Below are positions 1 to 64,000 of a DNA stretch of 64,000 nucleotides, one piece after another. Below the pieces are notes generated by a model that saw only the letters and a list, made by a program, of their open reading frames with translations, had not been told where the DNA came from and searched no databases. Location of the stretch: the NCBI RefSeq assembly GCF_023746555.1, contig NZ_CP098755.1, positions 79,501-143,500 on the forward strand, written 5' to 3'. The position numbers and the translations under genes were made by a program. Origin of the DNA: Brevibacillus ruminantium. GTDB lineage: Bacteria > Bacillota > Bacilli > Brevibacillales > Brevibacillaceae. How positions within the stretch are numbered: position 1 is the first letter of the stretch; every line of letters begins with the position of its first letter.

Positions 1-720
1 GCTGAAATTGCCCAGCTGGAGGAAAAATTCAACCGGATGGCTTCTCAGCTTCAAGCGCTGATCAAGCGGGAGCGGGATTATATGCAAACGGGGCTGGATC
101 AGATTGTGCGCAGCTTCTATCTGGCGGTGGAGATGAAAGATCCCTACACGGCCGGACACAGTGAGCGGGTAACCGAATACGCCCTAATGATTTACGATCA
201 TATGAATACCAGTGAAAAAGTCGGGTTTACCCGTGATGATCTGCGGTATGCCGGACTGATGCATGATATCGGGAAAGTAGCAATTCCCGATCGCGTGCTG
301 CTGAAAGAAGGAAAGCTGACAAATGAAGAGTATGAACTGATCAAGCTTCACGCCTCGATCGGTGCCAATATCGTGAACCAGATCATCAGTCTTTCACACG
401 TAAGTCCCGGCGTCCGCCATCATCATGAACGCTGGGATGGCAGAGGGTATCCGGACAGACTGTCGGGTACGGACATTCCGCTGATGGGCCGAATACTGGC
501 TGTCGCCGACACGTTTGATGCGATGACCTCGACTCGTTCGTATCGAAACGCCATGACGCTGGAAGCAGCTCACGCCGAAATCCTTCGATGCTCGGGCACA
601 CAGTTTGATCCTGAGATCGTGCGTGTATTTTGCGAAGCCTTTCGATCTGGAGCCTGTCACTTGCTGCTGCAACAGATGGATCAAAGAAAAGGCGAGGTGC
701 CGATGGCCGCTCAATCATAA
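1..720 (+). CDS. HD-GYP domain phosphodiesterase, 5' end missing
   Basis: The reading frame is open from base 1, so the gene begins upstream of the window; the ATG at 37 is internal. The visible 239 residues start with a charged, probably coiled-coil stretch, followed by an HD-GYP domain: HSERV, the HD pair in LMHDIGK, the paired histidines in HHHERWDGRGYPD (the GYP signature) and a DTFDAMTS block. HD-GYP proteins usually hydrolyse cyclic di-GMP; the intact metal-binding residues suggest activity, but the substrate is inferred. The missing N-terminus probably holds a sensor or HAMP region. In Bacillus subtilis tadA occupies this place before the SRP RNA. Confidence 0.88.
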   Translation, partial: AEIAQLEEKFNRMASQLQALIKRERDYMQTGLDQIVRSFYLAVEMKDPYTAGHSERVTEYALMIYDHMNTSEKVGFTRDDLRYAGLMHDIGKVAIPDRVLLKEGKLTNEEYELIKLHASIGANIVNQIISLSHVSPGVRHHHERWDGRGYPDRLSGTDIPLMGRILAVADTFDAMTSTRSYRNAMTLEAAHAEILRCSGTQFDPEIVRVFCEAFRSGACHLLLQQMDQRKGEVPMAAQS

Positions 721-745
721 GGAGGAGTTTCCCTCCTTTGGATGG
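717..745 (+). terminator. weak terminator-like hairpin after the HD-GYP gene
   Basis: AAGGAGG and CCTCCTT flank a short loop directly after the stop codon, followed by a mixed T-rich stretch rather than a clean T run. It separates the HD-GYP gene from the SRP RNA promoter. Confidence 0.4.
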
Positions 746-754
746 GTTTTTACC

Positions 755-783
755 TTGCGATCAAGGTTTATCTCTGGTATGCT
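755..783 (+). promoter_or_regulatory. sigma-A promoter of the SRP RNA
   Basis: TTGCGA (755-760) and TATGCT (778-783) are 17 bp apart. The predicted start, about base 790, coincides with the 5' side of the closing stem of the SRP RNA, which supports both calls. Confidence 0.75.
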
Positions 784-789
784 ATCATT

Positions 790-1058
790 ACCGTGCTAGA
801 CGGGGAGGTTGCGGTGCCCTGTAACCTGCAATCCGCAATAGCAGGGTTGAATTCCTATCAGAGGTCTTCTCATGTGAGGCTGCCTTATGGTGGCGGTGTT
901 GAGGAGCGGGTCCTGTGCAACGTGAACCCATGAACCTGGTCAGGTCCGGAAGGAAGCAGCCATAAGTGGATCATCACGTGTGCCGCAGGGTAGCCTGTTC
1001 TGAGCTGCAGCCATAAGTAACGCTTGGATGGGCTTGATCGAAGATAGGTGCACGGTAC
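790..1058 (+). ncRNA. ffs: signal recognition particle RNA, long Bacillus type
   Basis: About 269 nt, the size of the large Bacillus scRNA that keeps an Alu domain. The 5' end ACCGTGC (790-796) pairs with GCACGGT near 1050-1056. The conserved SRP core lies at about 935-975, with the GGTCAGGTCCGGAAGGAAGCA tetraloop region. It binds Ffh and, through the Alu domain, probably HBsu. It has its own promoter and terminator. In B. subtilis it also sits just before dnaX, though here a kinase gene lies between. Confidence 0.95.
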
Positions 1059-1072
1059 ATATAACGAAAAGC

Positions 1073-1108
1073 AAACGGTATGAATCCACGTGGATCATAC
1101 CGTTTTTT
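1073..1108 (+). terminator. terminator of the SRP RNA
   Basis: AACGGTATGA and TCATACCGTT form a long stem around a TCCACGTGGA centre, followed by six T. Confidence 0.9.
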
Positions 1109-1347
1109 GACATTTTGAAACAAATGCCGCCTCTTAAGACTGCTAGTGGCAGTACTTACGGTTGGTTCAGACGTATAATCACGAACGATTCGTGTCGGTT
1201 TGACTACTTTTGTTGTTTTCTGACGATCTCTAGCGAAAACATTTCCAGTAAAAAATGGCTATATCAGCAGGTTATTACCATTTTTTCGACGAATTTGTTA
1301 GGGGAATGCAAACGCTTGTAAAACGCGAAGGTCAGGAGGGACAAGCT

Positions 1348-2772
1348 GTGGGAGGATCACTGGCATTACATCTCGTCGGCTCGTCCAATCGATTGAAACA
1401 GTTTGCGCAACAGATGCCAACTGCCATTTTCCTGGTAGACCAAGCGGGAACTATCGTTGAAGTGAATGAAAAGCTGTTGCGAGTCACGGGCTATCGGTAT
1501 GAAGAGTTGGTCAATCAGTCCTTTCAACACCTCTTGCCTTATCCCGGCACGATCAAACAATTGTATGAGGAGCTCATGCATCGGGGACCAGACCAGCCGA
1601 TGGAAGTGGATTGGCGGGATTGCCAGGGCAGGACGGGAAAAACCCCGGCGATGATCATGGTCCAGCAGGGAGAGCAACCCGTGTATTTCGTTCACCTGTT
1701 TCAACTGGACAAGGAGACTCAGGGAAATCTGTCCCAGCGACTGGTAGACAAGCTGACTAGCGACAGCAGCCTGGGACTGTTTGTTCTGGACGAGCAAGGG
1801 CTGATTGTCGAAGTCAGTCACATGGCCTGTAAACTGCTTGGCATGAACCGTGTTGACGTCATCAACAAGCATGTCGACCAGGTGTTTGCCGGCATTCCGG
1901 AAGATCATCGGTTGCTCAAACGCGAGCTTTTGGACGGGGTCAAGCTGTACAATATGGCCACATCCTGGACCAATGACAACCAGCGCTATGAATTGATCGT
2001 CGATGCAAGCACGCTTCAGGATGACAGCGGCAAGACGGTGGGCGCCTATTTTCTCTTTAAGGACATCTCCAACTTTCGTTCCTTTGAGCAGAAAATCGAG
2101 CGCAATGAACGCTTGGCCATGATTGGTCAAATTGCGGCAGGTACCGCCCATGAAATCCGCAATCCTCTCACTTCTATCAAAGGGTTTTTACAGATGTTTT
2201 TACAATCCTTCAGTGAAAATGGGATGGATCGGGAACGGACTTATACCGAGATCATGCTGACGGAAATCAACCGGATTAATTCGCTGGTCAGTGAGTTTTT
2301 GTTATTGAGCAAACCGCGTGATGTTCAATACGCCATCGTGGATCTTAATATCGTTTTTGAAGAAATCCTGCCGATTGTGGAATCGCAGGCGCTGTTATAC
2401 GGAATTGATGTCCAGTTTTCCTCGCGGGGAAACCTGCCACTCGTGGTTGGGGATAATGAACTGCTGAAGCAGGTATTTATCAATATATGCAAAAACGGCA
2501 TTGAGGCCATGGGGGAGCAGGGTACCCTGAATATCTCCCATCACATAGATCCCGACGGTGACAAGGTGAGCATTGATATCAGAGACACAGGCCCCGGAAT
2601 TCCCCTGTATATTGTTGACAAAATATTTGATCCATTTTTCACAACAAAGGAAGAGGGAACAGGGCTGGGACTGTCCGTTTGCCAAAAGATTATCCACGAT
2701 ATCGGCGGGCAGATACGCTTGTCCTCGAAAGGATACGGAACTACCTTTCACATCCTCTTGCCCTACTTGTAA
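1348..2772 (+). CDS. PAS-domain sensor histidine kinase, sporulation-kinase type
   Basis: 474 residues with no membrane segment, so a cytoplasmic kinase. Two PAS domains (roughly residues 10-110 and 130-240) precede a HisKA domain with the phospho-acceptor in GTAHEIRNPLTSIKGF. The ATPase domain shows the N box (INICKNGIEAM) and the G boxes (DTGPGIP, GTGLGLSV). This layout matches the KinA/KinE class that feeds the Spo0F-Spo0A phosphorelay. No response regulator gene is adjacent, as expected for orphan sporulation kinases. Start: GTG 1348 lies 8 nt after AGGAGGG; upstream in-frame starts lack a ribosome site. The phosphorelay role is inferred. Confidence 0.85.
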   Translation: MGGSLALHLVGSSNRLKQFAQQMPTAIFLVDQAGTIVEVNEKLLRVTGYRYEELVNQSFQHLLPYPGTIKQLYEELMHRGPDQPMEVDWRDCQGRTGKTPAMIMVQQGEQPVYFVHLFQLDKETQGNLSQRLVDKLTSDSSLGLFVLDEQGLIVEVSHMACKLLGMNRVDVINKHVDQVFAGIPEDHRLLKRELLDGVKLYNMATSWTNDNQRYELIVDASTLQDDSGKTVGAYFLFKDISNFRSFEQKIERNERLAMIGQIAAGTAHEIRNPLTSIKGFLQMFLQSFSENGMDRERTYTEIMLTEINRINSLVSEFLLLSKPRDVQYAIVDLNIVFEEILPIVESQALLYGIDVQFSSRGNLPLVVGDNELLKQVFINICKNGIEAMGEQGTLNISHHIDPDGDKVSIDIRDTGPGIPLYIVDKIFDPFFTTKEEGTGLGLSVCQKIIHDIGGQIRLSSKGYGTTFHILLPYL

Positions 2773-2782
2773 ACAAAACCGC

Positions 2783-2822
2783 AAAAAACCGCGTCCCGCG
2801 TGCATCACGGGGCGTTTTCTTT
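2783..2822 (+). terminator. terminator after the kinase gene
   Basis: CGTCCCG and CGGGGCG pair around a 9-base loop, flanked by A-rich and T-rich arms, so it may act on both strands. The T-rich arm also carries the dnaX -35 region. Confidence 0.6.
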
Positions 2823-2850
2823 GTACGAACACAAACGGATGTTGTATAAT
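2821..2850 (+). promoter_or_regulatory. sigma-A promoter of the dnaX operon
   Basis: TTGTAC (2821-2826), an 18 bp spacer and a perfect TATAAT (2845-2850), 48 bp before the dnaX start codon. Confidence 0.75.
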
Positions 2851-2898
2851 AGATGAGATTCGGACAAGGACTTTGCAGATTGGAGTGTCACTTAAAAC

Positions 2899-4617
2899 AT
2901 GGCTTACACCGCGCTGTATCGCGTATACCGACCGCAAACCTTTCAAGACGTGGTAGGACAAGAGCATGTGACCGTCACTCTGCGCAATGCCTTGCGGGAG
3001 CAAAGACTGTCTCACGCTTATTTGTTCAACGGTCCCCGAGGCACGGGTAAAACCAGTGCAGCCAAGATTATGGCCAAAGCTGTAAACTGCGAGCAGCCGC
3101 AGGATGGCGAGCCGTGCAACCAGTGCGCTACCTGCAAGGCTATCACCGATGGCTCTGTGACCGATGTACTGGAAATTGACGCAGCATCCAACCGGGGCGT
3201 GGAAGAAATTCGGGACATCCGTGACAAGGTGAAATTTGCCCCAAGCGATGTCAAATACAAGGTTTACATTATTGACGAAGTGCATATGCTGACGACGGAA
3301 GCGTTTAACGCCTTGCTGAAAACGCTGGAGGAGCCTCCTTCCCACGTCATCTTTATTTTGGCAACAACAGAACCCCACAAGCTGCCGGCGACGATTATCT
3401 CCCGCTGCCAGCGCTTTGATTTCCACCGGATCTCACTGCGCGAGATGGTCAGACGGCTCTCCTACATCTGTGAGTCACAACAGGTTTCCGTGGAGGAGCA
3501 AGCACTGACACTCGTTGCCAAGATGGCAGAAGGCGGCATGCGGGATGCATTGAGCTTGCTCGACCAGGCGATCAGCTATAGCAACGAGAAGATAACGGCC
3601 GCTGATATCATGCAGATCACGGGGACGGTATCCCAAGGGTATTTTTCTACCCTGGCCCGCTCTGTCGCCAACCGGGACGTGGCCCAGGTCATGGAACAGT
3701 TTGACAAAGTGATGGTCCAGGGGAAAGACCCCGAGCAGTTTTTGCATGATTTTCTCTACTACTATCGAGATATGCTGCTTCTGAAAACCGCTCCCCATCT
3801 GGAAGAAATCGTGGAGCGGACGATGATTGACGACCAGTTTGCCCAAGTAGCACAGCTATATGAAATCCCGCATCTATACAGTGCGATTGAAGTGTGCAAC
3901 CAATCCCTGGCCCAACTGAAGTGGTCGACGTACGCCCGGGTGCTGGTGGAGTTGACGCTGGTGAAATTATGCCAACTGCCGGGGCAGAGTCCTCAGCAGG
4001 GCGCGACCCAGTCGGCAGCGGTATCTAACACAGCGAGCGGCGAGGACCTGGCTGGTTTGGCAAATCGCATCCGCCAACTGGAGGAAAGACTTGCGCAGCT
4101 AGCCCAGGGCCAAGGTCTTCAGTCCGGGCAAGCCCAAGCGGAAGAGCCACGGAAACAGGAAGCTCGCCGGCCGGTTGCAGCTGCAGGCGGCGGGTCGCGA
4201 ACGCCAATGAATCGGGTCCGGGAAGCGGCGATGGCTGTAAATGAGGCTTTGAGCCGTCAGGTCCGCGGACAATGGAGCCAGATTTTGGCCGATGTGAAAA
4301 AGGTCAAGATTCAGTATCAAGCCTGGTTGGTCAATGGGCAACCAGCAGCAGTCGGCAGTGATTCTGTCGTTGTGACCTTTACAAGCCCGATCCACTGCGA
4401 CAAGACGATGGAACCTGAACTGAAAAACGTGATTGAACGGGCGATTCTCGGCGTCGTTGGCAGACCGCTGCAGCTCCTGTCAGTGATGGAGGAGGAGTGG
4501 CAGTCCGTCTATCAGCAAGCTGCGCAGGGAGATGCCCAGAAGCAGGAGGAACAGGATCCGTTTGTGGCCGAAGCGATCAAACTGGTCGGCGAAGGTCTTG
4601 TGGAAGTGAAGGAATAA
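2899..4617 (+). CDS. dnaX: DNA polymerase III subunit gamma/tau
   Basis: 572-residue ATPase of the clamp loader, which loads the beta clamp and bridges polymerase and helicase. Walker A GPRGTGKT is at residues 45-52, zinc-binding cysteines at about 64, 73, 76 and 79, the Walker B region reads IIDEVHML, and a sensor-1 region follows in LATTEPHKLP. The C-terminal third, from about residue 370, is a low-complexity linker rich in Q, A and E followed by a tau-type domain. I see no heptameric slippery site, so a shorter gamma by frameshifting is not supported. First gene of a dnaX-ebfC-recR operon. Confidence 0.97.
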   Translation: MAYTALYRVYRPQTFQDVVGQEHVTVTLRNALREQRLSHAYLFNGPRGTGKTSAAKIMAKAVNCEQPQDGEPCNQCATCKAITDGSVTDVLEIDAASNRGVEEIRDIRDKVKFAPSDVKYKVYIIDEVHMLTTEAFNALLKTLEEPPSHVIFILATTEPHKLPATIISRCQRFDFHRISLREMVRRLSYICESQQVSVEEQALTLVAKMAEGGMRDALSLLDQAISYSNEKITAADIMQITGTVSQGYFSTLARSVANRDVAQVMEQFDKVMVQGKDPEQFLHDFLYYYRDMLLLKTAPHLEEIVERTMIDDQFAQVAQLYEIPHLYSAIEVCNQSLAQLKWSTYARVLVELTLVKLCQLPGQSPQQGATQSAAVSNTASGEDLAGLANRIRQLEERLAQLAQGQGLQSGQAQAEEPRKQEARRPVAAAGGGSRTPMNRVREAAMAVNEALSRQVRGQWSQILADVKKVKIQYQAWLVNGQPAAVGSDSVVVTFTSPIHCDKTMEPELKNVIERAILGVVGRPLQLLSVMEEEWQSVYQQAAQGDAQKQEEQDPFVAEAIKLVGEGLVEVKE

Positions 4618-4656
4618 AGTAGCACATCCCATACATTCTTTAAGGAGGACACCCAC

Positions 4657-4968
4657 GTGAAAAACATGCAGCAAATGATGCGTCAGGTTAAGAAAATGCA
4701 GGAAGAAATGCAAAAAGCCCAAGAAGGATTGAAAGAAAAAGTAGTGGAAAGCTCCGCTGGCGGCGGTGCGGTTACGGTAAAAGCAAACGGCCACAAAGAA
4801 ATTATTGAAATTGCGATCAAGCCCGAAGTGGTGGACGCGGAGGATGTCGAAATGCTGCAGGATCTGGTTTTGACTGCGGTTAACGATGCGCTTCGCAAGG
4901 TAGATGAGCTGGTCGGCAAGGAAATGGGACGCTTTACCGGAGGGATGAACATTCCGGGATTGTTCTAG
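4657..4968 (+). CDS. ebfC: YbaB/EbfC family nucleoid-associated protein
   Basis: 103-residue protein with an N-terminal coiled coil rich in M, Q and K (about 1-35) and the conserved core [18 protein letters not shown]. Members dimerise and bind DNA. The gene sits between dnaX and recR as in most bacteria (yaaK in B. subtilis). The GTG start at 4657 follows TAAGGAGG with good spacing. Confidence 0.95.
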
Positions 4969-5004
4969 TCGCACAAGTCAGGCCTATTGAAGGAGTAGAA
5001 AGCG

Positions 5005-5601
5005 ATGTTTTATCCCGAACCGGTCTCAAAATTGATTGAGGGTTTTATGAAACTGCCGGGAATTGGTCCAAAAACGGCAGGACGGCTGGCGTTTTATGTA
5101 TTGAATATGAAAGAGGATGATGTACTGGATCTGGCCAAGGCGCTGGTCAATGCCAAACGCCAGCTCCATTACTGTTCCGTGTGCAACAATATTACGGATG
5201 TGGACCCCTGCCATATCTGCCGTGACAAACGGCGGGACGGCTCTGTTATCTGTGTTGTGCAAGAGCCCAAGGATGTAGTGGCGATGGAAAAAACCCGCGA
5301 ATTCGAAGGGTATTACCATGTCCTGCACGGCGCGATTTCTCCGATCGAGGGGATTGGACCGGAGGATATCAAAATTCCCGACCTGTTAAAGCGACTGAGC
5401 GATGAACAGGTAAAGGAAGTAATTCTGGCGACAAACCCCAACATCGAAGGGGAAGCAACAGCCATGTATATCTCCCGACTGATCAAGCCGTTTGGGATTC
5501 GGGTGACCCGGATCGCTCACGGACTTCCAGTGGGCGGGGATTTAGAATACGCGGACGAGGTCACTCTGACCAAGGCATTGGAAGGACGCCGCGAACTATA
5601 A
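5005..5601 (+). CDS. recR: recombination mediator RecR
   Basis: 198 residues, the usual length. An N-terminal helix-hairpin-helix ([16 protein letters not shown]) is followed by a four-cysteine zinc finger (CSVC..CHIC, about residues 54-71) and a Toprim domain (VVQEPKDV to [11 protein letters not shown]). RecR works with RecO and RecF to load RecA onto gapped DNA. It is the last gene before a strong terminator. Confidence 0.97.
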
Positions 5602-5622
5602 AGGGGCCGGGAGACACCGGAA

Positions 5623-5650
5623 AAGACAGGCAAGCCTGTCTTTTTTTTTC
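5623..5650 (+). terminator. terminator of the dnaX-recR operon
   Basis: AAGACAGGC and GCCTGTCTT form a perfect stem followed by nine T. Confidence 0.92.
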
Positions 5651-5707
5651 GAATGAACGACTTTTTTGATGGGACGAGACATAAAGTGTAACGGGGAGAG
5701 TGAGACA

Positions 5708-6682
5708 ATGCTGAATGGACCGGGGCTGCTGCTCTCGGGAAGAACCCAGCCAGATCACGCAAAAAGTTGGGCTGCTCTCTTGTTTGCAGGCTATTGGTTG
5801 ATGTTTGCCGCGGAGTTTTTCATGATTCGGTTGGAGCAAGGAACGGACGGATTATGGGTGGCTACTACGGCAGAGGAACCTGCACAGTGGTTGGTACTAT
5901 CCATTTTATGTGTAAGTGGCCTTAGTTTCCTGATCTCGATTGGTTATGTGGTGCAGACTGTACGAAGTCGAGGAAAGCAGGATTGGCTGTGGGCTCCGAC
6001 AGAAGTGACGGGCTCGGATGTCCTGCACGTGGTGGCATGGCTGCATCTGTTTCAGACATGCACGCTGCTAATGTACGGACTCTTCCTGCCCTCTACCTTA
6101 TTTCCAGCGGGCACTCTGGGAAGTTTTCTGGAGTCGGCCTCCTATCAGCTTTTTATCCTGATTCTGGTGCCTGTGTTGATGCGAGGTCGCTTGCGGGAGA
6201 TCGGGGTGAGCCGGCCGCGGAATCTGGGAGTCATGATCGTGATTTTGATTGTGCTGTTTTTGGCCGTGATGCTTCTGCTGGATGCTGCGGTGACCAAACC
6301 GTTTGCCAACTGGCTGGGACTCGCGCTGGATTCTGATCGGGAAAAACTGATCGAACAGGAAATTGTCCAAGCTAAAGACGGGAATCCCTTATCCATTTTA
6401 GCCGCCCTCTTCGTGATCGGCGGACTGGTTCCCATAGCGGAAGAGCTGTTGTTCCGAGGTGTGGTGCAAACCTACCTGGTGAATCGACTCGGCGCTTTGA
6501 TCGGCATATTGCTCAGCAGTCTTTGGTTTGCCCTGATGCATGTGGATGTTGCTTTATTTGCTCCGCTGTTTGTCATGGGTCTGTGTTTGGGTTTTTTGCG
6601 ATATCGTTTTCAATCGATTTGGGGAGCGGTTCTTTTGCATGCGCTCAACAACATGGCCGGAGTGCTTTATTACTTCCAATAG
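5708..6682 (+). CDS. CPBP-family intramembrane metalloprotease
   Basis: 324-residue membrane protein with about eight hydrophobic segments. The abortive-infection/CAAX-protease-like motifs are in order: EELLFRG (motif 1, EExxxR), LMHVD (motif 2) and HALNNM (motif 3). These place the active site in the membrane. Substrates of bacterial members are mostly unknown; some process peptides or confer self-immunity. The ATG at 5708 follows GGGGAG at a good distance, whereas the in-frame ATG at 5666 has no ribosome site. It is an insertion between recR and yaaL compared with B. subtilis. Confidence 0.85.
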   Translation: MLNGPGLLLSGRTQPDHAKSWAALLFAGYWLMFAAEFFMIRLEQGTDGLWVATTAEEPAQWLVLSILCVSGLSFLISIGYVVQTVRSRGKQDWLWAPTEVTGSDVLHVVAWLHLFQTCTLLMYGLFLPSTLFPAGTLGSFLESASYQLFILILVPVLMRGRLREIGVSRPRNLGVMIVILIVLFLAVMLLLDAAVTKPFANWLGLALDSDREKLIEQEIVQAKDGNPLSILAALFVIGGLVPIAEELLFRGVVQTYLVNRLGALIGILLSSLWFALMHVDVALFAPLFVMGLCLGFLRYRFQSIWGAVLLHALNNMAGVLYYFQ

Positions 6683-6694
6683 GGGGAAGGAAAC

Positions 6695-6922
6695 ATGGGC
6701 ATATGGAGACAACCCAAACCGACAGTCAGTTGGACTAAGGGGGTTCTCGAGGCAGCCGTCGACAGAGCGCGCCTCGATTGGCAGCAAGCTCGCCATTTGA
6801 TGGAACTGAGCGAGCCTGACAACCGATTGGATAATGCCATTTACTATCTGCAGCTTACCGAAAAGCGCTACATGTACCTGCTTTCGCATGTCAAAAGGGA
6901 GCAGGCCTATCAACAAGCATAG
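6695..6922 (+). CDS. yaaL: YaaL-like DUF2508 protein
   Basis: 75-residue hydrophilic protein, mostly helical, with the family pattern of a central LDNAIYYLQLTEKRYMYLL helix. The function is unknown. Its place directly before bofA is conserved in spore formers. It starts 13 nt after the CPBP gene, so the two are probably co-transcribed. Confidence 0.8.
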   Translation: MGIWRQPKPTVSWTKGVLEAAVDRARLDWQQARHLMELSEPDNRLDNAIYYLQLTEKRYMYLLSHVKREQAYQQA

Positions 6923-6933
6923 GAGGAGTGACC

Positions 6934-7200
6934 ATGACCTCAGGGTGGATCATCGCCTTGCTCGTGGCGGGGTTGTTAGTGGTAATCGCGGCCAGCAAAT
7001 CAGCGTGGAAGCCGATTCGCTGGATTGGACTGGGTGCGATGCAACTGGTGATTGGCGCGGTATTACTGTTTTTCGCCAATCTGATTGGCGATCTGGCTGA
7101 CTTTCACATTCCCATCAATCCGGTTACGGCTCTTGTGACGGGTTTGCTCCGCCTGCCTGGGCTGGCTGCCCTGATCATCATCAAAATGTGGCTCCTATAA
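6934..7200 (+). CDS. bofA: BofA, inhibitor of pro-sigma-K processing
   Basis: 88-residue integral membrane protein with two hydrophobic segments and the family C-terminus (PINPVTALVTGLLRLPGLAAL). In the outer forespore membrane BofA, with SpoIVFA, holds the protease SpoIVFB inactive until the sigma-K checkpoint signal. ATG 6934 lies 7 nt after AGGAGG; the GTG at 6928 is too close to it. Confidence 0.9.
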   Translation: MTSGWIIALLVAGLLVVIAASKSAWKPIRWIGLGAMQLVIGAVLLFFANLIGDLADFHIPINPVTALVTGLLRLPGLAALIIIKMWLL

Positions 7201-7203
7201 GCC

Positions 7204-7722
7204 TTACCCATCTGTCAGGAGAAAGGCGACACTGCGGTTCTCATACTTGACCCGGCATTGTTTGGGCAGACGAAACGAGAGCAAAAGGGCGAAAAGCCGC
7301 GGGATGCCTGTGATGATCGTTCCGGCCAAAAGAGTAAGTCCATAGGGGGAGGGCAACCAGACGTACAGGGCTGCTGCCAGAAATAAACTGCCCCCGAGGA
7401 CGGTCGATTCTGCGCCGCGATAGGCGGCTAGCGGGACAGGCAGCCTGAAGCCGGCTCCCCACCACGGGGAGAACAGCATGTCGGGGGTCGTCTGGGGTGC
7501 GTGACCGCGCAGAAACACGTACAGACGAAACAGACAGAGATGCAGCAAAGCGATGCCTGGCCATACAGCCAAAGAGACGATCAACGAGGGGATCGGAATC
7601 GCTAGCCAGCGGGCAGAAGCGGTCACAAACAAAGCAAATAGCAGAAACTGCAGAAAGATTCCGGCAAACCGCCAGCGGAACCGACGCACCAGTTTATAGC
7701 TGTAGATGGTTTGATTCTTCAT
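7204..7722 (-). CDS. membrane protein of unknown function
   Basis: 172 residues with four clear hydrophobic segments (about 18-38, 42-68, 108-125 and 127-150) and a basic N-terminus. I recognise no enzyme motif. It follows the hydrolase gene by 19 nt on the same strand, so the two probably form an operon. It ends four bases after the convergent bofA stop. Confidence 0.65.
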   Translation of the reverse strand: MKNQTIYSYKLVRRFRWRFAGIFLQFLLFALFVTASARWLAIPIPSLIVSLAVWPGIALLHLCLFRLYVFLRGHAPQTTPDMLFSPWWGAGFRLPVPLAAYRGAESTVLGGSLFLAAALYVWLPSPYGLTLLAGTIITGIPRLFALLLSFRLPKQCRVKYENRSVAFLLTDG

Positions 7723-7741
7723 ACGTCACGTCCATTCGAGC

Positions 7742-8548
7742 TCAAGATGAGAATAAAGGAGCGAGGCACCAATCCGGGTCACGCAGCAATGGATGGTGAT
7801 CGCCGCCGCGAAGCACGTGAAGCATCCATTCAGGACGCTCTTTGCAGGCAACACGGACAGGCTCGAGAGGAGCCACCTGATCCGCGTCTCCGTGCACGAA
7901 CGACACCGAGAGTGTTTTCGGGAGGCGGCGTAAATCCTTTTTTACATCATGGTTGAAAATAACCTCTTCCAAAGAGGAGGAGAAAGATTGCCAATGGTGA
8001 GTGGTGACATCCTCCAATACTTCTCGGGGATAAAGCTGTAAGAAAGCGGGAATTTTAGTCAAAAAACGGCCAAACAGTTTTCTTCCGGCAATGCAACCGG
8101 CAATGGCCAGGAATCGGTTCGTATAAAGCAGGCCGTAAGGAAATCCCATAGCTGCCGCCGCGTCCGCTCTATTGTCAAAACAAGGAAGACTGAGCAAATG
8201 CAAGCGATCGACCTGTTCGGGATACCTTGCTGCGTAGGCGACTGCCAAAATGGCGCCCATCGAGTGGCCGACCAGCGTAAAGGGCGGCTCTGAAGCCAAT
8301 GCGCGTCGAAGCTCCTCCACATGTCGGTCGACCGAGTAGATCGCATCGAGGGGCTTTTCCGATTGACCAAACCCGAGCGGGTCGACCAGCAGGAGCCGCT
8401 TTCTTTCCGCCAGATTGGCAACACGCTCTTCCCAGTACCGGTGCGTGCCTGTAATGCCGGGTAGAAATACCAACGTACGGCTGCCTTCTCCAAGCTGTTT
8501 TACAAACAAAGAAGAGTTCACGTCAGTGACACCACGCTTTTCCATCAT
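7742..8548 (-). CDS. alpha/beta hydrolase
   Basis: 268 residues with the alpha/beta-hydrolase fold signature: oxyanion region LPGITG, LVDPLGFGQSEKP, nucleophile elbow GHSMG (Ser about 95), a late acid in VHGDADQVAP and a histidine in GGDHHPL. The catalytic triad looks complete. The substrate cannot be told; a lipase- or esterase-like activity is likely. There is no signal peptide. The upstream ribosome site is weak, so the ATG pair at 8548/8545 is uncertain. Confidence 0.82.
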   Translation of the reverse strand: MMEKRGVTDVNSSLFVKQLGEGSRTLVFLPGITGTHRYWEERVANLAERKRLLLVDPLGFGQSEKPLDAIYSVDRHVEELRRALASEPPFTLVGHSMGAILAVAYAARYPEQVDRLHLLSLPCFDNRADAAAAMGFPYGLLYTNRFLAIAGCIAGRKLFGRFLTKIPAFLQLYPREVLEDVTTHHWQSFSSSLEEVIFNHDVKKDLRRLPKTLSVSFVHGDADQVAPLEPVRVACKERPEWMLHVLRGGDHHPLLRDPDWCLAPLFSS

Positions 8549-8669
8549 CTCTATCTATTATGTCATAGCCTTCCATGTTGAGGAAGACGGATTGACTTCC
8601 TTTCATCCGGAATCATAACAAGGACAAACAGCTTCATGCAGCAAAGGTGAAAAAGGGGGCGGAGCCAGA

Positions 8670-9692
8670 TTGTTACCACAGAGCAAGACCATCCTCAGAG
8701 GCGCTAATGGAACGATGCCATCCGACTCGCTAGCTGGCGAACTGGCTGAGCTGGGCTTTCAGGTTCTTACCGCCAGAGAGAATAGTGGAGAAGCGTGGGA
8801 TGCAGCAGGATTAGTGTTGACCGATTACTCGGATGGGGAGCTGCTAACTGGAAATCTGAGCGGTGAGGCGGGAGGGGAGCCCCGCTTGCTGCTCGTCTAT
8901 GGAAATCGCATCCCCAATGGTACGGCTGATGCTCTGGCAGCGACCTATCCGGAATGGGAAGTCGTTCGCCTTTTTTGTTTTGCTGACAAAGAAAGAGCTC
9001 TGCTTGGCGGGGAGGAAGGCGGGATCTGGCTGCGGCGGCTGAGCAGGCAGCTAGCCAGACATGGCTTTGTTTCATTTGTTACCCGCAGGTGCGAGGTGGA
9101 CGAGGCTGTCCGTCAGCTCCCGCTTTATTTGGCGTGGAAGGAGCGTTTTTTTCTGCGCATGAGTGAGCAGTGTGACAAAAGCGGATCACGGTCGCAGGTG
9201 GTTGCCCGCGCACTTGGTATGGATAAACGGATTGGCCAAAGCTGGCTGTACACCGACAGGAAGCGGCACGGGCCGGTGTATCGCTGGATCACTCGTCAGC
9301 TTCGGCACATTCGGGAAAAAGCAGAGATACAGCGGATTACGCTATGGGGAAGGGCTTCTTTTTGGGAGGGATTCCCCAGGGGAGAGTTACAGGGCATGGA
9401 AACGCGGCTGTTTTCTCCCGGGGAGGCCGTAACAGATGATTTTTCTTCGCGCCGGGCTTGGGCGGTCTACGATAATTGGCGCACTGCCTTGGCTCACTCT
9501 GACTTGCTGGTGATCGGCACAGCCGATCCAGTAATCCAGGAGATTCGACTGCCGGAGCTGATTCAGGGGATGAATCAGCCCCTCATCCTCGATGCTTGTT
9601 CATGCTTTCCGGTAACAGAAGCAGAATCCTGCCAGATCCTCTACCGAACGATCGGCGAAAACACGAACGTTTGGGAATGGAACCGATTATAA
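8670..9692 (+). CDS. degenerate UDP-glucose/GDP-mannose dehydrogenase-like protein
   Basis: 340 residues; no standard annotation comes to mind. Three blocks follow the UGDH order. YGNRIPNGTADAL resembles the STVPVGT strand. A helix about residues 145-190 ends in ALGMDKRIG, the usual GLDKRIG. The C-terminal block DNWRTALAHSDLLVIGTADP, then LILDACSCFPV, matches the UDP-binding C-terminal domain. The N-terminal glycine-rich NAD motif and the catalytic GGSCFPKD cysteine block are absent, so dehydrogenase activity is unlikely. It may be a binding or scaffold protein. The TTG start follows GGGGGCGGAG. Homology is my inference from motif order. Confidence 0.6.
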   Translation: MLPQSKTILRGANGTMPSDSLAGELAELGFQVLTARENSGEAWDAAGLVLTDYSDGELLTGNLSGEAGGEPRLLLVYGNRIPNGTADALAATYPEWEVVRLFCFADKERALLGGEEGGIWLRRLSRQLARHGFVSFVTRRCEVDEAVRQLPLYLAWKERFFLRMSEQCDKSGSRSQVVARALGMDKRIGQSWLYTDRKRHGPVYRWITRQLRHIREKAEIQRITLWGRASFWEGFPRGELQGMETRLFSPGEAVTDDFSSRRAWAVYDNWRTALAHSDLLVIGTADPVIQEIRLPELIQGMNQPLILDACSCFPVTEAESCQILYRTIGENTNVWEWNRL

Positions 9693-9738
9693 TGGGGTAT
9701 AATGGTTGGTAGATTGAGGAAAAGGGCAGGCGTTTAAA

Positions 9739-9921
9739 ATGGAAAGAATTGCTCAGCGATGCATCGTCTGTGAGGAAGAACGGTTGGACGGGATCGCGAT
9801 CTGTGAGCAGTTTATCTGCCATCATTGCGAACAAGAAATGGTGCAGACTGACGTACAAGATGCAAAATATCCATTTTTTATCCATCAGATGAGACGCATA
9901 TGGCTCACAAAAGACGCGTAA
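9739..9921 (+). CDS. csfB: Gin, anti-sigma-G factor
   Basis: 60-residue zinc-binding protein with cysteine pairs C8-x2-C11 and C27-x2-C30, the Gin arrangement. Gin (CsfB) binds sigma-G and also sigma-E, preventing early sigma-G activity in the forespore and any in the mother cell. The position between bofA and tmk is conserved. Two TATAAT-like hexamers lie upstream (9688-9693 and 9698-9703), but neither has a good -35, so I do not call a promoter. Confidence 0.88.
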   Translation: MERIAQRCIVCEEERLDGIAICEQFICHHCEQEMVQTDVQDAKYPFFIHQMRRIWLTKDA

Positions 9922-10033
9922 TTACGTTCACAAAAGGCATTGGCCAACGTCCAGTGCCTTTTTCCATTTGGGCAGACTTCCGTCCTTCAATCATGCTACA
10001 ATGAACAAAGCTGAAAAAAAGGACGTGAAGCTC

Positions 10034-11506
10034 GTGCGGGATAAGAGCCCTGGCTATCGGGAGAGGCAGCGGCGTGCTCCCTTGTACGAAAAATTGGAAA
10101 GGCACGCGGCCGCGCATCCGCATCCGTTTCATGTGCCCGGTCATAAAATGGGGCACAGCTTTGATACCGGCGGTTCAGCCCGGTTTGGCAGTGTTTTGGA
10201 GCTGGACCTGACGGAAATTTCCGGGATGGATGATTTGCACGATCCCGCAGAGGTGATTGCAGAAGCACAGGAGCTGGCGGCAGAAGCATTCGGGGCGGAA
10301 GAGACGCGCTTTCTCATCGGGGGAAGCACCGTTGGAAACATGGCGTTGATCATGGCCGTATGCCGCCCGGGTGATAAAATTCTGGTGCAGCGCAATTGCC
10401 ATAAATCGGTTTTCCACGGGATGATGCTGGCTAGAGCAAACCCCGTCTACATCGTGCCCGCTGTCGATCCCGATAGCGGAGTGGCTGTTGGCTTGCGCAG
10501 GGAGGATGTGGAGCGAGCTTTGCAGGCCCATCCGGATGCCAAAGCGGTTTTCCTTACCAATCCGACTTATTATGGGATGGGTATCGATCTGGCAAAAATG
10601 GCAGCCACAGTTCATCGTTATGATGTGCCGCTGCTGGTGGATGAGGCTCATGGCTCTCATTACGGCTTTCACTCAGCATTTCCCCCATCGGCGATGCAGA
10701 GCGGGGTGGACGCAGCGGTACAATCTACCCATAAAATGACGACAGCCTTGACGATGTCGTCCATGCTTCATATCCAGGGGAATCGCATCAACCGGGAAAG
10801 ACTGGCCCGGTGTCTGGCCATGCTGCAATCATCCAGCCCCTCCTACCTGCTGATGGCATCGCTGGATTTGGCAAGACGTCACTTGGTTCTGGAGGCAGCA
10901 GAGGAATGGGACGAGCTCTTTCCTCTGTTGGCAAAGCTGCGGGAGAGTGTCGCTGCGCTGTCGTGGTTGGAGTTGGTCGGTTCAGGCTCTGGCAGCGTCT
11001 ACACGTCGATGGACCCGCTCAAGCTGATGCTGACACTGCGAACCCGTGACATGGATGGCTTTGGATTGCAGCAGATGCTGGAGGATGCGGGCATTTACCC
11101 GGAGTTGGCCGATGTGGGCCATGTATTGCTGGCCGCATCCTCAGGGACGCGGGCGGAAGACATTCATCAGTTGATTTTGACGCTGGAGTCGGCTCCTTGT
11201 CAGCCGCAGCGCCCGTTTCAGCGCTTGGTTCAACCGGGGATGGTCTCCTCCAGCTTTTTGCGCGAGCAGGCCATGCCGATCCATGAAGCGATGGAAGCGG
11301 AGCTGATCCGTATCCCGTTGGAACAAGCCCTGGGGCGAATCGCGGGGGAGATGATCATTCCCTACCCGCCAGGCATACCCTTGTTGACACCGGGAGAGCG
11401 CATGGATGCCTCACTTTTGGAGCTGTTAAAAGAACTGCGGAAGAGCCGGGTCAGGTTTCAGGGTGTGGACGACGCCGGTCTGCAGACGATTCTGGTCGTC
11501 CGTTAA
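10034..11506 (+). CDS. yaaO: PLP-dependent Orn/Lys/Arg decarboxylase family protein
   Basis: 490 residues, close to B. subtilis YaaO. N-terminal FHVPGHKMG, the cofactor-binding DEAHGSHYGFH and the Schiff-base lysine in STHKMTTAL are all present. The C-terminal Orn/Lys/Arg decarboxylase domain ends in IPYPPGIPLLTPGERM. The fold decarboxylates basic amino acids, but the substrate of the YaaO subgroup is not settled. Start: GTG 10034 follows AAAGGA by about 10 nt; ATG 10001 is the alternative and has no ribosome site. xpaC and yaaN, which precede yaaO in B. subtilis, are absent. Confidence 0.9.
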   Translation: MRDKSPGYRERQRRAPLYEKLERHAAAHPHPFHVPGHKMGHSFDTGGSARFGSVLELDLTEISGMDDLHDPAEVIAEAQELAAEAFGAEETRFLIGGSTVGNMALIMAVCRPGDKILVQRNCHKSVFHGMMLARANPVYIVPAVDPDSGVAVGLRREDVERALQAHPDAKAVFLTNPTYYGMGIDLAKMAATVHRYDVPLLVDEAHGSHYGFHSAFPPSAMQSGVDAAVQSTHKMTTALTMSSMLHIQGNRINRERLARCLAMLQSSSPSYLLMASLDLARRHLVLEAAEEWDELFPLLAKLRESVAALSWLELVGSGSGSVYTSMDPLKLMLTLRTRDMDGFGLQQMLEDAGIYPELADVGHVLLAASSGTRAEDIHQLILTLESAPCQPQRPFQRLVQPGMVSSSFLREQAMPIHEAMEAELIRIPLEQALGRIAGEMIIPYPPGIPLLTPGERMDASLLELLKELRKSRVRFQGVDDAGLQTILVVR

Positions 11507-11578
11507 AAAGCTGCGGCCAAACAAAGCGGATGCAGGCCAACGCGCATGGGATCTGAATTTTGGAAGGAGCAAAATGTT

Positions 11579-12220
11579 GTGACAACGAGAAAAACGGGTC
11601 GATTCATTACGGTTGAAGGAGCGGATGGAGCCGGGAAATCGACGGTAGTGACCCGCCTTTATGAAGCATTACAAAACAAGGGATGGGACGTGCTGCTGAC
11701 GAGGGAGCCGGGCGGAATCGAAATCGCAGAGAAAATCCGTGAGATTATTCTTAATCCCGAACACATAAAGATGGACAAACGGACGGAAGCCCTCCTGTAC
11801 GCTGCTGCACGCCGGCAGCATTTGGCGGAAAAGGTGCTGCCCGCACTCGAAGGGGGCAAGCTGGTGCTGTGCGACCGGTTTATCGACAGCAGTCTGGCCT
11901 ACCAGGGCTATGCACGCGGGATTGGCATCGATGAGGTGTTTGCGATCAATCAGTTCGCGGTAGAGAATTGCATGCCTGATTTGACCCTCTATTTTGACGT
12001 ACGCCCTGAGGTCGGACTGGCTCGGATCAATGCCACAAAAGACAGAGAGATCAACCGGCTGGATCTGGAAGCCCTGGATTTCCACGAAAAAGTGCGGGAA
12101 GGCTATCGGCTTGTCATCGAACGCTTTGCTGATCGATTCCAGATCATCGACGCAGAAAAACCGGCGGATGAGGTTTTCGCGGATGCTTTGGCACAATTGG
12201 AAGCTCGTTTACAGGTTTGA
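11579..12220 (+). CDS. tmk: thymidylate kinase
   Basis: 213 residues. P-loop [10 protein letters not shown], the REPGG motif, [12 protein letters not shown] and a lid region near [10 protein letters not shown]. It phosphorylates dTMP to dTDP for DNA synthesis. The GTG start at 11579 lies 9 nt after GGAAGGAG, giving the standard length; longer in-frame starts have no ribosome site. Confidence 0.96.
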
Positions 12221-12372
12221 GTACCGAACTGACCGGTACATGCTGTATACTATGGATAAGAAGAATATCGTTACACTGTCAGCCTTCCCCTCATATAATG
12301 GTAGGGAGACAGGGTTTCGAGTTTGTGCCAAACAATCCTTTTGAAAAACTACGCGGAAAGGGTGAGTGCCGT

Positions 12373-12702
12373 ATGAAAATGGTGGTTGCTGTCGTTCAGG
12401 ACAAAGACAGTGGTCGTCTGTCACAGCAGTTGGTGAAAAAAGGTTACCGGGCTACTAAGTTGGCCAGTACGGGAAGCTTTTTGCGCGCGGGCAATACGAC
12501 TTTCTTGATTGGTACGAATGACGAAAATTTGCCCGATGTCATTGAAATCATTCAACAAAACTGCAAATCCCGAAAACAGATGGTCACCCCGGTCTCACCT
12601 TTGAGTAATGCCGTTGACTCATTCATGCCCTATCCACTGGAAGTCCAGGTCGGGGGCGCAGCCGTTTTTGTTTTGGATGTTCAACAGTTTCACTCGTTTT
12701 GA
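12373..12702 (+). CDS. darA: DarA, PII-like cyclic-di-AMP receptor
   Basis: 109 residues beginning MKMVVAVVQDKDS, with the RATKLASTGSFLRAGNTTFLIG core. DarA (YaaQ) is a trimeric PII-like protein that binds cyclic di-AMP; its downstream partner is unknown. ATG 12373 follows AAAGGGTGAG. B. subtilis has yaaR next; here the following gene is holB and yaaR is missing. A TATACT hexamer at 12246 lies in the gap after tmk but lacks a convincing -35. Confidence 0.93.
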   Translation: MKMVVAVVQDKDSGRLSQQLVKKGYRATKLASTGSFLRAGNTTFLIGTNDENLPDVIEIIQQNCKSRKQMVTPVSPLSNAVDSFMPYPLEVQVGGAAVFVLDVQQFHSF

Positions 12703-12732
12703 CCTCGCCGCAGCAACGCTTCTGCTGCGAGG
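12703..12732 (+). other. GC-rich hairpin without T run
   Basis: CCTCGC..GCAGCA pairs with TGCTGC..GAGG immediately after the darA stop. No T tract follows, so it may stabilise the message end rather than terminate. Confidence 0.45.
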
Positions 12733-12789
12733 ATCAGCCGTACCGAAGTTGGCAACACAGTGAGTCAATAAACTGTTTAGGTGAAAGCC

Positions 12790-13770
12790 ATGTCATGGAC
12801 AACAATATCACAGCAGCCCCGTGTGGTTGAGCTGCTCTATCATAGTCTGCGCAACGATCGGCTGGCACACGCTTACTTGTTTGCCGGCCCGAGAGGCGCA
12901 GGGAAAAAACAGGTGGCCCTGCATCTGGCGAAGTCCCTCTTTTGTACCGAAAAAGAAGCGGATGCCTGCGGGGCCTGTATCACATGCAGACGCATTGACG
13001 CCGGAAATCACCCGGACGTCTTGGTCATCTCTCCGGATGGCGCATCTATCAAGATCGACCAAATCCGCAATCTGCAGAAAGAAATGGCGATGCGCGCGGT
13101 TGAATCTTTTCATAAGGTATACATCATCGAACACGTCGACAAGATGACGACCCAGGCTGCCAACAGCCTGCTGAAATTTCTGGAGGAACCGCCAGCGGGA
13201 GTGGTCGCGCTGCTTTTGACCGAGAATAGTCACGCGATGCTGCCGACCATTTTGTCCCGTTGTCAGATCATCCATTTCTCCCCGCTTTCTCCCGAAGTGA
13301 TCGCCCGAAAATTGGGGGAGGAAGGCATCCCGGGCGGGGCGGCGAGGGTAGTGTCCCACATAACGTCAAATCTGGAAGAAGCTCGTGTACTTAGCCAAGC
13401 AGAATGGTTTGCACAGCTAAGAAATCTAATGATACAATTGGTGCAGGAATGTAAGCAACACAACTCTTCTGTACTCTATACCATTCACGATATGCTTCAA
13501 AAGAGCGACAAAATAAAGGAGGAACTGCCCCTCTTCTTGGATTTGCTCATCCTTTGGCTACGCGATATCCTGTATGTGCAAGTAGACAGACATGCCCATC
13601 TCATCAATAGTGACCAACAGGATGTGCTGCAAGGACAAGCCTTGTTATGGACAAAAGCTGAGCTCTTGCGCGGGATCGATCTGGTCATGGAAACAAAAAA
13701 TCGGATAGAGCGAAATGCCAACCCACAGTTGGCCCTTGAGCGGTTGGTTCTTCAAATCCAGGAGGGATAA
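12790..13770 (+). CDS. holB: DNA polymerase III subunit delta'
   Basis: 326-residue clamp-loader subunit. The P-loop is the degenerate GPRGAGKKQ, typical of delta', which does not hydrolyse ATP. A zinc module (CGACITC), IIEHVDKMT in place of Walker B, and LEEPPAG with LSRCQ complete the fold. The ATG at 12790 is preceded by AGGTGA; the GTG at 12781 overlaps that site. Confidence 0.94.
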   Translation: MSWTTISQQPRVVELLYHSLRNDRLAHAYLFAGPRGAGKKQVALHLAKSLFCTEKEADACGACITCRRIDAGNHPDVLVISPDGASIKIDQIRNLQKEMAMRAVESFHKVYIIEHVDKMTTQAANSLLKFLEEPPAGVVALLLTENSHAMLPTILSRCQIIHFSPLSPEVIARKLGEEGIPGGAARVVSHITSNLEEARVLSQAEWFAQLRNLMIQLVQECKQHNSSVLYTIHDMLQKSDKIKEELPLFLDLLILWLRDILYVQVDRHAHLINSDQQDVLQGQALLWTKAELLRGIDLVMETKNRIERNANPQLALERLVLQIQEG

Positions 13771-13772
13771 CC

Positions 13773-14591
13773 TTGTACGAGGTTGTAGGTGTCCGTTTTA
13801 AAAAAGCGGGCAAAATATATTATTTTGACCCTGATCAGTTGCCAATCGAGCGGGATTCTTCCGTTATTGTCGAGACTGCAAGAGGGGTGGAATACGGCAA
13901 AGTTGTCATCGGCCGCAAGCAGGTTGATGATTCTGACGTCGTTCTGCCATTGAAAAAAGTAATCCGAATGGCAGATGACAAGGATGCCAAGCAGGTGGAC
14001 GAAAACAAACAGGCTGCCAAAAATGCCTTCGCCGTATGCCAGACCAAAATTAAGGAACACAAGCTGGAAATGAAGCTGGTTGATGTCGAATACACATTTG
14101 ACAGAAATAAAATCATTTTCTATTTTACAGCTGATGGACGGGTAGACTTCCGTGAGCTGGTCAAGGATTTGGCCTCGGTTTTCCGTACCCGGATTGAACT
14201 GCGGCAGATCGGCGTGCGGGACGAAGCCAAAATGTTGGGCGGAATCGGCCCCTGTGGCCGCCTTCTCTGCTGCTCGACATTCCTGGGCGATTTTGAACCG
14301 GTGTCGATCAAGATGGCAAAAGATCAGAATCTGTCTCTGAACCCGGCAAAGATCTCCGGACTGTGCGGACGTCTGATGTGCTGTCTGAAATATGAGAATG
14401 ATAATTATGAGAGCACCCGTGATGAAATGCCGGACATCGGCACTGTCGTGACGACGCCGATGGGCAAGGGACGCGTGGTCTCCTTGAATATTTTGGATCA
14501 TTCGATGCAGGTTGAGCTCTCCGACAACAGTCGGATCATGGAATTTACGCTGGACGAAGTGGTCACGGGCCAATCTGCGTTCGAGCAATAG
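13773..14591 (+). CDS. ricT: RicT (YaaT), PSP1-domain protein
   Basis: 272 residues with the PSP1 domain and the cysteine-rich segments CGRLLCCSTF and CGRLMCCLKY. RicT works with RicA and RicF, carrying Fe-S clusters, to promote RNase Y-dependent mRNA processing and to speed the phosphorelay toward sporulation. The TTG start is 7 nt after AGGAGG and only 3 nt after the holB stop, so the genes are translationally close. Confidence 0.95.
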   Translation: MYEVVGVRFKKAGKIYYFDPDQLPIERDSSVIVETARGVEYGKVVIGRKQVDDSDVVLPLKKVIRMADDKDAKQVDENKQAAKNAFAVCQTKIKEHKLEMKLVDVEYTFDRNKIIFYFTADGRVDFRELVKDLASVFRTRIELRQIGVRDEAKMLGGIGPCGRLLCCSTFLGDFEPVSIKMAKDQNLSLNPAKISGLCGRLMCCLKYENDNYESTRDEMPDIGTVVTTPMGKGRVVSLNILDHSMQVELSDNSRIMEFTLDEVVTGQSAFEQ

Positions 14592-14628
14592 ATAGACAAA
14601 GAACAGGGAGCGGGGATGAGGTGAGCAA

Positions 14629-14997
14629 GTGGACAAACGGGAAATCTTCGTCAAGATGGCTAGTATTGAGGAACGAATCGGCGAACTGTATCAAGAAATT
14701 GGTGAGTTAAAGGACGTCATCGTGGTCTTGATGGAGGAGAACGCCCAATTACTCGTTGAAAACCAGCACCTTCGCAACCGACTGGACAAAAAGACGACCA
14801 CAACCCCACCGAAGCAAAAACGGTCGGAGCAGGTCAAAGCAGATGACGCCAAGAAAAAAGTAGTCGGGGAAGGATATGATAATCTGGCGCGTCTCTACGC
14901 GGAAGGCTTTCATATCTGCAATGTGCATTTTGGCAGTTTGCGAAAGGAAGGGGACTGCTTGTTCTGCCTCTCATTCCTCAGCGGCGTGCAGAAATAG
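14629..14997 (+). CDS. yabA: YabA, initiation control protein
   Basis: 122 residues. The N-terminal leucine zipper (about 8-55) tetramerises, a linker rich in K and T follows, and the C-terminal zinc-binding domain has H and C ligands in [11 protein letters not shown] and DCLFCLSFL. YabA binds both DnaA and the DnaN clamp to restrain re-initiation of replication. The GTG start at 14629 follows GAGGTG. Confidence 0.96.
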
Positions 14998-15033
14998 GCG
15001 AAGCAGCCTCGATGTATCATAATGAAGGAACCC

Positions 15034-15066
15034 AAGCGACCTGGATATTTTGTCAGGTCGCTTTTT
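15034..15066 (+). terminator. terminator after yabA
   Basis: AAGCGACCTG and CAGGTCGCTT form a stem around a short AT loop, followed by five T. Confidence 0.88.
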
Positions 15067-15123
15067 CAGACTTAGATGAATATCTGGCCGAGCTTTACAG
15101 GGTAAAGGAGTAAGAAACGTCGC

Positions 15124-15891
15124 ATGGATTTGGAGAAAAATATCCCGCTCTACGAGTCGGAGCGGATCGATGACCTGTTGACTCACGAGATGAAAATCAT
15201 TCAAAGCCACGAAGTCTTTTGTTTCTCGATGGATGCGGTGCTTCTGGCCCGGTTTGCTTCCGTTCCGAAGCGCGGCAGAGTACTGGATTTCTGTACAGGA
15301 AACGGGGCGATCCCGCTGATCATGACAACACGTTCTCCCGAAGCCGTATTTGAGGGCATGGAAATTCAGCCGCGGCTGCATGACATGGCCAGCCGCAATG
15401 TGCAGTTGAACCAATTGCAGCATCGTGTCACCATGCATCTGGGAGATGTAAAGGAAGCGGTTCAGCAATTTGGCTATGGCAAATTCGACTTGATTACGTG
15501 CAATCCGCCGTACATGCCAGCCAACAGCGGAGAACAAAATCTCAGTGAGCATTTTGCGATTGCCCGTCACGAAATCCTGCTCTCGTTGGACGATGTCATT
15601 CGGGTGGGGAGCCAGCTGCTTAAAAATGGCGGCAAGCTTGCTTTGGTGCATCGCTCCTCTCGTCTGATCGATATTGTAACCATGATGCGCACATACGGGA
15701 TCGAACCAAAGCGGATGCGTCTGGTTTATCCCAGACGTGATGCAGAGCCCAATATGGTCCTGATCGAAGGGATACGAAACGGCAGACCGGAGCTTCGCAT
15801 CCAGCCCCCGCTGATTGTCTATGAAAACGGGGAGGAATACTGTGCAGAACTTCAGGAGATCTATTTTGGCAGACGAGATTCCCTCTCATAA
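15124..15891 (+). CDS. yabB: tRNA1(Val) (adenine37-N6)-methyltransferase family protein
   Basis: 255-residue class I methyltransferase. SAM-binding motif I reads VLDFCTGNGAIPL and the N6-adenine catalytic motif is NPPYMP. It is equivalent to TrmN6 and B. subtilis YabB. It overlaps the next gene, yazA, by 26 bases, implying translational coupling. The ribosome site AAAGGAG is rather far (about 15 nt) from the ATG. Confidence 0.92.
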   Translation: MDLEKNIPLYESERIDDLLTHEMKIIQSHEVFCFSMDAVLLARFASVPKRGRVLDFCTGNGAIPLIMTTRSPEAVFEGMEIQPRLHDMASRNVQLNQLQHRVTMHLGDVKEAVQQFGYGKFDLITCNPPYMPANSGEQNLSEHFAIARHEILLSLDDVIRVGSQLLKNGGKLALVHRSSRLIDIVTMMRTYGIEPKRMRLVYPRRDAEPNMVLIEGIRNGRPELRIQPPLIVYENGEEYCAELQEIYFGRRDSLS

Positions 15892-16150
15892 AAGCCACTT
15901 TGTCTATATACTGCGTTGCGCGGATGGAACGTACTACACCGGGTATACGACCGAGATGGAAAGAAGAATCCGTGAGCATAACGAGGGAAAGGGAGCAAAA
16001 TATACCAGAGGACGCGGTCCTGTGGAGCTGATGTATATAGAAGAAGGAACAGACCGTTCCTGGGGATTGCGACGAGAGGAAGCGATCAAACGGCTGTCTC
16101 GCGATCAAAAAGAAGGGTTGATCTTTCAGGAGAAAGGACGATGTGAATGA
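15866..16150 (+). CDS. yazA: GIY-YIG domain nuclease-like protein
   Basis: 94 residues: FVYILRCADGTYYTGYT carries the GIY-YIG variant, followed by the conserved arginine and KGAKYTRGRGPVEL typical of the UPF0213 group. The fold is that of structure-specific nucleases; the cellular role is unknown. The TTG start at 15866 lies 6 nt after AGGAGAT and inside the end of yabB. Its stop overlaps the rsmI start (ATGA). Confidence 0.9.
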   Translation: MADEIPSHKSHFVYILRCADGTYYTGYTTEMERRIREHNEGKGAKYTRGRGPVELMYIEEGTDRSWGLRREEAIKRLSRDQKEGLIFQEKGRCE

Positions 16151-17034
16151 ACATCCAGCGAAGTTTTGTAGGTGAAAATACGGGTGTGCTGTACCTGGTA
16201 GCGACGCCAATCGGCAATCTGGATGACATCTCCGTTCGTTGTCTGGAAACACTCCGTTCTGTGGACGTGATCGCCTGTGAGGATACAAGACAGACGCGAA
16301 AGCTGCTGAATCACTTTCAAATCGACAAGCGGACAGTCAGCTATCACGAGCATAATAAAGAGGCGAGTGGGAGCGGGCTGCTTCAATGGCTGGAAGAGGG
16401 CAAAAAGATTGCGCTGGTCAGCGACGCAGGATTGCCGGCGATTTCCGATCCGGGAGCGGATTTGGTCCGGGATGCGGTGGCCGCCGGATTTGCGGTTATA
16501 CCCGTACCAGGAGCGAACGCAGCGTTGACCGCCCTGATCGCCTCGGGCTTGCCGACAGAACGGTTTGTCTTTTGCGGTTTTTTGCCGAGAGAGAACAAGG
16601 ATCGCCGAAAAGAGCTGGAGCGCCTGCGGTACTATCCGGAAACGCTGATCTTTTATGAAGCTCCCCATCGGATTGTGAAAACGTTGGAAGCGATGCGGGA
16701 GGAATGGGGAGACAGGCGCGCTGTTTTGGCACGGGAGCTGACCAAGCGATACGAGGAATTTGCCCGTGGAACGCTGGACGAGCTTGCTGAGCACGTCCAA
16801 GAAACCGAACCGCGCGGCGAATACTGCCTGATCGTTGAGGGATACAGCCAATCAGCTGAAAAGAACCCCGATGAAGAGCAGTGGTGGATGCAGGTAACCG
16901 TGGTCGAACATGTCGACAGATATTGTGACCAGGGGTACAGCAAGAAAGAAGCGATCAAACTTGCTGCAGATGACAGAGGGGTATCGAAGCGGGATGTGTA
17001 CAACGAGTACCACCGCGAATTTCCACAGCAATAA
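16147..17034 (+). CDS. rsmI: 16S rRNA (cytidine1402-2'-O)-methyltransferase
   Basis: 295-residue tetrapyrrole-methylase-fold enzyme. LYLVATPIGNLDDIS at the N-terminus, SDAGLPAISDPGADLV, and YEAPHRI are signature motifs. It methylates the ribose of C1402 in 16S rRNA, tuning decoding. It is the last gene of the yabB-yazA-rsmI unit. Confidence 0.95.
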   Translation: MNIQRSFVGENTGVLYLVATPIGNLDDISVRCLETLRSVDVIACEDTRQTRKLLNHFQIDKRTVSYHEHNKEASGSGLLQWLEEGKKIALVSDAGLPAISDPGADLVRDAVAAGFAVIPVPGANAALTALIASGLPTERFVFCGFLPRENKDRRKELERLRYYPETLIFYEAPHRIVKTLEAMREEWGDRRAVLARELTKRYEEFARGTLDELAEHVQETEPRGEYCLIVEGYSQSAEKNPDEEQWWMQVTVVEHVDRYCDQGYSKKEAIKLAADDRGVSKRDVYNEYHREFPQQ

Positions 17035-17039
17035 ACAGC

Positions 17040-17076
17040 AAAAAGAGGCCGGTTCAGGAACCAGCCTCTTTTTTGC
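17040..17076 (+). terminator. terminator after rsmI
   Basis: AAAAGAGGC pairs with GCCTCTTTT around a CGGTT/AACC inner stem, with a T run. The A-rich 5' arm makes it potentially bidirectional. Confidence 0.88.
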
Positions 17077-17207
17077 TGTGAAAAATGTCCCCTCCCATTT
17101 GAGGGATTGAAACATCCTAACGTTTTTCACAAAATGGGATGTGACCGTTTACGGTCCACACTTTTGTCCCCCGATGAGGGGAAAACGGTCATGATCGTTT
17201 TGTCGGA

Positions 17208-17459
17208 TTAGCGTTTGCCTACAGGCATTTCGGAAAGACAGTCATGGCAAACGATTTTGCCTTTAAAGTGAGATACACGATCAGCGTTTCCACAGAAGAT
17301 ACAAGCAGGCTCGTACTTTTTCAGGATGATGCGCTCTCCGTCCACGTAAATTTCCAACGCATCCTTCTCAGCGATACCCAGTGTACGGCGCAATTCAATC
17401 GGAATTACGACACGACCCAGCTCGTCCACTTTTCTAACAATACCTGTAGATTTCATCAT
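17208..17459 (-). CDS. abrB: AbrB transition-state regulator with zinc-type C-terminus
   Basis: 83 residues. Residues 2-50 match the AbrB DNA-binding domain almost exactly (STGIVRKVDELGRVVIP). The C-terminus differs from B. subtilis AbrB: instead of the multimerisation tail it has C53-x2-C56 and C71-x2-C74, a likely zinc-binding module. AbrB represses stationary-phase and sporulation genes. The first ATG (17459) is 7 nt after a GGGGAGAG site. It is the only core gene of this stretch on the minus strand, as in B. subtilis. Confidence 0.93.
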   Translation of the reverse strand: MMKSTGIVRKVDELGRVVIPIELRRTLGIAEKDALEIYVDGERIILKKYEPACIFCGNADRVSHFKGKIVCHDCLSEMPVGKR

Positions 17460-17497
17460 GTACAGTCTCTCCCCTCAGATGTTTCAAAATGTCGTTT

Positions 17498-17526
17498 ATT
17501 CTTTGAATCGGATATTTAATCGTCAA
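17498..17526 (-). promoter_or_regulatory. abrB promoter
   Basis: Read on the minus strand: TTGACG, a 17 bp spacer and AAGAAT, about 40 bp before the abrB start. A perfect Spo0A box (TGTCGAA) lies just upstream of the -35. Confidence 0.55.
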
Positions 17527-17528
17527 TA

Positions 17529-17781
17529 TTCGACAATTTCCGGTGTTTTCATCATACCAGCGATTCCCAAAGGTGTCAACATGAATTTTACATTTCCTTG
17601 AAGCGCAATTTGTTTTTAACAGTGAAAATCAATACACTAGCAGTAACTACATATGTAAATAAATTCATATGAGTTGGGAATGGAAAAAAGTAACTGGAAG
17701 TTTTCGTTGTCGATTTAGTCATTTCATGTCGAATAAATCAATTTCATTCGACAAAATGTGCGTTTTCGTACCTCATCGACA
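17529..17781. promoter_or_regulatory. cluster of Spo0A boxes between abrB and metS
   Basis: Matches to TGTCGAA or its complement occur at 17529-17535 (TTCGACA), 17708-17714 (TGTCGAT), 17727-17733 (TGTCGAA), 17747-17753 (TTCGACA) and 17775-17781 (ATCGACA). In B. subtilis phosphorylated Spo0A represses abrB through such sites. The surrounding sequence is AT-rich, a context AbrB itself also favours. Confidence 0.65.
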
Positions 17782-17837
17782 AATTTTTTGCATCATGTAT
17801 TCTCCGTCGGGTACCTTGATCAAGGGGAAAGGAAAGG

Positions 17838-17865
17838 TTTACAAACAAACCCTATTGTGTACAAT
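17838..17865 (+). promoter_or_regulatory. sigma-A promoter of the metS leader
   Basis: TTTACA (17838-17843), a 16 bp spacer and TACAAT (17860-17865), just before the T-box leader. Confidence 0.7.
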
Positions 17866-17885
17866 AGTAGGTAAGGACACTCAAT

Positions 17886-18158
17886 AAATACTGAAGATCG
17901 ACCATGACGGGAAGAGTAGGCTTGCTTTTCTTATCACAGAGAGCCGGGGTAGGTGTGAGCCGGTATAAGCAACCAAGCTGAAGATGGCCCCTGAGTTTCA
18001 CGAATGAACAGCAGCCAAGGCTCGCAAGTAGTTCGTGACGCAAACCTGCGTTACAGGTGGAGTCAGGATGACTCTCCAAGTCCGCCGTTCGTGAGAAGGC
18101 GGAGTATTTGGGTGGTACCACGAGAATAAAACTCGTCCCAATCCGGGGCGGGTTTTTT
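17886..18158 (+). promoter_or_regulatory. T-box riboswitch with methionine (AUG) specifier
   Basis: The leader has the AGTA bulge of stem I (GGAAGAGTAGG, about 17910), a specifier ATG at 18004-18006 followed by A, and the T-box sequence TTGGGTGGTACCACG at 18109-18122. The terminator stem CTCGTCCC/GGGGCGGG (18132-18139 with 18145-18152) ends in six T. Uncharged tRNA-Met should pair with the specifier and the T-box bulge, favouring the antiterminator and expression of metS. Confidence 0.93.
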
Positions 18159-18252
18159 ATACTTTCAGAAAGTTTTTTCGCTAACGCGGTAGAGGACGAA
18201 AGTATAAGTGCAACTAAGGCCACGCCAAATTCGGCGTAGCCAAGTTTTCTAA
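18159..18252 (+). repeat. terminator-adjacent repeat, copy A
   Basis: It begins TACTTTCAGAAAG right after the T-box T run, and includes GACGAAAGTATAAGTGCAAC and an imperfect GGC-ACGCC/GGCG-AGCC hairpin. TACTTTC pairs with GAAAGTA inside the copy. The second copy is at 43042-43146. It lies between the T-box terminator and the metS ribosome site. Confidence 0.6.
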
Positions 18253-18277
18253 TTTTTTTCAGAGGAGGTTACTTGTT

Positions 18278-20311
18278 TTGAAGCCGACTTATTACATTAC
18301 AACGCCGATTTATTACCCCAGCAACAAGCTGCACATCGGAAACGCTTATACGACGATTGCAGCGGATACCATGGCTCGCTACAAAAGATTGCGCGGCTAT
18401 GACGTTTTCTACCTGACGGGAACCGACGAGCACGGGCAGAAATTGCAGGAGAGAGCTGCAGAAGACGGCAAACAGCCGCTCGAATTCATCGATCCGGTGG
18501 TCGACTGGATTCGCGATCTGTGGGAGAAACTCGATATCTCCTACGACGATTTTATCCGCACGACCCAGCCGCGCCACAAAGTGATTGTGCAAAAGATTTT
18601 TCAGCGTCTTCTCGACCAGGGAGATATCTATTTGGGTGAATACGAGGGCTACTATTGTGTCCCGGATGAAGCCTTCTGGACAGAAACGCAATGCAAAACG
18701 GACAAAGGGTATTTTTGCCCGGACTGTGGACGCGAAGTCAAGAAAGTAAAAGAGCAAAACTATTTCTTCCGTCTCTCCAAATACCAGGATAGACTGCTGC
18801 AGCATATTGAGGCCAACCCTGAGTTTATCCAGCCAGAAACCCGCCGCAACGAGATGATCAATAATTTCCTCAAGCCGGGCCTTCAGGACTTGAGTGTCTC
18901 CCGCAGCACGTTTGACTGGGGGGTCAAGGTTCCCAGCGATCCGGGGCATGTGATCTACGTCTGGATTGACGCGCTGGCCAACTATATTACGGCACTGGGC
19001 TATCTGTCCGAAGATGACAGCAAATATCAGCGCTACTGGCCGGCAGACGTCCATCTCGTGGGTAAAGATATTCTCCGCTTCCATACCATCTACTGGCCGA
19101 TCCTGTTGATGGCGCTTGATTTGCCGCTGCCGAAAAAAGTATTTGGCCACGGCTGGCTGCTGATGCCGGACGGCAAAATGTCCAAATCAAAAGGAAATGT
19201 GATCGATCCGAAACTGCTGATCGACCGCTATGGCTCAGACAGTGTGCGGTACTTCCTGCTTCGCGAGATTCAATTCGGTCAGGACGGTGTATTTACACCA
19301 GAGAGCTTTATCCAGCGCCTGAACTACGATTTGGCCAATGACATCGGCAATCTGCTCAGCCGTACGACAACCATGATTGAAAAATATTTCGACGGCGCTG
19401 TGCCTGCTCCAGCCGACAAAGGGGAGCCGGACGACAGCCTGATCGAGCTGGCCACCAAGACGAAGGCTCTCGTGGAGGAGCATCTGGACGAGATGCGTTT
19501 CAGCAACGCGCTTGCCCACATCTGGGAGCTGGTCGGTCGCACGAACAAATACATTGATGAGACCATGCCGTGGAATCTGGCGAAGTCCGAGGAGACCAAA
19601 GGCCGTCTCGCTACCGTCATGTACAACCTGATGGAGAGCATCCGTATCTCTTCGATTCTCATTCAGCCATTCATGACCAAGACCCCGGCAAAAATCTGGG
19701 ATCAGCTGGGCATCCTGGACAGACCGGAAACCTACACCTGGGAGTCTGCCGGGGTATGGGGCGGACTGCCTGCAGGCAGCCAGGTCAATCGCAAAGAGCT
19801 GCTCTTCCCGCGTCTTGATGTAGAAGCGGAGCTGGCTTTTATTGATGATTCTACTGCCGAAGCCCGCCGTCAGGCCGAGGAAAACAAGAAGAAGCAAGAG
19901 GCGCTGAAAGGAGAAGCATCCGTGAACGAAACGAAAAATGAAGCTGCAGCAAAAGCGGAAGCAGCAGAAAAACCGGCTGACAGCAAAGAAGAAATCGGCA
20001 TTGATGACTTTGGAAAAGTAGAGCTTCGCGTCGCACAGGTGGTCGAGTGCGCGAAACACCCGAATGCTGACAAGCTTTTGATCCTTCAGTTGAATTTGGG
20101 TTATGAAAAACGTCAGGTCGTCTCCGGGATTGCCAAATACTACACACCGGAAGAGATGGTAGGGAAAAAAGTGATTCTCGTAGCCAACCTGAAACCGGTA
20201 AAATTGCGTGGGGAACTGTCCCAAGGCATGATTTTGGCCGCTTCTGCCGGTGATCAACTGACGCTGGCAACCGTCGATCCAAGCATGCCGAACGGCGCGA
20301 TTGTGAAATAG
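18278..20311 (+). CDS. metS: methionyl-tRNA synthetase
   Basis: 677 residues. Class I motifs: the HIGH-equivalent KLHIGNAYT, a zinc-knuckle insert with CVPDEAFW and CPDCGREV, and KMSKSKGN. A linker rich in A, E and K (about 545-580) leads to a C-terminal tRNA-binding domain (GKVELRVAQV, HPNADKLL). The TTG start follows AGAGGAGGTT. It charges tRNA-Met for initiation and elongation, under T-box control. tatD follows 19 nt later. Confidence 0.97.
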   Translation: MKPTYYITTPIYYPSNKLHIGNAYTTIAADTMARYKRLRGYDVFYLTGTDEHGQKLQERAAEDGKQPLEFIDPVVDWIRDLWEKLDISYDDFIRTTQPRHKVIVQKIFQRLLDQGDIYLGEYEGYYCVPDEAFWTETQCKTDKGYFCPDCGREVKKVKEQNYFFRLSKYQDRLLQHIEANPEFIQPETRRNEMINNFLKPGLQDLSVSRSTFDWGVKVPSDPGHVIYVWIDALANYITALGYLSEDDSKYQRYWPADVHLVGKDILRFHTIYWPILLMALDLPLPKKVFGHGWLLMPDGKMSKSKGNVIDPKLLIDRYGSDSVRYFLLREIQFGQDGVFTPESFIQRLNYDLANDIGNLLSRTTTMIEKYFDGAVPAPADKGEPDDSLIELATKTKALVEEHLDEMRFSNALAHIWELVGRTNKYIDETMPWNLAKSEETKGRLATVMYNLMESIRISSILIQPFMTKTPAKIWDQLGILDRPETYTWESAGVWGGLPAGSQVNRKELLFPRLDVEAELAFIDDSTAEARRQAEENKKKQEALKGEASVNETKNEAAAKAEAAEKPADSKEEIGIDDFGKVELRVAQVVECAKHPNADKLLILQLNLGYEKRQVVSGIAKYYTPEEMVGKKVILVANLKPVKLRGELSQGMILAASAGDQLTLATVDPSMPNGAIVK

Positions 20312-20330
20312 GAAAAAGGAGGACGCAGAG

Positions 20331-21095
20331 TTGTTATTCGAAACGCACGCGCACCTCAACGCCCCGGAGTTTGACGCAGATCGCGATGAGGTTATCGCTC
20401 GCGCCCGGGAAAATGGCGTCAGTACCATCGTCAACATCGGGTTTAATGCCGAGACCATTCCCACCTGCCTGCAGCTCGTCGAGCAGTATGATTTCATCTA
20501 CGCGGTCGTGGGCTGGCACCCCCAGGATGCCAAAGACATGACCGATGAGCATCTCGAATGGCTGGAGGAGCTGAGCCGCCATCCCAAAGTGGTCGGTCTC
20601 GGGGAGATGGGACTGGATTACTACTGGGACACTTCACCGAAGGATGTGCAGGCTGAGGTGTTCCGCAAGCAGATCCGGTTGGCTCGCAAGCTGAATATGC
20701 CGATCATCATCCACAATCGGGACGCGCACCAGGATGTCATCCAGATCCTGAAGGAAGAGAAGGCCGCCGAAGTGGGTGGGATCATGCACTGCTTCTCCGG
20801 AAGCTGGGAGACAGCCAAGCTGGCTTTGGATATGAATTTCTACATCTCGTTTGGCGGGCCGCTTACGTTCAAAAACGCCAGACAGCCCAAAGAAGTAGCA
20901 GCCAAAGTGCCGCTGGACCGACTGCTGATCGAGACCGACTGTCCCTACCTGACGCCTCATCCTTTCCGCGGAAAGCGCAATGAATCCGGCTACGTTCGCT
21001 ATGTATGCGAGGAGATGGCCAACATTCGCGAGATGTCCTATGAAGAGATGGCGCAGATAACGACTGAGAATGCGCGCCGATTGTTCCGGCTTTAA
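20331..21095 (+). CDS. tatD: TatD family metal-dependent deoxyribonuclease
   Basis: 254-residue TIM-barrel hydrolase (yabD). Metal ligands are visible in ETHAHLN, GEMGLDYYW, IIHNRD, HCFSGS and ETDCPYL. Members remove nucleotides from DNA 3' ends and may act in repair. The TTG start follows AAAAGGAGG. Probably co-transcribed with metS. Confidence 0.93.
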   Translation: MLFETHAHLNAPEFDADRDEVIARARENGVSTIVNIGFNAETIPTCLQLVEQYDFIYAVVGWHPQDAKDMTDEHLEWLEELSRHPKVVGLGEMGLDYYWDTSPKDVQAEVFRKQIRLARKLNMPIIIHNRDAHQDVIQILKEEKAAEVGGIMHCFSGSWETAKLALDMNFYISFGGPLTFKNARQPKEVAAKVPLDRLLIETDCPYLTPHPFRGKRNESGYVRYVCEEMANIREMSYEEMAQITTENARRLFRL

Positions 21096-21113
21096 TTATG
21101 TTGAACCAAAAAG

Positions 21114-21150
21114 AGACGAGCTTGTCCGATATGGGCAGCTCGTTTTTTAT
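21114..21150 (+). terminator. terminator after tatD
   Basis: GACGAGC and GCTCGT with an inner partial stem, then six T. Confidence 0.85.
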
Positions 21151-21232
21151 ATGAATAAATTCGAAGAACGTCTCTCAAAAAAAGGAAAAAACAGGAGGAG
21201 GGGAAATGTATATAAAGTGAGGTGACGTTGTA

Positions 21233-21892
21233 GTGAAACGAAAAAATATAAAATTGATATACCCCTTCCTATTGGTGGTCGGGCTCTTCGTTATATACGG
21301 AGAAACAGCGAGACAGGACGATCTGTTTTCCAGCGAAACCGAATATCCGATTGTATCTGGCCGTCCGTTTCTAGCTGTAGCCTATTCAAGTATCGATGAG
21401 ATGTATAGAGATGCTGATGTCGTTGCAGAAATTGAAATAATTGATCAAGAAGTAGAAATGTTAGATGGAACGATAGCGCAGACGATTTCAGAGGCAAAGA
21501 TTCAGGCGTTATATAAAGGGGATCCTGAATTAGAAACCATTGTGATCGCAGAGGTTGGCGGACCTGTTGACTACACAAAAATCAGCATTGATAAACCAAG
21601 CACCGGAAGGCACAAACCTGAAATTGTAGAACAAACAGTAGAAGGTTCACCTGTCATGAAGGTAAACAACTCCTACATGGTTTTTCTACGTCACAACCAA
21701 AAGTCGGATACGTATTCCCCAATGGGAAGCGTTCAAGGAAAGTTAAAACTTCAAAACGATAGGGTTGTATTTACTGTTAAGAAAGATGCGTTGGAAGAAG
21801 ACGATGACCTGTTTTTCTTGCAAAAGGAATTTGGCGGGAAAAATAGCAAAAAGCTGGTGGACAAGATCATCTCATTAAAAGAAGAGGAATAA
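21233..21892 (+). CDS. secreted or membrane-anchored protein of unknown function
   Basis: 219 residues: a basic N-terminus (KRKNIK) and one hydrophobic segment (about 8-21) without a clear cleavage site, then an extracellular domain. The core has an ADVVAEIEI strand, ALYKGDPELETIVIAEVGG and NNSYMVFLRH, a pattern I have seen in uncharacterised Firmicute exported proteins with a probable beta fold. The gene is more AT-rich than its neighbours and splits tatD from yabE, so it was probably acquired. The GTG start follows GAGGTGA. Confidence 0.65.
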   Translation: MKRKNIKLIYPFLLVVGLFVIYGETARQDDLFSSETEYPIVSGRPFLAVAYSSIDEMYRDADVVAEIEIIDQEVEMLDGTIAQTISEAKIQALYKGDPELETIVIAEVGGPVDYTKISIDKPSTGRHKPEIVEQTVEGSPVMKVNNSYMVFLRHNQKSDTYSPMGSVQGKLKLQNDRVVFTVKKDALEEDDDLFFLQKEFGGKNSKKLVDKIISLKEEE

Positions 21893-21906
21893 TGAGGGGT
21901 CAATCT

Positions 21907-21938
21907 GGGGTTGTCGATAAAATCGGCGCCCCTTTTTG
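21907..21938 (+). terminator. terminator after the orphan secreted protein
   Basis: GGGG..GTCGAT pairs with ATCGGC..CCCC, followed by five T. Confidence 0.75.
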
Positions 21939-21998
21939 TTCGAATTTACAAGAAAGGTCACCCCATTTCCAAAAAACTGGACAAAAAACAGGTTCTTT

Positions 21999-22069
21999 CG
22001 AGGGACATCCCTGCATACAGTAAAGGTATGCGTGTCGAACGATTCATTTTGAATCGACAGAGCCCCTCG
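21999..22069. other. 71-nt element that can fold into a three-way junction
   Basis: CGAGGG (21999-22004) pairs with CCCTCG (22064-22069). Inside are the hairpin GCATAC/GTATGC with a 7-base loop and the hairpin CGATTCA/TGAATCG. Size and shape recall a tRNA, but no D arm, T loop or proper anticodon loop is present. It may be a small RNA or a chance of palindromes. The rest of this 400-base gap holds only a terminator and the yabE promoter. Confidence 0.35.
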
Positions 22070-22146
22070 ACAGAAACCCGCTTCCATTCGTCATTCGGTT
22101 AGTGCTAGGCTGGTAGCAATCAAATCCTCAGTCCGGCAGGGGAAAT

Positions 22147-22175
22147 TTGACAAAGAGAAAAAGATAGCATACAAT
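22147..22175 (+). promoter_or_regulatory. sigma-A promoter of yabE
   Basis: Perfect TTGACA (22147-22152), a 17 bp spacer and TACAAT (22170-22175), about 118 bp before the yabE start. Confidence 0.82.
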
Positions 22176-22292
22176 CAAAACCGACCTTGTTCAGAAAGGC
22201 CAATTTCCAAAATATTGGTGCGATTTCATCAACCCTTGCCTGACTAGACGAGAAAAGCTTTCAATGCTTTTCAAGAAAAAGGAGTGTGGGAA

Positions 22293-23384
22293 ATGGAGTT
22301 ACGCACGGTGTGGGAAAGGCAAAAGAACCGGGCAATCGCCATCTTAGGCGGCCTGGCTCTGGTGCTTGTTCCCATGATTGGCTATTTCTCTGCCCAAGCC
22401 ACCCAGCCAAAACAGGTTACGTTTTCCTTGGACGGTACCATCCAAAAGGTAGGTACGAAAGCGTCAACCGTTGAAAAGTTTTTGGCTGAACGAAACATCA
22501 CGGTAACGGAAAAAGATCAACTACAACCAGAACCTAACACCAAAATAAAAAACGGCACAACCATTACCTTACATACAAGCTGGGCAATACCTGTCCAGGT
22601 GGACGGGCAGACAAAAGTAGTGCAAACGCTGAAACGCGATGTATCCAGTGTGCTTCAGGAAGCGGGCATCGCACTCGGACAGCAGGACCGGGTAGAACCG
22701 GGACTGGGAGAGGCTCTTTCCAAGAAATCGACCATCGTCGTTACGCGCGTAGAGGAAAAAGTTGTACAGCTCGAAGAACAAGTAGCGTTTCAAGAGCTCC
22801 GTAGAACAGACCCTGTTCTCTCGAAAGGGACAACGCGTGTTTTACAGGAAGGTCAAGAAGGAAAAGCCCTCGCGCAGTACAAATTGGTCACGGAGAATGG
22901 CAAGGAAGTCTCACGTGAACTGATAAAGCGAGATGTCATCACACCAAAAAAAGATCGGATTGTAGCGGTCGGGACAGCCGTAGCTGTTCAGATCGACGAC
23001 AGTTCGAATCGAGTCGTAGCAACCGAAGCGGGAATGGTCTCCCGCGGTGGAAAAGTGTTCCGGCCACACAAGGTCCTGAACGGGGTTACACTGACGGCCT
23101 ATTCGCCGGCGGGAGGAGGGAAGTCTCCGAATTCGCCAGGCTACGGGCGTACAGCGACAGGAGTTAAGGCACAGCCAGAGCATACCATCGCGGTTGATCC
23201 GAAAGTTGTCCCTCTCGGATGGTGGGTATTTATTGACGGAATTGGCTACCGACGTGCTGAAGATACGGGGGGAGCCATTCGCGGCTCAAAGATCGACGTA
23301 TTTGTTGGAACGGAAGCTGATGCTGTCCAGTTTGGACGCAAGCGAAACCGCACCGTCTATATTATCGGACCGCACAAACCGTAG
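22293..23384 (+). CDS. yabE: YabE-like cell wall protein with G5 and 3D domains
   Basis: 363 residues: one N-terminal membrane segment (about 14-33), two DUF348 repeats (about 43-150), a G5 domain (about 155-230) and a C-terminal 3D domain with the three aspartates (TIAVDPKVVPLG, AEDTGGAI, GSKIDVFVG). The layout is that of resuscitation-factor-like muralytic enzymes anchored outside the cell. ATG 22293 is 8 nt after AAAAAGGAG; the GTG at 22284 overlaps that site. Confidence 0.92.
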   Translation: MELRTVWERQKNRAIAILGGLALVLVPMIGYFSAQATQPKQVTFSLDGTIQKVGTKASTVEKFLAERNITVTEKDQLQPEPNTKIKNGTTITLHTSWAIPVQVDGQTKVVQTLKRDVSSVLQEAGIALGQQDRVEPGLGEALSKKSTIVVTRVEEKVVQLEEQVAFQELRRTDPVLSKGTTRVLQEGQEGKALAQYKLVTENGKEVSRELIKRDVITPKKDRIVAVGTAVAVQIDDSSNRVVATEAGMVSRGGKVFRPHKVLNGVTLTAYSPAGGGKSPNSPGYGRTATGVKAQPEHTIAVDPKVVPLGWWVFIDGIGYRRAEDTGGAIRGSKIDVFVGTEADAVQFGRKRNRTVYIIGPHKP

Positions 23385-23412
23385 GACAGGAGCCATGCTC
23401 CTGTCTTTTTTT
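23385..23412 (+). terminator. terminator after yabE
   Basis: GACAGGAGC and GCTCCTGTC around a 3-base loop, then a run of T. Confidence 0.9.
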
Positions 23413-23655
23413 CTGCAATGGAAAGATGCTCGGACCTCGTGAATGCTTTCGAACAGAGAGAGGGAAAATGATCCCCGTGGAAGCTTTGGGCTGTGAAGCG
23501 CCAGATAGTGGTATTTTGTCAGGTGGATATGGTAAGCTGTGTTATTAAGTAAGACGAAGCAGCGGCAAAAATGTTACAACCAAAATGCAATTTTTCTTCT
23601 TTTGGTACATGCGGATTCCGTTGTTTCGACACTTTATGAAAGTGGGAGCATCAAC

Positions 23656-25109
<1,454 letters not shown>

Positions 25110-25114
25110 CTAAC

Positions 25115-25158
25115 GCCCCCTGCTGATCGCGTGAAATGCGCAAAAGCAGGGGGTTTTT
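25115..25158 (+). terminator. terminator after rsmA
   Basis: CCCCCTGCT and AGCAGGGGG enclose a small GCG/GCG stem; five T follow. Confidence 0.9.
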
Positions 25159-25222
25159 GCTGACATCTCAGCTAAAGATTGAAAAACGACAAATATCCAC
25201 GCATTTATCGAAAAAAAGGCCG

Positions 25223-25252
25223 TTGACAAAAACTCGGGCAGATTGCTATAAT
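25223..25252 (+). promoter_or_regulatory. upstream veg promoter
   Basis: Perfect TTGACA (25223-25228), an 18 bp spacer and perfect TATAAT (25247-25252). Confidence 0.85.
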
Positions 25253-25263
25253 TTTTTATTTGT

Positions 25264-25292
25264 TTGACAAAATAAGCGTATGCTGTTATAAT
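25264..25292 (+). promoter_or_regulatory. downstream veg promoter
   Basis: Perfect TTGACA (25264-25269), a 17 bp spacer and perfect TATAAT (25287-25292). B. subtilis veg also has two strong tandem promoters. Confidence 0.9.
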
Positions 25293-25317
25293 GGAACCAA
25301 GCGAGGTGGATGGAACA

Positions 25318-25590
25318 ATGGCAAGAAACGCGTTACTTGACATTAAACGCAGTTTAGACGGGCACATTGGCGAACGCATCCTACTTAAGGCCAATGGCGG
25401 TCGACGCAAGACCGTCGAACGGACGGGCATCCTCGAAGAAACGTACCCATCAGTTTTTGTTGTTAAGCTAGACGACGACCAATTGTTCGAACGGGTTTCA
25501 TACAGCTATGCTGACATCTTGACGGAAACCGTCGAGTTAACCGTCTGCAGAGAGAATGAGCACATTCGCATTACTTTTGTTCAACAGTAG
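25318..25590 (+). CDS. veg: Veg protein
   Basis: 90 residues, nearly identical in its core to B. subtilis Veg: [28 protein letters not shown] and [17 protein letters not shown]. The protein is very abundant, is linked to biofilm gene control, and has an otherwise unclear role. ATG 25318 follows GAGGTGG. Two consensus promoters in front predict strong expression. Confidence 0.95.
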
Positions 25591-25619
25591 AGCCTTTCCG
25601 GGCTCTACTGTTTTTTTTG
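25583..25619 (+). terminator. terminator after veg
   Basis: AACAGTAGAGCC pairs with GGGCTCTACTGTT, then eight T; the stem begins in the last codons of veg. Confidence 0.93.
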
Positions 25620-25638
25620 CCCCGGACCGCGCATACTA
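25610..25638 (+). promoter_or_regulatory. possible sigma-G promoter of sspF
   Basis: CATACTA (25632-25638) is a perfect sigma-G -10 (CATnnTA). The -35 17 bp upstream, GTTTT, is a poor match to GHATR and overlaps the veg terminator T run. Confidence 0.45.
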
Positions 25639-25666
25639 GGGTTGTCAACGGGAAAGGGAGGGTGTT

Positions 25667-25858
25667 ATGGGTCGCAGACGAGGCATTATGTCTGATGAGT
25701 TCAAGATGGAACTGGCCAAGGAACTGGGGTTTTACGATACAGTGAAAACCGAGGGATGGGGTGCCATCACCACGCGTGACGCAGGGAATCTGGTCAAACG
25801 CGCCATTCAGATTGCCGAAGAAGCGTTGGCGAAGCAAAATACCACAGATACTCGTTGA
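25667..25858 (+). CDS. sspF: SspF-type alpha/beta small acid-soluble spore protein
   Basis: 63 residues: [20 protein letters not shown], then [18 protein letters not shown], the SASP alpha/beta signatures with a GPR-type protease site region. The protein saturates spore DNA and protects it. Located after veg as in Bacillus. Expected to be forespore-specific. Confidence 0.95.
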
Positions 25859-25864
25859 CAGAGA

Positions 25865-25888
25865 AGTCGGGGAAACCCGGCTTTTTTT
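25865..25888 (+). terminator. terminator after sspF
   Basis: AGTCGGG and CCCGGCT with a GAAA loop, followed by seven T. Confidence 0.9.
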
Positions 25889-25909
25889 AGCATATAGAAA
25901 CGGCGCTGC

Positions 25910-26036
25910 GAAACAACAGTTTCACTTCTCAAGGTTGCGCTCCTTTTTCCCGCAAATCACCCCTCCACTGGGTAGGGTTCCACAGTCGTAAGTCGTACCA
26001 CAGGGAAACATGCTTCTTCACGAAACCGTTGTTTTC
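25910..26036 (+). repeat. structured repeat family, truncated copy 1
   Basis: Bases 25930-26028 match the right half of the copy at 35622-35817 (AAGGTTGCGC, the CCACAGTCG block and the terminal CAGGGAAACATGCTTCTTC at 26001-26019). The left half is missing. A different inverted repeat closes it: GAAACAACAGTTTC (25910-25923) against GAAACCGTTGTTTTC (26022-26036). No gene is visible here. Confidence 0.7.
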
Positions 26037-26220
26037 TTTATAAGATACATGGTAGCCACTTCTATGGACTATCCTTCATTGCGAATGTAACTTGGTGAGT
26101 AGTTTTGGATTTCTGATGTTTAGTTGTTCCTTGTAACTTTTTGGAAGTTGTTTTGGTCTAATACATTAAACAAAAAAATTCAGTTTCAGGTTCACAATTA
26201 ATATGAAAGTGGTGAGATTG

Positions 26221-26427
26221 GTGAGCGCAGTCGCTATTGGATTTACCTTTGTTATTACTGCCTGCTTATTGTGGATGATTTTTAGCTCGATCAAAAGTAA
26301 TAAGTTGCCTAAGAGGACAGATTATACTCCTTTTGACGACATGATGTCGGGACGTGTTGACAGAGATCCAATAGAATCATTTATGGATGAGAAAGAGACA
26401 AGAAAGAAAAAAAGAGGATTGAAATGA
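26221..26427 (+). CDS. small single-pass membrane protein, orphan
   Basis: 68 residues: a hydrophobic segment (about 3-24), then a charged cytoplasmic or external tail with DYTPFDDMMSGRVDRDPIESF and a basic end (RKKKRG). I recognise no family. The GTG start at 26221 follows AAAGTGGTGA, close to the consensus ribosome site; ATG 26203 would add six residues. The gene is AT-rich and lies beside the truncated repeat, between sspF and ispE, which are adjacent in B. subtilis. Confidence 0.5.
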   Translation: MSAVAIGFTFVITACLLWMIFSSIKSNKLPKRTDYTPFDDMMSGRVDRDPIESFMDEKETRKKKRGLK

Positions 26428-26448
26428 CTCTTCCTATTTCAAATCCTC
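26411..26448 (+). terminator. hairpin after the small membrane protein
   Basis: GAGGATTGAAAT pairs with ATTTCAAATCCTC across an 11-base loop, without a clear T run. Confidence 0.45.
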
Positions 26449-26614
26449 ATAATACCGGACACTACTCAACCTAATATGTTAGTGAAAACCTCCTATAGCA
26501 AAAAGAACTAGAAATTACCGATGGTAAGAGCATCTCACGTTCACTGGCATGGCTGAATCCCCCTGTGCTACAATAAGAGACTAGGAAATCAGATCGTAGG
26601 CAGAGGTGAACAAC

Positions 26615-27526
26615 GTGCGTATCTCGGTCAAAGCGCCCGCCAAAATTAATCTTACGCTTGATGTACTGGCCAAACGTCCTGACGGTTATCACGAGGTGGA
26701 AATGGTGATGACTACAGTAGACCTGGCGGACCGGGTTGATCTAACCTTGCGCGATGACGGCTCTATTTCGCTGGATTGTTCAGCCAGCTTTGTGCCCGAT
26801 GACAGCAGAAACCACGCTTACAAAGCGGCGGTGTTGCTGAAGGAACGCTTTCAAGTACCCGATGGAGTACATGTGTACATAGATAAACAGATCCCGGTAG
26901 CCGCCGGATTGGCAGGAGGAAGCAGCGATGCTGCCGCTGCGCTAAGAGGCCTCAATCAGCTCTGGAAGCTGGGGCTTACGTTGGACGAGCTGGCTGAAAT
27001 CGGAGCGGAGATTGGCTCCGATGTACCGTTCTGCGTTTACGGCGGGACGGCCGTCGCTCGCGGCAGAGGAGAACAGATCACCCATTTGACGTCTCCTCCT
27101 CCGTGCTGGATTATCTTGGCGAAGCCGCCGATCGGCGTTTCTACGGCAGATGTATACGGCAATTTGCGCGTACAGGAGATTCAACACCATCCATCTACAG
27201 CAAACATGCTGCAAGCGATACAAGAACAAAATTTCTCCCAGATGTGCCGTTCGCTTGGCAATGTGCTTGAGGAAGTAACGCTGAACATGCATCCCCAGGT
27301 CCGTCAGATCAAAGAACTGATGGAGGCTTCCGGAGCGGACGGAGTCCTGATGTCGGGCAGCGGCCCCACTGTTTTTGCCCTCGTGCAAAAAGAGGCAAAG
27401 GTGCATCGCATCTACAATGCATTGCGCGGTTTTGTAAAGGATGTTTTCGTAGCCCGCATGTTGGGGGTTCCTGAAGGGGGAAATGCTTGCCATAACACGT
27501 ATGGAAATGATACATTAGCACCATAA
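26615..27526 (+). CDS. ispE: 4-diphosphocytidyl-2-C-methylerythritol kinase
   Basis: 303-residue GHMP kinase of the non-mevalonate isoprenoid pathway. The N-terminus is [17 protein letters not shown], the ATP loop [15 protein letters not shown], and a C-terminal [11 protein letters not shown] motif follows. GTG 26615 matches the B. subtilis start and lies 6 nt after GAGGTG. The C-terminus runs about 12 residues longer than usual ([14 protein letters not shown]). Confidence 0.95.
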
Positions 27527-27549
27527 TATTCGGTTTTGGAGGAAGAAAC

Positions 27550-28380
27550 ATGAAGAAATTGCGCAGAAGTGCCCGCCTCGTCGATATGACGCAGCACTTG
27601 CTTGCTCAGCCTCACACGCTGATTCCGCTCACTGTGTTTGCCGAGCAATACGGAGCCGCAAAATCGTCGATCAGCGAGGATCTGTCGATCATCAAAGAGG
27701 CGTTTGAGAGTCAGGGCGTAGGCGTATTGACAACAGTGGCGGGAGCAGCCGGGGGAGTGAAGTACATTCCCAAGGTTAAGACAGACGACGCGCTTGACTT
27801 CATGCACAATTTAATCGGCCACTTGGGCAATCCTGAACGTCTTTTGCCCGGCGGTTATCTGTACATGTCTGATATTTTAGGGAATCCCATCACCATGTCG
27901 AAGATCGGCAAGCTGTTTGCCTCTGCGTTTGCCGATAAAAACGTGGAAGTCGTGATGACGGTGGAGACGAAAGGAATCCCGCTCGCATATGCCACTGCAC
28001 TCTATCTGAATGTGCCTGTTGTCATCGTGAGAAGAGACAACAAGGTGACCGAGGGCTCGGTGGTAAGCATCAACTATGTATCCGGTTCTAGCAAGCGCAT
28101 TCAGACGATGTCTTTGGCTCGACGTGCCTTGCCTGAGCAATCCCGGGTCCTCATCGTAGACGACTTTATGAAGGCCGGCGGAACCGTTCGCGGGATGATC
28201 GATCTTTTGCAGGAGTTCCGTGCAACGGTCATCGGATGCGGCGTCCTGGTCGAAACAGCCGATGTATCCGAGCGACTGGTGGATGAATACGTTTCCCTGG
28301 CAAAGCTGCAGGAAGTCGACATCAAGGGCAAACAGATCGAAATCGAGCTGGGCAGTTATTTTCAAAATAGAGGGGAGTAG
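27550..28380 (+). CDS. purR: purine operon repressor PurR
   Basis: 276 residues: an N-terminal winged helix ([22 protein letters not shown]) and a phosphoribosyltransferase-like domain with the PRPP motif [17 protein letters not shown] binding releases PurR from PurBoxes ahead of purine genes. It starts 23 nt after ispE. Confidence 0.96.
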
Positions 28381-28387
28381 AAAGGAC

Positions 28388-28771
28388 ATGGCAATTTCTT
28401 TTGTTTCCACCAATCAGGCACCGGCGGCTATCGGGCCATACAGTCAAGCGGCTCGCGCAGGGTCTTTCCTGTATGCATCGGGACAGATCCCGCTTCGCCC
28501 GGACGGCACGCTGGTAGAGGGCGACATTGTCGCACAAGCCCACCAGGTTTTCGCCAATATCAAAGGAGTATTGGCCGAGGCTGGTCTGACGCTTTCCGAT
28601 GTAGTAAAAGCGACCGTTTTTATTAAAGATATGAACGAGTTTGCGCGTCTGAATGAAGTATATGGCGAATATTTTGGCGACCACAAGCCTGCCCGTTCGA
28701 CAGTAGAAGTTGCTCGTCTCCCGCGTGATGTACAGGTAGAAATCGAAGTCATCGCTTACTTCGGAGAATAG
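28388..28771 (+). CDS. yabJ: RidA family enamine/imine deaminase
   Basis: 127-residue trimeric YjgF/YER057c/UK114 protein: [25 protein letters not shown], the active-site arginine in [13 protein letters not shown]. It hydrolyses reactive imines released by PLP enzymes and is associated with purine control in B. subtilis. It follows purR by 7 nt. Confidence 0.95.
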
Positions 28772-28796
28772 TATCAGGACGTTGGAACAGGTGCAA

Positions 28797-28832
28797 AAGC
28801 CCGACACCACTCGCGTGTCGGGCTTGTTTTTT
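28797..28832 (+). terminator. terminator after yabJ
   Basis: AAGCCCGACAC pairs with GTGTCGGGCTT, then six T. Confidence 0.93.
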
Positions 28833-28893
28833 ACTAATAATTGGAGTATGCTGGAGAAAATTATAGATTTTTTTGCAAAATTTCGGTAAACTC

Positions 28894-28924
28894 AGCAGGA
28901 ATATTTACCCAGAGCGTGGAAATA
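28894..28924 (+). promoter_or_regulatory. sigma-H promoter of spoVG
   Basis: AGCAGGA (28894-28900) and GTGGAAAT (28916-28923) nearly repeat the B. subtilis spoVG promoter, with one extra spacer base. The AT-rich stretch just upstream (28835-28890) fits the known AbrB binding region. Confidence 0.75.
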
Positions 28925-28964
28925 CTCCTAAACGCTTTTTTTATAGATAAAGGGAGTGAACTAG

Positions 28965-29252
28965 ATGGAAGTAACAGACGTTAGACTTCGCCGCGTGAAT
29001 ACGGATGGTCGTATGAAAGCCATTGCATCCATAACCATCGACCATGAATTCGTGGTTCATGATATCCGTGTTATTGACGGAAACAATGGCATGTTCGTCG
29101 CAATGCCGAGCAAGCGCACCCCAGACGGGGAGTTCCGCGATATTGCTCATCCAATTTCCTCCGCTACTCGCGAAAAGATTCAAGCTGCTGTCTTGAATGA
29201 ATACGAGCGCGTAGGTCAAGAAGAAGAGAACACAATCGAAGCAGGCGCATAA
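28965..29252 (+). CDS. spoVG: SpoVG, RNA/DNA-binding regulator
   Basis: 95 residues, highly conserved: [29 protein letters not shown] and [21 protein letters not shown]. It affects asymmetric septation in Bacillus and acts as an RNA-binding regulator in other Firmicutes. Good ribosome site (AAAGGGAGTG). Confidence 0.97.
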
Positions 29253-29261
29253 CCTTTTGAA

Positions 29262-29298
29262 AAACAGGCACCCCGTCCTATGACAGGGTGCCTTGTTT
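29262..29298. terminator. bidirectional terminator between spoVG and the GTPase gene
   Basis: AAACAGGCACCC pairs with GGGTGCCTTGTTT. A-rich and T-rich arms suit termination of both converging genes. Confidence 0.9.
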
Positions 29299-30320
29299 CA
29301 TCCATAGCAGGATTGTATATCTTGAATAATTTTTTCCTTTTCTAACCCTTCTCCAATAAACACCGCGACCATTTTCGGCCCGAAATTTTCAAACGGAAAC
29401 AGATGAACCTGATTTTCCGTATGCTGAAAGGAGATCAGTTCATCACGCCCCTTAAACAGCACGTAGCCTTTGGCACGGTAAACATTCTTGGGTAGGTCGT
29501 GGAGAAAATCTTCGAATTTTTCTGCATCTACAGGACCGGTAAAATGGTAGGAAAAGGTTTCGATACTGTTGTAAAGCGAAGGCTCTGCGCTGGCCAACCC
29601 CAGTGACTGTTTCACCTTTCCTAGCACGGACAGTTTGCCAATACTTTTTTGCACGATCGGGCCGCCTGTTCGGTCTTCTGCCCGCTCTGCCGCTGCCTTT
29701 TCAGCAATCCTCTTAACCTGAAGCAATTGGTCCAGATCCATTTCACCTTGAATCGTTACATGAATCGGGGCATGGGGATTTAGCTCCAAGACCTTCGCCT
29801 TTACCTTTTCCAGCACGTCCGGCGTGACCAGATCACTTTTATTGAGCAGGAGCAAATCGGCATATTTAACCTGATTGCGGATGGTTTTGACCAGAGAGCC
29901 TTTTGACTGGAAGCGGGAGTTCAGGTCACGGAAACGAGAGGCATCCACCACACTGACGATTCCCTTGAGGTCCAGGTTGTCGTACAGCTCGGGATGTGTC
30001 AGCGCATCTACGACTTCGACCGGATCAGCTACCCCGGTGGTTTCGATCAGGATATGGTCGGGTGTGAAGGAGGAGAGAATTTCTTTGAGACCTTCTGTCA
30101 ATTCCCCTTGTATGGAACAGCAGATGCAGCCATCCAGCAGCTTTTTCACCGGAAAGCCGAATCCTTGCAATTGTTCTCCATCAATGTCTTCCTCGCCCAT
30201 TTCATTCATCAGAACGACGACCTGTCCGTCTCTTTGACGCAGATAGGCAAGCAGCTTTTGCAGCAGTGTCGTTTTCCCGCTGCCCAGGTAGCCCGTCAAA
30301 ATGTAAACGCCGGCTTTCAT
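29298..30320 (-). CDS. CobW/YjiA-family GTPase, putative metallochaperone
   Basis: 340 residues. Walker A GYLGSGKTT, the metal-binding CxCC motif in DGCICCSIQG, the ETTGVADP and NKSDL GTPase motifs, and a C-terminal CobW_C domain (about 245-335). COG0523 proteins hand metals, often zinc, to target enzymes. ATG 30320 lies 8 nt after GGAGGA. The gene is inserted in reverse orientation between spoVG and glmU. I see no clear Zur box upstream. Confidence 0.88.
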   Translation of the reverse strand: MKAGVYILTGYLGSGKTTLLQKLLAYLRQRDGQVVVLMNEMGEEDIDGEQLQGFGFPVKKLLDGCICCSIQGELTEGLKEILSSFTPDHILIETTGVADPVEVVDALTHPELYDNLDLKGIVSVVDASRFRDLNSRFQSKGSLVKTIRNQVKYADLLLLNKSDLVTPDVLEKVKAKVLELNPHAPIHVTIQGEMDLDQLLQVKRIAEKAAAERAEDRTGGPIVQKSIGKLSVLGKVKQSLGLASAEPSLYNSIETFSYHFTGPVDAEKFEDFLHDLPKNVYRAKGYVLFKGRDELISFQHTENQVHLFPFENFGPKMVAVFIGEGLEKEKIIQDIQSCYG

Positions 30321-30515
30321 CACATCCGTCCTCCTTCTTCACGTTTATTGTCAGATTTTTTCATGTCCATCATAAAACAGGCCAGGGAAAGCGTCAAATC
30401 ACGCCCTAAGCCAGTTGTGCGTCTGTTGTGAAAAGAGTATACTGCGCCTATTATCTTGAAATCCCCAAATGATTAAGATATAGTCATTGTGGAACTTCTA
30501 CGCTGGAGGGTTGAC

Positions 30516-31898
30516 ATGTCGAATATCCATGCCGTAGTACTAGCAGCAGGTCAAGGAACACGGATGAAGTCGAAGCTGTACAAGGTTTTGCACCCCGTCT
30601 GCGGAAAGCCGATGGTCCAGCATGTTGTGGATACACTGGCTGCCATGAAGGTGGAGGATGTCGTCGTGGTCGTTGGTCACGGTGCTGACACCGTTCAAGC
30701 CACCTTGGGCGATACTGTGCAATACGCATTGCAAAGTGAGCAGCTCGGGACGGCCCATGCTGTACAGCAAGCGGAACCGCTTCTACAGGGAAAAGAAGGA
30801 ACTACGTTTATTTTGTATGGAGATGTACCCCTTCTGTCAGAAGAGACGTTGACAGAGCTTTTGCGTTTTCATGAAGAGCAGCAGGCAGCAGCCACTGTTC
30901 TGACTGCTGTACTTCCGGATCCAACAGGGTATGGACGTATCGTCCGCAACGCTGCTGGGGAAGTACTGGAGATCGTGGAACACAAAGATGCGTCTGAAGA
31001 GGTCCGGGCGATCAAAGAGATTAATACAGGCATATACTGTTTTGACAACCAAAAATTGTGGAGTACGCTGGCACAAGTGAAAAATGATAACGTACAAGGA
31101 GAATACTATGTGACAGATTGCGTCGGTATTCTTCGCGAAGCCGGAGAAAAGGTCTTTGCTTTTGAAGCGGCCGACCCGGATGAAACCATGGGCGTCAATG
31201 ACCGTGCCCAGTTGTCAGAAGCCGAAGCGTACATGCGCAGACGAATTGCTGTGCGCCACATGAAAAACGGCGTATCCATTATCGATCCCCTCTCTACCTA
31301 TATTGAGGCGGATGTGGTGATCGGGTCCGATACGGTTATCCAACCAGGTACCTATCTGCGAAGAGGGACAACCATCGGGGGAGATTGTGTCATTGGACCT
31401 GGCGCTGATTTGAGCAACACCCGAGTAGCCGACGGTGTAACGATTTCCTACTCCGTCCTGGTCGATGCCCTGGTAGACCAAGGGGCTGCGGTCGGACCCT
31501 ATGCATACGTGCGACCGGGATCAGAGATCGGGGCCAACGTCAAAATTGGCGATTTTGTCGAATTGAAAAATGCGAAGATTGGCAAGGGGACCAAAGTGCC
31601 CCATCTCAGCTATGTGGGAGACGCGGAAATTGGCGAAGGTGTCAACATCGGTTGTGGAACCATTACGGTGAACTATGATGGCGCTGTCAAACACAAAACA
31701 GTGGTAGGGGACGGCTCGTTTATTGGTTGCAATACAAATCTCGTCGCTCCGCTGACCGTCGGGAAGAACGCTTATGTGGCAGCCGGCTCTACAATTAATC
31801 AGGACGTACCCGATGACGCCATGGCCATCGCCCGCGAGCGTCAGGTGAATAAACCAGGATACGCGAACAAATTGCCTCGCAAGGGCAAAAAGGATTAA
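30516..31898 (+). CDS. glmU: bifunctional GlcNAc-1-P uridylyltransferase / GlcN-1-P acetyltransferase
   Basis: 460 residues. The N-terminal nucleotidyltransferase has VVLAAGQGTRMKS; the C-terminal half is a left-handed beta-helix of hexapeptide repeats (from about 250) with the acetyltransferase region NVGCGTITVNYDG-like (NIGCGTITVNYDG). It makes UDP-GlcNAc for peptidoglycan. ATG 30516 follows GGAGGG. Confidence 0.97.
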   Translation: MSNIHAVVLAAGQGTRMKSKLYKVLHPVCGKPMVQHVVDTLAAMKVEDVVVVVGHGADTVQATLGDTVQYALQSEQLGTAHAVQQAEPLLQGKEGTTFILYGDVPLLSEETLTELLRFHEEQQAAATVLTAVLPDPTGYGRIVRNAAGEVLEIVEHKDASEEVRAIKEINTGIYCFDNQKLWSTLAQVKNDNVQGEYYVTDCVGILREAGEKVFAFEAADPDETMGVNDRAQLSEAEAYMRRRIAVRHMKNGVSIIDPLSTYIEADVVIGSDTVIQPGTYLRRGTTIGGDCVIGPGADLSNTRVADGVTISYSVLVDALVDQGAAVGPYAYVRPGSEIGANVKIGDFVELKNAKIGKGTKVPHLSYVGDAEIGEGVNIGCGTITVNYDGAVKHKTVVGDGSFIGCNTNLVAPLTVGKNAYVAAGSTINQDVPDDAMAIARERQVNKPGYANKLPRKGKKD

Positions 31899-31921
31899 CT
31901 ACAGGAGGTTCTTGAAAGATA

Positions 31922-32872
31922 ATGGCTAATTACCGCGACCCCAAACTGAAGGTATTTACATGTAATGCAAACCGTCAGCTTGCTCAGGAGATTGCTGATC
32001 ACATCGGTGTTCCGCTGGGTAATTCGGAAGCAGTTCGCTTTAGCGATGGCGAGTGTCAGATCAAATTAAACGAGAGTGTACGGGGCTGTGATGTCTTTGT
32101 CATCCAACCGACATCCGCGCCTGTGAATGAGCACCTGATGGAGCTGTTGGTCATGGTAGACGCTTTGAAGCGCGCCTCGGCCAAAAGCATCAACGTGGTG
32201 ATTCCGTACTATGGCTATGCACGCCAAGATCGCAAAGCGCGCGCCCGCGATCCGATTACGGCCAAACTGGTGGCCAATCTGATCGAAACAGCTGGGGCTC
32301 ACCGTGTCATCACGATGGATTTGCATGCAACCCAGATTCAGGGGTTCTTTGATATCCCGGTCGATCATTTGCTGGGTGTACCGATTTTGGGTAAATATTT
32401 CGCCGAGAAGGGGCTGAATGATATTGTTGTCGTCTCCCCTGACCATGGTGGTGTGACTCGTGCCCGTAGACTGGCAGAGCGTCTGGAAGCTCCCATCGCG
32501 ATTATCGACAAGCGCCGCCCGGAACCAAATGTCGCGGAAGTTATGAACATCGTCGGAAATATCGACGGCAAAACAGCCATTATCATCGATGACATCATTG
32601 ATACAGCCGGTACTATTACGCTGGCAGCCAGCGCACTGATTGAAGCGGGTGCCCGCGACGTCTACGCTTGCTGTACGCACCCGGTTCTCTCCGGTCCTGC
32701 GATCGAGCGCATCGCCAACTCCAAAATCAGCGAGCTGGTCGTGACCAACTCGATCCCGCTGACACAGGATCAACTGATTGACAAAATCAAAGTCCTGTCC
32801 GTAGCTCCGATCATCGGGGAAGCGATTATTCGCGTACACGAGGAGCTTTCGGTCAGCAAGCTGTTTGACTAG
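31922..32872 (+). CDS. prs: ribose-phosphate pyrophosphokinase
   Basis: 316 residues. The flexible loop [41 protein letters not shown] and the PRPP-binding [11 protein letters not shown] identify it. It makes PRPP for purine, pyrimidine, His, Trp and NAD synthesis. It starts 23 nt after glmU behind ACAGGAGGTT. Confidence 0.98.
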
Positions 32873-32901
32873 ACCGAAGTACAGGTAGAGGGATGGAAAA
32901 G

Positions 32902-32962
32902 ACCTCCTCTGGACAAGCTAGAAAGTAGGAAGAAACTTCTAGCTCCCGGAGGAGGTTTTTTT
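32902..32962 (+). terminator. terminator/attenuator that contains the ctc ribosome site
   Basis: ACCTCCTCTGG (32902-32912) pairs over 11 bp with CCGGAGGAGGT (32946-32956). An inner stem AGCTAGAA..GT/ACTTCTAGCT adds about ten pairs. Seven T follow (32956-32962), and the next three bases are the ctc GTG start. The Shine-Dalgarno GGAGGAGG (32948-32955) is therefore inside the 3' arm. Confidence 0.85.
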
Positions 32963-33589
32963 GTGCAAGCGATTCAGGCGATGATTCGTCGCAAAGGCGA
33001 GACCGCGAAGACGAACAATGAACTGAGACGAAAGGGCTGGGTTCCCGCCGTGATCTACGGCTCGGACATTGGCAATCAGTCCATTCAGGTAGAAGGACGC
33101 GTATTGGATCAGGCCCTTCGTCAGCAGACGACAAACAAACCGTTTACACTGGAGATTAACGGCAACCAGCATGTCGTGATGGTCTACGAACTGCAGCGTC
33201 ACCCGGTGATGGGCAATATCCTGCATGCGGACTTTAAGAAAATCAATATGAATGAAAAGGTTCATACCAGTGTGCCGATTATGATGACAGGTGATCCCGA
33301 ACTGGGTGTAGCAACACTGGTCCGGCATAGCGTAGAAGTCTCGTGTCTGCCGGGAAATATCCCGGAGTCGTTTACCGTAAATGTGGATGGCTTGCAAATT
33401 GGAGATGTGGTGCTGGTCAAAGACCTGGATGTTCCTCAAACGGTGGATTTGGGGCTGGATGAGATGGAAGTCGTCATCAGTGTTCTGCCGGTAAAAGCCA
33501 AGTCCGATGAGTCAATCGATGCCCAAGAGGCAGCCGAGGGTGTAATGGAGAATGCCGCTTCTCCGACGGAGGAAGCGAAAAAGGTATAG
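32963..33589 (+). CDS. ctc: ribosomal protein bL25, Ctc form
   Basis: 208 residues: N-terminal 5S-rRNA-binding L25 domain (RRKGETAKTNNELRRKGWVPAVIYG), a TL5/Ctc C-terminal beta domain (about 95-185) and an acidic tail. In B. subtilis ctc is a sigma-B stress gene; no convincing sigma-B promoter is visible here between prs and ctc. The GTG start directly follows the T run of a terminator hairpin. Confidence 0.93.
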   Translation: MQAIQAMIRRKGETAKTNNELRRKGWVPAVIYGSDIGNQSIQVEGRVLDQALRQQTTNKPFTLEINGNQHVVMVYELQRHPVMGNILHADFKKINMNEKVHTSVPIMMTGDPELGVATLVRHSVEVSCLPGNIPESFTVNVDGLQIGDVVLVKDLDVPQTVDLGLDEMEVVISVLPVKAKSDESIDAQEAAEGVMENAASPTEEAKKV

Positions 33590-33606
33590 CAACGTTTTTG
33601 CGAGAA

Positions 33607-33658
33607 GGGGCTGTCCAGAAAGTCGGTTTTAACTGACTTCCTGGGGCCCCTTTTTTTC
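33607..33658 (+). terminator. hairpin in the left end of the IS
   Basis: GGGGC..CCAG..AAGTC pairs imperfectly with GACTT.CCTGG.GCCCC around a GTTTTAAC centre, followed by a T run. It probably ends ctc transcripts and shields the transposase from read-through. Confidence 0.75.
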
Positions 33659-33735
33659 AAAAATAAGCACAAAAAAATCGTCTCTTCTTGTAAAATGAAA
33701 GTTCCCACACCAACATTTTAGGAAGGACGATTTTT

Positions 33736-35505
33736 ATGTGTAATCTTTCGATTACTCCCCCATATTATACCACGCAATTAACTCTTCCCCTAGAGGGAAC
33801 AGTAGAAAATATTGTTTCCAAGAGACAATGCGCTCCTACATTCAAATCATATAATAACCGTCAGGTTCAAGTTATCTTCGATATCGAGGAACTTATTCCC
33901 GTGCACCATGTCGCACGTGTGGTAGATGAAATGGTTGAGGCCATTCCTGATGATAAGTTATTTTCTCATTATCCAGGCGGTGGCAGACCTTCGTTCCACC
34001 CTAAGATGATGCTAAAGGTCATCCTGTTTGGCTACTCCCAGAAGGTGTACTCTTGCCGTGGTATCGAACAGCTTACCCGTGAAAATATTCCCACCATGTG
34101 GCTGGCAGCGATGCAACAACCAGACTACCGTACCATCAACGAATTTCGTGGCAGACGGATGAAATCGATGATGAATGAACTTTACGAAACCATGATCTTG
34201 AAGCTCATCGAGGCCAACTATATCACCATGGAAAATTACTTTCTGGATGGGACAAAAATCGAAGCAAATGCCAACAAGTATTCTTTCGTATGGAAAAAAT
34301 CAACGATCCGATTCGAGGAAAAACTGAAGGAGAAGATCCGAGAAACCTTGCGGCTCATTGAGGAGACAGCCAAGGAGGAAGAATTGGAAATCCTTGCGGA
34401 TAACCTGATGGATACAGTGGAAGACCCCTCCAAATTGGAAGAGATTGCTGTTGGCTTGGAAACCCACATAGCCGTTTTATCAGATGAGATGGAAAATGAG
34501 ACAAATACAGAAGTCCGTAAGGAAAAGCGAAAAAGACAGAGTACATGGAAGAAATCCCTTAAGCTGATCCGTAAAGATTTCCTACCAAGGCTTGCCAAAT
34601 ACAAAGCTCAAAACGAAACTTTTGGTGACCGCAATAGTTATTCCAAGACAGATAGTGACGCAACATTCATGCGGATGAAAGAAGATCATATGAAAAACGG
34701 TCAACTTAAGCCTGGCTATAACGTACAGATGGCAACGGAGAATCAATTTATCCTATTTTACACCATTCATCAACGTCCAACGGATACACGCTGCTTCATC
34801 CCCCATCTAGAGAAGCTGGCTTCTTCCTGGCTGCCCATGCCCAAAAATGTCATCGCGGATGCGGGGTATGGGAGCGAAGAAAACTATCTGTATGCGGTGG
34901 GGGAGGAAAAAGAACCACGGTTTGATTTCCTCATTCCTTACGGAACCTATTTGAAGGAAAAAACCCGAAAAGCCAAAAGGGACATCAAAAGTGTAATAAA
35001 CTGGGTCTATGTTGAAAAGGATGATTGTTTTATCTGCCCAAATGGAATGAAAGTTACGTTTAAGAAATACCAGAACAAGAAGAACGCCTCTGGTCATGAA
35101 CAAAGTTACAAAATTTATGAATGTGAGGATTGTTCAGGGTGTCCATTCAAATCGCAATGTACCAAAGGTAAAGGGAACCGTCAGGTTCATTGGAATACGA
35201 TCTTTGAAGAAATGAAAGCAAAGGCAAAAGCAGCCCTTGAATGTGAAGACAAAGCAGCTATCTATGCCCGACGTAAAGTCGAGGTCGAAAGCGTGTTCGG
35301 TCACATCAAGGGCAATCGGTCGTTCCGCCGATTTTCTCTTCGTGGGCTCGACAAAGTGCATGTCGAGTTCGGAATTGTGGCACTAGCACATAACTTGTTG
35401 AAAGTGGCGGGCATCCGCCTGGCCACATTCCTCAAACCAATAAGGGCAAAAAAAGAAGCTGGGGGAAAAACGAAACGGTTTTCCCCCAGCTTCTTTACTT
35501 TTTAG
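33736..35505 (+). CDS. IS1182-family transposase
   Basis: 589 residues. N-terminal DUF772-type region (NNRQVQVIFDIEELIPVHHVARVVDEMVE, about residues 34-62), the first catalytic Asp in NYFLDGTKIEANANKYSFVWKK, the second in VIADAGYGSEENY, four cysteines in CEDCSGCPFKSQC and the catalytic Glu in RRKVEVESVFGHIKGN. The DDE set looks complete, so the protein is probably active. A coiled, charged insert (about 195-295) is normal for the family. Codon use is more AT-rich than the neighbours. Confidence 0.94.
   Translation: MCNLSITPPYYTTQLTLPLEGTVENIVSKRQCAPTFKSYNNRQVQVIFDIEELIPVHHVARVVDEMVEAIPDDKLFSHYPGGGRPSFHPKMMLKVILFGYSQKVYSCRGIEQLTRENIPTMWLAAMQQPDYRTINEFRGRRMKSMMNELYETMILKLIEANYITMENYFLDGTKIEANANKYSFVWKKSTIRFEEKLKEKIRETLRLIEETAKEEELEILADNLMDTVEDPSKLEEIAVGLETHIAVLSDEMENETNTEVRKEKRKRQSTWKKSLKLIRKDFLPRLAKYKAQNETFGDRNSYSKTDSDATFMRMKEDHMKNGQLKPGYNVQMATENQFILFYTIHQRPTDTRCFIPHLEKLASSWLPMPKNVIADAGYGSEENYLYAVGEEKEPRFDFLIPYGTYLKEKTRKAKRDIKSVINWVYVEKDDCFICPNGMKVTFKKYQNKKNASGHEQSYKIYECEDCSGCPFKSQCTKGKGNRQVHWNTIFEEMKAKAKAALECEDKAAIYARRKVEVESVFGHIKGNRSFRRFSLRGLDKVHVEFGIVALAHNLLKVAGIRLATFLKPIRAKKEAGGKTKRFSPSFFTF
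35455..35505 (+). terminator. terminator inside the transposase 3' end
   Basis: GAAGCTGGGGGAAAA (35455-35469) pairs perfectly with TTTTCCCCCAGCTTC (35479-35493) around a 9-base loop; a T-rich tail reaches the stop codon. The hairpin is part of the last codons. Confidence 0.85.
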
Positions 35506-35621
35506 GGACTTTTTAGACAGCCCCTTTTTGCATATCCGTAAGTTAAATATTATAGGGGGCGTAAGCCTCCGTTATTCTCTCAATCTCAAATAAAACCTTC
35601 GAGATCACGGAGCCATAGCGA

Positions 35622-35817
35622 GAAGAAGCATGTTTCCCTGCTCAGCTCCGTATTCCGCCCGCAAGGAAGTAATACTGTCCGCTCCAGGGCAATTCGCGGG
35701 GGTGCGCAAAAGCAGCAACGCTACGAGGTCATCCAAGGTTGCGCCCCTTTTTCCCGCGAATTGCCCCTCCGCTGGGGCAGGGCTCCACAGTCGCACCGCA
35801 GGGAAACATGCTTCTTC
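35622..35817 (+). repeat. structured repeat family, copy 2
   Basis: 196 bp with perfect terminal inverted repeats GAAGAAGCATGTTTCCCTG (35622-35640) and CAGGGAAACATGCTTCTTC (35799-35817). Inside, GGGCAATTCGCGGG (about 35687-35700) pairs with CCCGCGAATTGCCC (35753-35766), and GGGG(T)GCGCAA pairs with TTGCGCCCC. No coding potential is convincing. It begins 97 bp after the IS. Confidence 0.85.
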
Positions 35818-35820
35818 ACG

Positions 35821-36066
35821 AAACCGGAGCTTCTTAAATTTGAAGGGGAAGCGAAGGAGAAAAAGAATGAGAAAACCTATCATAAAACCGATAAATAAAA
35901 CAAAAGAACAAAGCAGAGAACAAAACCAATGAACATTGAAGAAAACACTTTCCGAGGAACTAACGTATCTATTGTCCTTCCAAAGATAAAACCAGATCAT
36001 TCCAAGTGCGAAAAACCGGTAATTGAACGCTCCGCTATCGTACAGCCGATGTTTTTTGGTTTTCAT
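35821..36066 (-). pseudogene. possible remnant of a small membrane protein gene
   Basis: Between the two repeat copies the minus strand is open from an ATG at 36066. It encodes about 80 residues with two hydrophobic segments (FFALGMIWFYLW and SLLCSFVLFIGFMIGFLILFL), then runs on into repeat copy 2. No good ribosome site precedes the ATG. It could be a real gene cut off by the repeat, or chance. Confidence 0.25.
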
Positions 36067-36122
36067 CCAAAATCATATTTCTCTTTTGCTCATTATAAAA
36101 GTATGGAAAAAGCAGCATGTTC

Positions 36123-36323
36123 GAAGAAGAATCCTGGTTCCCTGCGGTGCGACTGTGAAGCCCAGCTCAGCGGAGCAGCGGATGGCGGGAAACAGGGGCG
36201 CAACGTGGGATGACCCCGAAGCATTACTGCTTTTGCGCACCCCCGCCAGCCGCTGTGGAGCGGACAGTGAAATCCGCCCTGCAGGGCGAAATACGGAGCC
36301 AAGCAGGGAACCAGGATTCTTCT
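36123..36323 (-). repeat. structured repeat family, copy 3 (inverted relative to copy 2)
   Basis: About 200 bp, matching copy 2 on the opposite strand (shared GGCTCCGTATT, GGGGGTGCGCAAAAGCAG and CACAGTCGCACCGCAGGGAA). Its terminal repeats, AGAAGAATCCTGGTTCCCTG (36125-36144) and its exact complement (36304-36323), differ from those of copy 2 yet pair perfectly. The internal CAGCGG.TGGCGGG/CCCGCCA.CCGCTG stem has also changed on both sides. Confidence 0.85.
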
Positions 36324-36461
36324 CACCACGGCCCCGTAGCACGGAGAAAAGCTAGAGGTTAATCCCCATAAGCTCATACAACTATAAGGGAAGTCGGACA
36401 GTTCCTTTGTTCCCGCGTTTGTTTTCGGTTAAAATGAGAGGAGAAAGAGGAGGGAGTCAGC

Positions 36462-37031
36462 GTGAAAGTAATCGTCGGACTGGGGAACCCCGGCAAAAAA
36501 TATGAAGATACCAGACATAATGCAGGTTTTATGGCCATAGATAAGATTAATGACAAATGGGGCATACCCGTTCAGCAGAACAAATTTCGTGCGCTCGTCG
36601 GAGAAGGACGGATTGACGGAGAGAAAGTGCTTCTCGTCAAACCCCAAACCTATATGAATTTATCCGGTGAATCGATAGCGGAAATTCTGAAGTTTTACAA
36701 ACTGGGCCCTGAGGATGTTGTGGTCATTTACGATGACCTGGATTTGCCCCCTGGCCAGCTTCGCTTGCGAGAAAAAGGAAGCGCCGGCGGACACAATGGG
36801 ATCAAATCACTTATTATGCATATGGGTACACAAGATTTTAACCGCATCAAAATCGGCATCGGTCGTCCTGAACCGGGACGGAGTGTCAGTGATTATGTGC
36901 TCCACCCTTTTTCGACGGAGGAACGCCCATTAATTAGCGAAGCCGTAGATCTGGCTGCCGAAGCCGCCGCGATGTGGATGAAGGAACCGTTTCTCAAAGT
37001 GATGAACAAATACAACGCCGCCAAAAAATAA
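36462..37031 (+). CDS. pth: peptidyl-tRNA hydrolase
   Basis: 189 residues (spoVC). VGLGNPGKKYEDTRHNAGF holds the substrate Asn and catalytic His20; DDLDLPPGQLRLREKGSAGGHNG holds the catalytic Asp and a second His. It recycles peptidyl-tRNA that drops off ribosomes. The GTG start follows GAGGAGGGAG. Confidence 0.97.
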   Translation: MKVIVGLGNPGKKYEDTRHNAGFMAIDKINDKWGIPVQQNKFRALVGEGRIDGEKVLLVKPQTYMNLSGESIAEILKFYKLGPEDVVVIYDDLDLPPGQLRLREKGSAGGHNGIKSLIMHMGTQDFNRIKIGIGRPEPGRSVSDYVLHPFSTEERPLISEAVDLAAEAAAMWMKEPFLKVMNKYNAAKK

Positions 37032-37071
37032 ATACAGCGGTCGACCACTTCTGCCAAGACGAGACGTGTTA

Positions 37072-37101
37072 GTATGTTTTTCCACCTGCCCGGTCATACT
37101 A
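37072..37101 (+). promoter_or_regulatory. forespore (sigma-F/sigma-G) promoter of fin
   Basis: GTATG (37072-37076), 18 bp, then CATACTA (37095-37101): a full match to GHATR-18-CATnnTA. The bases GG just upstream of the -10 also fit sigma-F. B. subtilis fin is sigma-F dependent. Confidence 0.78.
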
Positions 37102-37131
37102 AGCTTAGGAATGGCTGGGGGTGTTGTAGGT

Positions 37132-37362
37132 ATGAGCATTCGCTATGAATGTCGCTGCTGCGGCATGAGGATTGCAGAATTTGACGAAGACCGCGTATCG
37201 GAGGAACAACTGGGTTTGAACTCCTTGACCGCAGAGGAACGTGCTCTTATAATATCCAAAGAACTAGGGGGAGACACCGTGGTAAGCATCACCTGCGGTT
37301 TTTGCCGCGATGCCTTGCAACTGAACCCGGAGCTCTCGCTGGTAAATAGCCCGTTGCAATAA
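37132..37362 (+). CDS. fin: Fin, anti-sigma-F factor
   Basis: 76 residues, the length of B. subtilis Fin (YabK). CRCCG (C7-x2-C10) near the N-terminus and CGFC near residue 56 form the zinc-binding pairs; LGLNSLTAEER is the conserved middle. Fin binds sigma-F to help switch the forespore to sigma-G. ATG 37132 matches the family N-terminus. Confidence 0.93.
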   Translation: MSIRYECRCCGMRIAEFDEDRVSEEQLGLNSLTAEERALIISKELGGDTVVSITCGFCRDALQLNPELSLVNSPLQ

Positions 37363-37575
37363 GGATGGGTGCATTTTCGAAGGCTTCAGATACAAGGCCT
37401 TGGCTTGCTTAAGCTAAGGCTTCTTTTCGCATGGTCGACTGATAGCGCTGTCAAGCGCGGTGCAGTTTGGCCGAAAGCGTATCAGCGTAAAGCAGATGAG
37501 CAGGACACATGAAAAGGCTGCCGGTTTGACAAACCAAGATTTTCGACACAGAAAAACCTGAGAGGGGACTCGTGA

Positions 37576-40500
37576 ATGCAAGTCATCATTAACCCGATGA
37601 AACAGGACGCCCACATCGGGACGATCGTCGCCGGTCTGGATAGAGGGCTGAACGAACAGCTTGTCTCCGGACTGTCAGGCTCTGCGCGACAAGCCTTAAT
37701 GGTTGCTCTGAAGCAAATGAGCGATCGTCCCATCTGCGTCATTACCCATAACATGTTTCAGGCGCAAAAGGTGTTTGAGGATTTAACCGAGCTCGTTCCC
37801 GCCGAGGATGTTTTGCTGTACCCCGGAAATGAGCTGATCGGATCGGAGCTGGCTATCGCAAGTCCGGATATCCTGGCACAGCGCATACACGTATGCAACC
37901 GTTTGGCCAAAGGCTTTACGGGTTTTTTGGTTGTGCCATTTGCCGGTTTGCGCAGATTGGCTGTGCCTCCTCACATCTGGAAAGAATCGCAAATTGAACT
38001 GACCGTGGGCGAGGAGCTGGATATCGACGCTTTCTTGCTGCGATGTATCGAGCTGGGTTACGAGCGGGTCGACATGGTGGAGCGGAAAGGCGAGCTCAGC
38101 GTGCGGGGCGGGATTATCGATTTGTACCCGATCGATTCGGAATGGCCTGTGCGCATTGAGCTGTTCGACGTAGACATTGACTCCATTCGCACTTTTGATA
38201 TGACGACACAGCGGTCGCTGGAATCTGTCCAATCCTATACCATCGGACCCGCCAAAGAAATGATCGCCTCGACTGCATTGCTGCAGGAAGCGGCCATCCG
38301 GCTGGAACAGAAGCTGGGTGAAACCATTGGCAAGCTAAAGGATGGCGCAGCCAAGGAAAAGGTGGCCGGCAACATCGGTACAGACGTGGAGAGAATGGCG
38401 CAGGGACAGCGTTTCCCGCATCTGTACTCCTATATTTCCGTCATTTATCCGACACAGGAAACACTGCTCTCCTACATGCCGGCAAACACGCTGCTGATCG
38501 TCGACGAGCCTTCGCGTGTACTGGATACCGCCGCTCAGCTTCAGAAGGAAGAAGGAGAATGGCTGACCGGACGGATTGCCCAAGGCGAGTATATGGCAAA
38601 CCTGACCCTGTCCCGTTCCTACGAGGAGCTCATCTCCTCCAAAAAACGGCAGACCGTCTATCTGTCGCTGTTTCTGCGTCAGTCTCCCAAAACCCAGCCG
38701 CAGAATATCGTCAATTTGACCTGTCGGACCATGCAAAACTTCCACGGGCAGATGAATGTCCTCAAAACGGAGCTGGCTCGTTGGAAGAAGTCGCAGGATC
38801 AGATTATTTTTGTTGCGGCCGATTTGGAGCGGGCCAAAAGGCTGGAGCGGGTTTTGCATGATTATGACATGGAAGCGGACCTGCTTGCAGAGGAAGTGGC
38901 TACGGTTCCTCCCGGGCGGCCTACGATCATTCTGGGCAACCTGCAGACCGGATTTGAGCTGCCTTTAAACAAACTGGTGGTCATTACGGAAGGCGAGGTA
39001 TTTACCGCCAAGCAGCGCAAAGCGCGGAAAGCCCAGCCGGCGATGACCAATGCCGAGCGAATTAAAAACTACCTGGAGCTCAGGCCCGGCGATTACGTGG
39101 TTCACATCAATCACGGAATCGGCAAATATCTGGGGATCGAAACTAAAGAAATACTCGGAATTCATAAAGATTATTTGCATATTCAGTATGCGGGCGGGGA
39201 CAGTCTGTTTGTCCCGATCGAGCAGATTGACCACATCCAGAAATACGTGGCCAGTGAAGAAAGCCAGCCCAAGGTGTACAGCCTGGGCGGCAGTGAGTGG
39301 AAACGCGTCAAAAACAAGGTGCAATCGTCTGTCAAAGATATCGCAGAGGATTTGATCAAGCTGTACGCTGCGAGGGAAGCGGCTGTGGGTCATTCGTTTT
39401 CCAGAGATTCAGAGGAGCAGCGTGAGTTTGAAGCGATGTTCCCGTATCAGGAGACGCCAGACCAGCTTCGGGCGATCACCGAAGTGAAAAGCGATATGGA
39501 GAAAAGACGTCCGATGGATCGACTGGTTTGCGGAGACGTAGGCTATGGAAAGACGGAGGTCGCGATCCGTGCTGCCTTCAAATCGGTCATGGACGGCAAG
39601 CAGGTAGCTGTGCTTGTACCAACCACGATTCTGGCCCAGCAGCACTACGAAACCTTCCGCGAACGCTTTGCTGACTACCCGATCCGCGTGGAGGTACTGA
39701 GCCGCTTCCGTTCGCGCAAGGAACAAAACGCGACGATGAAAGGGCTGAAGGATGGAACCGTGGATGTGGTCATCGGTACGCATCGTCTGCTGTCCAAGGA
39801 TATTCAGTTCCGCGATCTGGGCATGTTGATTGTCGATGAAGAACAGCGCTTTGGCGTCAGCCACAAAGAGAAGCTGAAGCAACTGAAAACCAATGTGGAT
39901 GTACTGACGTTGACGGCTACGCCGATTCCGAGGACGCTGCATATGTCGATGATTGGCGTGCGTGATTTATCCGTAATTGAAACGCCGCCGGAAAATCGCT
40001 TTCCCGTGCAGACTTATGTCATGGAGTACAGTCCCTCTCTGGTGCGTGAAGCGATTGAACGCGAAATGGCCAGGGGCGGCCAAATCTTTTTCCTGTACAA
40101 TCAGGTGCAAGGGATCGAGCAGATGGCCGAACATATTTCCATGCTGGTTCCCGAAGCGCGGATTGCCGTCGCTCATGGACAGATGAACGAAAGCGAACTG
40201 GAGAGCGTAATTCTCGACTTTTTGGAGGGCAATTACGACGTACTGGTCAGCACGACGATTATTGAAACCGGGGTGGACATCCCGAATGTCAATACACTGA
40301 TCATTCACAATGCGGATAAGATGGGCTTGTCCCAGCTTTATCAGCTGCGTGGACGTGTCGGCCGCTCCAACCGGATCGCCTATGCGTACTTTACCTATCA
40401 GCGCGACAAAGTGCTGACCGAGGTGGCGGAAAAACGTTTGCAAGCGATCAAGGAATTTACTGAATTGGGCTCCGGTTTCAAAATTGCCATGCGCGACTTG

Positions 40501-41124
40501 TCCATTCGCGGAGCGGGGAACCTTTTGGGGGCCGAGCAGCACGGCTTTATCAACTCGGTCGGATTTGACCTGTACAGCCAGATGCTAAAGGAAGCGATCG
40601 ACGAGCTGAAAGGCGAAGTGAAGCAGGAAGCGGCGCCGCCTGTAGAAATCAACCTGCAGCTTGACGCCTACCTGCCGTCGACCTACATTACAGACAGCAG
40701 ACAGAAGATCGAGATGTACAAAAAATTTGTCGCGGTTTCGTCACTCGAGGATGTCGACGATCTGGCAGAAGAACTGCTGGACCGCTTTGGATCGCTCACC
40801 AAACCGGTGGAGAACTTGCTCACCATCTCCCGGCTGCGCGTCTATGCGTTGGAGCATCGGGTTACAGAAATCAGCCAGAAAAATCCGGATGAAATCAAAT
40901 TGTTCCTGCACCCCAGCCAGAACAACAACATTGATGGCGGCGCTCTCTTTGCACTTGCCAGCAATTGGAGCAGGAGGGTAGGCTTGTCGGGTGGACAACA
41001 GATCATCATTACTGTTAAAGTAAAGGGGTTACGGGAAGATGAAGGCGTGCAGCTTGTCGAGAAGCTGCTTCGCCAATTTCACATGGTGCGGAAAGACACC
41101 AGCACAGAAAGACCCGTGTCCTGA
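37576..41124 (+). CDS. mfd: transcription-repair coupling factor Mfd
   Basis: 1,182 residues. UvrB-like N-terminal domains, an RNA-polymerase-interacting domain (YVVHINHGIGKYLGI, about 505-570), RecG-like helicase motifs (VCGDVGYGKTEVA, VDEEQRFGV, GRVGRSNR) and a C-terminal TRCF domain. It removes stalled RNA polymerase and recruits UvrA. ATG 37576 follows GAGGGGAC. Confidence 0.98.
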   Translation: MQVIINPMKQDAHIGTIVAGLDRGLNEQLVSGLSGSARQALMVALKQMSDRPICVITHNMFQAQKVFEDLTELVPAEDVLLYPGNELIGSELAIASPDILAQRIHVCNRLAKGFTGFLVVPFAGLRRLAVPPHIWKESQIELTVGEELDIDAFLLRCIELGYERVDMVERKGELSVRGGIIDLYPIDSEWPVRIELFDVDIDSIRTFDMTTQRSLESVQSYTIGPAKEMIASTALLQEAAIRLEQKLGETIGKLKDGAAKEKVAGNIGTDVERMAQGQRFPHLYSYISVIYPTQETLLSYMPANTLLIVDEPSRVLDTAAQLQKEEGEWLTGRIAQGEYMANLTLSRSYEELISSKKRQTVYLSLFLRQSPKTQPQNIVNLTCRTMQNFHGQMNVLKTELARWKKSQDQIIFVAADLERAKRLERVLHDYDMEADLLAEEVATVPPGRPTIILGNLQTGFELPLNKLVVITEGEVFTAKQRKARKAQPAMTNAERIKNYLELRPGDYVVHINHGIGKYLGIETKEILGIHKDYLHIQYAGGDSLFVPIEQIDHIQKYVASEESQPKVYSLGGSEWKRVKNKVQSSVKDIAEDLIKLYAAREAAVGHSFSRDSEEQREFEAMFPYQETPDQLRAITEVKSDMEKRRPMDRLVCGDVGYGKTEVAIRAAFKSVMDGKQVAVLVPTTILAQQHYETFRERFADYPIRVEVLSRFRSRKEQNATMKGLKDGTVDVVIGTHRLLSKDIQFRDLGMLIVDEEQRFGVSHKEKLKQLKTNVDVLTLTATPIPRTLHMSMIGVRDLSVIETPPENRFPVQTYVMEYSPSLVREAIEREMARGGQIFFLYNQVQGIEQMAEHISMLVPEARIAVAHGQMNESELESVILDFLEGNYDVLVSTTIIETGVDIPNVNTLIIHNADKMGLSQLYQLRGRVGRSNRIAYAYFTYQRDKVLTEVAEKRLQAIKEFTELGSGFKIAMRDLSIRGAGNLLGAEQHGFINSVGFDLYSQMLKEAIDELKGEVKQEAAPPVEINLQLDAYLPSTYITDSRQKIEMYKKFVAVSSLEDVDDLAEELLDRFGSLTKPVENLLTISRLRVYALEHRVTEISQKNPDEIKLFLHPSQNNNIDGGALFALASNWSRRVGLSGGQQIIITVKVKGLREDEGVQLVEKLLRQFHMVRKDTSTERPVS

Positions 41125-41161
41125 GGGAACACGGGGTTCTGAGAAGGGAGATCGACAAACG

Positions 41162-42235
41162 ATGAAACGATCTGTTGCTTTATTGTCATCAGCAGTACTG
41201 GTTGTGTCTCTGTTGACCGGATGCGGCGGGGCAGCCGGAAAGGACTCTGCATCCAAGCCTGCTGACCAGACCCAACCTGCGCAAAACGGAGAACAGGCAA
41301 CCCAGCCTGATGATGTGCTTGACCAATTTAAAAAACTGACACTGCCGTATACGGTTGAGCCGAAAACCGCTCTTGTCGAGTATAAGGACGGGACACTGAG
41401 CGCTGAAGAATTCGAGACCTTCCTGCGTGTCATTAATTTCCTCAATCCCATGCAGGGAATGATGATTGAATCGGCTGACCAGGAATCGCTGAAAATGTTT
41501 GCCCGGGAATACACCGCCACCAAGATTCTGGCCTCCCGCGCCGATGCTGCGATGGAAAAAGAAGCGAAGGAATTGGCAGAGCAAACCTTTGAGAGCCTGA
41601 AAATCCAATACATGGGATTGCTCGGCAAGGATGATGCCAAGTTTGAAAAATTGATGAGCAACCAAGGATTGGACAAAGAAACCGTCGTCGGCCAGATGGA
41701 ACTCATCAACAAATCGATGACCGTGCTGAGAAAAGGGATTGACGAGCCTACGCTGAAAAAGCTGTATGAAGGAATGGACAAGGAATCTCTGACCGTTGCT
41801 TCCGTGCGTCATATCCTCGTATCCTTCGAAAAGCACAACAACAATCAGGAAGAAACCCTGCAAGTGGCGAATGAATTGGTAGCTCGCCTGAAAAAAGGGG
41901 AAGACTTTGCGAAGCTGGCGACCGAAAATACGGACGATCCGGGCAGCAAAGAGACTGGCGGCCTGTATGCTGATGCCGATGTCACCCAGTGGGTACCAGA
42001 ATTTAAGGAAGCAGCCCTGAAGCTGCCGCTGAACCAGATCAGCGACCCGGTGAAAACGGATTATGGTTACCATATCATGCGTGTGGAAAGCCGCAAGGAA
42101 AAAACGTTTGACGAAATGAAGAAACAATTGGAAAGTCAGGCGTTGGAGCAGGCATACGACCATTTCAACAAAGAAGAGCTGGACAAGCTGATTACCAAAT
42201 ACAACATTCCGGAAACAAAACCGGCTTCAAAATAA
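41162..42235 (+). CDS. PrsA-like foldase lipoprotein
   Basis: 357 residues with a lipoprotein signal peptide (lipobox LLTGC, Cys about 21), a spacer rich in Q and A, a SurA/PrsA N-terminal helical region and a parvulin domain (about 218-310: VRHILVSF, GEDFAKLA, GSKETGGLY, GYHIMRVE). It should help fold exported proteins on the outer membrane face. ATG 41162 follows AAGGGAG. It is additional to the B. subtilis order, where spoVT follows mfd. Confidence 0.92.
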   Translation: MKRSVALLSSAVLVVSLLTGCGGAAGKDSASKPADQTQPAQNGEQATQPDDVLDQFKKLTLPYTVEPKTALVEYKDGTLSAEEFETFLRVINFLNPMQGMMIESADQESLKMFAREYTATKILASRADAAMEKEAKELAEQTFESLKIQYMGLLGKDDAKFEKLMSNQGLDKETVVGQMELINKSMTVLRKGIDEPTLKKLYEGMDKESLTVASVRHILVSFEKHNNNQEETLQVANELVARLKKGEDFAKLATENTDDPGSKETGGLYADADVTQWVPEFKEAALKLPLNQISDPVKTDYGYHIMRVESRKEKTFDEMKKQLESQALEQAYDHFNKEELDKLITKYNIPETKPASK

Positions 42236-42245
42236 ACAGGAAAAG

Positions 42246-42271
42246 CAGGGGACTTCGGTTCCCTGTTTTTT
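42246..42271 (+). terminator. terminator after the PrsA-like gene
   Basis: CAGGGGAC and GTTCCCTG with a TTCG loop, then six T. Confidence 0.92.
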
Positions 42272-42280
42272 CGTTTTCTC

Positions 42281-42309
42281 GCATATATTTGAAGCGGGAG
42301 TGAATACTA
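42281..42309 (+). promoter_or_regulatory. sigma-G promoter of spoVT
   Basis: GCATA (42281-42285), 17 bp, then AATACTA (42303-42309), one mismatch from CATnnTA. B. subtilis spoVT is sigma-G dependent. The 150 bases between it and the start codon hold no gene. Confidence 0.65.
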
Positions 42310-42462
42310 TAATCACTCGCTACCGCCCGGGGGAGAGTAACCGAAAACATTGGAAAATGTTGCTGCCGACAATCCGTAGTGAAAATGAGAATCTGAGGAA
42401 AAAATACAGGTAACCACCAACCAATTCACAACCCACTTCTCAGGAAAGCGAGGCAACATGAC

Positions 42463-43005
42463 ATGAAAGCAACTGGTATTGTTCGTCGAATTGACGACCT
42501 CGGCCGGGTCGTGATACCAAAGGAAATTCGCCGTACGCTGCGCATTCGCGAAGGCGATCCACTGGAGATTTTTGTGGACCGCGATGGGGAAGTTATCCTG
42601 AAAAAGTATTCTCCGATTGGAGAGCTGGGTGATTTCGCCAAGGAATATGCCGACTCTCTGTACGAGAGCCTGAATCATATCGTCTTGATCTCTGACCGTG
42701 ACACCATCATTGCCGTATCGGGTGCTTCCAAGAAAGAGTACATGGAGAAATCCATTGGCAGCATTGTGGAGAAATGTCTCGAGGATCGGAAAACAAGGCT
42801 GGAGAAAAATGCAGGCACGTATGAGCTGTGTCGCGATTTAAATGAAGTTTACGGTTCGTTCGTGGTTTCGCCGATTGTAGCTGGCGGTGATCCGATCGGT
42901 TCCGTTATTCTCCTCACGAAAAACGAATCCACAAAAATGGGTGACCTGGAAACCAAAATGGCAGAAACGGCAGCAGGGTTTCTCGCCAAACAGATGGAGC
43001 AGTAG
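42463..43005 (+). CDS. spoVT: SpoVT, forespore regulator
   Basis: 180 residues: an AbrB-like DNA-binding N-terminus (KATGIVRRIDDLGRVVIPKEIRRTLRI) and a C-terminal GAF-like domain (about 55-178). It adjusts sigma-G genes late in sporulation. It resembles AbrB (17208-17459) in its first 50 residues but not in the C-terminus. Confidence 0.96.
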   Translation: MKATGIVRRIDDLGRVVIPKEIRRTLRIREGDPLEIFVDRDGEVILKKYSPIGELGDFAKEYADSLYESLNHIVLISDRDTIIAVSGASKKEYMEKSIGSIVEKCLEDRKTRLEKNAGTYELCRDLNEVYGSFVVSPIVAGGDPIGSVILLTKNESTKMGDLETKMAETAAGFLAKQMEQ

Positions 43006-43013
43006 ATGGATGA

Positions 43014-43041
43014 AACAGCCTCGATTCGGGGCTGTTTTTTT
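43014..43041 (+). terminator. terminator after spoVT
   Basis: AACAGCC and GGCTGTT with an 8-base loop, then a T run. Confidence 0.9.
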
Positions 43042-43146
43042 GTACTTTCGGAAAGAATGGTTGTAATATGTTTGATAGGTTGAACGTAGAAACGTATAGG
43101 TGCAACGAAGGCAACGCCAAAGAGCTGGGCGAAGCCCAGTTTTCGA
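43042..43146 (+). repeat. terminator-adjacent repeat, copy B
   Basis: It begins GTACTTTCGGAAAG right after the spoVT terminator T run and shares TATAGGTGCAACGAAGGCAA and the CGCCAA..GGCGAAGCC hairpin with copy A at 18159. It ends in CTGGGC-GAA-GCCCAG plus TTTT, a terminator-like hairpin. The extended -10 of the next gene lies after the repeat. Confidence 0.6.
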
Positions 43147-43162
43147 ATGGCCTGAACGGTTG

Positions 43163-43171
43163 TGGTATAAT
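43163..43171 (+). promoter_or_regulatory. extended -10 promoter of the yabM-like gene
   Basis: TGGTATAAT (43163-43171) is an extended -10; the -35 position (TTCGAA) is poor. Confidence 0.55.
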
Positions 43172-43210
43172 GTACGCAGTTTGTGGTTGGAGAGGGGAAA
43201 ATTCACACAC

Positions 43211-44845
43211 ATGGCTCAAGAAAAGGCTTCGGTACAATTCGTGAAAGGCGCCGCCATTTTGGGAGCGGCCGGTCTTGTCTCCAAGCTCCTGGGTGCGGTG
43301 TACCGCATACCCTACCAAAACATCGCGGGCGATATCGGCTTGTACGTCTATATGCAAGTGTACCCGTTGTATACAACCCTGCTGATTTTAGCGACAGCAG
43401 GCTTTCCTATCGCGATTTCCAAAATCATTTCCGAACGGATCGCCGTCGGGGATGCCGCCGGGGCACGCAAGGCGTTTCGCGTTGCCAATATGATGCTGGT
43501 GATCCTCGGTCTCGTATTCTTTTTGTTTCTGTACGGCGGAGCCTCGCTGATTGCCCGTGCCATGGGAGACGAACATTTGGCCAGTCCGCTTCAGGCAGTA
43601 GCCTGGTCACTCCTGCTCGTGCCGATGGTAGCGATCCTGCGCGGCTATTTCCAGGGGCATCAAAACATGATGCCGACAGGCGTATCACAAGTCATCGAGC
43701 AATTGGTTCGGGTTATTTTTATTTTAGTCGCAGCCTGGTGGGCCATGAGCGTATACCAGGATGCCTACTTGGCAGGGACAGGTGCTGTATTTGCCGCCTT
43801 CCCGGGAGCAGTCGCAGCGATCCTGGTCCTCCTATGGTACTGGAGAAAGAGCAAGCAGTCACATGTACTGGCAGGATCAGAAGCACCTGCCGCCAGTCAG
43901 TCCACCTGGTCGAACCGGCAAGTGCTTCGCAGTCTGCTGTTTTACGCGCTTCCGATCTGTCTCGGGGCCTTAGTGCTCCCCTTGATCCCTTTGGTGGATT
44001 CCATGACTGTCGTCAATATGCTGCAATGGAGCGGGATCGATGAGGATGCGGCCAAGCTGGTCAAGGGGGCGTTTGACCGCAGTCAGCCACTCATCCAGTT
44101 TGGAACGTTTTTTGCCACTTCGCTGTCACTCGCTCTGGTTCCCGCGATTAGCGAGGCGGCAGCGCAAAGGCAGCACCGTGTGATTGCAGGACGCTCGGAG
44201 GTCGCTATTCGCCTCACGTTTTTACTGGGACTGCCGGCTTCGGTCGGGTTGGCTTTGCTGGCGGAACCGATCAACGTCATGCTGTACGGTGATGATAAAG
44301 GGACGCAAGCATTGGCGATTCAAGCCTTTACCATCCTCTTTGCGACCTTGAGTATTGCCAGCGCGGGCATTCTGCAGGGTCTGGGTCGAGTGATGAGACC
44401 TGCGCGCAACCTGTTTATCGGGGTTCTATTCAAATTGATACTCAATCTCGTATTGGTTCCGTTCTGGGGAATTTCCGGAGCGGCCCTGGCGACCGTAATT
44501 TCTTATTTGGTTGCCATGGGGCTGAACGTACTGGGTGTGCAAAAGTACACCGGTGCCCGGATTGGGCTGAAACGGATTGCCTGGAGACCGTTTTTATCGG
44601 TAGTCGCAATGGGGATCGTCGTACTGATTGTGGAGTGGGGCATGCTTTTCCTGCTGCAGGGGGCGATTACCTCTAACCGGCTGCTTTACACGCTGGTTGG
44701 CCTCGTTTCGGTCGGGGCCGGCGGGGTCGTCTATCTGATCGCCTTGCTAAAAACAGGCGGATTGACCCGGGAAGACATTCGCTTTTTGCCGAAGGGAGAG
44801 CGTATTGCCTCTCTACTCGCACGTATGAAGCTGCTGCGTACATAG
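43211..44845 (+). CDS. yabM: MATE/SpoVB-like polysaccharide or lipid II flippase family protein
   Basis: 544 residues with about 14 membrane segments. The N-terminus FVKGAAILGAAGLVSKLLGAVYRIPYQNI is typical of the SpoVB/YabM group of the MOP exporter superfamily, whose members are thought to flip lipid-linked cell wall precursors. It is not a MurJ with its characteristic charged pore as far as I can tell. Position between spoVT and yabN matches yabM. The ribosome site GAGAGGGG is about 13 nt from the ATG. Confidence 0.88.
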   Translation: MAQEKASVQFVKGAAILGAAGLVSKLLGAVYRIPYQNIAGDIGLYVYMQVYPLYTTLLILATAGFPIAISKIISERIAVGDAAGARKAFRVANMMLVILGLVFFLFLYGGASLIARAMGDEHLASPLQAVAWSLLLVPMVAILRGYFQGHQNMMPTGVSQVIEQLVRVIFILVAAWWAMSVYQDAYLAGTGAVFAAFPGAVAAILVLLWYWRKSKQSHVLAGSEAPAASQSTWSNRQVLRSLLFYALPICLGALVLPLIPLVDSMTVVNMLQWSGIDEDAAKLVKGAFDRSQPLIQFGTFFATSLSLALVPAISEAAAQRQHRVIAGRSEVAIRLTFLLGLPASVGLALLAEPINVMLYGDDKGTQALAIQAFTILFATLSIASAGILQGLGRVMRPARNLFIGVLFKLILNLVLVPFWGISGAALATVISYLVAMGLNVLGVQKYTGARIGLKRIAWRPFLSVVAMGIVVLIVEWGMLFLLQGAITSNRLLYTLVGLVSVGAGGVVYLIALLKTGGLTREDIRFLPKGERIASLLARMKLLRT

Positions 44846-44881
44846 GCACATATTTCTCACCCATAGAGGGAGGCTTTTCAC

Positions 44882-46353
44882 TTGATGAATGACAAAGGCA
44901 AAATCACGGTACTGGGGCTTGGCGCAGGTGATCTTGATCAGCTGCCGTACGGGTTGTACCGGCTGCTGACGACAGCGTCCCGTCTCTATTTGCGCACCTC
45001 GGATCATCCGGTTGTAGCGCAACTGCCGGAAAACGTCGTCTATGCATCATTTGACGACATCTATGAGCGACACGACAGCTTTGAACAAGTATACGCAGAA
45101 ATTACCGAGACGCTGCTGCACAAAGCGGCGGAGGAGAAAGAGATCGTGTACGCTGTTCCCGGTCACCCTCTGGTGGCAGAGCGGACTGTGCAGATGCTGC
45201 TGCAGGAAGGGCCAGAGCAGGGTATCCGGATTGAGATTGGCGGAGGTCAAAGCTTCCTTGATCCCTTGTTTGCCCGTTTGCAGATCGACCCGATCGAAGG
45301 CTTTTCCCTTCTAGACGGGACAGCTCTCAAGGCGGAGCAGGTGCATCCCGGCCTGCATACGATTATTGCCCAGGTATATGATGCGCACGTCGCCTCTGAG
45401 GTAAAGCTCACACTGATGGAGGTCCTGCCCGATGAGTTCCCGGTTACCATAGCGACCGCCGTCGGGGTAAGGGATCAGGAGCGGGTCGAGACGGTTCCCT
45501 TGTACGAGCTGGATCGGCAGGATCACTTTGGCAATCTGACTCTGGTATATGTAGGGCCGGTCAAGGAAGACAGCGTGTGGTACCGCCAGTTTTCCTACCT
45601 CAAAGAGATTGTGGCAATCCTGCGCAGCCCGGAAGGCTGCCCTTGGGATCGAGAGCAGACGCATCAGAGTATCCGCAAGAATCTGATCGAAGAAACGTAT
45701 GAAGTGCTGGAGACTATCGACGATGACGATCCTGATGCCATGTGCGAGGAGCTGGGCGATCTGTTGATGCAGATTATGCTCCACTCGCAAATAGCTGCAG
45801 AGGACGGTTACTTCACGGTGGACGACGTCGTGGCCGGGCTGAATCAAAAGCTGATCCGCCGCCATCCGCATGTCTTTGGGAACAAAAGTGCGGAAGATGC
45901 CGGAGAGGCCCTGGCCAACTGGCAGGAGATCAAGGCACAGGAGAAAGCGGCCAAGGGTATCGATTTGGAGAAGCAATCAAAGCTGGCTGGCATTCCCGCG
46001 ACCTGCCGGCTCTGATGTACGCCTACAAGCTGCAGAAAAAAGCGGCGCATGTCGGTTTTGATTGGGATGACATCGCGGACGTGTACAAAAAAATCGAAGA
46101 AGAATACCAAGAGCTGCGGGAAGCTTCCGCGGAGGAACAGGCCGGTGAACTGGGCGATCTGCTGTTCGCGGTAGTGAACCTGGCCCGATTCCTGAAAATC
46201 GACCCGGAGGAAGCCCTCGCATTAACCAATCGGAAATTTACCCGCCGCTTTGCCTACATTGAGCAAAAGCTGCACGAATCCGGGCGCAGCTTTGACGAAA
46301 CCAATTTGGAAGAGATGGATAAATGGTGGGAAGAGGCCAAACGGCTAGGATGA
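44882..46353 (+). pseudogene. yabN: YabN (tetrapyrrole methylase-MazG fusion), frameshifted
   Basis: The first frame (44882-46015) gives a SAM-methylase domain (VLGLGAGDLDQLP) and the first MazG domain (EGCPWDREQTHQSI, EETYEVLE, EELGDLLMQ), then stops at about residue 377. The second MazG half continues in another frame from about 45998 (DLPALMYAYKLQKKAA, EEEYQEL, GELGDLLF) to the stop at 46353. One missing C in the CCC at 45995-45997 would restore a single protein of about 490 residues. The TTG start is 8 nt after GAGGGAGG. It could be a sequencing error or a true mutation. Confidence 0.85.
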
Positions 46354-46368
46354 GGAGAAGATGACAAG

Positions 46369-46665
46369 ATGAGATTGGACAAGTATCTCAAAGTGTCCCG
46401 CTTAATCAAGCGGCGGACGCTGGCAAAAGATGTGTGCGACCAAAGCCGGGTGCAGATCAATGACCGACCGGCCAAGGCTTCCAGCTCGGTCAAAATCGGC
46501 GACAAGCTGGATATCCGCTTTGGACAGAAAATCGTTTCCGTCAAAGTGGAAGATATCAAGGAAAACCCGCGCAAGGAAGAGGCTGCTTCACTCTACAGGG
46601 TGATCGGCGAAGTGCCTGTGCCGCGTGATGAAAAAGAGGAAAATGACTATCTAAAAGGAGTGTAG
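46369..46665 (+). CDS. rqcP: RqcP (YabO), S4-domain ribosome quality control factor
   Basis: 98 residues with an N-terminal S4 RNA-binding domain (MRLDKYLKVSRLIKRRTLAKDVCD, RVQINDRPAKASSSVKIGD). RqcP works with RqcH to add alanine tails to peptides stuck on 50S subunits. Position after yabN is conserved. Confidence 0.95.
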   Translation: MRLDKYLKVSRLIKRRTLAKDVCDQSRVQINDRPAKASSSVKIGDKLDIRFGQKIVSVKVEDIKENPRKEEAASLYRVIGEVPVPRDEKEENDYLKGV

Positions 46666-46682
46666 CGGAAGCGCACTTTTTC
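46659..46682 (+). terminator. weak terminator after rqcP
   Basis: AGTG..GC-GGAA-GC.CACT with five T; the stem contains the stop codon and an internal loop. Confidence 0.5.
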
Positions 46683-46715
46683 CCCAGCCCAAAAGAGAGG
46701 GACCCGTGCCAGTAT

Positions 46716-46745
46716 TTGACAACAATTCTCAGGTATCCGTATAAT
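46716..46745 (+). promoter_or_regulatory. sigma-A promoter of the TPR gene
   Basis: Perfect TTGACA (46716-46721), an 18 bp spacer and perfect TATAAT (46740-46745). Confidence 0.85.
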
Positions 46746-46786
46746 AAGTAGGTAGAGATAGATTTGTGATGCAAAGGGATGAGACT

Positions 46787-47461
46787 GTGGGAAAAGTCAT
46801 GTTGTTTTCGATCTTGTGGTGGATTACGGGGAACCCGTTTGTGGCATTGCTCATCATCCTGATCGTTCTGTACGCACTCGATTTGCGCTTTGTTCGCCTG
46901 CTGCCGGATGTGACGAAGCCGTTTCGGCGGAACAGTCGGATCGCTGCTTTGCGTCGGGAGCTGCGGCTAAACCCGCATGATACCTCGGCAAAAGTAGAGC
47001 TGGCCCGTTTGTTGATGGAAAAAGGCCAGTACCAGGAGGCGCTGGCCTACCTGGATGAAGTGGCATTGATCATGCAAGAGTCAGCGGAAGTGATCAGCGA
47101 CCGGGGAATCTGTCTGCTCAAAACAGGCCGAGTAGAAGAAGGGGAAGCCATTCTGAAAAAGGCGCTGGAGATGAATCCCCGGGTTAAATACGGAGAGCCC
47201 TATCTGCGGTTGGGAGAGGCGTTCGCCAAACACAATCAGACGGAGAAGGCCCTGGCCTATCTGGAAGAATTGACAGGGATTCAAACTTCATCGGCGGAAG
47301 TGTATTACAAGCTGGGTATGCTCTACACCCAGATCGGGCAAAAGGAAAAAGCCCGCCAAGCCTTTTCGGAAGCTGTGGAGGTCTACCGGGGATTGCCCAA
47401 ATACAAAAAGCGGACAGAGAGACGATGGGCGCTTCTGTCCTGGATGAAAAGCAAAGGATGA
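46787..47461 (+). CDS. TPR-repeat membrane protein
   Basis: 224 residues: a membrane segment (about 5-35), then at least four tetratricopeptide repeats (about 60-205), for example AKVELARLLMEKGQYQEALAY and AEVYYKLGMLYTQIGQKEKA. TPRs mediate protein binding; the partner is unknown. The GTG at 46787 follows AAGGGATGAG; the GTG/ATG pair at 46766/46769 has no ribosome site. Not present here in B. subtilis. Its terminator separates it from the surface protein gene. Confidence 0.8.
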   Translation: MGKVMLFSILWWITGNPFVALLIILIVLYALDLRFVRLLPDVTKPFRRNSRIAALRRELRLNPHDTSAKVELARLLMEKGQYQEALAYLDEVALIMQESAEVISDRGICLLKTGRVEEGEAILKKALEMNPRVKYGEPYLRLGEAFAKHNQTEKALAYLEELTGIQTSSAEVYYKLGMLYTQIGQKEKARQAFSEAVEVYRGLPKYKKRTERRWALLSWMKSKG

Positions 47462-47489
47462 AGACTGCGAGCCGTGCAGTCTTTTTTCT
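47461..47489 (+). terminator. terminator after the TPR gene
   Basis: AAGACTGC and GCAGTCTT with a 7-base loop, then six T; it starts at the last base of the stop codon. Confidence 0.93.
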
Positions 47490-47622
47490 TTTAACGTCAT
47501 CGTCATTGCGTCCATGTTGGCTGACTATGCCCAGGATAGTAAATCGTTACCTGTTTGTAACGACTTTTTCACTAACCTTTTCCTATCATGGAGAGAGTTG
47601 CATGGAAAAGGAGGTCTTTGTG

Positions 47623-49680
47623 ATGCACAAAAGCGCGAAAAAGGGACTGGCTGCGCTGATGGCGGCCACGGTACTTACTGCACCGTTAGCAATTAGCCCA
47701 ATGACGGCTCATGCACTGACACTGGAGGATATTAAAGCCGAGGATACCGATACGAGAGAAGAAACCGAATATACACTCGAATTTGAACTGGACGAAAATT
47801 TAAGAAGAGGAGAAACGATCACAGTCGAATTCGATTCTGGATTTAGTATTAAAAATTTGCGCGAATCGGATGTCACCCTGAGAGATGATGATCGGCATAA
47901 GATTAGTATCGATAAGGTCAAAGTGAAATCGCGAAGTGTCGAGATCACCGTCGATGAAAAAATTAGTTCTGGTACGGTTCTTACGCTGACAATTGATCGT
48001 GTCACCAATCCATCCAGCAAGGGCAGATACACGATCAGTGTGGAAACAGAAAATGAAAGAGCAGATAGTGACTATATCCAGATCGGAAGCAGCTCTTCCA
48101 GCAGCAAAAACAGCTCCAAAGACGTATCGGTCAGCCAAAGCAGTTATGAAGAAGGCGCAACCACATCGATTACGATCGGAAAGTTTAACCTGGACAAATC
48201 GGATAAATTGAAGCAGGGCAAGTACATTTATGTGGACTTCCCTCACCGGGACATGTTGCCGAGAAAAATCGACAAAGCCGATGTCAAGGTGAACGGAACC
48301 AGAGCCGCAGATGTTACGATTTCGGGCAGTGACCGGGTGAAAATTGAGATCCCGAAAGGCGCTGACGGGGATACCAACCTCAAGCTGGAATTTTCCTCGG
48401 ATGCCGGCATCAAAAACCCGGAGTCTGGCAGCAAATACACGTACAAGATTACGTACGACAGCAGAGACTACGAAACCGACAGCTTTGAGATCAAGGGAGG
48501 CAAACGGAGTGCGTTTGATGTAAGGCTCTCCGACAAGGGCGTAGGAGCGCGGACCAGCTACAGCTTTGATGTCAGCCTGAGCGAACGCGTCTATGCCGAT
48601 ACACCGATCTCAGTCGAATTCCCGCGTACGGAGATGATTCCGCCGGTTATCTCCAACCTGTACGTGACAGTAAACGGGAAGAACGTTTCTTCACTGGGCG
48701 TAAGCGGAAGCAAAGTGTCATTCCGTACACCGTCCGGCTTTACCAACAGCAACAAGCTGAACATCGAGTTTGACTATGATGCTTTCGTGCGCAACCCGAA
48801 CACCCCGGGAAGCTATGACATCATTGTCACGGTCGATGGCAGAAAGTATTATTCCAGCAGTTTTGATATTTCCGGCACACCGATTGTCAATCCGACTCAG
48901 CCGACGACGCCTCCACCGGTGCCGGTGCAGGTGGACAACAGCTCGGCTACTTTAACCTTGACCAAATCATTGCCGCAGACGGCAACCGGGATGCAAGTCG
49001 CGATCCGTTCCCTGGGCATGCCTTTGGTGAAAAACCGCGATTTTATTGAGATCGTCATGCCGATCGGTTTCCGTGTTCCGGCCTACATTGCGCCGCAAAC
49101 AGTGACACTCAACGGCGTGACTCCAGCATTCGTGGGCGTGCGCGGACAAAATCTGATTATCGTTCCCGGACAAGATATTCCTGCGAAAACAGGAGTCAAC
49201 ATCAGCATGCTCGAAACGTCGGGAATCGTCACACCTGCTGCAGGTGGCGTGTACAATATCGGCGTTTACTCTTCCGAGGAACCAGGCATTTTGTTCTCGC
49301 GCACAGTGAATGTCGTACCGACCAACTCGGTTACGTTCCAGGCGAGCGTGGGCTCCTTCATGAAGAATGGCAAGAAGATTGCTTTGCCAGCCGCACCATT
49401 TGCCGTCAACGGACATACGCTGATGCCGGCACCTTTCTTCCGGGATGGTCTGGGCGTTTCGACCACGTTCACCAACAGCACAGCGAAAATTGTAGGCAAT
49501 GGCAAAACGATTCAATTCAAAGTGGGCTCCAACATCGCGACGGTCAATGGCAAGAACGTTACACTGCCGGTAGCCGTACAAGCGAGAAACAATGTGCCGG
49601 TGGTTCCACTGCGTTTTGTGCTTGATCAACTGCAGTACAAGATTTCGTTTAACAACGGCCATTATGCCGTATTCAAATAA
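47623..49680 (+). CDS. large secreted protein with repeated beta domains and a copper-amine-oxidase-N-like C-terminus
   Basis: 685 residues. The signal peptide ends in MTAHA (cleavage after about residue 31). Four domains of about 120-130 residues end in similar strands: VTNPSSKGRYTISVET, IKNPESGSKYTYKITYD, VRNPNTPGSYDIIVTVD and VTPAAGGVYNIGVYSS. A P/T/V linker (about 425-440) separates the third and fourth. The last 115 residues resemble the copper amine oxidase N-domain found on many Paenibacillaceae wall proteins (MKNGKKIALPAAP, VPLRFVLDQL). No LPxTG or SLH motif. The start could also be ATG 47602. Confidence 0.8.
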   Translation: MHKSAKKGLAALMAATVLTAPLAISPMTAHALTLEDIKAEDTDTREETEYTLEFELDENLRRGETITVEFDSGFSIKNLRESDVTLRDDDRHKISIDKVKVKSRSVEITVDEKISSGTVLTLTIDRVTNPSSKGRYTISVETENERADSDYIQIGSSSSSSKNSSKDVSVSQSSYEEGATTSITIGKFNLDKSDKLKQGKYIYVDFPHRDMLPRKIDKADVKVNGTRAADVTISGSDRVKIEIPKGADGDTNLKLEFSSDAGIKNPESGSKYTYKITYDSRDYETDSFEIKGGKRSAFDVRLSDKGVGARTSYSFDVSLSERVYADTPISVEFPRTEMIPPVISNLYVTVNGKNVSSLGVSGSKVSFRTPSGFTNSNKLNIEFDYDAFVRNPNTPGSYDIIVTVDGRKYYSSSFDISGTPIVNPTQPTTPPPVPVQVDNSSATLTLTKSLPQTATGMQVAIRSLGMPLVKNRDFIEIVMPIGFRVPAYIAPQTVTLNGVTPAFVGVRGQNLIIVPGQDIPAKTGVNISMLETSGIVTPAAGGVYNIGVYSSEEPGILFSRTVNVVPTNSVTFQASVGSFMKNGKKIALPAAPFAVNGHTLMPAPFFRDGLGVSTTFTNSTAKIVGNGKTIQFKVGSNIATVNGKNVTLPVAVQARNNVPVVPLRFVLDQLQYKISFNNGHYAVFK

Positions 49681-49718
49681 CCTGACAAAAGCCAACCTTT
49701 TGCGGGTACAAGCAAATC

Positions 49719-49762
49719 AGGAGTATTTTTCGGGACCTCTCCCGGAAAGTACTCCTTTTTTG
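49719..49762 (+). terminator. terminator after the surface protein gene
   Basis: AGGAGTA.TTTTCGGGA pairs with TCCCGGAAA.TACTCCT, then six T. Confidence 0.93.
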
Positions 49763-49895
49763 ATCGCGAGCTAAGTGCGGTTGCCCTCCCTCCCTACGGA
49801 TCAAATTTGGAAGGGCAGCGCAGGCTTGTTGTTCTAAAAGGACATCCCTCCCCATATTTATGGTACAAGAAATGGTACGTGAGGAGGACAAAGGG

Positions 49896-50180
49896 ATGAA
49901 CGACCATGTGAAGCGTCCACGCCACGAAGTTGTGATGATCAATCGACGCAGCTTGGCGATTTCCGGAGTGAAAAACGTCGAGAGCTTTGATAGTGAAGAG
50001 TTTTTGCTGGAGACGGAAGGCGGCTTTTTAACCATACGCGGACAGAACCTGCACATGAAAAATCTGAGCCTGGAGACTGGCGAAGTGGCTATTGAGGGAC
50101 TGGTACACGATTTGGCGTATCTGGAACAAGGGCAGGCCACAGACCGGTCGAGAGGATTTTTCGGGAAGTTATTCAAGTGA
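49896..50180 (+). CDS. yabP: YabP sporulation protein
   Basis: 94 residues with the YabP/YqfC fold: INRRSLAISGVKNVESFDSEEFLLET and GFLTIRGQNLHMKNLSLETGEVAIEG. A mother-cell (sigma-E) spore coat/cortex protein in B. subtilis. ATG 49896 is 7 nt after GAGGAGGA. Its stop overlaps the yabQ start (GTGA). Confidence 0.94.
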   Translation: MNDHVKRPRHEVVMINRRSLAISGVKNVESFDSEEFLLETEGGFLTIRGQNLHMKNLSLETGEVAIEGLVHDLAYLEQGQATDRSRGFFGKLFK

Positions 50181-50752
50181 GTATCGCCGTTCAGTTTCAA
50201 ACCGTTCTGGCCATGACAGCGTGCGGAGCGATCCTCGGAATGGGATTTGACACGTACCACGTGTTTTCGAGAAAGGGAAAAATTCCGGTCTGGCTCTCTT
50301 TCTTTCTGGATATCCTGTTTTGGGTAGGCAGCATGGCATTGGTATTCTGGATTCTCATCCAGGTAAACGACGGAATTGTGCGGTTCCCCATATTTCTGGG
50401 TATGTTGTTTGGTGCGTGGGTGTATTTTGTCATAGGAAGTAAGAAGTATATTCAATTCTTGAATGCCGTGATAAAATTTCTACGTTGGTTATATCGAACC
50501 ATAGTACTATTGATCTATACCCTAATTGTTCGACCCGTGTTACTTTTGTATAAATTGATCTTCATGGTCGTTACCTTTTTGATGACCATCATCATGACGA
50601 TTTTTGGATACGTTTGGAAGCTGATTCGATTTTTATCGTCTCCTTTTGCCAGATGGGGTCAGCATTTGGGGAAAGGAATATACAGAAAATGGGCAGGATT
50701 CTGGGGCTCGTTCAAGAAATGGTTATTCTCCGGAAAGAAGAAGCAGAAGTAA
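50177..50752 (+). CDS. yabQ: YabQ spore cortex membrane protein
   Basis: 191 residues with four to five hydrophobic segments and a basic C-terminus (WLFSGKKKQK). YabQ is needed for spore cortex formation and sits in the membranes around the forespore. Translationally coupled to yabP by a 4-base overlap. Confidence 0.92.
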   Translation: MSIAVQFQTVLAMTACGAILGMGFDTYHVFSRKGKIPVWLSFFLDILFWVGSMALVFWILIQVNDGIVRFPIFLGMLFGAWVYFVIGSKKYIQFLNAVIKFLRWLYRTIVLLIYTLIVRPVLLLYKLIFMVVTFLMTIIMTIFGYVWKLIRFLSSPFARWGQHLGKGIYRKWAGFWGSFKKWLFSGKKKQK

Positions 50753-50773
50753 CTGCAATCGAGGTGGCAAACA

Positions 50774-51085
50774 TTGAAGACCGTCCCCCCCTCCAAACCG
50801 AATAATCGAAAAGGACAAAAGCGCAGAATCCGCCTTGTTCTCTTCTTCGTGCTTTGCTTGTTCATCTGGACTGGCTATACCCTTTACATGCAAAGCGGAG
50901 TCCTGGCCGAGAAAAAGGCAGAGCTTGACTTACTCAAGCAAGAAATCACTGCCGTCCAAAATGAGCAGGCGGAGCTTACGTACAAGGCCAGCCGCCTTTA
51001 TGACGAGGAGTACATCGCAGAGCTGGCACGAAAGCAGTTCTTCTACACAAAACCAGGAGAAAGCATTTACGTGATACCGGAATAG
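50774..51085 (+). CDS. divIC: cell division protein DivIC
   Basis: 103 residues: a basic cytoplasmic N-terminus, one membrane segment (about 20-38), a coiled coil (about 45-75) and the FtsB/DivIC end motif DEEYIAELARKQFFYTKPGESIYVI. It forms the divisome complex with DivIB and FtsL. The TTG start follows GAGGTGG. Confidence 0.95.
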   Translation: MKTVPPSKPNNRKGQKRRIRLVLFFVLCLFIWTGYTLYMQSGVLAEKKAELDLLKQEITAVQNEQAELTYKASRLYDEEYIAELARKQFFYTKPGESIYVIPE

Positions 51086-51127
51086 GCGTTCAGGGACATC
51101 TACACCAAAGGGAGGCTTTTCACGTCT

Positions 51128-51493
51128 ATGGGAGTTGAAGTGGGGAGCAAACTGGAAGGGAAAGTGACAGGCATCACGAAATTCGGTGCTTTCGTCGAGC
51201 TGCCCGGAGGTGAAACGGGGCTCGTCCACATCAGTGAGATTGCACCGACGTATGTAAAGGACATTCACGAGCACCTGAAGCTCGGGGACAAGGTCATAGT
51301 CAAGGTGTTGAATATCCGGGACGGAAAGATCGGTCTCTCCATCAAGAAAGCCCAAGAAAAAGAGCGGCCTCCTCGCCAGCATCGTGAGCGAACGGAAGGC
51401 TTTGAAGAAAAGCTGAACCGATTTATCAAAGAGAGCGAAGATCGCCAGACGTCTTTGAGAAAAAAGCGGGACAAGAGGGGACGAAGTCGTTAA
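51128..51493 (+). CDS. yabR: S1-domain RNA-binding protein YabR
   Basis: 121 residues: one S1 domain (GSKLEGKVTGITKFGAFVELPGGETGLVHISEI, residues 6-75) and a basic, disordered tail. Similar to general stress protein 13. Probably binds RNA or ribosomes; the exact role is unknown. B. subtilis has tRNA genes after yabR; here there are none. Confidence 0.92.
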   Translation: MGVEVGSKLEGKVTGITKFGAFVELPGGETGLVHISEIAPTYVKDIHEHLKLGDKVIVKVLNIRDGKIGLSIKKAQEKERPPRQHRERTEGFEEKLNRFIKESEDRQTSLRKKRDKRGRSR

Positions 51494-51632
51494 TCCCAAT
51501 AATTTCTGAGTATTTTGATTTTTCTTTCTTATAGAAAAGCGCAATTTGCAGAGAAATCGAGGAAGGGCATTTTGAAATCGTGACGAATCTATAACAATAA
51601 GCCCGTTTCGCAAAAGCGCGAATCACCTGTCA

Positions 51633-51668
51633 GCCGACGTAGACCGCCAAAACGTCGGTTTTTTTTGT
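51633..51668 (+). terminator. terminator between yabR and spoIIE
   Basis: CCGACG and CGTCGG with an inner loop, then eight T. The 140 bases before it, after yabR, show nothing I can name. Confidence 0.88.
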
Positions 51669-51791
51669 CCAAAAAAGCTTTTGTATAAAGGTAGACCGTA
51701 TTTTGTCCAAACGCGTCAATGAATTTGTCGCACGATTTATAGAATACACTTTGGTTTTTTGACAAAATTTACAACACCCCCTTCGTATAAT
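51666..51791 (+). promoter_or_regulatory. Spo0A-activated spoIIE promoter
   Basis: TTGACA (51759-51764) and TATAAT (51786-51791) are 21 bp apart, the unusual spacing of Spo0A-dependent promoters such as B. subtilis spoIIE. Spo0A-box-like sites upstream: TGTCCAA at 51666-51672 and 51704-51710, TGTCGCA at 51726-51732, and a TTTGACA overlapping the -35. Confidence 0.8.
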
Positions 51792-51831
51792 GGGAACCAC
51801 ATGAAAACGTAGACGGGGTGGTGTAAGGGTC

Positions 51832-54303
51832 ATGATCAATAAAAACGTTACGAGTACCGGTCATATGTGGGCACGACGTGTCTCACAACAATGGGATTCC
51901 ACAACGGGAAGTTGGGGAGAGAAAATCGCGGAAACGGTTCAGAAATGGAAGCTGCTACCCTTCCTCATGGGCTTTTTATTGGGACGAGCCTTGATTTTGG
52001 AGGAATTGACTCCCTTCATCGTTCCCTATTTCATGGTAATGTACTACTTGCGGAAGGACACCGTTTTGGCTTGCGGTGCGGCCCTGATTCTGGGCGCCTT
52101 TACGCATACGGTTCCGATGGGGTTGCAGGCTGTCATGAGCGTGGCGCTTTCACTGGCTGTTTGCAAATGGAGCGAGCGGCTGCGTCGCAAGGACTTCTCA
52201 CGGACACCGCTGCTCGTATTGGTCACCGTGTTTAGCAGCCATCTCTTGTTTGATGCGATTACCAATCAGGTGAACACCTACCAATTGGTCATGGTGGCGG
52301 TGGAAGCTGTTCTCAGCTTTGTGCTCACCCTGATTTTTATACAGTCTCTGTCGATCATTCATCTGGCGAAGCCGTATGAGCCGTTAAAAAGCGAAGAGAT
52401 CGTTTCCCTGGTGATCCTGCTCGCATCCCTGATGACAGGAACGGTAGACTGGACGATTGAGGGCCTGTCCATGGAGCATGTTTTGTCGCGGTACCTGCTG
52501 CTGCTGTTTGCCTTTGCGGGGGGAGGCACGATTGGAGCGGCGGTAGGAGTAGTAACGGGTCTGATTCTCAGCTTGGCCAATGTCAATGCGTTAATGCAGA
52601 TTAATCTGTTGGCGTTTTCCGGTCTGCTGGCCGGTCTTTTGAAAGAGGGCGGGAAGGTTGGTGTGTCGGCCGGTCTGTTGATGGGTACCGCCATTTTGGC
52701 CATTTATGGGGGAGCCGAGGAAACCTTATACCTGTCGCTGGTGGAAACCGGACTTGCCATCATCCTGTTCCTGCTGACTCCGGCGGGTGTCTGGAAAAAC
52801 GTCTCGCGATTTATCCCCGGAACACCGGAAAATCTGCAGTCGCATCAGATGTATATGCGCAGGGTTCGGGACGTGACAGCCGGCAAGATTCAGCAGTTTT
52901 CCGAACTGTTTGTCCAGCTTTCCCGCAGCTTCGCCCAGACAGCCGATGCCGAAGAGTACGATGAACAGACAGATGCTTTGCTGAGCCGGGTGACAGAGTT
53001 TACCTGCCAGCGTTGCTGGAAAAGAGAGCAGTGCTGGGAAAGAGATACGGAGGCCGTGTACCAGGGGATGGTCTGGATGATGGAGAAGGTGCAAGAGACG
53101 GGATCGTTGGCCGGAGTGGCACCTCCGCGCGAATGGGAGAGAAGATGCATCAAGACGGAAAAGGTGATCACGGTCATGGAACAGGAGTACGATCGTCAGC
53201 AAGCCTTTGATCTGTTGAAAAAACAAGTAAAGGAAAGCCGCAAGCTGGTCGCCGATCAACTGTCCGGTGTCTCCCGGGTGATGAGCGATTTTGCCCGCGA
53301 GATTCAGCGGGAAGGCATGGAGCTGAGTCTGCAGGAAAAGCAGGTCTCGCAAGCCTTGGAGGGATTGGGTTTGTCTGTGCGGCGCGTCGAGATTCACAAC
53401 CTGGAGGAGGGCAAGGTCGATATCGAAATCAGCCAACCCTCCTGTTACGGCAGAGACGAGTGTGCCAAGATCGTCGCTCCGATGCTGACGGAGATTCTGG
53501 GCGAGAACATCGTGGTGAGGGAGCGGCAATGTGAGGCGCAAAAAGACGGGAGCTGCACGATGTGCCTGACATCAGCTAAAACCTTTGAGATTGATATAGG
53601 GGTTGCCGGAGCGGCCAAAGACGGAAAGCTGCTTTCGGGGGACAGCTTCCGAACGATGGATCTGGGCAACGGAAAGATGGCGCTGGCAATCAGTGACGGG
53701 ATGGGCAATGGAGAGCGTGCCTATCTGGAGAGCCAATCGGCGTTGGACATGCTTCAGCAGCTGCTTCGCTCCGGCCTCGATGAGAAGCTCTCGATCAAAA
53801 CCGTGAACTCGGTTCTGGCCCTCCGCTCGACCGATGAAATGTTTGCGACGGTGGACCTTGCCCTGGTCGACTTGCAGACTGCACATACACGCTTCGTCAA
53901 GATCGGGTCTACGCCCAGCTTTGTCAAAAGAGGGGCCGATGTGATTACGATTACCGCTAACAACCTCCCGGTGGGGATTTTGGAGGAGATCGAGGTGGAT
54001 GTCATCTCGCGCACCTTAAAGCCAGGTGATCTGCTCGTGATGATGTCAGATGGCATCTACGAAGCGCCGCGCCATATCGAGAACCGCCAGGCCTGGATGA
54101 AGCGGATTCTCTCGGAGCTGGAGACCAATGATCCGCAAGAGGTAGCTGATCTGTTGCTGGAGAGGGTGATCCGGCAGCATTCCGGCCAGATCGTGGATGA
54201 CATGACCGTACTGGTGGCGAGAATTGACAGATTTGTTCCGCAATGGTCGGCGATCCAGGTACACGGAATGCCCAAGCTGGAACGACCGAGAATCGTCAGC
54301 TAG
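51832..54303 (+). CDS. spoIIE: SpoIIE, PP2C phosphatase of the sigma-F switch
   Basis: 823 residues: about ten N-terminal membrane segments (about 40-330), a central FtsZ-interacting/oligomerisation region and a C-terminal PP2C phosphatase with metal ligands in ISDGMGNGERA, MMSDGIYEAP and DDMTVLVARI. It dephosphorylates SpoIIAA in the forespore, activating sigma-F, and helps shift the division site. Confidence 0.97.
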   Translation: MINKNVTSTGHMWARRVSQQWDSTTGSWGEKIAETVQKWKLLPFLMGFLLGRALILEELTPFIVPYFMVMYYLRKDTVLACGAALILGAFTHTVPMGLQAVMSVALSLAVCKWSERLRRKDFSRTPLLVLVTVFSSHLLFDAITNQVNTYQLVMVAVEAVLSFVLTLIFIQSLSIIHLAKPYEPLKSEEIVSLVILLASLMTGTVDWTIEGLSMEHVLSRYLLLLFAFAGGGTIGAAVGVVTGLILSLANVNALMQINLLAFSGLLAGLLKEGGKVGVSAGLLMGTAILAIYGGAEETLYLSLVETGLAIILFLLTPAGVWKNVSRFIPGTPENLQSHQMYMRRVRDVTAGKIQQFSELFVQLSRSFAQTADAEEYDEQTDALLSRVTEFTCQRCWKREQCWERDTEAVYQGMVWMMEKVQETGSLAGVAPPREWERRCIKTEKVITVMEQEYDRQQAFDLLKKQVKESRKLVADQLSGVSRVMSDFAREIQREGMELSLQEKQVSQALEGLGLSVRRVEIHNLEEGKVDIEISQPSCYGRDECAKIVAPMLTEILGENIVVRERQCEAQKDGSCTMCLTSAKTFEIDIGVAGAAKDGKLLSGDSFRTMDLGNGKMALAISDGMGNGERAYLESQSALDMLQQLLRSGLDEKLSIKTVNSVLALRSTDEMFATVDLALVDLQTAHTRFVKIGSTPSFVKRGADVITITANNLPVGILEEIEVDVISRTLKPGDLLVMMSDGIYEAPRHIENRQAWMKRILSELETNDPQEVADLLLERVIRQHSGQIVDDMTVLVARIDRFVPQWSAIQVHGMPKLERPRIVS

Positions 54304-54326
54304 CATATGCGTACAGCAATCAAGAA

Positions 54327-54363
54327 TAGGGTAGCCTCTTGTGAAAGACGGCTGCTCTTTTTA
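54327..54363 (+). terminator. terminator after spoIIE
   Basis: AGGGTAGCC pairs with GGCTGCTCT across a loop, then five T. Confidence 0.8.
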
Positions 54364-54421
54364 TTTGTTCATTCAGCATGTTTGATCGAAAATGAATGAT
54401 TTCTATACTATAAATGGAGTT

Positions 54422-54466
54422 TTTTGATTTATTTTGATTGTTTATGACTGTTATTTCGGTTATAAT
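54422..54466 (+). promoter_or_regulatory. fru operon promoter with likely FruR operator repeats
   Basis: TTGTTT (54438-54443), 17 bp, TATAAT (54461-54466). TTTTGATT occurs at 54422 and 54432, ten bases apart, over the -35; such direct repeats suit a DeoR-family repressor. The operator role is inferred. Confidence 0.6.
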
Positions 54467-54512
54467 GAGAATCATCCAAGATGATTTTCATCTGGTGTGA
54501 AAGGAGACGATC

Positions 54513-55268
54513 ATGCTTACGCCTGAACGACATCAGCTTATTTTGAGCATGCTCAAAGAAAAAGGAGTTGCCCGGATTCACGAGCTGGTTGAGAGAACCG
54601 GCGCATCTGAATCAACTGTAAGAAGAGACCTGAGTGATCTGGAAGAACAGCGTTTGTTAAAACGCGTTCACGGCGGAGCAGCACTGCTGCAGAACAAGCT
54701 GGAAGAGCCCTCTGTCCAGGAAAAATCAGTGAAATATGAGCGGGAAAAGATCGCGATTGCCAAATATGCGGCCAGTCTGATCGAAGAGAGCGACTCGATT
54801 TTTATCGATGCGGGTACGACGACGCATCATCTGCTTTCTTTTATTCCGCACGAAAATATCGTGGTGGTGACCAATGGCGTAGATATCGCCTTGCAGCTCA
54901 GCAATAGGCAGATCAAAACGATTTTGCTTGGCGGCGAAATGAAAGCGGCTACATTGTCATTGGTGGGTCGCGACGCTTTGAAAACCATCAGCCAATACCG
55001 CTTCGACAAATGCTTTCTGGGGATGAACGGGATCGATAAGCGGCATGGATTGACCACGCCTGATCCAGACGAGGCCCATGTCAAGCAAATGGCTCTTCAG
55101 TATTCGGACCAAAGCTTCGTCCTCTGTGATTCCAACAAGTTTTCCCGCGTCACTTTTGCCAAGGTCGGGGAGCTGGATGAAGCGACCCTGATTACCGATG
55201 ATGGCTTGCATGAAGAAGAGATCCGCGAATACGGAGCATTGACACAACTAAAAGTGGTGAAAGCATGA
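54513..55268 (+). CDS. fruR: DeoR-family repressor of the fructose operon
   Basis: 251 residues: a DeoR helix-turn-helix (TPERHQLILSMLKEKGVARIHELVERTGASESTVRRDL is residues 2-38 region) and a sugar-phosphate-sensing domain with DAGTTTHHL, VTNGVDIAL and LGGEMK. It is first in the operon and overlaps fruK by 4 bases (ATGA). Fructose 1-phosphate is the usual inducer of this group. Confidence 0.9.
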   Translation: MLTPERHQLILSMLKEKGVARIHELVERTGASESTVRRDLSDLEEQRLLKRVHGGAALLQNKLEEPSVQEKSVKYEREKIAIAKYAASLIEESDSIFIDAGTTTHHLLSFIPHENIVVVTNGVDIALQLSNRQIKTILLGGEMKAATLSLVGRDALKTISQYRFDKCFLGMNGIDKRHGLTTPDPDEAHVKQMALQYSDQSFVLCDSNKFSRVTFAKVGELDEATLITDDGLHEEEIREYGALTQLKVVKA

Positions 55269-56182
55269 TTTACACAGTGACCTTGAATCCTTCAATTGAC
55301 TATCACATTTGGATGGACGCCTGGACAGAAAGAGAGATTCACAAGGCGCAGCGAGAACAAAAGGTTGCCGGAGGAAAGGGAATCAACGTCTCCAAGGTAC
55401 TGAACATCCTGGGGATGGAAAGTACGGCTTTGGGTTTTGTGGGCGGTTTTTTTGGCGCCTTTATCCAGCATGAGCTGGAGCAGGAAGGCATCGCTCACAG
55501 GCTGATTCGCACCCGGCAGGAATCCCGCCTCAACATCAAAATCAAGGCGCAATCGGAAACGGATATCAGCGGGACGTCGCCGGCCATTTCGGAAGAGGAG
55601 CTTGCAGCCTTGTACAGCCAGCTTGATGAGTTGACGGCTGATGATTACCTGGTGTTGGCCGGCAGCGTGCCCCGGGGCATCCCGGATACCGTTTATCAAA
55701 GCATCATGAAACGATTGGGTCCCCGCGGCGTGCGGATTTTTCTGGACGCGAGCGGGAAAGCGCTGGCGGACGGATTGGCAGAAAAGCCTTTTCTCATCAA
55801 ACCGAATCATCATGAGCTGGGCGAGTTGTTCGGCGTGGAGATCACCACGCATGAAGAGGCTGTAACCTATGGGAAAAAAGCGTTGGAGGCAGGGGCACAG
55901 CACGTCATCGTCTCGATGGCGGAGCAGGGCGCAGTCTTTGTCAGCCGAGATGGGGTGTACGTCGCTCGTATCCCGAAACAGCCTCCTGTCAATTCCATTG
56001 GAGCAGGAGATTCCATGGTGGCCGGCTTTTTGTATGGATTCACTAGGGGGATGTCCAGCGAGGAAGCATTTCGCTTTGCTGTGGCAGCAGGCAGTTCCAC
56101 TGCTTTATCGGAAGGCTTCTGCACGCACGAGAAGATTCGAGAAATATCTCCGAAGATCACGGTGACAACCGTGGAAGGGTAA
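55265..56182 (+). CDS. fruK: 1-phosphofructokinase
   Basis: 305-residue PfkB-family kinase: TLNPSIDYHIW, AGGKGINVSKVL, and the catalytic base in NSIGAGDSMVAGF. It converts fructose 1-phosphate, made by the adjacent PTS permease, to fructose 1,6-bisphosphate. Confidence 0.94.
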   Translation: MIYTVTLNPSIDYHIWMDAWTEREIHKAQREQKVAGGKGINVSKVLNILGMESTALGFVGGFFGAFIQHELEQEGIAHRLIRTRQESRLNIKIKAQSETDISGTSPAISEEELAALYSQLDELTADDYLVLAGSVPRGIPDTVYQSIMKRLGPRGVRIFLDASGKALADGLAEKPFLIKPNHHELGELFGVEITTHEEAVTYGKKALEAGAQHVIVSMAEQGAVFVSRDGVYVARIPKQPPVNSIGAGDSMVAGFLYGFTRGMSSEEAFRFAVAAGSSTALSEGFCTHEKIREISPKITVTTVEG

Positions 56183-56194
56183 GGGGGAGTACAC

Positions 56195-58144
56195 ATGTCA
56201 AAACCCATTCGCATCGGTGATTTGTTGAAAGAGGATACCATCGTTCTGGCGCTTGCGTCCTCTACCAAGGAAGAGGTGCTGGACGAGTTGATCGCCAAGC
56301 TGGATGAAGCAGGGCGGTTGAACAGCAGGGACGAAATGAAACAAGCGATACTCGCCCGCGAAAATCTGAGCTCGACCGGAATCGGCGAGGGAATCGCCAT
56401 CCCTCACGCCAAGTCGGCAGCAGTTAAAACTCCCAGCATTGCATTTGGCTTTTCCAAAGAGGGGGTCGACTTCGATTCCCTGGACCAACAGAAGGCGCAT
56501 CTGTTTTTCATGATTGCTGCCACGGAAAACGCCAATCAGGCGCATCTGGAAACACTGGCTTTGCTCTCCCAGATGCTGATGGATGAAGGTTTTCGAGAAA
56601 AGCTTATGACTGCGGGATCAAAAGAAGAGATTCTGGCCATCATCGCAGAGAAGGAGCGCGAGATTGAAGGAGAACAAGAGAAGCAAGAAGAGCGAGAAGC
56701 ACGGGCGGAGCAAGCGCGACAGTCTTTGGCAAAAGAGAGTACGGAGCCTGCTGCAAGAGACCGGGTGGTTGCCGTAACGGCGTGTCCTACCGGTATTGCC
56801 CACACCTATATGGCTGCGGATGCCCTGAGGAAAAAAGCAGAGGAAATGGGCATTGCTATCAAAGTGGAGACGAATGGCTCAGGCGGAGTGAAAAACCGGC
56901 TGACAGCAGAGGATATCGAGGAGGCTGCCGCTGTCATCGTCGCCGCTGACAAGCAGGTAGAGATGGAGCGATTTGCCGGAAAAATCGTCATCGAGGTTCC
57001 GGTCGCAGAAGGAATTCGCCAGCCTGACGTCTTGCTTGAACGTGCAGTGAAGCAGCAGGGCAAACGATACCAGGGAGGCAGAGCTCAGGCTCAGCCGGAT
57101 GGTGAGTCCAAAGAGAAGCAGGGAGCAAAACAGTTTGCCTTTTACAAGCATCTGATGAATGGCGTGTCCAACATGCTGCCCTTTGTCGTCGGCGGCGGGA
57201 TTATCATTGCGCTCAGCTTTATGTTTGGCATTAAGGCCTCTGATCCGAATGACCCGACGTTCCATCCTTTTGCCAAGGTATTGATGGACATCGGAGGCGG
57301 GTCGGCATTTGGCCTGATGATCCCGGTTCTCGCCGGATTTATTGCCAAAAGCATCGCAGATCGTCCCGGTTTTGCCCCCGGTATGGTGGGCGGGATGCTG
57401 GCTGCTTCCAGCGGTGCCGGATTCCTCGGCGGACTCATCGCCGGGTTCCTGGCGGGTTATCTCGTGCTCGGCTTGAAAAAGCTGTTCAGCGGACTGCCGC
57501 AATCACTAGAGGGCATAAAACCGATGCTGCTCTACCCGTTGCTCGGGACGCTGCTCACTGGTCTGGTCATGATTTACGTGATATCCGAACCGTTGGCCCT
57601 GGTAAATACAGCGCTCGGTGACTGGTTGAAAAACCTGAACCAGGGGAATGCCATCCTCCTGGGCGCTATTCTCGGGGCGATGATGGCGCTTGATATGGGA
57701 GGACCGTTTAACAAAGCGGCATTCACCTTCGGGATCGCGATGATTGCAGAAGGAAATTACGGTCCCCACGCGGCCATCATGGCAGCGGGGATGACTCCGC
57801 CGCTGGGATTGGCCCTGGCAACCACGCTGTTCCGCAAGAAATTCAGCGCGGAGGAACGACAGGCCGGCAAGACGGCATACCTGTTGGGGGCCTCTTTCAT
57901 TACAGAGGGGGCGATCCCGTTTGCGGCTGCTGACCCGACTCGTGTGATTCCTTCCATCATGGCAGGCTCTGCCGTGGCGGGCGGGCTGTCAATGTTCTTC
58001 GGTTGTACCCTGCCGGCACCGCATGGAGGCATCTTCGTGCTTCCAGTCATCGGCCACCCGGGAATGTACGTCCTTTCCATTTTGGCCGGTACGATCATTA
58101 CCGCATTGATGGTCAATCTTTTAAAGAAGGAAGCCGTCAAGTAA
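56195..58144 (+). CDS. fruA: fructose PTS permease, EIIABC fusion
   Basis: 649 residues in A-B-C order. The EIIA phospho-His is H71 (GIGEGIAIPHAKS), the EIIB phospho-Cys is C197 (VTACPTGIAHTYM), and the EIIC membrane domain starts at about 310 with some nine segments. It takes up fructose and releases fructose 1-phosphate. It starts 12 nt after fruK. Confidence 0.96.
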   Translation: MSKPIRIGDLLKEDTIVLALASSTKEEVLDELIAKLDEAGRLNSRDEMKQAILARENLSSTGIGEGIAIPHAKSAAVKTPSIAFGFSKEGVDFDSLDQQKAHLFFMIAATENANQAHLETLALLSQMLMDEGFREKLMTAGSKEEILAIIAEKEREIEGEQEKQEEREARAEQARQSLAKESTEPAARDRVVAVTACPTGIAHTYMAADALRKKAEEMGIAIKVETNGSGGVKNRLTAEDIEEAAAVIVAADKQVEMERFAGKIVIEVPVAEGIRQPDVLLERAVKQQGKRYQGGRAQAQPDGESKEKQGAKQFAFYKHLMNGVSNMLPFVVGGGIIIALSFMFGIKASDPNDPTFHPFAKVLMDIGGGSAFGLMIPVLAGFIAKSIADRPGFAPGMVGGMLAASSGAGFLGGLIAGFLAGYLVLGLKKLFSGLPQSLEGIKPMLLYPLLGTLLTGLVMIYVISEPLALVNTALGDWLKNLNQGNAILLGAILGAMMALDMGGPFNKAAFTFGIAMIAEGNYGPHAAIMAAGMTPPLGLALATTLFRKKFSAEERQAGKTAYLLGASFITEGAIPFAAADPTRVIPSIMAGSAVAGGLSMFFGCTLPAPHGGIFVLPVIGHPGMYVLSILAGTIITALMVNLLKKEAVK

Positions 58145-58166
58145 ACATAAAAGGAGTGGTAGCACC

Positions 58167-58427
58167 ATGTTGACGAAATCTTTCACTATCCAAAATCCAA
58201 GCGGACTGCATGCACGTCCTGCCTCCCTATTTGTCCAGAAGGCGACGTCCTACCCCTGCAACATCTATGTCATCAAAGGCACCAAGAAGATCAATGGGAA
58301 AAGCATCATGGGTTTGATGACGCTGGGAGCCGCCAAGGGTGATGAAATTATTCTGGAAATTGACGGAGAAAGGGAACAGCAGGCGATGGACGAACTGGGC
58401 AGCTTGCTTGAAGCGGTCCACGAATAA
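58167..58427 (+). CDS. ptsH: HPr phosphocarrier protein
   Basis: 86 residues with H15 in PSGLHARPAS and S46 in INGKSIMGLM. Ser46 is the HPr-kinase site used for CcpA-dependent catabolite repression in Bacilli, so this is likely a regulatory as well as a transport HPr. It lies 22 nt after fruA. Confidence 0.95.
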   Translation: MLTKSFTIQNPSGLHARPASLFVQKATSYPCNIYVIKGTKKINGKSIMGLMTLGAAKGDEIILEIDGEREQQAMDELGSLLEAVHE

Positions 58428-58442
58428 GTAAGGGGCGATCAC

Positions 58443-60167
58443 ATGATTATCCAAGGTATTGCGGCTGCACCGGGCATTGTCATTGGACGTGCGCTGGTAA
58501 AAAAGAACGACCAGCTTCGTTACGAGCGCCGGACCGTCGGTGAAACAGAGAGTGCCGCAGAAGTGGGAAGGTTTCAGCGCAGCGTGCAAGCATCGCTTCA
58601 AGAGTTGGAAGCCATTCAGGAAAAAACGCGGCTCGGCATCGGGGAAGAAGAAGCGAAAATCTTCGAGGCACACCAGTTGTTTCTGCAAGATCCGGATTTT
58701 ATCGGCAGTATCGAGGAAAAGATCAGAGGGGAAGGCGTCAATGCCGAAGCAGCACTGGAAGAGGTGCGGGATCAATTCGTTCTCTTGTTTGAGAGCATGG
58801 AGAATGAATACATGCGGGAGCGTGCCGCCGACCTCCGCGATGTGAGCCAGCGCGTGTTGCGCAATCTCTTGGGGGTAAAGGAAGACGCCGAGTCGGGCTT
58901 TTCCGATCCGATGGTTCTGGTCGTCCATGATTTGACCCCTTCAGATACTGCTCAGTTGGATCGGGAGAAGGTAAAAGGATTCTTGACTGATATCGGGGGG
59001 CGCACCTCCCATTCGGCTATTATGGCAAGGACGATGGAAATACCGGCAGTGGTCGGATTGTCCACGGTCACGGAGCAGGTACAGACCGGGGACCTGGTGA
59101 TTGTGGACGGACTGGAAGGAAAGGTACACATCAAGCCGGACCCGGATCTGATCCAGGCCTATGAGGAAAAACAGCGTCAGTATGCGGAGAAAAAAGAGAC
59201 CTGGAATCGTTTGGTCCATGAATCGACGGTGACGAAAGACGGAAAGCGTGTAGAGCTGGCTGCCAATATTGGCAACCCGCAAGAGGCCGCGCAAGCCCTG
59301 GCGAGCGGTGCGGAAGCCGTTGGCCTGTTCCGAACGGAGTTTCTCTATATGGGCAGGGACCAGTTCCCCACGGAGGACGAACAATTTGAGGCGTACAAGG
59401 CGGCTGCCCAGGCCATGGGCGGTAGGCCGGTCGTGATTCGGACACTGGATATCGGCGGGGACAAGGAGCTTTCCTATCTGTCTTTGCCCAAAGAGCTGAA
59501 CCCGTTTCTCGGCTATCGCGCGATTCGTCTCTGTCTGGATCGCCCCGAGCTGTTTCGGACGCAGCTGCGTGCCTTGCTCAGAGCCAGTGTGTATGGAAAC
59601 ATCAAGATTATGTATCCGATGATCGCGACGCTCGGGGAGCTGCGCCGGGCCAACCGTATGCTGGAGGAAGCCAAGGAAGAGCTGCAGCGCAACCAGATTC
59701 CGTTTCAAACAGATCTTAAGGTCGGTATCATGATCGAAGTGCCGGCAGCAGCCATGATCGCCGATCAACTGGCGAAGGAAGTCGATTTCTTCAGCATTGG
59801 CACCAATGATCTGATCCAGTATATGATGGCTGCCGACCGGATGAATGAGCAAGTCTCGTACCTGTATGATCCCTACCATCCAGCCGTACTGCGGATGATC
59901 AGGCAAGTGATTCAGGCCGCCCATCAGGAAGGGAAATGGGTAGGGATGTGCGGTGAAATGGCAGGCGAAGAGGCTGCGATTCCGATCTTGTTGGGACTTG
60001 GTTTGGATGAGTTCAGCATGAGTGCCGTCTCGATCCTGCGTTCGCGTCATTTATTGAAGCAACTGGATCACAGCGAGATGCGCGCGGTTGCCGAACACGT
60101 TCTTTCCATGGAGAATGGTGAAGAAATCAGAGCGTATATAAAAGAGCAGGTTCTCTCCAAGCTGTGA
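58443..60167 (+). CDS. ptsI: PTS Enzyme I
   Basis: 574 residues: N-terminal HPr-binding domain, phospho-His H190 in GGRTSHSAIMARTMEIPAVVG and a C-terminal PEP-binding barrel (GLFRTEFLYMGR, FSIGTNDLIQY, GMCGEMAG). It draws phosphate from PEP for all PTS sugars. It is the last gene of fruR-fruK-fruA-ptsH-ptsI. Confidence 0.97.
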   Translation: MIIQGIAAAPGIVIGRALVKKNDQLRYERRTVGETESAAEVGRFQRSVQASLQELEAIQEKTRLGIGEEEAKIFEAHQLFLQDPDFIGSIEEKIRGEGVNAEAALEEVRDQFVLLFESMENEYMRERAADLRDVSQRVLRNLLGVKEDAESGFSDPMVLVVHDLTPSDTAQLDREKVKGFLTDIGGRTSHSAIMARTMEIPAVVGLSTVTEQVQTGDLVIVDGLEGKVHIKPDPDLIQAYEEKQRQYAEKKETWNRLVHESTVTKDGKRVELAANIGNPQEAAQALASGAEAVGLFRTEFLYMGRDQFPTEDEQFEAYKAAAQAMGGRPVVIRTLDIGGDKELSYLSLPKELNPFLGYRAIRLCLDRPELFRTQLRALLRASVYGNIKIMYPMIATLGELRRANRMLEEAKEELQRNQIPFQTDLKVGIMIEVPAAAMIADQLAKEVDFFSIGTNDLIQYMMAADRMNEQVSYLYDPYHPAVLRMIRQVIQAAHQEGKWVGMCGEMAGEEAAIPILLGLGLDEFSMSAVSILRSRHLLKQLDHSEMRAVAEHVLSMENGEEIRAYIKEQVLSKL

Positions 60168-60186
60168 GGACGTGCAGGAAGCACAG

Positions 60187-60229
60187 GAGGGTTGCTGCGG
60201 CCTGGATTCGGGCAGCTTGCAATCCTTTT
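60187..60229 (+). terminator. possible terminator after ptsI
   Basis: AGG.GGGTTGC pairs partly with GCAA.TCCT over a GC-rich centre, then four T. Modest quality. Confidence 0.5.
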
Positions 60230-60230
60230 G

Positions 60231-60260
60231 GTATGTTTCCTCCCCACCCTGTCGATACTG
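60231..60260 (+). promoter_or_regulatory. possible forespore promoter of yabS-yabT
   Basis: GTATG (60231-60235), 18 bp, GATACTG (60254-60260), five of seven matches to CATnnTA. The same GTATG -35 precedes fin. yabS and yabT are forespore genes in B. subtilis. Confidence 0.4.
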
Positions 60261-60300
60261 GTTAGCAAATAACAGGCAAGGCAGAATGGGGAGATGAAAA

Positions 60301-61062
60301 GTGAAAGAAGCAACATTGCGACAAATTTTGGTAGTGACGGACGGCTGCTCCAACTCTGGTTTAAGTCCGGTGGCGGCGGCTACGTTGGCACGCGAACAGG
60401 GAATTACGGTAAATGTCATCGGGGTCATTGAAAAAGGAGACATGGGCGAGCAGGGCGAGAAGGAAATCCGCGAGATGGCAGAGGCAGGGGGCGGCCTGTT
60501 TGACATCGTCTATCCCCAGCAACTGGCCCAAACAGTGCAGATGCTGACGCGCAAGGCCATGACGCGGACGATCCATCAGGTGGTCAGCAAGGAATTGAAA
60601 GAGATTTTGGGCGATTCTGCCATGGAAGGCTTGGCCCCGGAAAAACGGGTACAGGTAGCAGGAATGGTGGATGATCTGGGGGAGCGCAGCCGACTTGATG
60701 TCGTGATGCTGGTCGATTCCTCCGGTAGTATGAAGCCAAAGCTGTCGGCTGTCCAGCAAGCCATCCACGATTTCAGCATCAGCCTGCGTTCCCGCAGTGG
60801 CCAAAGTCGAATGGCTGTTTGTTCATTTCCTGGGAAACAAAATCATCTCGATGTCCGTATCCCGTGGACAGAACAAGTGGAGCAGGCCCATCAGCTCACG
60901 TCCGGCCTGACGATGAGCGGAATTACGCCCACAGGTCCAGCGATTATTGAGGCAATTGCGTTGTTTGAGCATATCCAGCTCCCGGCGAATTTGCGTGATC
61001 GCTATGGGTATGACGAGACAGAGGATGACGATCGGGGCAGCCTGAAGGACCATGTCTTTTAA
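60301..61062 (+). CDS. yabS: YabS, von Willebrand factor A domain protein
   Basis: 253 residues. The second half is a VWA domain with the MIDAS motif DVVMLVDSSGSMKPK and TPTGPAI; the first half has a VTDGCSNSG stretch like a second, partial VWA fold. Function unknown; paired with the kinase yabT, whose start lies 11 bases inside its end. GTG start. Confidence 0.9.
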   Translation: MKEATLRQILVVTDGCSNSGLSPVAAATLAREQGITVNVIGVIEKGDMGEQGEKEIREMAEAGGGLFDIVYPQQLAQTVQMLTRKAMTRTIHQVVSKELKEILGDSAMEGLAPEKRVQVAGMVDDLGERSRLDVVMLVDSSGSMKPKLSAVQQAIHDFSISLRSRSGQSRMAVCSFPGKQNHLDVRIPWTEQVEQAHQLTSGLTMSGITPTGPAIIEAIALFEHIQLPANLRDRYGYDETEDDDRGSLKDHVF

Positions 61063-61984
61063 TCGGGCGATCCCCAGCTTGCCCCGCCAATTTAGCGGCA
61101 AGTGGAATCAAAAAACGTACCACGTCCTGCGGGAGCTGGGCCGTGGTGCGAACGGGGCCGTGTATTTGGCTTCACAGGGGGGAGTTCCGCGCGCTGTCAA
61201 AATTGGAGCGGAAGGCATGGATATCCTCATGGAGGTCAATGTACTGAAACATTTGCAGCAGGGGCGAAACGACCGCACATCAGTGGCTCCGTTGCTGTGC
61301 GATGTGGACGATCTGCGGATTGAGGGGAAAAGCTGCACGTTTTACTCCATGGAATATCTGGATGGCGAGCAATTGAATCAATACGTTCAGCGGAGGGGTG
61401 CCGACTGGGTGCCCGTGCTGATGATTCAACTGCTCTCCAGGCTCTCTGTGCTGCATCGCTACGGGTGGGTTTTCGGGGACTTAAAACCGGAAAATGTCAT
61501 GGTAACCCATACGGATAGCCAGGTGAGGCTGATTGATTTTGGGGGAGTAACCAAAATCGGCAATGCCGTGAGACAATTTACCGAAGAATACGACCGTGCT
61601 GCCTGGCTCGCAGGAGATCGGCGGGCAGAGGCCGCTTACGATCTATTCTCTCTGGCGGTCATGACGGTTCGCTTGGCGACTCGGCCAGAAGATTGGAAGA
61701 GTTTACAAGTAGAGAGACGTCATACTACCCTGCTCTGTGATATAATACGGAACAACGACAGCCTTTATCCCTATCGTCATCCGCTCGTCAAGGCCCTGCA
61801 CGGCCAATACGCCACAGCGGAGGAGATGAAGAGTGAGATGATTGCGATTGTGCAGAAAGGTTCAGTTGGCACACGCAAAAAGAAGGCGTCTGGCTCCGGC
61901 GCTGCCGGCATCTGGATTGGCGGTTTCTTTGTCGCATCCATGCTGCTGCTGGCTGGAACACTGTATTACGCATGGTTGATGTGA
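61052..61984 (+). CDS. yabT: YabT, Hanks-type Ser/Thr kinase with C-terminal membrane anchor
   Basis: 310 residues: glycine loop LGRGANGAVYLA, invariant Lys in AVKIG, catalytic loop FGDLKPENVMV and IDFGG. A C-terminal hydrophobic segment (about 286-308) anchors it, with no extracellular PASTA repeats. B. subtilis YabT is DNA-activated, phosphorylates RecA and others, and supports spore development. The catalytic arginine of HRD is replaced (VFGD), as in non-RD kinases. Confidence 0.93.
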   Translation: MSFNRAIPSLPRQFSGKWNQKTYHVLRELGRGANGAVYLASQGGVPRAVKIGAEGMDILMEVNVLKHLQQGRNDRTSVAPLLCDVDDLRIEGKSCTFYSMEYLDGEQLNQYVQRRGADWVPVLMIQLLSRLSVLHRYGWVFGDLKPENVMVTHTDSQVRLIDFGGVTKIGNAVRQFTEEYDRAAWLAGDRRAEAAYDLFSLAVMTVRLATRPEDWKSLQVERRHTTLLCDIIRNNDSLYPYRHPLVKALHGQYATAEEMKSEMIAIVQKGSVGTRKKKASGSGAAGIWIGGFFVASMLLLAGTLYYAWLM

Positions 61985-61999
61985 GGGGTGTGGCAAGCA

Positions 62000-62749
62000 G
62001 TGTCCTCTGACCTGGTGATGGATACATGCCTGTTGGCAGGTGAAATCATGTTGAAAAACGGCGGCGAAACGTATCGTACGGAAGAGACGATGTCCCTGAT
62101 CGCAAGGGCGGCCGGTATGGACTCGGTAAACAGTTCAGCGACGCCAACCAGCATCATTTTGTCTTTTCGGACAAATGGGCAGGATCATACCCGTATGGTT
62201 CGCACGCCGAGCCGTACGATTAATCTAAACAAAGTAACCCTGGCCAACGACGTTTCGCGCCGGTTTGTTTCTGGAAAGATCACGCTTTTGGAAGCCTATC
62301 ATTTATTTGAGCAGATTGACCGGGGAAAACCTGTCTATCCGAGATGGCTGCTGCATATGGCGGCTGGCATTGCCAGCGGCTCTTTTTCCATGCTTGCCGG
62401 CGGGTCATGGTACGACCTGCTTCCTTCTGTTTTGGCAGGCTTAACGGTAAATCTCAGTCTACAATTTTTCGAAAAGTTTCTACGCATGAAATTTTTTACA
62501 GAATTTATGTCCGCATTGCTTGGGGGATTGTTTGCATTCCTGAGCGTAACGATTTTCCCTCAGCTTCATTTTAGCATCTTGATTATCGGTGCCATGCTGC
62601 CCCTTTTCCCTGGGATTGCGATTACCAACTCGCTTCGGGATTTGATTGCCGGAGATCTGGTAGCCGGTGTCTCACGCGGGGCGGAAGCGCTTTTGACGGC
62701 ACTTTCCGTTGCAGTCGCAACAGCTATTACCCTATGGTTCATGAGGTGA
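62000..62749 (+). CDS. ThrE-type threonine/serine exporter family protein, N-terminal half
   Basis: 249 residues (DUF1212 type): a soluble N-terminal domain with NGGETYRTEETM and SVNSSATPTSIILS, then five membrane segments (about 110-249). GTG 62000 lies 9 nt after GAGGGG; GTG 61988 overlaps that site. With the next gene it makes up a complete ThrE-like exporter split in two. Substrate inferred from the family. Confidence 0.85.
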   Translation: MSSDLVMDTCLLAGEIMLKNGGETYRTEETMSLIARAAGMDSVNSSATPTSIILSFRTNGQDHTRMVRTPSRTINLNKVTLANDVSRRFVSGKITLLEAYHLFEQIDRGKPVYPRWLLHMAAGIASGSFSMLAGGSWYDLLPSVLAGLTVNLSLQFFEKFLRMKFFTEFMSALLGGLFAFLSVTIFPQLHFSILIIGAMLPLFPGIAITNSLRDLIAGDLVAGVSRGAEALLTALSVAVATAITLWFMR

Positions 62750-62756
62750 CGCGCAA

Positions 62757-63206
62757 ATGGTACTGTTGAAAGGATTGGGATTAAGCCTTTTGTCCTCGAT
62801 GGCCTGGGGATTGCTGTTTAATGTGCCGGTGCGGACGCTCTTGGCCTGCGGTTTCGCCGGATTGACCGGTTGGCTGGTCTTTGCGCTGTTGCCTCTTTTT
62901 GGGGCGGAGGTCATTTTATGCACGTTTGTTGCGGCTACGGTTGTCTCGATGCTCAGTCAGATGCTCTCGATCTGGCTGAGGGTGCCGTCCACCAATTTCA
63001 GTGTTGCCGGCATTATTCCGCTGGTTCCCGGATCTCTCGCCTATAAAGCCATGCTCGCATTTGTAAATGGAGAATATATTAATGGACTCACCCTGGGGAT
63101 GCAAACGGCCATGGTAGCAGGGGCCATCGCATCTGGTCTGATTTTGGGAATTTCTGTATTTACCATTTGGAGGGAAACCCGCCATGCTCGAAAGCGTGCG
63201 CAATAA
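62757..63206 (+). CDS. ThrE-type exporter family protein, C-terminal half
   Basis: 149 residues (DUF3815 type) with four to five membrane segments and the conserved PSTNFSVAGIIPLVPGSLAYKA. It starts 7 nt after its partner and overlaps tilS by 23 bases. Confidence 0.85.
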   Translation: MVLLKGLGLSLLSSMAWGLLFNVPVRTLLACGFAGLTGWLVFALLPLFGAEVILCTFVAATVVSMLSQMLSIWLRVPSTNFSVAGIIPLVPGSLAYKAMLAFVNGEYINGLTLGMQTAMVAGAIASGLILGISVFTIWRETRHARKRAQ

Positions 63207-64000
63207 CATTGAGAGCCAACATCTTTTGGGGCCGGGCGAGTCGATTGTCGTCGGAATTTCGGGGGGCAATGATTCTACAGCGCTGTTGCATATCTTGTGG
63301 GCTCTCAATTCACACTATCAGTACGGCTGGACGCTCCACGCGGTTCACCTCAATCACGGGTTTCGCGGAGAAGAAGCAAAAGAGGACGCGAAATACGCAG
63401 AGGAGCTGTGCCGAGAGCTGGGCATCGCCTTCCATCTGTTCGAGCGCAGCATCCCCGAAGTGATGAAAGAGACCGGGATGGGGCCGCAAGAAGCAAGCCG
63501 GGCCGTCCGATACGATCTGTACAAACAGGTGGCGCTGAAGGTGAAAGCCTCAAAAATAGCGGTCGCTCATCATGCTGACGACCAGGTCGAAACGATCCTG
63601 TTCCGGCTCGTCAGGGGCACCCGGCTGTCCGGACTTGCGGGAATGCCTGCACGTCGCTGGCTGGTAGAGAATCAGGTTGAGCTGGTACGCCCTCTGTTGT
63701 CGGTCAGTCGTGCGGAGCTGGAGCAATACTGCCGGGATGCTGGATTGTCTCCGCGGGAAGACAGCAGCAACCGCTCGCGCAAATACGCGCGCAACCTGAT
63801 TCGGCTGGAAGTCATGCCGCTTTTGGGACAAATTAATGAGCGGTACGCGGAACATATCCTCTCTCTGTCGAGGGCTGCCCAGGAGGATGAAGCCTATCTG
63901 CAAAAGCAGAGCAGGGAACGGCTGGAAGCGGTTATTTTGGAACAAAAACCGGGCAAAGTGGCCATCGACGCGGACAAGTTTCAAAGTTGTGACGTTGCTT
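63184..64000 (+). CDS. tilS: tRNA(Ile)-lysidine synthase, 3' end missing
   Basis: The frame is open from ATG 63184 to the window end (272 residues). PP-loop ISGGNDSTALLH, HLNHGFRGEEA and AHHADDQVETILFRL identify TilS, which makes lysidine at C34 of tRNA-Ile(CAU). The loop has Asn where SGGxDS proteins mostly have Val or Pro; this position is variable. The C-terminal domain lies outside the window. Position after yabT is conserved. Confidence 0.95.
   Translation, partial: MLESVRNNIESQHLLGPGESIVVGISGGNDSTALLHILWALNSHYQYGWTLHAVHLNHGFRGEEAKEDAKYAEELCRELGIAFHLFERSIPEVMKETGMGPQEASRAVRYDLYKQVALKVKASKIAVAHHADDQVETILFRLVRGTRLSGLAGMPARRWLVENQVELVRPLLSVSRAELEQYCRDAGLSPREDSSNRSRKYARNLIRLEVMPLLGQINERYAEHILSLSRAAQEDEAYLQKQSRERLEAVILEQKPGKVAIDADKFQSCDVA

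Follow-up and report, generated by a model that had tools for sequence, protein, structure and literature searches.

Positions 35,607 to 36,345 of the window, by which we mean the whole 64,000-nt stretch of Brevibacillus ruminantium DNA that was analysed, raise the question of what two related, inverted and structured sequences represent. The first-pass annotation had described them as two copies of a repeat family that it did not recognise, A at 35,622–35,817 on the plus strand and B at 36,123–36,323 on the minus strand, and both are present with stems that we reproduced. The family is dispersed and non-coding as claimed, but A and B are not separate copies: they are the inverted ends of one element, whose parts are as follows.

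35,607–35,621, plus strand: left outer tail, adjoining the A unit; sequence ACGGAGCCATAGCGA, copy consensus approximately TGGAAACGGGGCYGYAGTGA, defined from the flanks of 23 pairs and an information profile.
35,622–35,817, plus strand: A unit, a folded domain with an outer stem, a long inner stem and side hairpins.
35,622–35,817, minus strand: the strand of the A unit favoured by wobble pairs, reading outward (leftward).
35,818–36,122, no strand assigned: spacer, variable in sequence, with its first and last stretches conserved.
36,123–36,323, minus strand: B unit, an inverted divergent paralogue of A; its wobble-favoured strand is the plus strand, reading outward (rightward).
36,324–36,345, plus strand: right outer tail; sequence CACCACGGCCCCGTAGCACGGA, copy consensus approximately CACYRCGGCCCCGTTGCACGGA.

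The composite order is tail, A (~196 nt), variable spacer, inverted B (~200 nt) and tail. The terminal repeats of each unit pair with their own far end, as had been noticed: the outer stem of A joins 35,619–35,641 to 35,798–35,820 (96% complementary) and that of B joins 36,125–36,145 to 36,303–36,323 (100%). The inner stem of A joins 35,687–35,700 to 35,753–35,766 (100%), and the window copy of B, read by eye from the sequence, has one C/T mismatch in its inner stem. The differences between the A and B stems are two-sided and were recovered on both arms. Compared with 200 dinucleotide shuffles each, the two window copies had folding energies with z of -6.3 and -8.4, beating all shuffles. To the left of the element lies a DDE transposase gene (33,736–35,505; Pfam), which we take to be IS1182-like, and to its right a gene at 36,462–37,031 that is presumably peptidyl-tRNA hydrolase. 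Rfam had no match up to E 5 for the element; elsewhere in the window the Rfam scan found a large SRP RNA (791–1,055) and a T-box leader (17,895–18,143).

Searching the window genome (G000) by BLASTN with A and then with B as query found 41 places in each case (40 candidates scored each). A model built from 34 sequences and holding 46 base pairs (R1) gave 74 matches at E 1e-10, 56 of them with at least 145 bits (150 of 1,684 candidates scored); the matches below 145 bits consist of five fragments plus echoes of the same units on the opposite strand. Among the 56 units, 46 fall into 23 extracted A/B pairs, 2 stand opposite a partial A unit and the other 8 are solo; A/B pairs number 25 and hold 48 of the 56. 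The facing of A to B is identical in every one of the 23 extracted pairs, over spacers of 31 to 2,420 bp, and conservation stops ~20 bp beyond each unit. Given that fixed differences separate A and B as two lineages of one unit, the composite and not the single unit is the element. The outer stem of A is nearly invariant across loci, variation being found mostly in B and in the inner stem, and, with its spacer counted in, the whole window element shares 84% identity with the copy at G000:C1:607067-607819. The four spacers longer than 600 bp, scanned for ORFs, share no common gene and contain unrelated insertion-sequence genes or short ORFs; we take these genes to be an IS200/IS605 pair and an ISL3-like gene, with an IS1595-like fragment in another spacer. 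Since these insertion-sequence genes differ in each spacer, we read them as later insertions and rejected an element with its own transposase. Two further candidates were dropped: a 15-kb composite from the A unit at 713,805 to the B unit at 729,298, whose contents look like ordinary genes plus an ISL3-like gene, and a closing stem between the two tails, suggested by their consensus, because two tails from one element pair no better than tails taken from separate elements (p 0.24).

The family was matched in 26 of 26 Brevibacillus genomes searched (98 candidates scored per genome), most of which carry many matches, a count that includes opposite-strand echoes; at the low end G015 has two and G016 one. 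A survey of Bacilli with strict filters (8 candidates scored per genome) found matches at E 0.001 in 41 of 299 genomes, 16 of them Brevibacillus genomes, 6 from further genera of the family and 19 spread over five additional families, and outside the genus the best E-values run from 2e-43 to 1e-5; under the same filters four listed genomes of the same family had no match. At phylum scale, 398 genomes searched at E 1e-6 (strict filters, six candidates scored per genome) gave the window genome only. The exact core pattern occurred in 49 stretches of named genomes, 48 of Brevibacillus and one of an Oscillospiraceae assembly. The A/B pair arrangement recurs in G074, G117, G201 and G081. Phages and plasmids gave no blastn match to A and viral contigs lacked the core pattern, and a phage or plasmid origin was rejected on these grounds. 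Within the genus, one set of genomes (group F: G002, G005, G006, G012, G013, G014, G018 and G019) has an element of ~500 bp in which the second domain, D2, is an inverted, divergent relative; three D2 domains score 32–38 bits and one 40 bits, the remainder falling under the threshold, and D2 covaries without a clear strand asymmetry. Tandem arrays are present, with copy number at the same sites varying between species. A divergent unit subfamily was also seen in several related genomes (L116, 9,311–9,505, 129 bits; L092, 4,111–4,305, 118 bits).

The first-pass annotation had proposed that changes preserving pairing reflect selection on a folded RNA or on single-stranded DNA. In an alignment of 124 distinct units fitted to the model, 96.7% of cells were paired, versus 86.0% after shuffling, two-sided changes occurred at 27 of the 46 pairs, and the covariation score was 0.282 as against 0.099 for shuffled and at most 0.079 for slid controls. 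The 26 rows from outside the genus, likewise fitted to the model, come from 24 places, two of which were read on both strands, and include L149–L151, which are near the genus type; here 43 of 46 pairs had two-sided changes and the score was 0.680, versus 0.180 shuffled and at most 0.123 slid. Aligning 40 units on the complement with MAFFT gave a score of 0.319 versus 0.137, with the structure derived from the same alignment. Internal loops and side hairpins of conserved sequence persist in distant members. The folded shape of the unit is kept by evolution, and on this point the annotation stands; the folded molecule may be RNA or single-stranded DNA. Of the outcomes that it had named as contrary, a lack of covariation was not what we found, two-sided changes lying far above the controls, and variation in blocks was found in part: orthologous copies look like mosaics of paralogues, indicating that part of the variation travels in blocks.

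Which strand carries the fold was approached through wobble pairs. We counted GU versus AC cells on the model strand over 40 pairs, with A and B sorted by position; related sequences contribute to these cells. Helices 7 and 8 (6 of the 46 pairs) were omitted after seeing the data because each contains one pair that is almost invariably G-U on the model strand; when they are included GU exceeds AC (47/28 for A in G000), and the helix 8 pair counts against the complement strand. With this omission, GU/AC was 0/28 for A and 1/29 for B in G000, and 0/13 for A and 0/11 for B in the sister species G008, which makes 1 GU cell versus 81 AC cells for the main helices of the two species together. Since an AC cell becomes GU when read on the complement, the favoured strand points outward at A and B alike, and departures in these helices are almost all wobbles on whichever strand has its 3' end at that end of the element. 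Given that A and B lie on opposite strands, a replication-linked mutation bias should push them to opposite signs; where sites are unpaired, the two transitions differ by no more than about threefold. From this asymmetry, one of the two strands matters to the window species and to its sister. The pattern is not general, being absent or reversed in lineages beyond these two: GU/AC was 1/8 in group F, 0/4 in G007, 6/6 in G003, G009, G011, G023 and G024, 8/0 in G010, G020 and G022, and 21/24 in the rows from outside the genus. Similarly, the complement was the lower-energy fold for 64 of the 70 units from G000 and G008, compared with 14 of the 56 from elsewhere, in a count that, like the 47/28 count and those of tail profiles, terminators and unpaired sites, relied on a motif-based sorting of A and B that misplaced a few units.

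These counts bear on whether the family is merely an old dead palindromic repeat, its arms held complementary through intrastrand template switching or by conversion and its fold unselected. The mosaic orthologues would suit such a history, as would main helices that are nearly all Watson-Crick, the expected result of arm copying; however, arm copying should be blind to GU versus AC and would not account for the 1 to 81 ratio obtained with helices 7 and 8 excluded, and it would not have spared the loops and side hairpins, which are not erased in distant members. We consider a dead repeat unlikely. On either strand the main helices have few wobble pairs, as would suit a DNA fold.

A first regularity concerns orientation. 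In seven genomes, orientation agrees with replication for 169 of 172 units and, after merging arrays, for 131 of 134 listed loci, with the origin assumed at coordinate 1 everywhere, solo B units assigned by inverted orientation, and loci that are not independent events because many sites are common to six related species. All 15 listed units of G008 run in the replication direction. Among 26 elements (two solo B omitted), 25 follow replication and 19 follow the nearest upstream ORF, here any ORF of at least 100 codons and not an annotated gene. Element orientation tracks replication more tightly than neighbouring genes do. One exception, in G019 (L087), lies in a segment that is oppositely oriented in G006, G012 and G014 at similar coordinates; in these three the element follows replication and the flanking ORFs run against it. 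G010 is a misfit, with 4 of 8 elements and 3 of 10 introns in agreement, and the assumed origin may be wrong for this genome. Near position 1,353 of L087, G002, G013 and G014 carry an extra 1,257 bp at the same point, which is probably another mobile element.

A second regularity concerns intrinsic terminators. For 22 non-tandem copies of group F, some of which are one site in two species, a sense terminator lies upstream of 18 and an antisense one of 3; in 17 of the 18 the T-run ends 14–29 nt from the unit. Inner array copies of group F had a terminator in 0 of 14 cases. The window genome had sense terminators at 8 of 24 A sides and 9 of 28 B sides (antisense 1 and 2, respectively), G008 at 4 of 7 A sides and 2 of 11 B sides (antisense 1 and 0), and the remaining species had a sense terminator in 5 of 20 cases and an antisense one in 4. 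One site bears on insertion itself. At locus 481104 the element is found in G000 (~1.3 kb), and G024, G022 and G010 have 66, 142 and 137 bp, respectively, retaining the flanking genes and the terminator-like hairpin; G008, which is more closely related, carries one unit at this place. Divergence at this sole empty site prevents the junction from being placed exactly, and no target-site duplication was established. Recent insertion in group F was rejected, as the loci tried were filled in relatives with no empty site among them, some relatives holding partly deleted copies. After insertion, most copies seem to have been inherited vertically, forming tandem arrays and becoming partly homogenised.

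Intergenic positions, often near terminators and at sites common to several species, could also mean that the unit is a structured UTR RNA that serves the host, for example as terminator backup, in processing or as an sRNA source, and was later amplified. A/B pairs even occupy the same interval, presumably spoIID-spoIIQ, in genomes of two different genera (G117 and G201; L134, L135). Such a role is hard to reconcile with group F copies lying mostly 3' of a terminator, where little readthrough is expected, with units on both strands in each element, with a replication polarity that holds even against the flanking ORFs (L087), and with the merely 2 and 1 matches of G015 and G016; we regard it as very improbable.

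The same genomes contain group II introns, which we assume to be of class IIC. RVT_1 hits numbered 13 in the window genome, 27 in G008, 29 in G011 and 10 in G010, and reverse transcriptase hits shared the polarity of the element in 13 of 13 cases in G000, 26 of 27 in G008 and 5 of 6 in G006. All seven intron loci given to Rfam matched group II models, and the introns whose ends were compared are preceded by T-rich stretches, mostly following a hairpin. In G006 (L168, ~2,887–3,111) a group II intron is flanked by a terminator-like hairpin on one side and by a copy of the element on the other. The shared polarity, the shared place 3' of terminators, this joint use of one terminator and the abundance of introns in the window genome and its sister raise the prospect that the element is an intron satellite, an RNA copy inserted by the reverse transcriptase and the integration apparatus of the introns, in much the way that SINEs exploit LINEs. 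RVT_1 was, however, absent at E 1e-5 from 11 of 26 genomes, among them G012, G014 and G018, which are rich in element matches; the window element contains no group II domain; and because A and B favour opposite strands, a single transcript cannot carry both ends in the favoured sense. A satellite of this kind seems improbable to us. Searching for another enzyme, we found that, at E 1e-5 and with a model that does not separate RAYTs from other Y1 proteins, 16 of 26 genomes had a Y1_Tnp hit and 10 had none, including the element-bearing G012, G013, G014 and G022. Five genomes (G012, G013, G014, G016 and G022) had neither RVT_1 nor Y1_Tnp at this threshold, G016 having just one element match, and in the 26 Brevibacillus genomes no mobility gene was tied to the element.

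Together, the data lead us to favour, with moderate confidence, a non-coding element, mobile but non-autonomous, that is bounded by two inverted copies of a single ~200-nt folded domain and inserted at replication forks on a fixed strand. A trans-acting factor would recognise the folded ends as single strands, and insertion would take place as a fork passes, into the lagging-strand template while this is single-stranded DNA. Terminator hairpins may also form in this single-stranded template, and the niche would then be the one used by the group II introns of the same genomes. The polarity is a strong natural record of replication-linked insertion without an obvious enzyme. The covarying ends make a transposition system that reads folded single-stranded DNA or RNA testable, and the overlap with group II intron sites does the same for competition or dependence between the two. 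More tentatively, and with some doubt, we suggest that the element may belong to a new class, defined by outward-facing folded single-strand recognition ends and by fork-coupled insertion next to terminator hairpins on the lagging-strand template. If so, each copy would record the direction of replication at the time of its insertion, the element might exploit group II introns or another enzyme, and its ends, working in folded form, would follow a logic comparable to that of hairpin-ended replicons.

The mobile element proposed here resembles several known systems in part. MITEs are likewise short, non-coding, present in many copies and bounded by terminal inverted repeats, and A plus inverted B with conserved tails gives terminal inverted repeats without coding capacity; here, in contrast, the repeats are themselves covarying folded domains, and neither an autonomous relative with the same ends nor a target duplication was found. 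REP/BIME sequences with RAYT (Y1 HUH) transposases share the inverted hairpin pairs split by a linker and the many intergenic copies, but are 20–40 bp where the domains of the element are ~200 nt, and no Y1 gene is tied to the units. Group IIC introns share insertion just 3' of terminators and replication polarity in the same genomes, whereas the element has no intron domain (Rfam) and no reverse transcriptase, and its paired domains are inverted. Two papers describe bcr1 and other bcr repeats as mostly chromosomal, non-coding and 100–400 bp long, with mobile features, bcr1 occurring in dozens of copies per genome, and report bcr repeats as restricted to the Bacillus cereus group (PMC6542083, PMC3446304). 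The element is similarly non-coding, mobile-looking and present in dozens of copies; two inverted paralogous folded domains per element and the replication polarity set it apart, as judged from these descriptions. No such repeat family was found in the literature under the name Brevibacillus, subscription papers being mostly outside this search. A known RNA (HEARO or another Rfam family) was rejected after scans of the window, of the element with loose thresholds and of the loci of relatives returned none for the unit: over 20 loci with members from outside the genus Rfam gave only a TPP riboswitch, away from the unit, and in one scan two hits overlapped a unit at E 0.19 and 0.26, which we took as chance. 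A structured family occurs in every Brevibacillus genome examined and is without an Rfam match. The candidate for an autonomous relative is an IS1182-like element in G011, G195 and G111, which has A inside but has other ends. In this insertion sequence of ~1.97 kb (L078, L079, L081–L084 and L086 in G011, L149 in G111 and L150 in G195) the A unit lies between the left end and the transposase gene, and the flanks resemble the two halves of terminator hairpins.
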